Shown here: one piece after another, positions 1 through 35,586 of the stretch
Numbering within the stretch: position 1 is the stretch's first letter
How the letters are laid out: every line of letters starts with the position of its first letter
NCBI GenBank assembly: GCA_947632025.1
Contig: CANRNN010000017.1
Location: forward strand, 1 to 35,586
Direction of reading: 5' to 3'
DNA: 35,586 nucleotides
Source of the DNA: an uncultured Clostridia bacterium
GTDB lineage: Bacteria; Bacillota; Clostridia; Oscillospirales; Ruminococcaceae
Made by a program: the position numbers and the translations under genes
The notes under the pieces: model-generated
What the model was told of the DNA's origin: nothing
The model's database searches: none
What the model saw: only the letters and a program-made list of their open reading frames with translations

Positions 1-96
1 ATAGTCCTCCTAAAAAGATAAAAAAGTTTTCGAGTGATCGGGGACTCGAAATAAACAAACGGAAAAGATCCGCTTGATTTATCTCCCCCTCATCAC

Positions 97-124
97 AAAA
101 AATGCGGTCAGCAGAACCGACCGC
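97..124 (-). terminator. Intrinsic terminator of the exonuclease-RT operon
   Basis: The arms GCGGTC (104-109) and GACCGC (119-124) form a 6-bp GC-rich stem with a 9-base loop. Read on the minus strand the stem is followed by a T run (the A run at 97-102 on the plus strand). It lies about 10 bases after the reverse transcriptase stop codon, so it ends that operon. An A/T run on the other side could also let it work in the plus direction. Confidence 0.8.
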
Positions 125-132
125 AAAAATTT

Positions 133-2220
133 TTATCCCCCTTTCCTCTTTATACCGTATTTCAGAATTATATACTCCATAAAATTTTCAAGCTCGAACA
201 CCGCGTTTTCCGGAAGCTTGCCATGCAATAAAACATCGGGAATATTAAGGCTCGACACGCCCTCCTCAACACGGTAAAACGATATTTCCTCCCTTTTCAG
301 ATCCAGACGCCGCATTTTATATCCCTCGGTAAGCCACGCCTCCGCTATCGAATTTACTGTGTTTTTGGAATACCACCACGGCTTGCGCTGCCTTGCAGAC
401 AGCGGAAGCTGATGCCCGTTGATTTTTTCTATTTCCCCGAACGTCAGCGCGACGGAAGCCGCCGTGCATTTCGCAAAGTACATTTTCAAATCGTAATATT
501 TCCAATGCGGACTAATTTCGCCTTTTTCGCCCTGATTTTTCTTTTTCTCAATGATTTTTTCGAGAGTTTCACAAACGTCATAAGGGCGCATAGTATCCGT
601 ATCCTTTTCGGTGCGTATTATTTCGTATTCGCTTGACGCGCATATCTCGTGAACATAAACCGAATTCGCGGCGGACGGACTTTTCGACGGATCAAGCAGC
701 ATAATAGTCCGCGGCTGGTCGTCGAGTATCGGTCTTCCGCAATAAAAGCACATACCGCCTTGTCTGTCCCATATTGTCCGATATTTTCCCGTAACGTTCT
801 TAATTTCCTTTTTGTGGGTCCGCTCCTCAAAATAATCGGTATCTACAAAAGGATTTGCTCCGGCACGGATCTTGTGATGACTCACAAGCACGGTGTCGCG
901 CAGCTTGTACAAACGCACGCTTTTATCATCGGGAAGCGCGTAGATATGTTCTCCGTCGGGCATTTTGTACCAGTATTTTGAAATGATCTTCGGCATCGGA
1001 AGCTTTGGATGCTTGAGCCGTGCTGCCTCCAGCAATGCCGACTGCAGAGCGGTATCCACCTTTTTAAACGCCTCGGCAGCGTCGGTGTAACGGTGATACG
1101 CTGCCCAGCCTTTCAACTTTTTATTTAGCGTTTCAATTAAATCGCGCTGTGATCTTCTGTTGTTTATCAAAGTGACCCTGAGTTCCGAAATAAAACGCTC
1201 GACCGCGCGTTCCGACGGATAAGCGTGGATATAACCGTTTTTGCGTATGTAAGTCCTTGAAAGAAAAGTAAATCCCTCTGTTACTCTGCATATTTTTGTC
1301 TTTTCCGGAGAAAGACGCAGCCCTCTTTCATCAAGGAAATTGATAAGGCATTCAAGTATTTTTTCCGCGTCACTTTGCGTTCGTGCTGTTATCATAACGT
1401 CGTCCGCGAAGCGTATCATATTTCCGTTTGAGTAATCAAGCTCGTCGCTTTTATCTGTCCCCTGTAAATTTCTGAATATCGTGGCTTGAAGCCCGTCAAG
1501 CACGAAATTTCCAAGATACGGAGAAATGCTGGAGCCCTCGGAAATTCCCGTGTCGGACGGCGGGAAAAGCTCTCCCGCAAAAACTATTCCTGCGTTCAGA
1601 AATTCACGCAGAACACTTTTGTCCATCGGAACGTGTTCCAGAAGCCAATCGTGATGTATGCTCGCGTAATATGACTTAATATCCGCGCATACCACGAATT
1701 CGGGAGCATTATCCTCTTCGAGCAGCTGCAAAATATATGCGTGCGCGTCCTGCGCCGAGCGCGCCGGACGAAACGCGAACGACTTATGATCCGCCCACGC
1801 TTCGACCACAGGCAGCAGTGAATACCCGTACAGGATACTCATCGCGCGGTCGTGGTATGTAGGTATCTGCGGACGTCTTTCCTTGCCCGAATTCTTTGCG
1901 GTTATGACTACTTGGCGCATGGGAGAAGCGTGATAATTTTTTGAGGTAAGAGAGATCGCCGCCTGCATTTTTTCGGCGGAGGTTTTCCACCTGACCTTGT
2001 CCACGCCCATACTCGCGTTGGAATCCGCCACTTTTTTTACGGCTAAACATTTTATATTTATATCGCGGACGATAATCTTTTGCAGGCGCTCTATCTCCTC
2101 GGAATTATGAGCGAACGCGGCAATCGTAAGCCGTTTTTGAAGATCCGAAAGTTTTGCCTCGGCTGCTTCCCAGTCGTTTTCGTCCCACATTTTTTCAAGA
2201 ATTTTATCGGGAATTATCAT
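133..2220 (-). CDS. Group II intron-like reverse transcriptase with degenerate HNH and DUF7662-like tail
   Basis: About 695 residues. The start at 2220 is chosen because a GGAGGTG site precedes it and the ATG overlaps the upstream gene's TGA (ATGA), which suggests translational coupling. A helical N-terminus leads into reverse transcriptase motifs: VCADIKSYYASI near residue 180 (first catalytic Asp) and RFADDV near 271 (the YADD-type motif). A GIIM/maturase-type region follows (about 336-420, with KLKGWAAYHRY). Near 491 is CFYC, paired with YVHEIC near 524: a zinc-finger HNH layout in which the usual His-His catalytic pair reads LLDP. The C-terminus (LPLSARQRKPWW ... ISFYRV) resembles the small DUF7662 domain, recognised from memory. 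No intron domain V/VI-like RNA is visible on either side, so this appears to be a stand-alone RT. A role in DNA repair or defence is inference. Confidence 0.85.
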   Translation of the reverse strand: MIIPDKILEKMWDENDWEAAEAKLSDLQKRLTIAAFAHNSEEIERLQKIIVRDINIKCLAVKKVADSNASMGVDKVRWKTSAEKMQAAISLTSKNYHASPMRQVVITAKNSGKERRPQIPTYHDRAMSILYGYSLLPVVEAWADHKSFAFRPARSAQDAHAYILQLLEEDNAPEFVVCADIKSYYASIHHDWLLEHVPMDKSVLREFLNAGIVFAGELFPPSDTGISEGSSISPYLGNFVLDGLQATIFRNLQGTDKSDELDYSNGNMIRFADDVMITARTQSDAEKILECLINFLDERGLRLSPEKTKICRVTEGFTFLSRTYIRKNGYIHAYPSERAVERFISELRVTLINNRRSQRDLIETLNKKLKGWAAYHRYTDAAEAFKKVDTALQSALLEAARLKHPKLPMPKIISKYWYKMPDGEHIYALPDDKSVRLYKLRDTVLVSHHKIRAGANPFVDTDYFEERTHKKEIKNVTGKYRTIWDRQGGMCFYCGRPILDDQPRTIMLLDPSKSPSAANSVYVHEICASSEYEIIRTEKDTDTMRPYDVCETLEKIIEKKKNQGEKGEISPHWKYYDLKMYFAKCTAASVALTFGEIEKINGHQLPLSARQRKPWWYSKNTVNSIAEAWLTEGYKMRRLDLKREEISFYRVEEGVSSLNIPDVLLHGKLPENAVFELENFMEYIILKYGIKRKGG

Positions 2221-2975
2221 AATTTCACCTCCAGCAATATCGGACAATGATCGGAGCCGTAGATTTCCGACAAGTGCCGCATTTCGGTAACTCCGTCAAG
2301 AAGTTCCTCCGAGATAAGAAAATAATCCAGCCGCCAGCCTCTGTCCTCGGAGCGCTTGTTCAGACGGTTGCTCCACCAGCTGTATTCGCGCTTGTCCGGA
2401 TTCAGCTCTCTGAAAACATCAACAAGCCTTAGATCCAGCAGGCTCTCCAGTCCCGAACGCTCGTCGGAAATATACCCCTGCATTTTCCAGTGCTGACGCT
2501 GATTTTCCTCGAAAAAATCTATCTCCTCGCGCACGACGTTGAAATCCCCGCAAAGTATCACGGGCTTTTCTCTCATAAGGCGTTCCACATATTTATAAAG
2601 CGCTTTGTCCCATTCCACGCGGAAAGCCCGACGTCTGAGATTCTGCTGAGAATTCGGGACATAAACATTGACGACATAGCAGCCGTCAAGCTCGGTCAGA
2701 ATTATCCTGCCCTCGTCGTCGTTTGCGCTGTCAAATCCGTTCAAAATTGCGATTGGTTCTTTTTTCGTGAGGACTGCCGTTCCGGAATAATTTTTTCGGT
2801 CGCTGGGATTCCAGAAATGGCAATAACCGTTGATTATTTCAGGCTTTGTGTCGGTTTTGATTTCCTGAATACATACCACATCGGGCTTCAGTTTTTTTAT
2901 TTCGGCGAATCCGTCGCCCGACAGCGCTGATAAAAGTCCGTTTACGTTCCACGAAATGATTTTAAGCTTTCCCAT
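2217..2975 (-). CDS. Exonuclease III family endo/exonuclease
   Basis: A 252-residue protein of about the usual family length. Start at 2975 (MGKLKIISWNVNG) with a GGAGG site 6 bases upstream; an upstream ATG lacks one. The metal-dependent phosphodiesterase signature residues are all present: Asn10 in SWNVNG, Glu38 in IQEIK, Asp144/Asn146 in GDFNVV, Asp217 in RLDYFL and the Asp242-His243 pair in GSDHCP. Family members (ExoIII, ExoA) cut DNA at abasic sites and remove 3' ends in base excision repair. It is the first gene of a two-gene operon and its TGA overlaps the reverse transcriptase start. An AP endonuclease produced together with an RT is unusual. It could be the general chromosomal repair enzyme that acquired an RT partner, or a dedicated partner. 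Confidence 0.9.
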   Translation of the reverse strand: MGKLKIISWNVNGLLSALSGDGFAEIKKLKPDVVCIQEIKTDTKPEIINGYCHFWNPSDRKNYSGTAVLTKKEPIAILNGFDSANDDEGRIILTELDGCYVVNVYVPNSQQNLRRRAFRVEWDKALYKYVERLMREKPVILCGDFNVVREEIDFFEENQRQHWKMQGYISDERSGLESLLDLRLVDVFRELNPDKREYSWWSNRLNKRSEDRGWRLDYFLISEELLDGVTEMRHLSEIYGSDHCPILLEVKL

Positions 2976-3015
2976 TTTATCCTCCTTAAATTTAAGAATT
3001 CCACAATACAATTAA

Positions 3016-3044
3016 ATTATAGCATAAAACGCGGTGCTTTTCAA
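3016..3044 (-). promoter_or_regulatory. Sigma-A promoter of the exonuclease-RT operon
   Basis: On the minus strand TTGAAA (3039-3044) and TATAAT (3016-3021) are separated by exactly 17 bases, about 40 bases before the exonuclease start. No operator-like repeat is visible beside it. The 300 bases between here and the tRNA promoter hold no convincing gene. Confidence 0.8.
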
Positions 3045-3303
3045 TCGTGCGTTTTTCGGGGAGGTGTAGGGACGTGATCCGGTCAATTGTAAGGAAGCGG
3101 CTGCAGCGCAAATTTTTGCATTGCTCTGAAAACTTCACGCGCCAAAGGTCGGACAGATTTATTCCGCATTTTGTAGAGTTAAGCCTTTGGGGGCAGAAAT
3201 ACGATTCTCAAAAGACCCGACAGAAACGGTCCGGCGAAGCCGAGATTCGGGATAAATAGGGCTGAATTGAGAAATAAATTCCGAAAAAAGTTTAAAAAAC
3301 CAC

Positions 3304-3332
3304 TTGACAAACGGAGAAAAGTGTGATATAAT
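3304..3332 (+). promoter_or_regulatory. Promoter of the tRNA-Pro gene
   Basis: A perfect consensus promoter: TTGACA (3304-3309), 17-base spacer, TATAAT (3327-3332), 15 bases before the mature tRNA 5' end. This strength is typical of stable RNA genes. Confidence 0.9.
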
Positions 3333-3347
3333 AATATAGTTAGAAAT

Positions 3348-3424
3348 CTGGGTGTGGCGCAGATTGGTAGCGCGCTACCTTGGGGTGGTAGAGGCCGCAG
3401 GTTCAAATCCTGTCACTCAGACCA
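3348..3424 (+). tRNA. tRNA-Pro (anticodon GGG)
   Basis: 77 bases including an encoded CCA. The acceptor stem pairs CTGGGTG (3348-3354) with CACTCAG (3414-3420) with one G-T pair, discriminator A. The anticodon stem is CTACC/GGTAG around the loop TTGGGGT, giving anticodon GGG; the T-loop GTTCAAATC is canonical. The last 24 bases are repeated at 15829-15852, and a degenerate copy is at 22828-22851, so this gene has been the integration target for more than one element. The gene stays intact because the element restores its 3' end. Confidence 0.95.
3401..3424. repeat. attL core (tRNA 3' end) of the mobilizable island
   Basis: The T-arm, acceptor and CCA of the tRNA (24 bases, beginning GTTCAAATCCTG and ending CTCAGACCA) recur exactly at 15829-15852. 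The two copies bound 12.4 kb that ends in a tyrosine integrase gene, the standard layout of a tRNA-targeted island. Confidence 0.92.
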
Positions 3425-3430
3425 TAGGTT

Positions 3431-3474
3431 AAACCGCTGTAAACCGTGTGAAACGGCGCTATACAGCGGTTTTT
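3431..3474 (+). terminator. Terminator after tRNA-Pro, supplied by the island
   Basis: AAACCGCTGTA (3431-3441) pairs with TACAGCGGTTT (3462-3472), followed by TTTT. It starts 7 bases after the tRNA, just inside the island, so the island appears to give the tRNA a new terminator in place of the original one now near 22872. Confidence 0.8.
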
Positions 3475-3526
3475 GCTTACTCAAAGCCGCAGGCGCGACT
3501 GCAAATTTGCAGTCAAAAATGCCTAT

Positions 3527-3569
3527 AATCACACGAAATTCCAAAGAAATCACACGAGAAAATCACACG
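3527..3569 (+). promoter_or_regulatory. Left integrase arm-type sites (three AATCACACG repeats)
   Basis: AATCACACG occurs at 3527-3535, 3548-3556 and 3561-3569, about 100-145 bases inside attL. Two more copies in the same orientation lie just inside attR. Short direct repeats at both ends of an island are what arm-type binding sites of tyrosine integrases look like. Function is inferred. Confidence 0.65.
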
Positions 3570-3607
3570 GACAGAGTGCATAAGTGAACCAAACCAGACA
3601 ATCGAAT

Positions 3608-3640
3608 AGCCGACGGGGCTGCTGCTCGGTCGGCTTTTTG
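3608..3640 (+). terminator. Hairpin terminator in the left end of the island
   Basis: AGCCGAC (3608-3614) pairs with GTCGGCT (3629-3635), followed by TTTTTGTGTTTTTT. It points inward. No plus-strand gene upstream inside the island needs it, so it may shield the hsdR end from tRNA read-through. The following 140 bases up to the hsdR stop contain another imperfect hairpin (about 3742-3773) and no gene. Confidence 0.65.
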
Positions 3641-3780
3641 TGTTTTTTCCTTTTTTTGACATCTCATTCATCAAACGCTGGTATTCACCTCTATTGGGTG
3701 CATATTTTAGAAAATACACAGATTTGGCTTTAGAGTGCACAAGCGCCGCTTTAATAGTTACAAGCGACGCTTTTCCTGTG

Positions 3781-6700
3781 TTATTTGTTGTCGGGGGTAT
3801 TGTTCTTCAAACTCTTATAGATCTCCTCAAGGAATATATCAAGCACCTCTTTCTTTATGTCATCATTTCCGAGAAGCATATTGAAAAATTCCTCGTTCTT
3901 GCTAAGTCCCTTTAACAGCGCGTCGTCAACTTCATCATAGTATGAGAATGTGAAATCACTTAATGAGTTTACATTTGCACTTGTCCGCAGCTTAGCGGAT
4001 TTAAGCATTATATCCCTGATTTGAAGCATAGCCTTGACTGTAAAATCTTGGTCATACGATTTGCCTGTTCTGCTGTTTATTTCGTTGATTATCTCCGAGA
4101 GCTTCTTTTCCTTGTCCTCGGTGAGATGAAAAGTATCGGAAACGGGGAGCTTTACCACGGGATTAGATTTGTGAGCGGGGTTTACAATTTCGCCTGTTTT
4201 CTTCTGCACAAAATTCGTTGCAGTTATCTTATCTTTCAAATCAAACCCGTTTCCGCCGCTTCTTACTTTCAGATATGAAACCAGATAGGACGCAAAATTG
4301 TATTTCTTGTGAAGCTCTGTATCTTCAAACGCCGAGATTTGAATTAAAAACTCGTAAAAGCGAACAAATTTTCTGAAATCCTGATACGCCTCTCTCTGCA
4401 CCAAAATGTCAAGCGCGTCAAATTTCTTTTTGGCTTTTGCAAGATAAGTGTTAATGTTCTTTTTGTCCGTGTTTGTAACGTCCGATTTGTAAATTATATC
4501 GTTAAATTTTTCTATGTCGTCATAATCCATAATAAAATAGCTGTCTATCTTTTGCTCGTTTTCGTAAACAAGCGAAGGATTTATGGTATTGCTGAGTATC
4601 GTTGTGGTATAGTAAGGCTCGAATGACTTTTCAATTTCCTCGTAAGTATTCACAAAATCGAGGATAAACACCTTTTTCTCATAAGGCGGACATATTCTGT
4701 TAAGCCGTGATAAGGTCTGAACGGCACTCACACCGCTCAGTTTTTTAAGTATGTACATAGCGCAAAGTTTCGGCTGGTCAAAGCCTGTCTGATACTTGTT
4801 TGCAACTATCATTACCTGATACCCGTCGGTATCAAAGTATTGCTGCGTCTTGGCGTCTGAGAAGCCGTTCAGCGAGCTTTCCGTACACACATATTCTTCA
4901 TCGTCCATATCAAGCTGTTTTCCCGTGACCTTTCCCGAAAAGGCGACGATAGGGCGCACGTCCGTATAGTTCTTGTTTTCAATGTATTTTAAAAACGCAT
5001 TGTAATACTTTACGGCTTCTGGACGAGAGCCTGTAACTACCATTGCTTTTGCGTTGCCGCCAAGCTCCGCGCCCACATAATTTCTGAAATGCTCTATAAT
5101 TATTTCCACGCGCTGCCCGATGTTGGTTTCGTGGAGCGCGGCAAACCGTGCAATTTTTCTTTTCGCGGCGGCAGTTTTATATTTAGGGTCGTCTGCAATC
5201 GCTTTGTTTATCTCATAGAATGTCGTATATGTGGTGTAGTTTTGCAATACGTCAAGAATAAATTCCTCCTCGATAGCCTGTTTCATTGAATAAATATGAA
5301 AAGCCTCGCACTGTCCTTTGGGAGTTACCGTTCCAAAAAGTTGAATTGTAGTCGGTTTTGGAGTTGCTGTAAATGCAAACATTGAAACGTTTGCCTGCTT
5401 GCCGTTTTTGGAGATTTCATCAACAATAAGGTCTTGCGTATCCATGTCAAAATCGCCGTTTTCGTAGTCTGTGTCGCTTCCAAGAGCCTTTGTGACAGCC
5501 GCCATATCTTTACCCGAAGTGGAGGAATGCGCTTCGTCAATAATTACGGCAAAACGCTTGTTTTTCAAGCCTTTTACCGCGCCCACAATATTAGGGAATT
5601 TCTGAATTGTAGTCGCAATTATTTTTGTGTTTCCTTTAAGCGCATTTGCAAGATCGGCAGAGCTGCATTTCTCGTCCATTACCTTGATAAGTCCCGTTTT
5701 ATGCTCCAAACCGAGAACAGCTTTTTGCAGTTGTCTGTCAACAACAACCCGGTCGGTAATAATAACAACATTGTCAAATATAATCTTGTCGTCTTCGTCG
5801 TGCAGCGAAGAAAGCCTATGTGCAAGCCAAGCGATAGAGTTCGTTTTGCCCGAACCCGCGCTGTGCTGAATAAGATAATTCTGCGACGTCTTGTTTATTT
5901 TTACATCGGCAATCAGCTTGCGAACGCAGTCAAGCTGATGATAGCGTGGGAAAATAACGTTTTCTTTTGTGACGGTCTTGCCTGTTTTCTCGTCTGTTGT
6001 CGTTTTAGCAGAGATGAAAATAAATTTCGACAGCAATTCAAGAACGGTGTCTGTTTTCAGCACATCGTCCCACATATAATGAACGCTGTAATTGTCTTTA
6101 AAAACGGGATTGCCCTTACCCGCATAAATGCCCTCGCCGTTGCCCATATTGAAAGGCAGAAAATATGTAGCCTCACCGTCGAGTTTTGTAGTCATATAGA
6201 CTTCGTTCAAATCCATAGCAAAGTTGACGATAACACCGTGCTTGAAGCTGAACAAGCGCGTTTTCGGACTTCTTTCTTTGCGGTATTGATAAATAGCGTC
6301 CTCGTAATTCTGTCCCGCAAGATTGCATTTCAGTTCAAAAGACATTATCGCAAAACCATTGAGGAAAATCACAAGGTCAACCCGCTCTTTATCGGAAGCC
6401 CAAACTTCCTCCATAACTGAAAAAATATTTTTCTGATACAGTGCCGAAAGCTTCTTGTTAAAGCCTGTCGCGGGTTTCGTGTAAAGCAAATCGAGCTTTA
6501 TGTTTGCAATTTCAACACCGTGCTTCAGCGCGTTCAAAAGACTGCTGTTCTTTTGCGTAATGAATCCGTTTATGTAGTTCACAAGCGTTTCGCGCAGGTT
6601 GTCCTTGTAAACCTTTTCCAAAGCCGCCATTTTGTCCGGCTGCGTGTCATAAAGGAATTTGAACAGCAGCTCGCGGTCAATCGCAAAAGCAGAGTCAAAG

Positions 6701-6789
6701 TTTTTAGCTTTGCGCTCAACATATCCATTTTCGACAAGACAGTCGATTATGTAGCGTTGGTACTCCTTTTCAGATAAAACGTTATTCAT
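3781..6789 (-). CDS. hsdR: Type I restriction enzyme, R (motor/nuclease) subunit
   Basis: 1002 residues, usual for HsdR. Start at 6789 (MNNVLSEKEY) is preceded by GGAGA; an upstream in-frame ATG lacks a site. The N-terminal nuclease core shows Asp138 and the Glu152-Leu-Lys154 triad. The helicase follows: Walker A SAGSGKT near 310, DEAH near 418 and TATP near 474. HsdR translocates DNA through HsdM2S complexes bound to unmethylated sites and cuts at a distance. It is the last gene of the operon, 13 bases after the HEPN-like gene. All key residues are present, so it should be active. Confidence 0.95.
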   Translation of the reverse strand: MNNVLSEKEYQRYIIDCLVENGYVERKAKNFDSAFAIDRELLFKFLYDTQPDKMAALEKVYKDNLRETLVNYINGFITQKNSSLLNALKHGVEIANIKLDLLYTKPATGFNKKLSALYQKNIFSVMEEVWASDKERVDLVIFLNGFAIMSFELKCNLAGQNYEDAIYQYRKERSPKTRLFSFKHGVIVNFAMDLNEVYMTTKLDGEATYFLPFNMGNGEGIYAGKGNPVFKDNYSVHYMWDDVLKTDTVLELLSKFIFISAKTTTDEKTGKTVTKENVIFPRYHQLDCVRKLIADVKINKTSQNYLIQHSAGSGKTNSIAWLAHRLSSLHDEDDKIIFDNVVIITDRVVVDRQLQKAVLGLEHKTGLIKVMDEKCSSADLANALKGNTKIIATTIQKFPNIVGAVKGLKNKRFAVIIDEAHSSTSGKDMAAVTKALGSDTDYENGDFDMDTQDLIVDEISKNGKQANVSMFAFTATPKPTTIQLFGTVTPKGQCEAFHIYSMKQAIEEEFILDVLQNYTTYTTFYEINKAIADDPKYKTAAAKRKIARFAALHETNIGQRVEIIIEHFRNYVGAELGGNAKAMVVTGSRPEAVKYYNAFLKYIENKNYTDVRPIVAFSGKVTGKQLDMDDEEYVCTESSLNGFSDAKTQQYFDTDGYQVMIVANKYQTGFDQPKLCAMYILKKLSGVSAVQTLSRLNRICPPYEKKVFILDFVNTYEEIEKSFEPYYTTTILSNTINPSLVYENEQKIDSYFIMDYDDIEKFNDIIYKSDVTNTDKKNINTYLAKAKKKFDALDILVQREAYQDFRKFVRFYEFLIQISAFEDTELHKKYNFASYLVSYLKVRSGGNGFDLKDKITATNFVQKKTGEIVNPAHKSNPVVKLPVSDTFHLTEDKEKKLSEIINEINSRTGKSYDQDFTVKAMLQIRDIMLKSAKLRTSANVNSLSDFTFSYYDEVDDALLKGLSKNEEFFNMLLGNDDIKKEVLDIFLEEIYKSLKNNTPDNK

Positions 6790-6802
6790 AATTGTTTCTC
6801 CT

Positions 6803-7669
6803 TTACAACATACTGTACAACTCAACGATTTGGTATAACATACAAAACAATTTTATACAATCTGCTCTTGTAATATCATCATAGTCATACATACTATGAA
6901 CTAACCAATGCCTGTTGATTGATGATGGAATATACCCATTCTGCTTATCTTGCCAATAGCTGTTATCAAAGAATTTTAACAAAGCAAAAGATAATGGGAT
7001 TAAAATATCCTTTTTTGCATCAAAGCAAACATCGTGCCTAATTGATTTGAAAAATTCTATAGTAGCTTTTCCGCGCTCATCATCTTTGGCTGATTTATTA
7101 AATGGAAATTCGCCGCTGAAGTACATTCCTTTAAAATTTTGTTGAATAACTTCTCCGTAGCATTTCCAACATTGGCTTATATTTCCCACATTTTCATTGG
7201 TTTTGAGGACTTGGTTTATGCTTACGGAATCAATAAGACCTGCGAGTAACACTGCGCTTGTAAAATATTCTTGCTTCAAATACAACTCAAACGCAAAATC
7301 GAGTTTTGCTTTATCCGAGTCAGTAAATTGATTATCTATCAACAGCACCAGTGCTTCGATTTCTCGTTCTTTAAAACACTCAGCTAATCCAACGTCTATT
7401 TCGCTTATGGGAACTTTGTTATTCAGATCTTTGAATGCCTTTCCTAATTCAATATTTTTTTCTTTCCATTTAGGCAGACACCATCCTATTTCTCCCAAAC
7501 AAGCCATCATAAATACAACATGTGCATTTGTCGCTTCTGACATTTCGTTAATTGTCTTTTCAGTATCCTGCTTAAAGTCTTGAAGCCATTTTTCTACGTT
7601 TGCTTCTATGAAATTCTCACTTTCAATTAGGTAATTAAGGAACAAACTATTCATTGGTTTCTTTGTCAT
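6803..7669 (-). CDS. HEPN-like protein embedded in the type I RM operon
   Basis: 288 residues from the ATG at 7669, chosen because GAGGT lies 8 bases before it; an ATG 6 bases further upstream is too close to that site. It overlaps the end of hsdS by 23 bases and ends 13 bases before hsdR. I do not recognise a named family. The C-terminal quarter has NRHWLVHSMY, an R-H-x3-H motif (about residues 253-258) matching the R-(N/D/H)-x3-H active-site pattern of HEPN ribonucleases, followed by a helix. The rest looks mainly alpha-helical. HEPN RNases are frequent in toxin and abortive-infection modules, including anticodon nucleases linked to type I RM systems. An RNase guarded by the RM complex is a reasonable inference. 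The gene looks more AT-rich than hsdM. Confidence 0.7.
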   Translation of the reverse strand: MTKKPMNSLFLNYLIESENFIEANVEKWLQDFKQDTEKTINEMSEATNAHVVFMMACLGEIGWCLPKWKEKNIELGKAFKDLNNKVPISEIDVGLAECFKEREIEALVLLIDNQFTDSDKAKLDFAFELYLKQEYFTSAVLLAGLIDSVSINQVLKTNENVGNISQCWKCYGEVIQQNFKGMYFSGEFPFNKSAKDDERGKATIEFFKSIRHDVCFDAKKDILIPLSFALLKFFDNSYWQDKQNGYIPSSINRHWLVHSMYDYDDITRADCIKLFCMLYQIVELYSML

Positions 7670-8972
7670 AATCATTTACCTCTTTCTTTCCCGTCACATA
7701 TTCAAAGATAAGCGACTTTTTGTATTCTTCAAGGGTTTCAAGCTGCTGTTTTTTATCGGCAATAGTGGCATTTGCATGTTCCAGCACGGAGTCAATATAT
7801 TCTACTATAGCCTGCTGTTCCTCAATAGGCGGCAGAGGATAAAACAACTCAGCAAGTTTATTCCAACGCAAATCACAAGATCGAACGCGAATGCCTGTTG
7901 CCAAAGCAACAAAAACATCACTATAAGCCATACTGCGTAAATAGTACATAATGTAGCGTTTATTCTGTTTCGTTTCAAGCACATTAAGAACAGGCGAAGC
8001 CTTTCCTCTTGAATCAGAAATACCTATTGCACCTGCAAATCCGTCCATACCGTGAACGACGAGGTCACCAACATCAACACCTTGATAACCTATTTCTTTG
8101 TCAGACATAGTAAAACCTTCTTCTCGTCTGTTACTTCGCAGCGTAACTTCACCATCACGAAAACAGGTGATAACGCCATCACTATCCTTAACGGGCTTCT
8201 GCATATATTGGAGAATATATTTCCCGCGCATAATTTCCCAATGCTCCGGAATATCGCCAATCCACTCAATCCCGCTGTCTTTAAGTGGTGCGTTTTTGTC
8301 AAGTCCCTTTGTGACAGCTTCTGTTATAACAGAACGCTTGTATTCTTCGAGAATTTCAATCTGCCGCTGAATATCCGAAACAAGAGAATCGATTTCGGCG
8401 CATTTGCGGTCAAGAAAGTCGGCGATTTTTTGCTGTTCGGGGAGAGGGGGGATGGGTATAAATGCTGTTTTGACATCTGTTTTATTAAGTTTAGGCTGAG
8501 CAGAGGATATAGCCTTTTGGCATAATTGTTCCCATACAAATGATGAACTTCCAACATATAGTAAATAATGTTGTAGCATTACCTTATTTGTCCGCAATAA
8601 AAACATATTTGGTGCTAATGTCGCGTGATAATTTATCATCGGCATTTCACAAAACAGTCCGGCATAAGCTCCAACATTGGCTACAAGAATTTCTCCGCCA
8701 TATAATGATGATTTAGACAGATAGTCATATCCGTGTTTGTCAACATAAACTCCGATATTTTCAAGATTTTCTCTAAGGTCTGTTAATCTTACTAATCTCG
8801 CATAATCTTCATAATCAAGATATATTATGTTTTTTGCTAAGTCGCTAAAAGAACCATTTGCTGTATAATCCGTTAACACAGACAATACATCTTTAATTCT
8901 GCCTGTTTGCCAATACGCTGGAATTTGTAAAAACCAACTAATACCGCTATCTTTCATTTCACGCATTTTCAT
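7647..8972 (-). CDS. hsdS: Type I restriction-modification specificity subunit
   Basis: 441 residues with the typical two-half layout. Each half begins with a KDSGI-W...IP-W motif (near residues 8 and 230) and ends in a conserved helix after PLPEQQKIADFLD (near 175) or PLPPIEEQQAIVEYID (near 385). The two target-recognition domains between them differ, so the recognition sequence should be bipartite. HsdS holds the HsdM pair and determines the site for both methylation and restriction. It lies between the unknown gene at 8991 and the HEPN-like gene. No second hsdS or inverted hsdS copies are seen, so phase variation by inversion is unlikely. Confidence 0.95.
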   Translation of the reverse strand: MKMREMKDSGISWFLQIPAYWQTGRIKDVLSVLTDYTANGSFSDLAKNIIYLDYEDYARLVRLTDLRENLENIGVYVDKHGYDYLSKSSLYGGEILVANVGAYAGLFCEMPMINYHATLAPNMFLLRTNKVMLQHYLLYVGSSSFVWEQLCQKAISSAQPKLNKTDVKTAFIPIPPLPEQQKIADFLDRKCAEIDSLVSDIQRQIEILEEYKRSVITEAVTKGLDKNAPLKDSGIEWIGDIPEHWEIMRGKYILQYMQKPVKDSDGVITCFRDGEVTLRSNRREEGFTMSDKEIGYQGVDVGDLVVHGMDGFAGAIGISDSRGKASPVLNVLETKQNKRYIMYYLRSMAYSDVFVALATGIRVRSCDLRWNKLAELFYPLPPIEEQQAIVEYIDSVLEHANATIADKKQQLETLEEYKKSLIFEYVTGKKEVNDYDKETNE

Positions 8973-8990
8973 TCAACGCCTTTCTTCATC

Positions 8991-9680
8991 TTAGTTACTC
9001 ACAATATAAGGCTCATCTATAATTTCTTGCAAACTTACAATCTCTGAAATATCTTCTATTCCTTCCATAGACACATCAATAGATTCCATAACATTTACAC
9101 CGATAGCATTGTCAGGTTGTTCTCCTGTGTTAAAAGAAACTGCTATCCTGAATTCCTGTTGTGGACTAAAATATTTTTGCTTGGTAAATATCAAATTTCG
9201 TTTGCTTATATCCGGAAACGGCACCGATTTATAATTTGCAAATCGAACGTCATCTATATATTCAACAGAGTCAAAAAAACATTTGATTTTAAATTTGTTG
9301 CATTGCTTTACGAACCTGCCTACGAATTCATTAGTATTCCAAATCAATAAAGCATTTCCCTCGGTAGTTTTTGAGAATTTTTTTAATGCTCCAATAGAAC
9401 CTTTGGGAGTATATAACCCCATTTGTGTTTCTGATAACATTTTGGTATTTTCAGGCTTGTATTGGAAAAAAGATTTTATATATGTTAATAGGGTAGTAAG
9501 CCTACCATTTGAAACATTTGGAAATGAAAACAAATCGCTTGGTATAGCACTATCAAATTTATCACCACGCTGTTCATCTTCCTCTAATTGCTGGTAATAA
9601 ATACTATTTTTCAAGTATACTTTGCCTGAACGAAGTTGGTTCAAATATTCATCTTTAGCTACAAGTATAATTGGCAACAT
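8991..9680 (-). CDS. Unknown protein between hsdM and hsdS
   Basis: 229 residues, not recognised with confidence. It begins MLPIILVAKDEYLNQL and continues with SGKVYLKNSIYYQQLEEDE; a later segment reads KYFSPQQEFRIAVSF. This pattern (short N-terminal strand, then a 'leaves/names a structure' stretch and an E-F/Y-R segment) recalls DUF2971-like proteins found in defence loci, but the match is loose. No membrane segment or signal peptide. It sits 30 bases after hsdM and 18 before hsdS in the same direction, so it is co-transcribed with the RM genes and is probably an accessory defence factor. Base composition is AT-rich like its downstream neighbours. Confidence 0.65.
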   Translation of the reverse strand: MLPIILVAKDEYLNQLRSGKVYLKNSIYYQQLEEDEQRGDKFDSAIPSDLFSFPNVSNGRLTTLLTYIKSFFQYKPENTKMLSETQMGLYTPKGSIGALKKFSKTTEGNALLIWNTNEFVGRFVKQCNKFKIKCFFDSVEYIDDVRFANYKSVPFPDISKRNLIFTKQKYFSPQQEFRIAVSFNTGEQPDNAIGVNVMESIDVSMEGIEDISEIVSLQEIIDEPYIVSN

Positions 9681-9710
9681 TATCTCACAACGCCTTCTTC
9701 CTGTCTAATA

Positions 9711-11789
9711 TCAATCTGCAAATAGATTTGCGATACGTTCAGAAACAGAATGTTCCAGTTCCATAAACATATTTTTTAGTTCCTCGCTCGGCTTAGGCTG
9801 CTGATACTTGTAAAAATACCGCGTGAACGGTATCTCCGCGCCGACCTTTACCACAGGCTTCTTTGAAGTAAGGTCTTCCTCGTAAACCGCCACCGCGTCA
9901 GGAACGTGCGGCAGGACCTCCCTCGCCATATAGTCGGCAATATCCTCCTTAAAAGCCACGATCTCCGTGTCCTTGCTTTCTTTGTCGAGGACAATTTTGC
10001 CTTTCTTGTCGCGGACAATCTCGGCGGTCTTATCCATTTCTCCGAGAGCCTCGGCTATCTTTTTAACAAGTTTTGCATCATACCCCGACAGAACATCGGA
10101 TATAACAGGCATAAACGCTTCAATCGAGAGATATTTCTTATCACTGACATTCTTTTTAAGCGTCGTTATAATTGCCTCATAAATCGGCTTGTTCTCGTAG
10201 AATTTGTTGAGTTTGATTTGGTCTTTGTCGGTTATCGCAACGCCTTGATTTTCAAGCTCCGCGACCTTTGCCTCGTCATAAAGCGCAGAAAGCGCGCCTT
10301 TTTGGAGCATTGTTTCAATGCGGGCTTCGGTTATGGCATAGCTCCTCTGTAACGGCTGGTAAACAGCGTATTCGCGGTAAAGGAAGTCCTCGTTATCGTA
10401 AATCTTGCAGAACTCATTATCCGCAAAATCCGTATAAAGCTTCGTTATGCGAACACGGTCTTCGGGCGTTATCTCGTTTTTCTTGTTGCCAAGCGGTTTG
10501 CGCAGCTTGTGACAAATCGAAGCAGCGTCGATAAGCTGCACTTTCCCGACGCGCTCCTTGCGCTTGTTTTTTGAGATTATCCATACATACGTCGCAATAC
10601 CCGTGTTATAAAACAAGTCCGTCGGCAGCGCAATTATCGCTTCAAGCAGGTCGTTTTCGAGAATGTAACGGCGAATTTGGCTTTCCCCCGAAGCTGTGCT
10701 TCCCGTGAAAAGCGGCGAGCCGTTCTCAATAATTGCCGCTCTGCCGTTTTTCTCGTCCAATTTGTCTATTGCAGACTGCATAAAGATAAGCTGCGCGTCG
10801 CCGCCGCTCGGAAGTCCCGCTCCCCAACGGCTGTCCTCCGCCTTTGCATACTCGTCGCGGACAGCCTGCTCTTGTCCGTCCTTTGCGTCCTTGCCCGACC
10901 ACGGAGTTCCGAACGGAGGATTTTCAAGAACAAAGCGCATTTTCTGTCCTTTAAAGCAATCGGTCTTGAAAGTGTCTTCATGGCGGAAATTGTCAGCATT
11001 TTGCCCCTTAATAAGCATTTCCGCAAGTCCGACAGCGTAGGACTGTCCCATAAGCTCCTGTCCGAACAGGCGGACATCGCAGGTCGGGTTATAGTGGCGA
11101 AGATAACTGAACGCGGTTGAAAGCATACCTCCCGTTCCGCATGCTTGGTCGCATACGGTTATTACTTTTCCGTCCTCAAAAATATCGTCGCAGCCCTCCG
11201 AAATCAGAATAGACACCAACGTCTTTATAATGTCGCGTCCCGTGTAAAATTGTCCTGCGTCGACGTTCTGATAGAAACGCCCTATCAGGTTTTCAAATAT
11301 GTATCCCATTTTTATGCTGTCATAGGTTGCAGGCGAAAGGTCAAGTTCAGAAAATGCCTTGACAACGGTGTAAAGACAGCCGTCCTTGTCCATTTTGTCA
11401 ATGTGCTTGCCGAGTTCCAACTCGTTCATTATGTCCTGAACGTTCGGCGAAAATCCGAGAACATACGACTTGAAGTTTTCGGCGATATGGTCGGGGTCGT
11501 TGCACAGTTCCGCAAGGTCGAAGCGGCTTGTATTGTAAAACTGAAAGCCCGATGTTTTGCAGAGTATTTTAGCAGCGTAGCCGGGATTTTCCTCGTGCTT
11601 CTTTAGAACAGCCGCTTTTGTCGGTTCAAGAGCGCACTCAAACCTCCGCAGAATAGTCATAGGAATAACCACGTCGCCGTATTTGTCAGGCATATACGAG
11701 CCGCGCAGCTTTTTGGCAATGCCCCATATAAAGTTTGCCTCGCTTGTTATATCAACGGGATTGTCGTCCCAGAGCAGGTCGATAGCCAT
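9711..11789 (-). CDS. hsdM: Type I restriction-modification methyltransferase subunit
   Basis: 692 residues. Start at 11789 (MAIDLLWDDN) with AGGAG 9 bases upstream; an ATG further up is less well placed. An HsdM N-terminal helical domain precedes the N6-adenine methyltransferase core: SAM-binding motif ACGTGG near residue 216 and catalytic NPPF near 290. It methylates adenine in the site chosen by HsdS and is needed for restriction. It is the first gene of the five-gene operon and has its own promoter just upstream. The C-terminal extension after the core is long but not unusual for this subfamily. Confidence 0.96.
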   Translation of the reverse strand: MAIDLLWDDNPVDITSEANFIWGIAKKLRGSYMPDKYGDVVIPMTILRRFECALEPTKAAVLKKHEENPGYAAKILCKTSGFQFYNTSRFDLAELCNDPDHIAENFKSYVLGFSPNVQDIMNELELGKHIDKMDKDGCLYTVVKAFSELDLSPATYDSIKMGYIFENLIGRFYQNVDAGQFYTGRDIIKTLVSILISEGCDDIFEDGKVITVCDQACGTGGMLSTAFSYLRHYNPTCDVRLFGQELMGQSYAVGLAEMLIKGQNADNFRHEDTFKTDCFKGQKMRFVLENPPFGTPWSGKDAKDGQEQAVRDEYAKAEDSRWGAGLPSGGDAQLIFMQSAIDKLDEKNGRAAIIENGSPLFTGSTASGESQIRRYILENDLLEAIIALPTDLFYNTGIATYVWIISKNKRKERVGKVQLIDAASICHKLRKPLGNKKNEITPEDRVRITKLYTDFADNEFCKIYDNEDFLYREYAVYQPLQRSYAITEARIETMLQKGALSALYDEAKVAELENQGVAITDKDQIKLNKFYENKPIYEAIITTLKKNVSDKKYLSIEAFMPVISDVLSGYDAKLVKKIAEALGEMDKTAEIVRDKKGKIVLDKESKDTEIVAFKEDIADYMAREVLPHVPDAVAVYEEDLTSKKPVVKVGAEIPFTRYFYKYQQPKPSEELKNMFMELEHSVSERIANLFAD

Positions 11790-11832
11790 ATTATTATCTC
11801 CTCTTTCAAAGTTTTCGGTCATATACATTTAT

Positions 11833-11861
11833 ATTTTACCATAAATCGAGCAAAAAATCAA
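11833..11861 (-). promoter_or_regulatory. Promoter of the hsdM operon
   Basis: On the minus strand TTGATT (11856-11861) and TAAAAT (11833-11838) are separated by 17 bases, 44 bases before the hsdM start. The roughly 180 bases from here to the relaxase stop contain no gene I can support. Confidence 0.65.
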
Positions 11862-12044
11862 TACCTTTAACGGTCGTTAGTCCGGAACCACGCAATTTTC
11901 TCGGAGTATAGGTCAATGCAAGATTTTTGGAGAATAAGTATAATGAGAAACGCTCGGAGTAAACCACCGAAAACGCCGACGTAAGCGTTACAACTATATT
12001 CATACCATACATCAACCAATAGCAGACGATGAAGCATATGTTTT

Positions 12045-13403
12045 TTACAAAGAGCGGTGCGGCTTTGCCCGCAATTTAAGTTCTTCTTCAACCAGTCGCG
12101 ATATGTAATCCCCCTTTGAAATCTCGTAGTAGGTCTTAGCAATTTCCGAGTACAGTTCATAAAGCTGTCTGCACCTCTCGAAGTTCTCTTTGAGGGATGC
12201 AGCTTTTTTCTGCGTGTCGTCAATGACGGATTTAAGGTACTCGTAATCCGAGCGGATTGTGATGTTGTTGCGTTCGAGGATAGGCTTGTACATTTTCAAG
12301 CGAAGTTCCTCGGCGGGCGCTCGTTCCGCTTTGTCCAACAACGAAAAATATTCCTCGGCTTGTTCGGCAAGGTCTTTCAAGTTGTCAAGTTCGGCAGTGA
12401 GCGCATTCAACTCCTGCCATGCATTTTCAACCTTGTATTCAAGCTGCCGCATTTTTCCCTCGACCTCCCCGATAGAGCGGAGATTATCGCGGTTGATCAC
12501 GGTGAGCATAGCACCAAGTTGTTTGAGAGTTGGGTGGTTGGCATTGACCGCTTGAATTCCGTCAATAGTTTCAGAATACTTGTCACGGAGTGCCGACTTC
12601 TCGTACGGATTTTTTATTCCAGCACCAACATCTCGCCACAAAATCCGAGAAGCAAGGCTCTCGACCGTGTAGTCCTCGCCGAGCGTTTTCAAACGAACGG
12701 CTCTCTGTTGATCGGGAGCTTTTACCGAGATATATTTCCCTCGCTTGACGGTGTAACCGAGCATTTCCAACTCCGCAAGCAACTCATCAACATTCTTAAC
12801 TTTCAAGATTAGTCCGTCTATTTCAAGACGGATTTTTTCTTTCCACGACGTACCGCGCCGTTCGATTTGCCATTCGTTGTATTCAACGGTTTTGCGTTTG
12901 GCTTTGGATTTGTCGAACGGTTGAATTCCAAACGCAAGGCACACCCTGTCTGAAATCTCTTTAAGTTCGTCAAGGGTTTTCTTGTTGGCATTGAATTTCC
13001 GTCCATCAATGCCGTAAGTATTTATGATGATGTGGTTGTGAACGTGAGCTTTATCGTTGTGTGTAGTGATAACCACCTGACAATTATCACCGAACGCTTT
13101 ACGCGCAAATGTTCTCGCGATCTTATGGGCAAGCTCAGGCGCGATGTTGTCCTTCGGGTCGAAACTTTGGATATAGTGGATTGCCTTGACGCGTCCTTTC
13201 CCTTGCTTGGGCAACGGCTCATCAAATTTATGGCTCGAAAAATGTTCGTAGACCGTTTTCATCATCAAGTCAGCGTCCCTTGCATTTGGCAGGCAGTTGA
13301 CTGCGTTGGTGTAGAGCAAATCCTCGGTCTTGTCGGGGTTAAGTATGTAGGCTAGGCTGCGATTGACGGTAGTATGGAGAGAAATTGATTTAAGGTATGG
13401 CAT
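12045..13403 (-). CDS. MOB-type relaxase (MobA/VirD2-like)
   Basis: 452 residues. The N-terminal third is a relaxase domain: Tyr18 (SLAYILNPDK) is the likely nicking tyrosine, and HVHNHIIIN near residue 125 supplies the metal-binding histidines. The rest is charged and probably coiled-coil (about 310-430). Relaxases nick oriT and carry the strand into the recipient, here presumably using a helper element's conjugation pore because no mating-pair genes are in the window. It overlaps the end of mobC by 52 bases. AGGAAA precedes the ATG by 9 bases. With the integrase it makes this island mobilizable. Confidence 0.92.
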   Translation of the reverse strand: MPYLKSISLHTTVNRSLAYILNPDKTEDLLYTNAVNCLPNARDADLMMKTVYEHFSSHKFDEPLPKQGKGRVKAIHYIQSFDPKDNIAPELAHKIARTFARKAFGDNCQVVITTHNDKAHVHNHIIINTYGIDGRKFNANKKTLDELKEISDRVCLAFGIQPFDKSKAKRKTVEYNEWQIERRGTSWKEKIRLEIDGLILKVKNVDELLAELEMLGYTVKRGKYISVKAPDQQRAVRLKTLGEDYTVESLASRILWRDVGAGIKNPYEKSALRDKYSETIDGIQAVNANHPTLKQLGAMLTVINRDNLRSIGEVEGKMRQLEYKVENAWQELNALTAELDNLKDLAEQAEEYFSLLDKAERAPAEELRLKMYKPILERNNITIRSDYEYLKSVIDDTQKKAASLKENFERCRQLYELYSEIAKTYYEISKGDYISRLVEEELKLRAKPHRSL

Positions 13404-13690
13404 AACGATTCGTTTTCCTTTCGTAGTTTTTCAATATCCTCAGCGTAAATGCTGTTGGTTTCGTTCGCTTTCTTTGCGGTCTGGTTGATGTTGCTACCGA
13501 TAATTCGAAGCGCGTTCATTAGCGTTGTTATATCTCCGATGCGATAATGTTTGATTTGCCCGTCGACGGATATGCGCTTAATGTAAGTTCCTGTTTTCAT
13601 TGCAAGATCGGCTGCCCGCTGTTCAATGATCGCCCACTCGTCAAGCGAATAGACGACCTTCTTCTCTTTGACCTGTTTGTACTTTCGCAT
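13352..13690 (-). CDS. MobC-like relaxosome accessory protein
   Basis: 112 residues, ATG at 13690 after AAGGA. The centre reads LRIIGSNINQTAKKAN, the hallmark of the MobC family, preceded by a ribbon-helix-helix-like N-terminus (KVVYSLDEWAIIEQRA). MobC proteins bind near oriT and help the relaxase open the DNA. It is the first gene of the mob operon and faces a hairpin-rich non-coding stretch that is the natural place for oriT. Confidence 0.9.
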   Translation of the reverse strand: MRKYKQVKEKKVVYSLDEWAIIEQRAADLAMKTGTYIKRISVDGQIKHYRIGDITTLMNALRIIGSNINQTAKKANETNSIYAEDIEKLRKENESLCHTLNQFLSILPSIAA

Positions 13691-13743
13691 AGTTAGTTCC
13701 TTCTAATAGATTTTGTAGTTATGCGCTCCTGCGCGAGTTAGTT

Positions 13744-14090
13744 GGGGGTAACGAATTTTAGGGTGTCGGGTTCCCTAAAATTTTTCGAGGGGTCATTCAG
13801 AGAAATGGGAAACGTTGGGAAAGAATGCCCAACTTTCTGTGCTTGCTATGCATACAAAAAACGAAAGAATACGTATTCTTCATTTTAGCGTTTTTGGTCT
13901 GCTCCTGCAGACCCTTCAAAAATTTCCAGCGGCAGCGAGCAGCAGATTGTGTTACCCCCTCACTTATAGGAAAAAAATACTGAGAAAATTAGGGGTAACT
14001 GAAAAAAATCGTGCAAAAACAGAAAAAATTTTTTCTTCCCCCTAATAAATCGCCGAAAATTTTCCTATAAGTGAAGGGCAAAATTTTCGG
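13744..14090. promoter_or_regulatory. Hairpin-rich region, candidate oriT and/or replication origin
   Basis: A non-coding stretch upstream of mobC has an unusual density of inverted repeats: AATTTTAGGG/CCCTAAAATT (13754-13763/13773-13782), GTTGGG/CCCAAC (13814-13819/13828-13833), the palindrome AAGAATACGTATTCTT (13865-13880), GGTCTGC/GCAGACC with a 4-base loop (13896-13913), CACTTATAGG (13961-13970) with its complement at 14064-14073, and CCGAAAATTTT/AAAATTTTCGG (14053-14063/14080-14090). GGGGTAAC-type motifs occur three times (13744-13752, inverted 13951-13960, 13991-13999). Placement beside mobC and MOB relaxase genes suggests oriT; a nick site cannot be assigned by eye. Confidence 0.55.
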
Positions 14091-14158
14091 AGCAGTATCT
14101 CGCCGCCCGCTCCGAACCTCGCCAAAATTTTTTGCTTTTCAGAAGAGAGGGGAGGACG

Positions 14159-14308
14159 TTGGATAATGTTTTCGTTGAAATTAAAAGCAGGCTGTCTATG
14201 CCGGAGGTCGCAAGGTTCTACGGCTTGGAGGTGAACGGGTCGGGTATGGCTTGCTGCCCGTTTCACGACGACAAAAATCCGCAAGGATTTTGGGGTGGGT
14301 CTGTTTGA
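14159..14308 (+). pseudogene. Truncated CHC2 zinc-finger DNA primase fragment
   Basis: A TTG start preceded by GGGGAGG opens a 49-codon frame whose product includes SMPEVARFYGLEVNGSGMAC then CPFHDDKNP. This is the N-terminal zinc finger of CHC2/TOPRIM primases carried by mobile elements. The frame derails right after the first half of the finger (NPQGFWGG, then stop), so the second cysteine pair and the whole primase domain are missing. It is a deletion remnant showing the island once carried replication genes. Its intact ribosome site means a short useless peptide could still be made. Confidence 0.75.
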
Positions 14309-14389
14309 TCGAGAGTTCGCCGCTCCTATATCGTTTTATTAAACCACACACAAATCAGTTTCAAGTAAACAATGTAGAAAGGAGGCACT

Positions 14390-14614
14390 ATGCGCAAAGA
14401 AAAACGCATTTCAATCTACAAGAAAATATGGTGCAAAATCAGATACTGGCAAAATCTCAAGGATATTTCCGACGGCGAGCTTGCCGCATACCTGAACGTC
14501 GGAGAACGCACGCTTCACGAATATGACAAGTGTGCTAAAAACATCACTTTAGAGAAAATCGACAACTTCCTTTATGTAAACAATATGGAAATTGCCGAAC
14601 TTATGTCGTTATAA
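14390..14614 (+). CDS. Small HTH DNA-binding protein, likely island regulator
   Basis: 74 residues with a strong AGGAGG site. After a basic N-terminus, LKDISDGELAAYLNVGERTLHEYD has the pattern of a helix-turn-helix (about residues 26-50), followed by helices that could dimerise. It lies directly upstream of the integrase gene, whose promoter is overlapped by a 12-bp inverted repeat. I infer that it controls integrase expression as a repressor or as an excision-direction factor; it is close in size to Xis-like proteins as well. Confidence 0.75.
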   Translation: MRKEKRISIYKKIWCKIRYWQNLKDISDGELAAYLNVGERTLHEYDKCAKNITLEKIDNFLYVNNMEIAELMSL

Positions 14615-14630
14615 AATTTTCAAAAAACTA

Positions 14631-14659
14631 TTTACATTTGTATCGAAAAGTGATATAAT
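14631..14659 (+). promoter_or_regulatory. Integrase promoter
   Basis: TTTACA (14631-14636) and TATAAT (14654-14659) with a 17-base spacer, 48 bases before the integrase ATG. The -10 box starts inside the left arm of an inverted repeat (next entry). Confidence 0.75.
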
Positions 14660-14686
14660 ATAATTGTAGTTTGGTATCACTTTTCG
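14644..14686. promoter_or_regulatory. 12-bp inverted repeat over the integrase promoter (operator candidate)
   Basis: CGAAAAGTGATA (14644-14655) is the exact reverse complement of TATCACTTTTCG (14675-14686), with 19 bases between. The left arm covers the spacer and first bases of the -10; the right arm lies in the 5' leader. Arm centres are 31 bases apart, about three helical turns, as for a pair of operators bound on one DNA face. As RNA only the right arm and part of the left would be transcribed, so DNA binding is more likely than an RNA hairpin. Confidence 0.65.
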
Positions 14687-14706
14687 GCACTCGGAAAGGA
14701 TATGCT

Positions 14707-15762
14707 ATGAAAGCTAAACAACTCCCATCGGGAAATTACAGAGTACAGGTCGTTGCGGGATATGACGCAAAAGGCAAGCGCGTTGTTAAGTCATTTACCG
14801 CTGATACGCAGTGGAAAGCTCTGAAAATGGCGGAGGAATTTAAAGATGGATTGAACACAGACAAAGACGGCGATTTTACCCTGCGCCGCGCTGTCGAAAT
14901 CTACATTGACAGCCGCAGAAATCTCATCGAGGAAACTACAATCTCCAACTACGAGGAGATACTCCGCAACAAGCTGCAGCTTATTATGGACGTCAAAATC
15001 AAAGACCTGAAGGCAATTCAAATTCAACAGGCGGTAAACGCAGACGCACAAAATCTAAGCGCGAAATCCGTAAAAAACGCTTTCGGTCTTATAAAGTCGG
15101 TTCTGAAATTCCACGAGTGCAGTATTTATCTTGACAACATCAAACTCCCGAAAATCGTCAGGAAAGAAAGAGAACTGCCGACCTTTGAAACGGTTTTTAC
15201 CATTGTAAAAGGAACGGAATCGGAATTGCCCGTACTGCTTGCCGCGTGGCTGAGCCTGCGTATCGGCGAGGTCATAGGCTTGCAATTCCGCGACGTGGAC
15301 GAAAAAAACGGCTTAATAAAAATTCGCCGCACGAAAATAATGACGAGTGAAGGTGAAAAAGTCCGCGAAGGCTGCAAAACCGAAAAAAGCACCAGAACCC
15401 TCACTCTCCCGCCGTACATAATGAGCCTTATTTCAGCGATACCGCACGAAAACGCAACCGATTTCATTATCCCCAAAAGCAGACGTGCGGTGTATGGGAA
15501 TTTCAAGAAGCTGATGAACCAAAGCGGTATTCAGATGACATTTCACGATCTTCGACATCTGAACGCGAGTGTTATGCTGATGCTCGGTGTGCCTGACAAA
15601 TATGCCTGCGAACGAGGCGGGTGGTCTACCGACAGCATTCTTAAATCGGTTTATCAGCAGACATTTTCGTCGGAGCGCAAAAAGGTCGACTGCTTAATAG
15701 ACGATTACTTCGGCGGCATTGTAAAGCAGCTTACAGAGGAAAAAACTTGCGGCAAGACATAA
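14707..15762 (+). CDS. int: Tyrosine-type site-specific integrase of the island
   Basis: 351 residues from ATG 14707, preceded by GGAAAGGA; an earlier in-frame start is inside the operator. An N-terminal AP2-like arm-binding domain (KQLPSGNYRVQVVAGYDAKG) and SAM-like core-binding domain precede the catalytic domain with Arg185 (LRIGEVIGL), His-x-x-Arg (HDLRH, 280-284), Trp306 in GGW in place of the second His, and Tyr316 (VYQQTFS). It catalyses integration and excision at the tRNA-Pro att site. The gene ends 66 bases before attR and its stop codon overlaps the first right arm-type site. Confidence 0.95.
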   Translation: MKAKQLPSGNYRVQVVAGYDAKGKRVVKSFTADTQWKALKMAEEFKDGLNTDKDGDFTLRRAVEIYIDSRRNLIEETTISNYEEILRNKLQLIMDVKIKDLKAIQIQQAVNADAQNLSAKSVKNAFGLIKSVLKFHECSIYLDNIKLPKIVRKERELPTFETVFTIVKGTESELPVLLAAWLSLRIGEVIGLQFRDVDEKNGLIKIRRTKIMTSEGEKVREGCKTEKSTRTLTLPPYIMSLISAIPHENATDFIIPKSRRAVYGNFKKLMNQSGIQMTFHDLRHLNASVMLMLGVPDKYACERGGWSTDSILKSVYQQTFSSERKKVDCLIDDYFGGIVKQLTEEKTCGKT

Positions 15763-15781
15763 TCACACGGGCAATCACACG
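15761..15781 (+). promoter_or_regulatory. Right integrase arm-type sites (two AATCACACG repeats)
   Basis: AATCACACG at 15761-15769 and 15773-15781, 12 bases apart, overlapping the integrase stop codon and 48 bases inside attR. They match the three copies near attL in sequence and orientation. Confidence 0.65.
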
Positions 15782-15828
15782 AGGTTGAACAAATGGCTTT
15801 GTGATGGGAAAAGTTCAAGATAATTGTT

Positions 15829-15852
15829 GTTCAAATCCTGTCACTCAGACCA
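15829..15852. repeat. attR core of the mobilizable island
   Basis: Exact 24-base copy of the tRNA-Pro 3' end at 3401-3424. No tRNA body precedes it, so this is the distal end of the island. It is also the likely left boundary of the older material up to 22851. Confidence 0.92.
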
Positions 15853-16110
15853 GCAGGGCAATGCCCTGCACCAAGTCCCAGTGAAACGTTGTTCTCACTG
15901 GGACGCTGTTTTCTGTACGGCTATTACGTAAATCTTTTCTGTAAAGGTTAGTCAGCCGGTGTGACCGGCGGCAAGTTCGTCTCGCAGGTCGCTGCGGGAC
16001 GATTTGTTTTTTCTCGAATTAAAAGAAATCAAAAGTCAAACAGAAGGCAGGGCAATGCCCTGCACCGTCTCCCAGCATAAGTTGTTCTAAGAGGAACGTT
16101 AATTTCTGTA
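15853..16110. repeat. Decayed tandem tRNA-downstream repeats (integration scars)
   Basis: After attR comes GCAGGGCAATGCCCTGC (15853-15869) and a hairpin GTCCCAGTGA/TCACTGGGAC (15875-15884/15895-15904) followed by TGTTTTCTGTACGG. The 17-mer recurs exactly at 16047-16063, again followed by a degenerate CTCCCAG...TTTCTGTACGG. AGCCGGTGTGACCGG at 15954-15968 recurs exactly at 22851-22865. The series looks like several old copies of the sequence that follows a tRNA 3' end. No gene lies between 15853 and 16238. Confidence 0.6.
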
Positions 16111-16191
16111 CGGCGGAAGTGTGGACGATAGTTCGTCAACCTTTCCCCTCTGTGACAATCAAAAACCGTTCGCGCAGCGAACGCACCTACT

Positions 16192-16219
16192 ACTGTTCAC
16201 TGTACACTGTCAACTGTAA
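16192..16219. repeat. Four tandem 7-base ACTGTNN repeats
   Basis: ACTGTTC, ACTGTAC, ACTGTCA and ACTGTAA follow each other without gaps. Just upstream a short hairpin CGTTCGC/GCGAACG (16167-16173/16177-16183) has a 3-base loop. Both are in non-coding DNA between the scars and the integrase fragment. Function unknown; possibly a small dispersed intergenic repeat. Confidence 0.6.
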
Positions 16220-16238
16220 ACTTGCTATAAGGCGTCCG

Positions 16239-16376
16239 CTATTTGTTCCATTTATCGTAGTTTTCATTAAGTCCCAGAACCTCGCTTTTGCGAAGTCCGT
16301 AGATAATCGCCACATAGACAAGCGGGTAAATTTCCTCGCCTTGTAATGCTCTAAGCATTTCGTTTGCCTCGTCCGC
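16239..16376 (-). pseudogene. Fragment of a second tyrosine integrase
   Basis: A 45-codon frame closed by stops on both sides encodes ADEANEMLRALQGEEIYPL followed by VYVAIIYGLRKSEVLGL. This is the start of the integrase catalytic domain including the first catalytic arginine (YGLRKSEVLGL). Everything before and after is missing and no start codon or ribosome site is present. Its sequence differs from the intact integrase at 14707, so it comes from another element formerly in this tRNA site. Confidence 0.75.
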
Positions 16377-16380
16377 TTAC

Positions 16381-16626
16381 TTATGAAAGAAAATCTGTAA
16401 ACAGTACGTTTGCAGAACAGCAAAAAGCGGGTTCGTCAAGTTCCGTGTGCAAAGTCCCGCGTTCGTCCAGTGTTTTCTCCAAATGGTCATAATCCGCAAT
16501 CTTGCTGAACATCATCTTTGCCGCTATGTTCTTGTTGCGCGGCGTTGCCTCAAGATTGCCTGAAATCCACCGACATACCTTTTTATCGGGTTTGTCGGTT
16601 TTTTTGCTGGGGAAATCTTCGCGCAG
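16381..16626 (-). pseudogene. Open remnant of unknown gene upstream of the integrase fragment
   Basis: An 82-codon frame runs from just after a TGA to TAA with no start codon near its beginning. The product contains DKKVCRWISGNLEATPRNKN and KMMFSKIADYDHLEKTLDER and has natural-looking composition. I cannot name the family; a phage- or island-type small protein is possible. It is in the same orientation as the integrase fragment just downstream, so both are likely parts of one decayed element. Confidence 0.35.
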
Positions 16627-16738
16627 TCACGGGTTCAGTAGCCCCCTCTTTTAAGAAATCACCCCCTATATCTATTATAGCAGGGTTTAACAGGCGTTTT
16701 AATTGCAATTCAGATAAATGCTAGTTGAATTTAAGCTA

Positions 16739-16769
16739 ATAAAAAACACGGCGGCTTTTACACCGCCGT
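16739..16769 (-). terminator. Terminator of the lipoprotein gene
   Basis: CCGCCGT/ACGGCGG arms (16748-16754 and 16763-16769) with an 8-base loop. On the minus strand the stem is followed by GTTTTTTATT. It lies about 30 bases after the lipoprotein stop codon. Confidence 0.85.
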
Positions 16770-16801
16770 AATGTATTTTGATTTTCGCAACATTCGGAAA
16801 A

Positions 16802-17686
16802 TTATTCGGGAGGTAAATCTTTAGGGTTGATTTTATGCACAATATCAGGAAACGGCTTTTTGCCGTCCTCTATGCGCTTTTCATTAACAATCGAATCAGG
16901 AGGAACGGCAAAATCCGAAATAAGTTCGATTCCGGTTACTATATACGATTCACCAAGGCTTTCGTGTTCCAGACTGATATGTATAAGACCATCATCGGTA
17001 TAGAAATATGCTCCGTCAACAAGACCATCAGCATCATACGTTCGGCACATATAAAAAGAACCGGCGATAGGGTCAACGGCTGCAACATCTTCCAAAGAAG
17101 AACCAACGTTAATACAATCAAAATCCGATGCTTTAAGCCGTTTTGAAACGCAAATCGTTAAACCCACTACATACCATTTCGGCTCGTCGTTACCTAAATC
17201 AGGCTCAATTCCGGAATCACAGGGGTCATATAAGAAACTATAACAATATATGTCGCCGATATCTTCATCTGTAAACCTAAGCCATATATATTCCGTTCGA
17301 TCATCTACATATCCCCTATAAGCTTCGACCCCTGCTACTTTAATAACACTTCCATGCTGAAATTCTGCACCATATCCTTTATGTTCCTTGATGTTATAGC
17401 CGAAATAATTTTCCAGATCATAAAGTTCTTCTTCCGAAAAAGTCTTAGAAACAGGCTCGGAATCGGAGTGTTCCGAATCTGAAAACTGAACGTTATTCGA
17501 TGTGTTAGAAATATCCCGATCCACAATAGAATTGTCTGAATCAATGCCGGCATCCGAATGTGTAGTTTCACCTGATGATTTATCCACAGATTCTGAATGA
17601 AAATCAGACGTGCAGCCACATAACATACTTGTCAGAAAAACCGCACACGATAAGGTACAAACAGGGATATAGGCAATCTTTTTCAT
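16802..17686 (-). CDS. Secreted lipoprotein of unknown function
   Basis: 294 residues with a signal peptide ending in the lipobox LCGC (Cys near residue 24), then a low-complexity Ser/Asp/Asn spacer to about residue 80, and a globular C-terminal part (about 85-294) that I do not recognise. GAGGT precedes the ATG by 8 bases. A TATAAT-like -10 lies about 40 bases upstream but no clear -35, so activation may be needed. The neighbouring two-component system has candidate LytTR-binding repeats about 150 bases upstream of this gene, which makes it a likely target. Membrane-anchored, outside the cell. Confidence 0.8.
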   Translation of the reverse strand: MKKIAYIPVCTLSCAVFLTSMLCGCTSDFHSESVDKSSGETTHSDAGIDSDNSIVDRDISNTSNNVQFSDSEHSDSEPVSKTFSEEELYDLENYFGYNIKEHKGYGAEFQHGSVIKVAGVEAYRGYVDDRTEYIWLRFTDEDIGDIYCYSFLYDPCDSGIEPDLGNDEPKWYVVGLTICVSKRLKASDFDCINVGSSLEDVAAVDPIAGSFYMCRTYDADGLVDGAYFYTDDGLIHISLEHESLGESYIVTGIELISDFAVPPDSIVNEKRIEDGKKPFPDIVHKINPKDLPPE

Positions 17687-17829
17687 AGCATTTTACCTCA
17701 CTTCTTTATAGCATAACACTCATTATATAAATGTCCGAACAATTAATGAGCATTTTACTTTTAGCCACCTGATTTTTTCTTTTGGCTTTTATTAAGTATA
17801 TCACAGTCTTTTATATTTGTCAAGCATTC

Positions 17830-17861
17830 TGTGAAGTTTGACAATATGTTGTGAAGTTTGA
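17830..17861 (+). promoter_or_regulatory. Direct repeats resembling LytTR regulator binding sites
   Basis: TGTGAAGTTTGA occurs at 17830-17841 and 17850-17861, 20 bases apart. The inner AAGTTTG fits most of the known LytTR half-site pattern (A/C, C/A, GTT, N, A/G), and LytTR proteins bind two such direct repeats about two helical turns apart. They lie upstream of the lipoprotein gene and just after the sensor kinase gene, close to a LytTR response regulator. The second copy touches the kinase terminator. Confidence 0.55.
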
Positions 17862-17885
17862 AAAAACACCGCTTCAAACGGTGTT
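17859..17885 (-). terminator. Terminator of the two-component operon
   Basis: On the minus strand AACACCG...CGGTGTT (17879-17885/17865-17871) followed by TTTTTT. The kinase stop codon TGA lies in the loop, so termination is immediate. Confidence 0.8.
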
Positions 17886-19205
17886 CCTTTCAATATTTTT
17901 TTGTAGGATAACGCGGCAAAAGAAATTCATATTTTCTTCGTAAAAGAACGCGCTCCCGTTATATTTATCGGCTATTGAGCGTATGGTTTTTACTCCGATA
18001 CCGTGATTTTGAAAATCCGATTTTGTTGTAATAAGATTTTTGTTGTCATTTAAAACAGACTTGCAAATTGAATTTGATACACATATATTTATTTTATAAT
18101 CATCGGAATATATTGAAACTTCAATATAAGAAGGATTAGTCTTTTTTGCGGCTTCAATAGCGTTATCAAGCATATTTCCAAGAAGACTGCATATATCATA
18201 TGTGTTTATGCCGTCTAAGCTCCCCGAACTGCTGCAAATAACTGTAATTCCAAGGGATTTAGCCGTACTTAACTTTGAATTTAGTATTGCATTTATAATG
18301 TCGTTTCCAACATCGGTAAATATATCAATTTTATCAAGCATCCCCGCATATTCACTGATATATTCCTTAGCGGCGGCATAGTTGTTGGAAGCACATAATC
18401 TGTCAATTACCTCAAAATGCTGTTTCATATCGTGCCACATTGAGCGGATTTCCTCGTATTGCTTGCGGACAGTTTCTGCATACTGAATATTATGTCTTAA
18501 CTGCTGTTCGCGAAGTTTCGATTCTTCTGCCGCTTTATTGCTTTTATTCAGCGAAATTGTAATATACAAGCATATCATATTGAGCAAAATCAACCCTGCT
18601 TCCGACAACATAAGCATTAAGGACGACAAGTCGCTTAAAGCGTCTTCGTTAAGAGCTATATGTATCATAGCCAGTGAAAAAATAGAGGTCAGAAATACTG
18701 TTATGACAAGAATCCATTCCTTCTTGTTCATTGATAAAATAGTCTTATCCGCAAACTTTAAGATTAGACTAAATAAATAAAGCTTTACAATAAGCGCAAT
18801 CAAAACGCATAGCACTCTGTAAATACTGTGTCCGCTGTATATGTTGTCAAGGTCGGATTTTAAGACGAGAGAGAAAACTCCCGTAATTAAATTACTCACG
18901 CTTATCAGCACCGCGCTGGATATTACCGCCGACAACAATTTGTTGACTGTTTTGCCTTTTATAAATAACACAGCAAATATAAACCAGAACGCAACATAAA
19001 TTATTGTAGTCCACCAGTCATACAACGTCAGGAAATTTACGGCTGTAACAACAACGGTTCCCGAAGCCGCGCCAAGAAAAAATACTATCTTGCCTTTTGC
19101 GGTTTTAAAATCGTGTTTTTGAAAACTGCAAATAAAATAAAACACGATAAGCTCTTCAATAAAGGTCACAAATATTTCAAACAAGCCCCACAAAATATCC
19201 GACAT
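17874..19205 (-). CDS. AgrC-like membrane sensor histidine kinase (GHKL type)
   Basis: 443 residues from the ATG at 19205, which has GAGGGG 7 bases upstream. A GTG 15 bases further up overlaps the regulator's TGA and is a possible alternative. About six membrane segments fill residues 5-220, then a helix with the phospho-acceptor motif MWHDMKQH (about 258), N-box NMLDNAIEAA and G-box GIGVKTI in a GHKL ATPase domain. This is the architecture of peptide-sensing AgrC/ComD-type kinases. No peptide precursor (AgrD) or processing protease (AgrB) gene is seen in the window, so the signal is unknown. It is co-transcribed after the response regulator. Confidence 0.88.
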   Translation of the reverse strand: MSDILWGLFEIFVTFIEELIVFYFICSFQKHDFKTAKGKIVFFLGAASGTVVVTAVNFLTLYDWWTTIIYVAFWFIFAVLFIKGKTVNKLLSAVISSAVLISVSNLITGVFSLVLKSDLDNIYSGHSIYRVLCVLIALIVKLYLFSLILKFADKTILSMNKKEWILVITVFLTSIFSLAMIHIALNEDALSDLSSLMLMLSEAGLILLNMICLYITISLNKSNKAAEESKLREQQLRHNIQYAETVRKQYEEIRSMWHDMKQHFEVIDRLCASNNYAAAKEYISEYAGMLDKIDIFTDVGNDIINAILNSKLSTAKSLGITVICSSSGSLDGINTYDICSLLGNMLDNAIEAAKKTNPSYIEVSIYSDDYKINICVSNSICKSVLNDNKNLITTKSDFQNHGIGVKTIRSIADKYNGSAFFYEENMNFFCRVILQKNIERNTV

Positions 19206-19216
19206 TATATCGCCCC

Positions 19217-19942
19217 TCACGAAAAATCTCTCAAAAAATAATCATACCGCTCAACAAGCTGCGACTTATAAGCCCTGCTTATGTCAAGCTCTGTTTTGTC
19301 GTCAAGCAGGACCTTGAAATTCGTGTTGTCAATGCGGCAAAGGTGCTTCATATTTATTATAAAACGATTATGTATTCTTACAAAAATCTTTGGCGGCAGC
19401 ATTTCAAGAGCGGTTTCGATTTTGCCGCGCGTTCTGATTTCATCATTTTTGCAGACGAAAATAAGATAGTTTGATTTGCTTGAAATATAAATTATATTAT
19501 CGGGCATTACATATTTGCAGTCGTTGTAGGAAAGCGGTATTCTAATCGGACGGTTGTCGGAAATATGATTTTTTAATTTCAAAATTACGCTTGCAATTTT
19601 CGATTTCAAAATATCGGAATTTTCTTTCGGAATAAACCAAAACGGGCGGTAATCGAACGCGTCGTAAACCAATCCGCTTTCGGTTGTGATAAAAACGATA
19701 TATGTTTTCTCGGAAAGCAATCTTATTCTTTTTGCGACTTCAAATCCGTTCATATCGGGCATTTTAATGTCGAGAAAGACTATATCAAACGGGGATTTAT
19801 TGTGTTCGGAAAGAAAATCATTCCCGCTTAAAAATTTTTGCACCTCGAACTCCTTAAAATGGCAAACGATATTTTCCGATATAATTTCACCCAGATAATT
19901 CAGCATTACTTTATTATCATCACATACTGCTATCTTTAACAC
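19217..19942 (-). CDS. LytTR-family response regulator
   Basis: 241 residues from a GTG at 19942, preceded by AGGAA at 6 bases; the longer open frame upstream lacks a site and runs into the truncated dehydrogenase. Receiver domain with acidic pair Asp8-Asp9 and phospho-acceptor Asp58 (FLDIKMPD), then a LytTR DNA-binding domain (about 145-240, with YISSKSNYLIF and FVRIHNRFIINM). Partner of the kinase downstream, stop and start 11 bases apart or overlapping depending on the kinase start. Likely activates the lipoprotein gene via the repeats at 17830-17861. Confidence 0.9.
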   Translation of the reverse strand: MLKIAVCDDNKVMLNYLGEIISENIVCHFKEFEVQKFLSGNDFLSEHNKSPFDIVFLDIKMPDMNGFEVAKRIRLLSEKTYIVFITTESGLVYDAFDYRPFWFIPKENSDILKSKIASVILKLKNHISDNRPIRIPLSYNDCKYVMPDNIIYISSKSNYLIFVCKNDEIRTRGKIETALEMLPPKIFVRIHNRFIINMKHLCRIDNTNFKVLLDDKTELDISRAYKSQLVERYDYFLRDFS

Positions 19943-19955
19943 TTGCGTTTCCTTT

Positions 19956-20198
19956 CTATACAATTTGTAGATTTTTGTCGATAAAAACAGCAAATATAGA
20001 CGCTCTTGACGATAAGTCCATTTCAAACGGCTCAACATCAAAGCCCGCATCGGTCATTATCTTTGCGATAGCCTCGCAATTTTGACGGCTCTTGTCGCCG
20101 AGAATAATTTTCTTGCCGTACCCAACGCGTCGCGCGATAGCCATACTGATCTGCCCCGCGCCCGTTACTATCATAACTTCTTTTTTCTGTGTACTCAT
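19956..20198 (-). pseudogene. Truncated short-chain dehydrogenase
   Basis: A GGAGG site and ATG at 20198 start a protein with the cofactor-binding motif of SDR enzymes (MIVTGAGQISMAIARRVGYG) and a following beta-alpha unit ending in FEMDLSSRASI. It then runs into unrelated sequence after about 68 residues, whereas SDRs have about 250 with a YxxxK active site that is absent here. The deletion junction lies next to the response-regulator gene, so the two-component system seems to have been joined to a broken enzyme operon. Confidence 0.8.
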
Positions 20199-20240
20199 AT
20201 TGCAAATCCTCCATTCAACTGTCATTAGTCTATTCCCGCC

Positions 20241-21113
20241 TTAAAACTGTTTTTTCAGAATTTCAACAAATTCGTTTGTGTGCTTTGACGGGTTATCCGC
20301 TTTCATAAAAGCGCAATACCGCCTTACAACAGGGCTGCCGTTTCGTATTAGCTTTACAGCCTTTACCGCCGTCTGCGCCGTATCGCTGCTTCCCTCTATC
20401 GGCATATAGCCTTTGCCTTGAATGACCTGCATACGCGCGTCATCAATATGTTCGCAGAAATTTATCTCGCTTTTAAACCCAAGATCGTTAGCGTAGAAAT
20501 TTCGTTCCGTTTCCTGTTGATCTTCCGAAGAAAGCAATATAAGCGGAATGTTTTTCAAATCGGCAATTTCAACCTCGGCAAGGTTGGCAAGCGGGCTGTT
20601 TGCTGAGATTTCAACATAATACTCGCGAATATCGAGGGTAATATTGATATACTCGTCGGAAAATGCGCGGCGTTGATCGTTCAGTACCATATCAAGCTCA
20701 CCGGTTCGCAATAACTCATATAGTGCGTCATGATTGCCGTGTGTGACCTCTACCGTCACATCGGAGAACTGTACGGTAAACTCCGAAACCGCATTCTGAA
20801 ACTCGTTTCCGCTGTAACCCCTCAAAACGCCAATGCAAAGCACCTCTCCGTTATTTCCCGATATGCGCTGCAATTCGCGGCAGACAGCGTCATAATCCGC
20901 AACCAGCACAAGGCTTTTCTTGTAGAAATATTCGCCCGCTTCGGTCAGCGTAAAACTCCGCTTTTTGCGGTTGAGCAAAGCCACACCGAGCTCATCTTCG
21001 AGAGCTTTTATTTGTTGTGAGATAGCGGATTGTGAAATGAAATGCTCCTCCGCCGCAGCAGTGAAACTGCCAAGCCTCACCACCGATTGAAAATATCTGA
21101 TTTGATTGAGCAT
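20241..21113 (-). CDS. LysR-type transcriptional regulator
   Basis: 290 residues, the standard LTTR length. The N-terminal winged HTH reads FTAAAEEHFISQSAISQQIK (about 17-36) and is followed by LNRKKRSFTLTEAGEYFY. The C-terminal two-lobe effector domain is complete. AAGGGG precedes the ATG. It lies between the truncated NTF2-like gene and the truncated dehydrogenase, in the same direction as the flavodoxin; such redox clusters are often LysR-controlled. Its effector is not predictable. Because the upstream deletion removed its own leader region, it now probably depends on read-through from the flavodoxin promoter. Confidence 0.92.
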   Translation of the reverse strand: MLNQIRYFQSVVRLGSFTAAAEEHFISQSAISQQIKALEDELGVALLNRKKRSFTLTEAGEYFYKKSLVLVADYDAVCRELQRISGNNGEVLCIGVLRGYSGNEFQNAVSEFTVQFSDVTVEVTHGNHDALYELLRTGELDMVLNDQRRAFSDEYINITLDIREYYVEISANSPLANLAEVEIADLKNIPLILLSSEDQQETERNFYANDLGFKSEINFCEHIDDARMQVIQGKGYMPIEGSSDTAQTAVKAVKLIRNGSPVVRRYCAFMKADNPSKHTNEFVEILKKQF

Positions 21114-21289
21114 AGAAACCCCTTAATATGTTGACGCGCGTGCAAGCGTAAAGTACCACTCATTCCCGTCATATGGATCAACGCAAAGGTGTCGTCGCGT
21201 ATGCGTTCAAGTTTCGCGCGGTCTTTGTTTATCATCGCCGCATACATTTCTTTATAGAGCTTGACTATCCTTTCTTTGTCGGTCATCAT
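21077..21289 (-). pseudogene. Truncated NTF2/SnoaL-like protein
   Basis: The start overlaps the flavodoxin stop (ATGATGA at 21284-21289). The first 43 residues (MTDKERIVKLYKEMYAAM ... FALIHMTGM) match the beginning of DUF4440/SnoaL-like NTF2 proteins. The frame then enters unrelated sequence and overlaps the LysR start by 37 bases. A normal family member has about 120-140 residues, so the C-terminal two thirds are deleted. Confidence 0.7.
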
Positions 21290-21801
21290 ATTGACTTTTT
21301 TGCCCACGCGGAAACCTTGCTTTCGGAGTTTTCCGCCTCCGCGCCGTGAACGGAAAGTCCCGATTTGACAGTCGCCCCAACGCACAGCTTTTTGAGATCA
21401 CGCTCGCTTGACCCCATACCGCTTCCCTCGTTGGTGCAGAACGGAATGATCGTCTTGCCTTTGAAGTCTAACTTTTCGAGCAGTGTGAACATACACATCG
21501 GCAGCGTTCCCCACCAATTCGGATAACCCACAAAAATCGTATCATAGTCCCCAATGTTCTCAGGGTAAGCCTTGATTTCGGGACGCGCGTCCTCGCGCAG
21601 CTCCTTTTTTGCTTCGTCGATACAGGTCATATAGCTTGCAGAATAGGGCTTTACGGTATCGACCTCAAACAGATCACCGCCGACCGCCTTTTGTATAAAC
21701 TCCGCGACACGCTCCGTATTACCTTTTGCAATGCTCTTTATCGAGCCGTTCCAATAGTTTTCGCCCTTGCGGGAATAGTAGATTATAAGATTTTTCGCCA
21801 T
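21286..21801 (-). CDS. Flavodoxin
   Basis: 171 residues from ATG 21801 (GGAGG 8 bases upstream). It starts with KNLIIYYSRKGENYW, where a flavodoxin phosphate-binding loop is expected, and includes GNTERVAEFI, FVGYPNWWGTLPM and TIIPFCTNEGSGMG, all typical of the NADPH-flavodoxin/WrbA-like fold binding FMN. Cytoplasmic electron carrier. First gene of a set with the NTF2-like remnant, LysR and dehydrogenase remnant. A good promoter lies upstream. Confidence 0.92.
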   Translation of the reverse strand: MAKNLIIYYSRKGENYWNGSIKSIAKGNTERVAEFIQKAVGGDLFEVDTVKPYSASYMTCIDEAKKELREDARPEIKAYPENIGDYDTIFVGYPNWWGTLPMCMFTLLEKLDFKGKTIIPFCTNEGSGMGSSERDLKKLCVGATVKSGLSVHGAEAENSESKVSAWAKKSI

Positions 21802-21834
21802 AATGATTACCTCCGTATTTGATTTGGTAATTAT

Positions 21835-21863
21835 AGTATAACACATATTTTGCAATAAATCAA
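21835..21863 (-). promoter_or_regulatory. Flavodoxin operon promoter
   Basis: On the minus strand TTGATT (21858-21863), 17-base spacer, TATACT (21835-21840), 33 bases before the ATG. An overlapping TATAAT three to six bases further on is an alternative -10. Confidence 0.65.
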
Positions 21864-21915
21864 TCTCGATTTCTTATTAACTTGATAAGTTTCTCTTATG
21901 TATGGAGATAAGAAA

Positions 21916-21936
21916 ACTCCCCGGATTTCGGGGAGT
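21916..21936 (-). terminator. Terminator of the XRE regulator gene
   Basis: ACTCCCCG (21916-21923) pairs with CGGGGAGT (21929-21936) around a 5-base loop. On the minus strand it is followed by TTTCTTAT, about 30 bases after the XRE stop codon. Confidence 0.8.
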
Positions 21937-21965
21937 AATTTTTGAAACAAACTCTATTTATCGAG

Positions 21966-22208
21966 CTAATCGTCTATAAGCTCAACATCAACAAAGATAT
22001 CCGAGTTGAAAAATTCTCGCAGAGTTATATCAAAGCCGTAGCAAATATTGTGGATAGAAACAATGCCCGGATTTTGACTCTTGCGATTGAGCATACTGTA
22101 AATGGTTGAGGGTGAAATGCCTGCGTTATTTGCAAGCGCATTGACAGTCATATTGCGCTCACTGCACAATTCAAGTATTCTTTTTGCTACTGCTTCTTTT
22201 GCATTCAA
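21966..22208 (-). CDS. XRE/Cro-type transcriptional regulator
   Basis: 80 residues from a TTG at 22208 with GGGTGAG 5 bases upstream; the nearest ATG is out of frame. The HTH reads MTVNALANNAGISPSTIYSM (about residues 20-39), a Cro/CI-type domain taking up nearly the whole protein. It diverges from the reduced SLOG-family gene, and the intergenic region holds three related palindromic sites, so it is likely an autoregulatory repressor of both genes. Confidence 0.88.
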   Translation of the reverse strand: MNAKEAVAKRILELCSERNMTVNALANNAGISPSTIYSMLNRKSQNPGIVSIHNICYGFDITLREFFNSDIFVDVELIDD

Positions 22209-22222
22209 ACAATCTCACCCCA

Positions 22223-22327
22223 TTGCGATATATCCCTAACTATATGTTACCAAACATTTCAAAAGAATGTGTGGGATACATCCCACAAAGCAAAAAAATA
22301 TGGTATAATATATGGGATATATCGCAA
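22223..22327. promoter_or_regulatory. Divergent control region with three operator-like sites and -10 box
   Basis: TTGCGATATATCCC (22223-22236) is the exact reverse complement of GGGATATATCGCAA (22314-22327). Between them TGTGGGATACATCCCACA (22270-22287) is a perfect palindrome apart from its central AC. All share GGGATA(T/C)AT. A plus-strand TATAAT (22304-22309) sits next to the third site; no matching -35 is clear. The sites flank both start regions, as expected for the XRE protein's operators. Confidence 0.65.
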
Positions 22328-22341
22328 ATGGAGGTAAAATT

Positions 22342-22515
22342 ATGGTTGACAAATCAAAGGTTGCGTGTTTTTCGGGTCATCGCAGGTTGCCGCAGGATTG
22401 TGAGGAATTGAGGGCAAAGCTGAAAAAAGAAATAATCGGTCTGATTGAGCGCGGAGGGACTGCATACACCGTCGATTATGCAAGGAAAAGGGGGCTTCAT
22501 ATAATTCAACTTTGA
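22342..22515 (+). pseudogene. Internally deleted SLOG-family (DUF1273/YspA-like) gene
   Basis: 57 residues, ATG after GGAGG. The N-terminus KVACFSGHRRLPQDCEELR is the typical start of DUF1273/SLOG proteins. After about 38 residues it jumps to GGTAYTVDYARKRGLHIIQL, which matches the C-terminal part of the same family. A full protein has about 180 residues, so roughly 120 central residues are lost without a frameshift; the junction falls at a GG-rich spot. The nucleotide-binding fold cannot form. It could be inert or a small derived protein. Confidence 0.7.
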
Positions 22516-22534
22516 CTGTCATATAAAAACAAAT

Positions 22535-22560
22535 GCTCCCCGATAGGCAGGGGAGCAAAT
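22535..22560 (+). terminator. Terminator of the reduced SLOG gene
   Basis: GCTCCCC (22535-22541) and GGGGAGC (22550-22556) with an 8-base loop, then AAATTGTATTTTG; the U run is weak. It lies 20 bases after the stop codon. From here to 22827 (about 270 bases) I see no gene. Confidence 0.6.
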
Positions 22561-22827
22561 TGTATTTTGTTATGGTAAGAAACACGCAGATATCAGCGCA
22601 TTGAACTTGAGAACTTGTACTTTATCCGTTATCAGCAGTTACCTGTATGTCTTAAAAATATGCAGACGGTAGGGCATAGGTGTTTGAAATCTGTACATAG
22701 TTTGTACATTATTGTTATAAAAACATACCCAAGACTGCCAAAATCTGTTTGTTTTAACTTGCGGTAAAATAGCATTGTGATACCGTAAAACGGAATTTTG
22801 GGGCAGTTGCCAAAAGCACTCTCGCTC

Positions 22828-22851
22828 ATTCAAATCCTGTCACTTAGACCA
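22828..22851. repeat. Degenerate third copy of the tRNA-Pro att core
   Basis: This 24-base stretch matches the att core at 3401-3424 except for its first base and one C-to-T change (CACTTAG for CACTCAG). It marks the right end of older integrated DNA, so the 7.0 kb between attR (15829) and here is bounded by direct repeats. Confidence 0.85.
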
Positions 22852-22871
22852 GCCGGTGTGACCGGGTGCAA

Positions 22872-22906
22872 GTCCCAGTGAGACGCCGCTCTCACTGGGA
22901 CGTTGT
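22872..22906 (+). terminator. Probable original terminator of tRNA-Pro, displaced 19 kb
   Basis: GTCCCAGTGAGA (22872-22883) and TCTCACTGGGAC (22890-22901) form a perfect 12-bp stem with a 6-base loop, followed by GTTGTTTTCTG. It sits 20 bases after the degenerate tRNA 3' end and has a close relative after attR at 15875-15904. Before the insertions it would have directly followed the tRNA. Confidence 0.7.
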
Positions 22907-22993
22907 TTTCTGTAAGGATATAATGTAATTTTTTTTATAAAGGTCAGAGCAGGTATAGCCCTGCACTGGTTCTGATGGAGGAGTGGCATATTT

Positions 22994-23311
22994 ATGCTTT
23001 AAAAATTTACATTTAATTATGCAACTGATTTTAGCTGCATATGGAGTTGGGACCCTGAAGCGTTTGACAAATATGGCAGCATCGTTGAACATGAGGAGAT
23101 TGGAATTTCAAAAGAACTGGACTTAGAAATGCAAGAACTATGTAAGTAATATCAGTCTTCATTAAATTGGGACTGCCCATCGGCTCCATCTCCATGGACA
23201 GATGAACAAAAGCAAATTTTCGTGCAAAAAGCAAAGTGTGTTTACAACAAGCTTATGTCAGAGCTTGGCGAAAAGTATCAAATTCAATACGATGTTGTTT
23301 TGCCGAAATAG
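22994..23311 (+). pseudogene. Dead paralog of the small protein at 23367
   Basis: A 106-codon frame with GGAGG upstream of the ATG has TAA stops at codon 3 (23000-23002) and codon 52 (23147-23149). Between and after them the frame is clearly coding: KFTFNYATDFSCIWSWDPEA, then LNWDCPSAPSPWTDEQKQIF and AKCVYNKLMSELGEKYQIQY. The N-terminus and the VYNKL..LG..Y segment match the intact neighbour. Family unknown. The gene is decaying by point mutations rather than deletion. Confidence 0.65.
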
Positions 23312-23366
23312 CTCTCTTTTTATCCATCGTTGGAGCTAATCCGAAGCATTTGGAGGATTTTATAAA

Positions 23367-23789
23367 ATGAGAACGTTAAGGCTTTTCTTTGATTATTGCG
23401 CGTATTTTGTGTGGATATGTGAAGAAGGACAGATTTCCGCACCCGTAAGAATAAGTAGCGATGGGCATTTTGCAGATGATATCTATTTGCTTGATGGCAC
23501 TCATAAAGCAATTAAATATTATGAGGATAGATTAATAGGTCAATCCGAATTAGAAAGCATGACCAATTATATTAACGAGGCATATCCCAAATTGTTTATC
23601 AACAATGAGTATGAATTCTCCTACAAAGGCTTTGACAGCAAAGAGGACGAACAGAGATTTGATGATGCGGTCAGGTTTGTGTATAATAAGCTCTGCGAAT
23701 TGTTGGGAGACGACTATGAAATCATTAATGATACCGGGTATGATATGTCTGAACAAGACAATGAGCAAGATTTGAATCAATCCCTCTAA
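23367..23789 (+). CDS. Small acidic protein of unknown function
   Basis: 140 residues, ATG after GGAGG. It begins with LRLFFDYCAYFVWI, has a middle part around YEDRLIGQSELESM and ends with VRFVYNKLCELLGDDYEI and an acidic tail. No signal peptide or named domain recognised. Its beginning and its VYNKL segment resemble the broken gene 56 bases upstream, so the two arose by duplication. Small tandem paralogs like this are often immunity proteins of polymorphic toxins, but no toxin is nearby. A terminator follows. Confidence 0.65.
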   Translation: MRTLRLFFDYCAYFVWICEEGQISAPVRISSDGHFADDIYLLDGTHKAIKYYEDRLIGQSELESMTNYINEAYPKLFINNEYEFSYKGFDSKEDEQRFDDAVRFVYNKLCELLGDDYEIINDTGYDMSEQDNEQDLNQSL

Positions 23790-23877
23790 TCGGTGTACAG
23801 TGATAATTGCAAATATCAAAAGGCTGTTTGGCAACGATGATAATTTACTGATAAGAACGGCACATTTTGATGATTTA

Positions 23878-23907
23878 TCCGAGGCGGAAAACCGCCTCGG
23901 ATTTTTT
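23878..23907 (+). terminator. Strong intrinsic terminator
   Basis: TCCGAGGCGG and CCGCCTCGGA form a perfect 10-bp stem with an AAAA loop (23878-23901), followed by TTTTTT. It ends transcription of the gene at 23367. Confidence 0.92.
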
Positions 23908-23952
23908 GCCGGACAACGACCATGTTTTTCATTTTCGGGCTTATCCCGTATT

Positions 23953-23988
23953 CGGCATAGAATAAATACACTTCCTCCGGCATAGAAT
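23953..23988 (+). promoter_or_regulatory. Tandem CGGCATAGAAT repeats, candidate sporulation-type -10 elements
   Basis: CGGCATAGAAT occurs exactly twice (23953-23963 and 23978-23988), 25 bases apart, 30 bases before the next start codon. CATAGAAT is close to the CATANAAT-type -10 of mother-cell sporulation sigma factors. No sigma-A promoter is seen here. The link to sporulation is inferred from this and from the downstream gene content. Confidence 0.4.
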
Positions 23989-24017
23989 TTTACAAAAACT
24001 ATTTCGGAGGTATATTT

Positions 24018-24992
24018 ATGGACGACACCAAAAAGCTTATAGAAAAATACAAGCGCGAACTTATGGAGCTTTCGCGCTCAAATCCATCTTCCGCAAATAT
24101 GCAGAAAACGGATAACCCGCCACAGATAATCGGTTACGCGGATTCTCCCGAAGCAGAAGAAAAACTCGACAGGGTCCTTAAGGAAATGGTCGTGGTTCCG
24201 CGTGAGGAAAGCGATACAGACAGCTCCGCGGACGATACTCCCGTAAAAAACTCCGACGATTTTACGGGAAAGGACGAGATAACAAATATGGACGATTCGG
24301 TCTTTTCCGGACCATTTCCGGAATCCGACGCTCCAGAGGAGATGATACCCGATACGGATAATTCCGAGGAGATCCGACCGGAAATCCCGATTCCCCAAAC
24401 AACTCCGCAGGCACGACCCGAAACGCTCCCGCAGGTACTGCCCGATGTCCGTCAGGAAGCCGAGCCCGACTCTGAAATGCTTCAGCTGAACGAAACCGAC
24501 GAGAGAAACGGCTCCAAAACCGAACCCGTTGAATATCCCGAAACGGTCTACACGGGTATAGGCGATTTTGAAGAAAAAAATATCGGCAGAGGAACTATCG
24601 TTTTCAGGACGTTTGCGGCGCGGCAGGCTTTTCCCGTAAGCGGCGTGAAAATAGTACTATCAAAGAATTTCGGAAACGAGCGTTATGAAATAGCTACCCT
24701 TATCACCGATCCCGACGGCGCTACCCGTCCTATCACTCTGCCTGCTCCATCTAAAGAACTTTCCCAGATCGCGGAAAACGAGGTGCGTCCGTTTGCACTA
24801 TACGACGCGACTGTCACAAAAGAGGGATTTGCAAAGGTCAGCCTTTATGACATTCCCGTTTTTGACGGTGTGGAGTCGGTACAAAAGGTTTCAATGATCC
24901 CCATAGCCGTTCAGAACAACGGTGAAAATAACGCTTCCGCCACTGAAAATATAACAGAGGAGATAACGGAGGTGCCGAATGCCGACAACTAA
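24018..24992 (+). CDS. Acidic, proline-rich protein co-transcribed with the SpoIID-like gene
   Basis: 324 residues; GGAGG precedes the ATG. Residues 1-185 are low-complexity, acidic and Pro-rich and probably disordered. Residues 190-300 form a beta-rich domain (GRGTIVFRTFAARQAFPVSG, then ITDPDGATRPITLPAPSKEL, then YDATVTKEGFAKV) that resembles a carboxypeptidase-regulatory-like beta sandwich. No signal peptide or lipobox. It overlaps the next gene by 14 bases, which implies coupled translation and a joint task, probably in spore or cell-wall structure. Confidence 0.75.
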   Translation: MDDTKKLIEKYKRELMELSRSNPSSANMQKTDNPPQIIGYADSPEAEEKLDRVLKEMVVVPREESDTDSSADDTPVKNSDDFTGKDEITNMDDSVFSGPFPESDAPEEMIPDTDNSEEIRPEIPIPQTTPQARPETLPQVLPDVRQEAEPDSEMLQLNETDERNGSKTEPVEYPETVYTGIGDFEEKNIGRGTIVFRTFAARQAFPVSGVKIVLSKNFGNERYEIATLITDPDGATRPITLPAPSKELSQIAENEVRPFALYDATVTKEGFAKVSLYDIPVFDGVESVQKVSMIPIAVQNNGENNASATENITEEITEVPNADN

Positions 24993-26355
24993 CCGTCCTT
25001 TCGTTCCCGAACGGATCATTGTCCACTTGGGCGCGCCGCGTGAATATGCCGCAAATATTTCCGTAACATTTCCCGATTACATAAAGAACGTCGCGTCAAG
25101 CGAAATCTTTCCGACATGGCCCGAAGCCGCTCTTCGTGCGAATATTTACGCGCAGATATCGTTCGCCATGAATCGGGTGTACACGGAATGGTACCGCTCC
25201 CGCGGATACGATTTTGACATCACCAATTCCACCCAGTATGATCAGGCTTTTGTTTACGGACGTGAGATCTTCTCGAATATTTCGGATATTGTAGATGAGA
25301 TTTTCAATAACTACATTGTCCGCAGCGGAAATGTCGAGCCGCTTTTAGCGGAATTCTGCAGCGGCACTACCGTCACCTGCCGAGGGCTTTCTCAATGGGG
25401 AACTGTCGACCTTGCGCGCCGCGGATTTACGCCGTATCAGATACTTCAATATTATTACGGCAACGATATTGAAATAGTATACAACGCGCCCGTGTCACAG
25501 AATATTCCGAGCTATGTTGGAACACCTTTCGGCTTTGGCACTTCCGGAAACGAAGTGCGTACTCTCCAGATAGAACTCAACAGAATTTCGGACAATTATC
25601 CCGCCATACCGAAAATCTATCCCGCAAACGGTCTTTACGGCGAATCAACCGTCGAAGCAGTACGGGCGTTCCAGAGGGCGTTCGGACTTCCTGTCACGGG
25701 GATCATAAACAAGGCGACATGGTATCAGATAAAGTACATTTTCACGGCGGTAAAGAGACTTGCGGAAATAACGAGCGAAGGACTTACTGTTGATGAAATA
25801 AGCAACCTTTTCGGTGAAAATTTAAGGCTTGGCGATTATGGACAGCGTGTGCGGTCGCTGCAGTATTATTTGAATGTTATTTCGTACTTCAACCCCGAAA
25901 TTCCGTTCGTGCAGCCAAACGGAGTATTCAATCAGGCTGTTGAGGATCAGCTGAGAGCCGTTGAAAGATTTTACGGGCTGAACGACGACGGAGTAGTCGA
26001 TTTCAGAACGTGGCTGCTGCTCAGTCAGGTCTACAATGATATACGCAACAATCTCCCTGAGGGATACGCCGGACAGACAGCGGCGCTGTATCCGGGATAT
26101 AATCTTACTCCCGGAATGCGGAACGAGGACGTTCGGCAGTTTCAGACTTATCTGCGCGTGATAGGTCAGAATATAGCAGCGATCCCCGTAATTGACGAAG
26201 CGACGGGATATTTCGGCGCTCAGACCGAGAATGCCGTCCGTGTTTTCCAAAGGCTTTACGGAATTGCGGAAACGGGTGTTGTCGGTGCTCCGACGTGGGA
26301 CGCGGTCGCGAGAGAGTATAATTTTATCCGATTTGGGACTCCCGTTACGGGATAA
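24979..26355 (+). CDS. SpoIID-like protein with three peptidoglycan-binding repeats
   Basis: 458 residues, ATG after GGAGG inside the end of the previous gene. The N-terminal half (about 10-165) resembles the SpoIID/LytB-type domain of Clostridia, with EAALRANIYAQISFAMNRVY, RSRGYDFDITNSTQYDQAF and TCRGLSQWGTVDLA. Three PG_binding_1 modules follow, at about 190-250, 280-350 and 370-450; each shows a G..G..V..lQ start and a V..FQ/vE core (VRAFQRAFGLPVTGIIN; VRVFQRLYGIAETGVVG). SpoIID-like domains act on peptidoglycan glycan strands during engulfment. No signal peptide, so it may act in the mother cell or spore, or be exported in a non-classical way. Confidence 0.85.
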   Translation: MPTTNRPFVPERIIVHLGAPREYAANISVTFPDYIKNVASSEIFPTWPEAALRANIYAQISFAMNRVYTEWYRSRGYDFDITNSTQYDQAFVYGREIFSNISDIVDEIFNNYIVRSGNVEPLLAEFCSGTTVTCRGLSQWGTVDLARRGFTPYQILQYYYGNDIEIVYNAPVSQNIPSYVGTPFGFGTSGNEVRTLQIELNRISDNYPAIPKIYPANGLYGESTVEAVRAFQRAFGLPVTGIINKATWYQIKYIFTAVKRLAEITSEGLTVDEISNLFGENLRLGDYGQRVRSLQYYLNVISYFNPEIPFVQPNGVFNQAVEDQLRAVERFYGLNDDGVVDFRTWLLLSQVYNDIRNNLPEGYAGQTAALYPGYNLTPGMRNEDVRQFQTYLRVIGQNIAAIPVIDEATGYFGAQTENAVRVFQRLYGIAETGVVGAPTWDAVAREYNFIRFGTPVTG

Positions 26356-26363
26356 AGAATATG

Positions 26364-26410
26364 ATATCCCGAAATTGCCGTTCTATCGGTCGTTTCGGGA
26401 TATTTATTTG
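26364..26410 (+). terminator. Terminator of the SpoIID-like operon
   Basis: ATATCCCGAAA (26364-26374) pairs perfectly with TTTCGGGATAT (26393-26403), followed by TTATTTG. It lies 8 bases after the stop codon. Confidence 0.8.
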
Positions 26411-26509
26411 ACAAGACACAAGTAATGTGAAACAATAACACCGTAAAAAAAGAATGTCCTATGTACTGCAATAAAGATATACAAAAATAAAGCTCCTAAA
26501 TTTTTCCCC

Positions 26510-26538
26510 TTGACAAATCGAAAAAAATTATGTATAAT
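26510..26538 (+). promoter_or_regulatory. Promoter of the HMA-domain gene
   Basis: Perfect TTGACA (26510-26515), 17-base spacer and TATAAT (26533-26538). The transcript would have a leader of about 90 bases with two hairpins (next entry). Confidence 0.88.
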
Positions 26539-26557
26539 TTAATTGTAATTGGGCTTG

Positions 26558-26608
26558 CCGCTTTTCGGAGCGGTTTTGCTTGAGAACGGAGTTAGCCTGA
26601 GCTAACTC
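26558..26608 (+). promoter_or_regulatory. Two hairpins in the HMA gene leader
   Basis: CCGCT/AGCGG (26558-26562/26569-26573) is followed by TTTT and looks like a weak terminator. GAGTTAGC/GCTAACTC (26589-26608) is a perfect 8-bp stem with a 4-base loop and could be an RNA hairpin or, as DNA, a 20-bp palindromic operator. Both lie between promoter and ribosome site, so they could set expression of a metal-related gene. The mechanism is not determinable here. Confidence 0.5.
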
Positions 26609-26635
26609 AATTAAAATATTCGGGAGGCAAAACAC

Positions 26636-26881
26636 ATGAAAAAAATAACTCTTAAGATCGACGGTATGATGTGCGGAATGTGCGAAAGCCATATAAACGA
26701 CGCGATACGCCGGAGCTTTCATGTAAAAAAAGTCAAGTCGTCGCATACTAAAGGAGAAACCGTGATAATATCTGAAACCGATATCAGCGAAGAGGATCTA
26801 CGCGACGCAGTCGAAAGTACAGGCTACAAGGTCATTTCAGCTTCGAGCGAGCCATATGAGAAAAAAGGACTTTTCGGGTGA
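26636..26881 (+). CDS. Heavy-metal-associated (HMA/CopZ-like) protein
   Basis: 81 residues, ATG after GGGAGG. A single HMA domain with the metal-binding loop GMMCGMCESH (Cys at about 13 and 16), followed by the expected beta-alpha-beta elements (TVIISETDISEEDLRDAVES, GYKVISASS). Proteins of this kind carry Cu(I) or other soft metals in the cytosol, commonly to a P-type ATPase; no ATPase gene is visible here. It is single-gene and convergent with the cysteine-rich ABC operon. Confidence 0.9.
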   Translation: MKKITLKIDGMMCGMCESHINDAIRRSFHVKKVKSSHTKGETVIISETDISEEDLRDAVESTGYKVISASSEPYEKKGLFG

Positions 26882-26888
26882 GCGGCAC

Positions 26889-26921
26889 AAAAAAGCGCCG
26901 CGTACTGAAAAGCACCGCGGC
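26889..26921 (-). terminator. Terminator of the ABC transporter operon
   Basis: GCCGCG (26897-26902) and CGCGGC (26916-26921) with a 13-base loop. Read on the minus strand it is followed by GCTTTTTTG. It separates the convergent HMA gene and the ABC operon and ends the minus-strand transcript 30 bases after the binding-protein stop codon. Confidence 0.8.
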
Positions 26922-26949
26922 ACGTAAAGATGATGTTGAAATTTAATTT

Positions 26950-28032
26950 TTAATTTACCTCGACGAACTTATCACCGTCAATGGTGTAGCCGTCGGGTAC
27001 TCCATCAAAATATTTGAAAGAACGTCCGACAAGTGCGTCGACGTCGGTAGTTTCCTTTAATACGCCGATCGCCTTAAGGTCGGTGCAGACGTTCGTAAGT
27101 GCGTCATAGCCGCCCTTGACGCTCGGCACAAAGTTGTAAGTACCAAGGATCTTCGCGTTTTCGGCGGGATCTCCGCTGACGTATTCACCGTCGACCTGCA
27201 TCTTTGCCGCTTCGTCAATATTAGCGGCTACCCACGCCGAGCCTTTAAGTACCGCTCGTGTAAACGCTGCGGCAATATCGGGGTGGTTTTCCGCAAGCTC
27301 GGAGGATACAAAGCTTACGCAGCAGTACTCGCTTGCGTAAGGCTCTGTGGCAGCGGTATCGAGCAGCACCTTAAGTCCGTATTCGTTCTGAGCGTTGGTT
27401 CCTACGGGATCAGGAGTGGCAATAGCGTCAACAGCGCCGTTCATGAGTGCTATAGGCTGGTCGGTAGTGTTGTAGACCGCAAATGTCACATCGCTCGACG
27501 CAGCCGATATATCCACTCCCGCTGCGTAAAGCGCACGCTTTGCGGTAACGGCTTCCGACCCCGCAAGAGAGCTTACTCCTATAGTCTTTCCTTTCAGGTC
27601 TTCAATGGAATTTATCCCCGAATCCGCTTTAACAAGTATCTTCGTGCAGCCCGTGTGCATTCCGGAAGTTATGACCATATTCAGACCGTTCTCTATAGGC
27701 TGCACGAATTTGCCCACAAGACCGAATCCGCAGTCGATAGTCCCCGCTCCGAGAGCCGCCTGAATATCGCCGCCCCCGAAATCGACACGTTCCCAGTTTA
27801 TACCCTCGTCATCAAGGAAACCGAGTTCCATCGCTGCCTGAAGCGGAGCATGGCACAAAGCTCCCTGAGTTTCTCCTACCTTCAGAACATAGGTATCGCC
27901 GTTGACGCCGCCGTTATTTGTGCTGCCGCCGCTTGCGCCATTGGAATTGCCCGAATTCACTTCAGAGCAAGCCGATGCGGAAAGCGCGGCTCCCGCCGCA
28001 AGTATAGCAGCTATAAATTTGTTGATCTTCAT
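26950..28032 (-). CDS. ABC transporter substrate-binding lipoprotein (SsuA/NMT1-like)
   Basis: 360 residues with a signal peptide and lipobox SASAC (Cys near 22), a Gly/Ser/Asn linker, then a two-lobe periplasmic-binding fold like SsuA/TauA/THI5 proteins (VGETQGALCHAPLQAAMELG, later INSIEDLKGKTIGVSSLAGS). AGGAA precedes the ATG. The mature part has seven cysteines (GALCHAP, TIDCGFG, HTGCTK, SEYCCVSF, TNVCTDL), which is unusual for this class and points to a metal, thiol or sulfur ligand. Last gene of the operon, with permease and ATPase upstream. Confidence 0.9.
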   Translation of the reverse strand: MKINKFIAAILAAGAALSASACSEVNSGNSNGASGGSTNNGGVNGDTYVLKVGETQGALCHAPLQAAMELGFLDDEGINWERVDFGGGDIQAALGAGTIDCGFGLVGKFVQPIENGLNMVITSGMHTGCTKILVKADSGINSIEDLKGKTIGVSSLAGSEAVTAKRALYAAGVDISAASSDVTFAVYNTTDQPIALMNGAVDAIATPDPVGTNAQNEYGLKVLLDTAATEPYASEYCCVSFVSSELAENHPDIAAAFTRAVLKGSAWVAANIDEAAKMQVDGEYVSGDPAENAKILGTYNFVPSVKGGYDALTNVCTDLKAIGVLKETTDVDALVGRSFKYFDGVPDGYTIDGDKFVEVN

Positions 28033-28085
28033 AAAATTCTTCCTTTCTTTCGCTGAAAAGTTTATGTAATATTATCTTTCGGAAA

Positions 28086-28265
28086 TCAGCAGCATCTGCC
28101 GAGATCCGCGGCAGTACCGACCGTATCCGTCAATTCGGCAGCGTGACCCGTATGATCGTTTTGTGAGTTTTCCGAAATATTCGAGGAATTTTCATCGCAC
28201 GCAGAAAGCAAAACCGCAATTGCGAACACCGCGACCCCCACGGTCAATTTCTTCGGTAATTTCAA
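28086..28265 (-). CDS. Tiny lipoprotein with a C-terminal Cys-Cys
   Basis: 59 residues. I choose the TTG at 28265 because GGGG lies 6 to 7 bases upstream and it gives a normal basic signal start (MKLPKKLTVGV); a GTG three codons earlier is too near the site. The lipobox LLSAC gives a mature peptide of about 35 residues with DHTGH and ending GRCC. It starts 12 bases after the ATPase gene and precedes the binding-protein gene. Not recognised. The paired His and terminal Cys-Cys suggest ligand or metal handling next to the binding protein. It might instead be the relic of a duplicated binding-protein gene. Confidence 0.65.
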   Translation of the reverse strand: MKLPKKLTVGVAVFAIAVLLSACDENSSNISENSQNDHTGHAAELTDTVGTAADLGRCC

Positions 28266-28277
28266 ATCTGTCACCCC

Positions 28278-29057
28278 TTAAATATTGTATTCTATCTCGT
28301 GCTCCTTGCCCGCAAAGTCGAGTATTTTCAGTATTTCGCTTCTAAGGCGTATGAATTCGGGATTGTTTCTGTCGCGCGGCTGCGAAAGCGTCACGGTAAG
28401 CACCTTTTCTATTTTCGCAGGACGCGGCGACATCACAACTATTTTGTCCGAGAGATACACCGCCTCGTCAACATCGTGAGTCACCATTACCATGGTCATA
28501 TTTTTCTCGTGCTTTATGCGGAGCAGTTCGTCCTGCATATTCATTCTCGTGAACGCGTCAAGCGCTCCGAGAGGTTCGTCAAGCAGCAGCGCCTTGGGGT
28601 GTCCTATCAATGCCCTAGCAAGTGAAGCACGCTGGCACATTCCTCCCGAAAGCTGATGAGGAAACGATTTTTCAAATCCCTTAAGTCCCACCAGTTCTAT
28701 ATATTCATCAACAGTTTCCTTTTTCTCTTTGAATATGTGACGTGTTTTCAGCCCGAACGCAACGTTCTCGTAGATATTCAGCCACGGGAAAAGATTATGC
28801 TCCTGAAAGACAAGCCCGCGGTCATAGTTGGGCTTTGTGATTTTTTCGCCGTCAATATAGACTGTTCCCTCAGTCGGTTTGTCAAGCCCCGCAAGCAGTC
28901 GCAGCATGGTCGATTTTCCGCAGCCCGACGGACCGATAAGGCACACCATATCCCCCTGTTCTATCGTGAGATCCACTCCGTTCAGAGCATCCACTCTTTC
29001 GCCGTCCACACGGATAAAGCTCTTTTTTACATTCTCGAAAACAATTTCGCCTACCAT
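28278..29057 (-). CDS. ABC transporter ATPase (SsuB/TauB-like)
   Basis: 259 residues from ATG 29057, 6 bases after GGGAG and overlapping the permease end by 7 bases. Walker A is GPSGCGKST, the Q-loop lies in FQEHNLFPW, the signature is LSGGMCQRASLARAL (Met-Cys in place of the common Met-Arg/Gln-Gln), Walker B is LLLDEPLGALD and the switch His is in THDVDEAVYLSD. It hydrolyses ATP to drive the permease. It belongs to the nitrate/sulfonate/taurine importer family. Confidence 0.95.
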   Translation of the reverse strand: MVGEIVFENVKKSFIRVDGERVDALNGVDLTIEQGDMVCLIGPSGCGKSTMLRLLAGLDKPTEGTVYIDGEKITKPNYDRGLVFQEHNLFPWLNIYENVAFGLKTRHIFKEKKETVDEYIELVGLKGFEKSFPHQLSGGMCQRASLARALIGHPKALLLDEPLGALDAFTRMNMQDELLRIKHEKNMTMVMVTHDVDEAVYLSDKIVVMSPRPAKIEKVLTVTLSQPRDRNNPEFIRLRSEILKILDFAGKEHEIEYNI

Positions 29058-30016
29058 TTGATAACTCCCTTCTGCCATGCGAGAACACGGTCGCGTATCT
29101 TGAAAAGTATCGTTATTACGAGGAAGAACAAAACAGCGATAACGATAAGTCCCGCGTAGACATTCGCGTATGCCATCATTTCCTTTTGCCAGTTTACATA
29201 CCAGCCCATACCGTACTTTGCGCCGATCATTTCGGCGGTCATTAACGCTACGAACGATGAGCAGATACCGTTGAAAAGTCCTAGGAAAATACTGGGCATC
29301 GCGGCGGGGATACCTACTTTTACAATTCGCTGAAAAGTGTTTGAGCCGAGCGTTGAAGCCACTTCAAAGTAAGAATTCTTTACGTTGGAAATACCGCTTG
29401 ACGTAAGCACGACAGTCGGAAACCACACCGAAAGTCCGATAATGAACGCGCTTGCCGAACGCGCCGTAGGAAACGCGATAAGCACTATCGGTATCCATGC
29501 TGTCGAGGGTATCGGTCCGAGGATACGCACCAGAGGATTTATCCAGTAGCTTATATGCTTTGAAAATCCGACTCCCACGCCCATAAGGAAACCGATCACA
29601 AGACCTCCCACAACACCTGCAAGAAGTATTCCTGAGGAATAGCCCACACATTTAAGTATCAGCTGATGATCCTCGAAAAGAGTTCCGAAAACGCGGTCAA
29701 GCGTCGGAAAATAAAGCGTCGGCAGCACGGCTGTTTTCGCCGTGAGAATATTCAGCACGTTCAGAAACAGTATCACTCCTGCCACGAACGGCGCACGGTA
29801 AAACGTGCCTTCGCGGGGCGCAGCGGAATTTCTGTGCCTGAAATAACCGATTATCGCCACTGCAAAATAGACTATTACGATCGCGGGCAAAAGCCACGCA
29901 AAGTAAGGGTGAGCCGCCGCCTGGTGCTTCGGCGAATCCGGCACAGCGAGAGCGATCACCTCGGCAGCCGCCGCCGACAAAATCAACAGCAGCGGATATA
30001 TTATTGTTTTCTTCAT
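29051..30016 (-). CDS. ABC transporter permease (SsuC/TauC-like)
   Basis: 321 residues, longer at the N-terminus than usual SsuC, with two extra membrane segments (about 5-25 and 40-60) before the six-helix BPD_transp_1 core. The EAA loop is VKVGIPAAMPSIFLGL, which docks to the ATPase. GGAG precedes the ATG. It starts 15 bases after the DUF1847 gene. Integral membrane protein forming the channel of the importer. The two added helices may be a family trait of the DUF1847-linked transporters. Confidence 0.93.
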   Translation of the reverse strand: MKKTIIYPLLLILSAAAAEVIALAVPDSPKHQAAAHPYFAWLLPAIVIVYFAVAIIGYFRHRNSAAPREGTFYRAPFVAGVILFLNVLNILTAKTAVLPTLYFPTLDRVFGTLFEDHQLILKCVGYSSGILLAGVVGGLVIGFLMGVGVGFSKHISYWINPLVRILGPIPSTAWIPIVLIAFPTARSASAFIIGLSVWFPTVVLTSSGISNVKNSYFEVASTLGSNTFQRIVKVGIPAAMPSIFLGLFNGICSSFVALMTAEMIGAKYGMGWYVNWQKEMMAYANVYAGLIVIAVLFFLVITILFKIRDRVLAWQKGVIKW

Positions 30017-30031
30017 ATGCGTTGTTCTCCG

Positions 30032-30751
30032 TTATTTTATATTTCCCACGGGGATCTTGGAGTAGTCGATCTCCTCACCGACAGGTGCGAGAAGCAACTT
30101 TTTGTAATAAGCTCTCGACTGATAAAGCGCCCCGACGGGATTGTGCGCGAGAACTCTGTCCTTTGTCACGAGCGTTGTCGTAAGTCCGTTCGCATACTTG
30201 TAGAACAGGCTGTCGTGACCGACACAAAGTCCTACGACGACATTAAGGTCTACTTTTTCGCGGTTAAGTATTTTAGCCTGCAGAATGGGGTTGCACATCA
30301 CCTTGCCGGTTACGCAGGTGTATTTTTCGTCTATCCCGATATCGACCTTGTCGACCGAGCCGGATTTGCAGCTTATCCCGTATACCTCAAAACCGTTGAG
30401 CTTGAGTATCTTCGCGAAGATCCTGCTCTCCTCGATAAGACCGATACAGGTGGCGATGCCTATCTTTTTTGCGCCGATCCTGCGTGCGAATTCAACTATT
30501 TCCTCGACGCGGGTATATTTCCCGTAGAATCCGCCCTCTACCTCCGCGGCGGCGATGGCAACTTTTTTGTTTATTCTGTTGTTTGTGTAGAGCTTTACGA
30601 CCTCGTTTATTTCCTCTTCTGTAAGAGCGGCAGTCGGGCAGAATTCGGGATAATTTCCGTTTCTTTTCGCGCAGTTCATAACCGAGCAGTCGGTGCAGCT
30701 AAGGCAAGGCGAAGCCGCGGCAGGATTTGTTGTTTTGGTTTTGTCAGACAT
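30032..30751 (-). CDS. DUF1847 cysteine-rich protein
   Basis: 239 residues, ATG after GGAGG. The N-terminus has a cysteine cluster (SPCLSCTDCSVMNCAKR, then EFCP) suitable for binding zinc or an Fe-S cluster. A body with IGIATCIGLIEESRIFAKIL, VVGLCVGHDSLFYKYANG and a GKVMCNPILQA segment follows, the DUF1847 pattern. Its function is not established. It heads the ABC operon directly after the leader terminator, and co-transcription with a Cys-rich binding protein suggests it uses or senses the imported compound in the cytosol. Confidence 0.85.
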   Translation of the reverse strand: MSDKTKTTNPAAASPCLSCTDCSVMNCAKRNGNYPEFCPTAALTEEEINEVVKLYTNNRINKKVAIAAAEVEGGFYGKYTRVEEIVEFARRIGAKKIGIATCIGLIEESRIFAKILKLNGFEVYGISCKSGSVDKVDIGIDEKYTCVTGKVMCNPILQAKILNREKVDLNVVVGLCVGHDSLFYKYANGLTTTLVTKDRVLAHNPVGALYQSRAYYKKLLLAPVGEEIDYSKIPVGNIK

Positions 30752-30770
30752 AATATGACCTCCGATAAAA

Positions 30771-30798
30771 TAAATAAAAAGGACGCACCGACGCGTCC
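30771..30798 (-). terminator. Leader terminator (attenuator candidate) before the DUF1847-ABC operon
   Basis: On the minus strand GGACGC/GCGTCC (30793-30798/30781-30786) with a 6-base loop is followed by TTTTTATTTATTTT. It lies between the leader peptide stop (30817) and the first structural gene (30751), so transcripts would end before the operon unless something prevents it. This is the layout of transcription attenuation. Confidence 0.8.
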
Positions 30799-30930
30799 CC
30801 GACTATGCTTTGACCATTATTGCGGAAAACATATCGCACAGAAAACACGCCGTATATACCCGTATCCATGACACAGGCGCATACACATCATTTTCCGCGA
30901 GTCGTTTATGTAGGAGCGTGAAAGCATAGT
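30776..30930 (-). promoter_or_regulatory. Structured leader RNA with nested long-range helices
   Basis: On the minus strand ACTATGCTTT (30921-30930), which contains the leader start codon, is perfectly complementary to AAAGCATAGT (30802-30811), just before the terminator. Nested inside, GCGGAAAA (30891-30898) pairs with TTTTCCGC (30822-30829), and further in ATGCGCC pairs with GGCGTGT with two G-U pairs. Cys15 and Cys19 codons follow the 5' arm of the second helix and Cys30/Cys33 precede its 3' arm, so a ribosome stalled at either pair would open it. It matches no riboswitch class I can recall. Confidence 0.6.
30817..30927 (-). CDS. 36-residue cysteine-containing leader peptide
   Basis: ATG at 30927 is preceded by AAGGAGA 7 bases upstream, and the transcript starts about 50 bases earlier from a consensus promoter. 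The peptide begins MLSRSYINDSRK, holds MMCMRLC (Cys15, Cys19) and ends RRVFCAICFPQ (Cys30, Cys33). All four Cys codons are TGT. It ends 19 bases before the terminator stem. The position and the repeated codon are typical of a leader whose translation reports the level of charged tRNA-Cys. The end of the peptide loosely recalls predicted sulfur-metabolism leader peptides of Actinobacteria with an RVxSAxC end, from memory only. Alternatively it is a real Cys-rich metal-binding peptide. Confidence 0.65.
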   Translation of the reverse strand: MLSRSYINDSRKMMCMRLCHGYGYIRRVFCAICFPQ

Positions 30931-30953
30931 GATCTCTCCTTGAAATTGAATGC

Positions 30954-30968
30954 CTACCAATTTAGTAG
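30954..30968. promoter_or_regulatory. Palindromic operator candidate downstream of the promoter
   Basis: CTACCAATTTAGTAG is a 15-base palindrome with one mismatched pair, placed just after the -10 of the ABC operon promoter. A/T-centred palindromes with CTAC/GTAG arms would suit a repressor, for example an Rrf2-type sulfur regulator such as CymR, but no regulator is encoded nearby. Confidence 0.4.
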
Positions 30969-30984
30969 TCTTTCGTATAATCAT

Positions 30985-31013
30985 ATTATATCACCAACGA
31001 AAAGAATTGTCAA
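30985..31013 (-). promoter_or_regulatory. Promoter of the leader-DUF1847-ABC operon
   Basis: On the minus strand perfect TTGACA (31008-31013), 17-base spacer and TATAAT (30985-30990), about 58 bases upstream of the leader peptide ATG. The strength fits a constitutively started transcript controlled downstream by the terminator. The 197 bases between here and the sigma-factor start at 31211 hold no visible gene. Confidence 0.9.
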
Positions 31014-31210
31014 GGCTTTTACAGCCGTTGAATTTATATAAATAACCTATTCCGAGTTATAAAAAGAGCCGATATGTGGGGATATAGACTGCAAAACGCA
31101 TAGCGGCAGACTGCATTATTACAAAAAAATTTCAGCGATTATATGTGCGAGAAATGATGAATTCAAACGACTAATAGGTGAAGAGAAAAAATGCGGAAAG
31201 GAGCGTCTGA

Positions 31211-31768
31211 ATGGATAACGGTGCAAGTAGCTACCGCCGTTACCTTGACGGCGACGACAGCGGGCTTTCGGAAATAGTTGAAACGTACAAGGACGGTCTT
31301 ATTCTATATATCAACACTTTTGTAAACAATATTTGCGCTGCCGAGGAGCTTGCTGAAGACACCTTCTTCAGGCTGATAACAAAAAAGCCGAGGTTTTCGG
31401 GGAAATGCAGCTTTAAGACGTGGCTGTACACAATTGGGCGTAATGTCGCGGTCGATCATATAAGGCACAGCTCGAAGCTCTCTAACACGCCTATTGAAGA
31501 TATGGAAAACTATATTTTCGACGAGCAGTGTCTTGAAGAGTCGTACATAAAAGAAGAACGAAAAATGACGGTGCATAAGGCGCTTTCAAAGCTCAGTCCC
31601 GATTACAGACAGATATTGTGGCTCATTTATTTTGAGGAATTATCAAATAAAGATGCCGCAAGGATAATGAAAAAGTCCCCGCGCCAGATAACAGACCTTT
31701 TATATCACGCAAAACTTTCTCTCAAAAACATTCTAACAAAGGAGGGCTTTATTTATGAAGACATCTGA
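31211..31768 (+). CDS. ECF-type RNA polymerase sigma factor
   Basis: 185 residues, AGGAG 8 bases before the ATG. Region 2 (about 20-85) includes AEELAEDTFFRLITKKPRF and FKTWLYTIGRNVAVDHIR. Region 4 (about 115-175) includes LSPDYRQILWLIYFEELSNK and ITDLLYHAKLSLK with the HTH. It overlaps the next gene by 14 bases, the usual coupling to an anti-sigma factor. It would direct a small regulon, probably including this operon, in response to an extracytoplasmic signal. Confidence 0.92.
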   Translation: MDNGASSYRRYLDGDDSGLSEIVETYKDGLILYINTFVNNICAAEELAEDTFFRLITKKPRFSGKCSFKTWLYTIGRNVAVDHIRHSSKLSNTPIEDMENYIFDEQCLEESYIKEERKMTVHKALSKLSPDYRQILWLIYFEELSNKDAARIMKKSPRQITDLLYHAKLSLKNILTKEGFIYEDI

Positions 31769-32813
31769 AGAAATGACAAAAAGCCTGCTCAAACGCAGAA
31801 ACGAATATTTCTCGGCTCAAAAGCGCAGAAGGACTGCCGCCGTTAAAATAGCGAGGGCGGGGTCTGTGACCTGCTGTGTTGCCGCGGCGGCAGTTGTGGG
31901 CGTAAATGTTCTTAATCGGAAAAATTCCGTTACAAACGACATCACGCCCGTTGTTTCAACACCCGACACTAACCAAAATTCAAACAGCGCAATTTCTTCT
32001 TCTGACAGTGTCAACAATTCTCAGACGCCGAATGTTCAGTCCACGCCGACAACATCAGAAACACCCGAAATACCCGAAAATGTCATCTGGTCGCAGAGCA
32101 GTACGGGCGGCGTAAGCATTTCCGAAAGCGTATGTATGACATTATGGCACGGAAAGCCTGTGTCGTATGAGTTAAAAAACGCGTTCGATAAATATGACGA
32201 CGGCAGCATTTTCGCGGTGTCATTGCTGACAGGATACAGCGCTGACTATGTTTACAACGGCAGAACAATAAGTGAAATGCTCGATGAACAAACTGAACTT
32301 GGAAATAAAATTGAGAAACTCCGTGAGTTCGTGAAAACTTACGACTATGTAATGGAGCAGGAAGAAGTTCAACACCTTACATCGGGAGATGAAACGGAGA
32401 TATTAAACACTTATGTAAATAACGGCAAGACAGTTATGGAAACATTAAAATCATTAGGCGATTATATAACGGACGGGAAGTTTGACAGAGAAAAACTTGA
32501 AGCCGATGTTGAGGCAGGGGAGAAAGCCCTTGAAAGTCTGCGTGATGAAATAATAATCGCTAAAGAGCTGTCACTAAAAGCTGCTTTTGAAAATACAATA
32601 TCTGAACTCAAAGCAAAAAACATTCCGTTTGAGCTGCGCGAATTAAAGGGTGATATTCCTACGAATTACAGCAGGAACATTATCATAATTTACATCTCGG
32701 AAAACGATCTTGCGGACCTCGAACTAAGCGAACAGGATAGTATCCTATTCGGATTTGCAAGCAAAAACGCAAACGGCGAGGATATTGTATACGATATGAT
32801 AGTTGAGTGTTGA
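31755..32813 (+). CDS. Membrane-anchored probable anti-sigma factor
   Basis: 352 residues. A short, basic cytoplasmic N-terminus (1-30) is followed by one membrane segment (about 32-52, AGSVTCCVAAAAVVGVNVL), then a Ser/Thr/Pro/Asn-rich stalk to about residue 110 and an extracellular part with a helical, Glu-rich stretch (about 170-275). The pairing with an ECF sigma gene by a 14-base overlap is the main evidence. The cytoplasmic part is too short for a full zinc anti-sigma domain, so sigma binding would rely on this short segment. ATG with GGAGG upstream inside the sigma gene. Confidence 0.7.
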   Translation: MKTSEEMTKSLLKRRNEYFSAQKRRRTAAVKIARAGSVTCCVAAAAVVGVNVLNRKNSVTNDITPVVSTPDTNQNSNSAISSSDSVNNSQTPNVQSTPTTSETPEIPENVIWSQSSTGGVSISESVCMTLWHGKPVSYELKNAFDKYDDGSIFAVSLLTGYSADYVYNGRTISEMLDEQTELGNKIEKLREFVKTYDYVMEQEEVQHLTSGDETEILNTYVNNGKTVMETLKSLGDYITDGKFDREKLEADVEAGEKALESLRDEIIIAKELSLKAAFENTISELKAKNIPFELRELKGDIPTNYSRNIIIIYISENDLADLELSEQDSILFGFASKNANGEDIVYDMIVEC

Positions 32814-32898
32814 GTAACGAATTCGCGGAATAGTTAATGGGGAGGACTTTTCAGGATTTTTCATATCTCCTTTAGTAATGCGGATTCGTGAATATCCC

Positions 32899-35586
32899 TT
32901 AGATGCCCCCTTTTGAGCGGGGCATTTTTCGTGCTATCTGTGGGACGTCCCCCTTCGTTGTCGTCGGCGACGTCAGCGCATCGTAAGCGGTCTGGAGAGC
33001 CTCATAGGCGGTTTTGAGGTCCTTTTCCGCATCGGTGGGCTTGTCGGAATTCTTGTTGTCAGTGTGCAGACGGTTGAACTCCTGGAACTCTCTCGAATCA
33101 TCGAATACTTCGTTATCGTCAATGTCCTCGCCGTCAGCGTCCAGAGTGGAAAGCTTATAAGCAACGTCTGTCATGGCGGTCTTAAGCGCTTCGCTGTCAT
33201 TCTTGTCAAGGTACTCCGCAACCTCAACTATAAGATCTCTGATCTCGCCGTAGCTTATAGCGTAATCCTGAAGCTCCTTGTCAAGATTATTGTACTTGCC
33301 CTCAAGAGCCTTGTATGTTTCGGTAGCCGTCAGACTAACCTCTGTACCGGCAACTTCAACACCATACTCAGCCTTATAGCTTACAGCGTCGCCCTCTTTG
33401 TAGTTCTTGGTCTTGTTAGCCGCAGCAAGCCACTCAATAGCTGCCTTACGCGCTTCAACAAGGGCAACGTGGTTTTCCTGGAATTTAGATGCGTCACCTG
33501 TCTTTTCCGCAAGGTCGTAAGCCTTTTCAATCAGATCCTTAACATTGCTCTTGGTGTATGTTTTGGAATCGTTCTTGGGGAAGAGGTCTTCAAGAGCATA
33601 CTGCAGATTTCTCTTAATGAGAGTCCACTCGGCTACCGAGCCTGTAGCCTTGGAAACCGTGTCATTTTCGTCGATCTCGCCGATAGCGTCAAGCAGGCTC
33701 TTCTCGCCATCCGACTTGTCAATCGTCTCGGCAGTCAAATACTTTTCCGCAACCGTTGCAGCCTTTTCAAGGTCAGCCGCATTCTCGATTTTTGTACTTT
33801 CCTTTATACCGGCAAGAACAACGTTCTTTTCAGCTTCCGCAAGTTTCTCAGTCGTGCTCCCGCTTTCCTTATCAGCTGTAATCTTCGCGTCCGCTTTGGT
33901 GAACTTCCCCGACATTACTTTATCATTAGCGTGCTTCCCACCACAATCTGTGTCTATATAATCATTCCATGCATCTTTAAATTCTTCAAACTCACGTTCC
34001 AAATCCAGAACGTCCTGCGCGGTGTAGCTAAGGAACAAGCCCTCAACATCAGTCAAATCCTCGCTATCACTGTTAACTTTCTTCAAGCAATCGCTACTAT
34101 TAAATACATTTTCATCAACTATTCTATACCACCTGTTAAGGAACTCATCATAAGCTTCCCAAAGATCCTTGAAATCCTTGCTCTTTTTGCAGCCGCTGCT
34201 TATCGGATTATCCGCTTCTTCATTACCATTATATTCATTTGTTTCATTAGCGCAATTCGCTCCGACTACGCAAAGCTCCATATATACATCGAGGAATGCT
34301 TTCATGGTACTTGCATCAAACTTTTTGTCTGCATTAGTCTTTGCTCCTTCCTCAGCCTCCCCAGCCTCATCAACACTTTCAGGTGCATTTTCGATTGCTT
34401 TACCAAACGCTGTCAAATCCGCAAGTTCAACCGGAACAAACTGGAGCAGATCGGTACCCTTTGTGATCTTCTTATCCTTGCCTGTGTCCTTATCATAAGC
34501 AAGTGTTTCCTTAACACTGATAAATCCATCGTCGTCGACCTTTATGGTGGTAGACGCTGTAGCCTTCATCGTTTTGCTTTCCGCGTCGTAAACAGCGTCG
34601 CTGTCGATATCATGTACAAGCTTCTGAGCCTCGGTAAGCATAGCTGCCGCAACGAAGTCATTGTGGTACTCCTTGATGAGCTTCTCAACGTCAGCCTTTG
34701 CCGCACGCTTGGTGTTATCCTCAGTCCAGCCGTTGAAAACAGCCACAGCGTCCTTTGCAGCCTTGTAAGCGTTAACAATATCCTCATCGGAAGTTACCTT
34801 AGAAGACGCGATCTCATCAAAACGAGCATACTGTTTGTTGATTCCCTCTTCCACAGTGCCGCTTCCAATAACCTTTATCCATGTTTGCGTTGCTGTAGTA
34901 CTCTGCACCGCTTCCGCTTTGCCCTTATCATCCGGGATCGCAATCTGGCTTTTGCCCTTAACGATCTCAAGCAGATTGCCAAAAGTGATGTACTTTGCCT
35001 TTGTTACTTTGGACAGGATCTTGTCGCCGTTTTCGTCCTTCTTATTGCCTGTAGTAGGAGCAACAGAGCAGGTTCCGCGTCTCCAGCTCTCGTAAGAGGT
35101 TTCGCCTGCTATGATCGCTTCATACTGCTTAAGAACAGCTCTGAACTCTGCTTTGGTTACTGTGTCAAGCTCTTTGAGGTTATTCTTAGCCTCTACAAGC
35201 TGAAGATAAGCGTCGGAGATAAGTCTGCCGTCGTTGGAATCGACATAGCTCAGAGCCTCGTCGTAAGCGGACTCAAAGTCACTCCAGCTGTCCTCGTCAT
35301 AGATAGTGTCGCCGAGTACCTCGTTAAGAACGTTTTCGGTATCATAGATGCCTTTGTACTCATCAAGTTTCCCTGCGAGTTCGTCCTTGTTGTACTGTTT
35401 CATTCCATCGCGGACAGCTTTAAGCATCTGGTATGCTGCGGTGAAGTCTTCTGCAGTAGCCTTGTTATTTGCGAGAACATTCTCAGCGTAGTCGATAGCG
35501 TCCTGGAAGTATTCGCCCTGAACTGTTCCGTATTCAAAGATGTCGTCCTCGCGGAATTTTTCAAAGCTGTCTACATACTTCTGGAG
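32899..35586 (-). CDS. Long FIVAR-like surface protein, 5' end beyond the window
   Basis: The frame is open to the right edge, giving 895 visible residues and no start, so an N-terminal signal peptide would lie outside. It is acidic and helical, made of modules with the FIVAR-like pattern (DSWSDFESAYDEALSYVD ... AYLQLVEAKNNLKEL; SNVKDLIEKAYDLAEKTGD ... LVEARKAAIEWL; AEKDLKTAYEALQTAYDAL). Such modules occur in cell-surface and adhesive proteins of Gram-positive bacteria. The C-terminus is a Thr-rich linker and KGDV followed by a short basic tail (PQIARKMPRSKGGI) encoded within the terminator hairpin. KGDV often opens a dockerin (KGDVNxDG), so a lost C-terminal domain is possible. Confidence 0.7.
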   Translation of the reverse strand, partial: LQKYVDSFEKFREDDIFEYGTVQGEYFQDAIDYAENVLANNKATAEDFTAAYQMLKAVRDGMKQYNKDELAGKLDEYKGIYDTENVLNEVLGDTIYDEDSWSDFESAYDEALSYVDSNDGRLISDAYLQLVEAKNNLKELDTVTKAEFRAVLKQYEAIIAGETSYESWRRGTCSVAPTTGNKKDENGDKILSKVTKAKYITFGNLLEIVKGKSQIAIPDDKGKAEAVQSTTATQTWIKVIGSGTVEEGINKQYARFDEIASSKVTSDEDIVNAYKAAKDAVAVFNGWTEDNTKRAAKADVEKLIKEYHNDFVAAAMLTEAQKLVHDIDSDAVYDAESKTMKATASTTIKVDDDGFISVKETLAYDKDTGKDKKITKGTDLLQFVPVELADLTAFGKAIENAPESVDEAGEAEEGAKTNADKKFDASTMKAFLDVYMELCVVGANCANETNEYNGNEEADNPISSGCKKSKDFKDLWEAYDEFLNRWYRIVDENVFNSSDCLKKVNSDSEDLTDVEGLFLSYTAQDVLDLEREFEEFKDAWNDYIDTDCGGKHANDKVMSGKFTKADAKITADKESGSTTEKLAEAEKNVVLAGIKESTKIENAADLEKAATVAEKYLTAETIDKSDGEKSLLDAIGEIDENDTVSKATGSVAEWTLIKRNLQYALEDLFPKNDSKTYTKSNVKDLIEKAYDLAEKTGDASKFQENHVALVEARKAAIEWLAAANKTKNYKEGDAVSYKAEYGVEVAGTEVSLTATETYKALEGKYNNLDKELQDYAISYGEIRDLIVEVAEYLDKNDSEALKTAMTDVAYKLSTLDADGEDIDDNEVFDDSREFQEFNRLHTDNKNSDKPTDAEKDLKTAYEALQTAYDALTSPTTTKGDVPQIARKMPRSKGGI
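32903..32930 (+). terminator. Terminator between sigma operon and surface protein
   Basis: ATGCCCC (32903-32909) and GGGGCAT (32919-32925) with a 9-base loop, then TTTTTC. It ends the sigma/anti-sigma transcript. It overlaps the final codons of the convergent surface-protein gene. Confidence 0.8.

Follow-up and report, generated by a model that had tools for sequence, protein, structure and literature searches.

The leaders of the enteric trp and his operons are trp-type ribosome-mediated transcription attenuators. In Firmicutes, control by cysteine is usually ascribed to T-boxes and CymR, the Cys T-box sensing tRNA-Cys charging via termination control. Mycobacterial polycysteine short open reading frames were reportedly described by Canestrari in 2020 and, according to the title of that work, are leaderless. 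Leader-peptide attenuation in Firmicutes is reported, in the available parts of the sources, for the Listeria Rli60 leader of ilv-leu, with branched-chain amino acids (PMC5864092), and for the His leaders of bacillar hisS/hisZ (PMC2965389). For cysteine, the available text on the uORFC-8-2 motif before cysS in Rhodobacterales describes a leader whose Cys codons stand in tandem, usually at 14-15, together with an intrinsic terminator (PMC8632094), and actinobacterial Cys leaders before cys operons are described, in the sections available, as having no obvious terminators, no conserved terminator hairpin having been found (PMC1262725). Our literature search, run outside most subscription journals, yielded no cysteine leader-peptide attenuator described for Clostridia.

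Here, we analyzed a locus of this kind in a stretch of 35,586 nucleotides from an uncultured Clostridia bacterium, referred to as the window. In an earlier note on this DNA, a promoter, a ribosome site, a 36-codon frame with four TGT Cys codons and a terminator had been read in front of an operon. All of these were confirmed in place between 31013 and 30771 on the minus strand, with the Cys codons at positions 15, 19, 30 and 33 of the frame. The leader comprises the following features, including the RNA arms proposed for it:

30985..31013, minus strand: sigma-70-type promoter, TTGACA-17-TATAAT with TG before the -10 (12/12 matches)
30953..30968, minus strand: operator-like dyad CTACTAAATTGGTAGG between promoter and Shine-Dalgarno (SD) sequence, a possible second control (pattern from the window site and the L194 cysK promoter)
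30936..30941, minus strand: SD sequence AAGGAG of the leader frame (direct reading)
30817..30927, minus strand: leader frame MLSRSYINDSRKMMCMRLCHGYGYIRRVFCAICFPQ, 36 codons, 4 TGT Cys codons (sequence; Cys-rich analogues at 4/80 other DUF1847 loci)
30883..30885, minus strand: Cys15 codon TGT
30871..30873, minus strand: Cys19 codon TGT, with the strongest modelled antitermination among the Cys codons (ribosome model)
30838..30840, minus strand: Cys30 codon TGT
30829..30831, minus strand: Cys33 codon TGT
30837..30899, minus strand: predicted 1:2 hairpin over codons 10-31, arms 30899-30870 and 30866-30837 (MFE fold)
30841..30852, minus strand: region 2, putative antiterminator 5' arm CGGCGUGUUUUC, 12 pairs with 30800-30789 (MFE with the ribosome at Cys19)
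30789..30800, minus strand: region 3 GGGGACGCGUCG, predicted shared arm, which is the terminator 5' arm and pairs with region 2 or with the terminator 3' arm (MFE)
30771..30800, minus strand: intrinsic terminator and T-rich tract (stem 30800-30779, -11.4 kcal/mol)

Over 2 kb scanned, 7 promoter-like sites were found versus 3.2 expected, the window promoter being the sole one with 12/12 matches. The terminator, whose stem starts 17 nt after the leader stop codon, is by itself unremarkable, since 4 terminator-like sites were present where 2.2 were expected (2 kb scanned). The exclusive use of TGT in the leader is unusual (about 0.002 by simple multiplication), because the eight genes in this part of the window contain 29 TGC and only 8 TGT codons. 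The leader RNA fold was more stable than those of shuffled sequences (z -2.8), only 1/200 of which folded equally well. Neither Rfam at gathering score (segment 31013-30771) nor the T-box covariance model RF00230 gave a match at this locus, only a tRNA being found elsewhere in the window, and the leader frame had no Pfam or NCBIfam match. We also observed a perfect 10-base complement between the leader start region ACTATGCTTT (30921-30930, minus strand) and the pre-terminator stretch AAAGCATAGT (30802-30811, minus strand). This pairing is present in the computed fold of the leader RNA and may close the leader start codon in the finished transcript.

In its parts, the window element resembles trp-type attenuators: codons of the regulated amino acid in the leader frame, predicted alternative 1:2, 2:3 and 3:4 pairings, and an intrinsic terminator. 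Its frame is SD-led, an enrichment for codons of the linked amino acid is kept in related leaders (no such leader at 76/80 loci), and the terminator lies between the stop codon and the first gene. In contrast to the trp type, the codons are for Cys, the genome is clostridial, the operon encodes a DUF1847 protein and an ABC importer, and, of the four Cys codons, two are located past the putative antiterminator arm. The Rli60 and hisS/hisZ leaders share with the window leader-peptide attenuation in Firmicutes, but concern, as far as their sources were available, branched-chain amino acids or histidine, Bacilli, and biosynthesis or tRNA synthetase genes. Likewise, uORFC-8-2 combines a Cys leader frame with an intrinsic terminator, but by its available description belongs to Alphaproteobacteria, precedes only cysS and has its Cys codons within the first stem. 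The mycobacterial and actinobacterial frames are likewise short, contain Cys codons and precede cys operons; where the window has an SD-led frame and an intrinsic terminator, the mycobacterial attenuators, from the partial accounts at hand, have a leaderless Cys-run ORF without a terminator. The Cys T-box, finally, senses tRNA-Cys charging by termination control as proposed here, but binds the tRNA directly, and no T-box is present at the window locus. As far as searched, the proposed mechanism of the window element is ordinary, whereas its place and amino acid are new for Clostridia.

The leader precedes the following genes:

30032..30751, minus strand: DUF1847 protein, first gene of the operon (PF08901, 1e-62), with SD sequence GGAGG at 30763-30759
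29051..30016, minus strand: ABC permease (PF00528; all NCBIfam matches below cut-offs)
28278..29078, minus strand: ABC ATPase (PF00005)
28086..28274, minus strand: small lipoprotein-like frame, 62 amino acids, without Pfam match
26950..28032, minus strand: NMT1/SsuA-type substrate-binding lipoprotein (PF09084, 2e-22; TIGR01728 below cut-off)

The importer had been called SsuABC-like. This stands at the level of the family (NMT1, PF09084) but not for the substrate: the NCBIfam transporter matches remained below their cut-offs, the binding protein scoring 118 bits against TIGR01728 (SsuA_fam), where the cut-off is 163.5. The 62-residue frame between ATPase and binding protein (28086-28274) has a lipobox-like start (LLSAC) and resembles the beginning of a lipoprotein. 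A gene for an 81-residue heavy-metal-associated (HMA) domain protein (26636-26881, plus strand) converges on the end of the operon. On the other side, two frames (31211-32813, plus strand) diverge from the operon and share the intergenic region with the leader promoter: one encodes an ECF-type sigma factor, and its partner has no Pfam match. No paper naming DUF1847 was found in our literature search. The gene is likely a sulfur or cysteine gene, because its neighbours in the relatives L079, L080, L081 and L085 are metY-like, cysK, aminopeptidase-like and transporter genes (mostly named by likeness); cysK stands beside DUF1847 in L080 and a metY-like gene, named by likeness, in L079.

To model the switch, each codon of the leader was placed in the ribosomal A site and the RNA left free downstream of the ribosome was folded, using several footprints. 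Placing Cys19 there gave terminator probabilities of 0.03-0.13 at footprints of 10-13 nt, 0.30 at 14 nt and 0.74-0.75 at 15-16 nt. With Cys15 they were 0.22-0.26 (10-11 nt), 0.90-0.92 (12-15 nt) and 0.50 (16 nt). A ribosome at the stop codon gave 0.99 at all footprints, and a leader free of ribosomes 0.89. Since Cys30 and Cys33 lie beyond region 2, stalling at either is predicted to end in termination (0.90-0.99). Permuting the non-Cys codons reached the modelled drop in 14/120 cases, so that the window model, taken alone, is only suggestive of an antiterminator switch.

In the proposed mechanism, a ribosome would translate the leader frame in the wake of RNA polymerase. With abundant Cys-tRNA, it would run past region 2 to the stop codon, the region 3:4 terminator would form, and transcription would stop. 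When Cys-tRNA is scarce, the ribosome would stall at the first Cys codons, above all Cys19, within region 1, leaving region 2 (30852-30841) free to pair with region 3 (30800-30789), so that no terminator forms. The DUF1847 protein and the ABC importer would then be expressed and a sulfur source brought in. Without any ribosome, the 1:2 hairpin would retain region 2 and the terminator would form. The window element is, in our view, very probably a ribosome-mediated transcription attenuator sensing charged tRNA-Cys. Direct control by cysteine, as hypothesized in the earlier note, is supported by Cys leaders at related loci, by the modelled antiterminator and by a wider family before sulfur genes.

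The suggested search for short Cys frames at related operons bore out the idea in part of the loci. We compared the best 80 of 329 DUF1847 relatives from genome contigs, which with the window made 81 loci. SD-led frames with 5-6 Cys codons followed by a terminator occurred at 4/80, namely, L058, L061 (Hespellia stercorisuis), L072 and L079. No leader with terminator was found at the other 76/80, including 19/22 with at least 78% identity, giving a patchy distribution; at several leaderless loci, a promoter-like TTGACA...TATAAT was seen by eye close to the gene. Frames preceded by an SD and having 4 Cys or more (9% or more) were present in 7/81 upstream regions versus a mean of 0.30 loci in dinucleotide shuffles (40 rounds). 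The seven were the window, the four loci named above, and L115 and L137, which have Cys-rich frames but no terminator and were not counted as leaders, as was L116 (4 Cys in 57 residues, weak hairpin). With a strict terminator test, 3 loci were observed versus 0 in the shuffles of the same 81 regions (40 rounds). A gene-blind scan of both strands of the 81 sequences (761,527 bases) for SD-led frames containing four or more Cys (9% or more) and then a hairpin-and-T site yielded 14 combinations: 5 before DUF1847, the window included, 1 before cysK in L080 (Anaerotignum) and 8 elsewhere. Among these eight, six overlap open frames of at least 150 codons and two read as ferredoxin-like genes.

Between the leaders of L058 and L072 there are an in-frame 18-nt gap and many replacements, yet they retain 6 and 5 Cys, respectively, and both have the arm CTGCCCTGCGC; by their sequence, the two are one lineage. 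Apart from this pair, the five DUF1847 leaders share no peptide motif besides Cys. In the ribosome model, the terminator probability of L058, L061 and the cysK leader L196 changed in the same sense as in the window, while L072, L079 and L080 showed no switch at equilibrium. Permutations of non-Cys codons, run on the four of these seven first leaders that switched in the model (the window, L058, L061 and L196), reached the observed drop in 18/120 for L058, 4/120 for L061 and 6/120 for L196. Support from permutation is weak across the seven leaders, and the case for the mechanism leans on the family of 19 loci described below.

Within the genus of the window, DUF1847 was found at E of at most 1e-30 in 3/43 genomes, the window's own included. 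One of them (G648:C47) has the leader of L058, placed identically within the contig, and the remaining one (G651) has a distant DUF1847 without a leader. Whole-genome DUF1847 searches (21 loci, then 16 new ones) revealed no leader beyond those of the window, L002 (identical to L072) and L138 (identical to L079). Rfam at gathering scores, run on 14 sources with other DUF1847 loci, returned only a Clostridiales-1 sRNA and a tRNA. The former (RF01699; L060, 4690-4844, minus strand) comes from Butyrivibrio sp. MC2013, where it is found immediately upstream of DUF1847 but on the opposite strand. In transporter operons without DUF1847, seven stretches surrounding related permeases or cysK contained no convincing Cys leader.

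In the Anaerotignum genome, a Cys-rich leader with a terminator preceded both cysK matches, the second reading MEKKNMYCCCKMYSWAFYMA... at its start. No SD-led frame of at least 4 Cys plus terminator was found at the 30 best cysK loci of the window's family, no such leader stood directly before cysK at 29 further loci of the Anaerotignum genome's family, and the window genome's own cysK has no Cys leader. As none appeared at these 30 + 29 further loci, only one genome has so far yielded putative cysK leaders. L165, L169 and L174 have weaker frames before cysK, each of them SD-led, with 3 Cys but without an intrinsic terminator; that of L174, MNIPVKYRRCCRCL, has 14 codons and lies about 92-47 nt before the gene.

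MYCC and parts of the next stretch are common to the DUF1847 leader of Hespellia and the cysK leader of Anaerotignum. When 397 genomes of the Hespellia family were searched with a profile built from this pair, 56 matches were obtained in 53 genomes (E of at most 0.05), and 50/56 matches were inspected. Leader frames with the motif CC(C)RM..SRAY.MA, partly degenerate, were present at 18 loci and, with L196, at 19: L061, L196 and 17 loci among L255-L299. At L261, where the initial match fell within metY, a profile of 11 leaders revealed the leader just upstream; L298 reached only E 4.7 with that profile and was kept for its likeness to L285, its terminator and its gene. The genes that follow are metY-type O-acetylhomoserine sulfhydrylases (9), extracellular amino-acid binding proteins (5), cystathionine-lyase or O-acetylhomoserine-sulfhydrylase-like genes (2), and cysK, DUF1847 and DUF2292 (1 each). 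These assignments come from family models for five genes (cut to 261 residues, all below curated cut-offs) and the DUF2292 gene, and from likeness for the rest; the two binding proteins tested were nearest to cystine and lysine/arginine/ornithine models. One genome (G1099) contains three loci of the family.

Most family leaders carry CTCCCGGGCA just after the Cys codons, complementary to the terminator 5' arm TGCCCGGGAG. Over 19 loci and 10 pairs, 185/190 cells pair, compared with at most 184 (mean 179.7) when partner arms were reassigned among loci in 1000 trials, a comparison uncorrected for kinship and based on arms put in register by hand. Two-sided changes occur at 3/10 pairs, from G-C to A-U (L261/L299 and L256/L277/L299) and from A-U to U-A (L262). 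The complementarity of the 3' arm is an independent result, because the peptide search made no use of that arm. In the ribosome model, 15/18 loci switch (L299, which has no terminator, was left out), whereas 40 codon-permuted sets averaged 1.2 and reached at most 4 of 18; a switch was defined as a terminator probability of at most 0.5 when stalled at the paired Cys codons and at least 0.65 at the stop codon, thresholds set after the modelled values were seen. Terminator picks for L277, L285, L286 and L288 and the Cys pick for L298 were set by hand. L258, L289 and L286 did not switch. Unlike the textbook case, 10/18 loci were modelled as antiterminated without a ribosome (terminator probability at most 0.25). 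No match was obtained with Rfam at gathering scores for 12 loci (11 of the family and that of the window), with NCBIfam for five family leaders and the L058 leader, or with Pfam for five family leaders and the window leader. By these searches, the 19 loci are an uncatalogued RNA family. That they are Cys attenuators is predicted by computation throughout, and we hold it with more confidence than the same reading of the window element. As this wider family of Cys leaders stands before sulfur genes, the mechanism appears to be general.

The window leader was not found by the 11-leader profile at E up to 5. Its arm CGGCGTGTTTTC lies 6 codons after Cys19, whereas family arms like CTCCCGGGCA follow just after the tandem Cys codons. 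It is similar in anatomy but, judged from its letters, no member of the 19-locus family, and the simplest reading would be a separate origin of the same device or divergence beyond recognition.

Arrest peptides are able to act through the same RNA switch, so the leader could instead be an arrest peptide or a thiol or metal sensor, in which ribosome stalling, and with it the terminator switch, would be caused by the nascent Cys-rich chain and not by uncharged tRNA-Cys. The window peptide is basic and Cys-rich, and in the 19-locus family residues besides Cys are conserved (RM..SRAY.MA). However, SRA is explained at the RNA level, because these residues are encoded by the antiterminator arm CTCCCGGGCA; RM and Y.MA have no such explanation. 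Against it, too, the five DUF1847 leaders have no common motif beyond Cys, except in L058/L072, and the downstream genes are mostly sulfur genes, as codon sensing predicts. We regard an arrest peptide as improbable. Still less credible is a small functional Cys-rich protein of the operon, such as a metal-binding chaperone; a length of 36 residues and two Cys pairs would suit it, but the frame has no Pfam/NCBIfam match, related leaders have few residues in common besides Cys, and the terminator stem begins 17 nt after the stop codon.

Control could also lie at initiation, with a repressor or a LysR-type activator at the dyad 30968-30953, the frame being a chance ORF and the terminator basal. 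Dyads similar to that of the window occur just after the -10 of L194 cysK, at promoters in L183, L198 and L203, and in L079 near a metY-like gene, and a LysR gene precedes cysK in the window genome. Nevertheless, a looser dyad pattern was not enriched in that genome (14 matches versus 19 for a reversed control), and Cys-rich frames with a terminator recur at DUF1847 and cysK above the shuffled expectation. Initiation and attenuation can moreover coexist, as the accessible account of CodY and Rli60 in Listeria indicates (PMC5864092). Initiation control in place of attenuation therefore seems to us about as improbable as an arrest peptide, and tRNA-Cys attenuation is the reading we retain. A dyad regulon in the window genome is not claimed, because the second exact match there sits inside a coding frame.

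The window genome also contains five T-box matches, three of them above the cut-off. One of these three, at L250 1501-1713, precedes cysE-cysS, and its specifier region GAAGUGCA apparently presents UGC (Cys) by our own reading. The remark in the earlier note that T-box and CymR control are usual in Firmicutes thus holds in part for this organism, which has a T-box before cysE-cysS and an operator-like dyad after the window promoter. If both predictions hold, one cell would sense tRNA-Cys charging via a T-box at cysE-cysS and via a leader peptide at the DUF1847 operon.

Taken together, we think it likely that Clostridia near Lachnospiraceae/Ruminococcaceae possess a cysteine-sensing leader-peptide regulon outside Rfam, Pfam and NCBIfam. 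It would comprise at least one conserved RNA family, before metY-type, cystine-type transporter, cysK, metC-type, DUF2292 and DUF1847 genes, and separate members like that of the window, whose genome apparently also reads tRNA-Cys by a T-box. The leader would tie the uncharacterised DUF1847 protein to cysteine supply, and the cysteine leader-peptide route would allow cysteine-responsive genes of these Clostridia to be predicted from sequence. The window genome may offer an example of two distinct RNA devices that sense the same charged tRNA within one genome.
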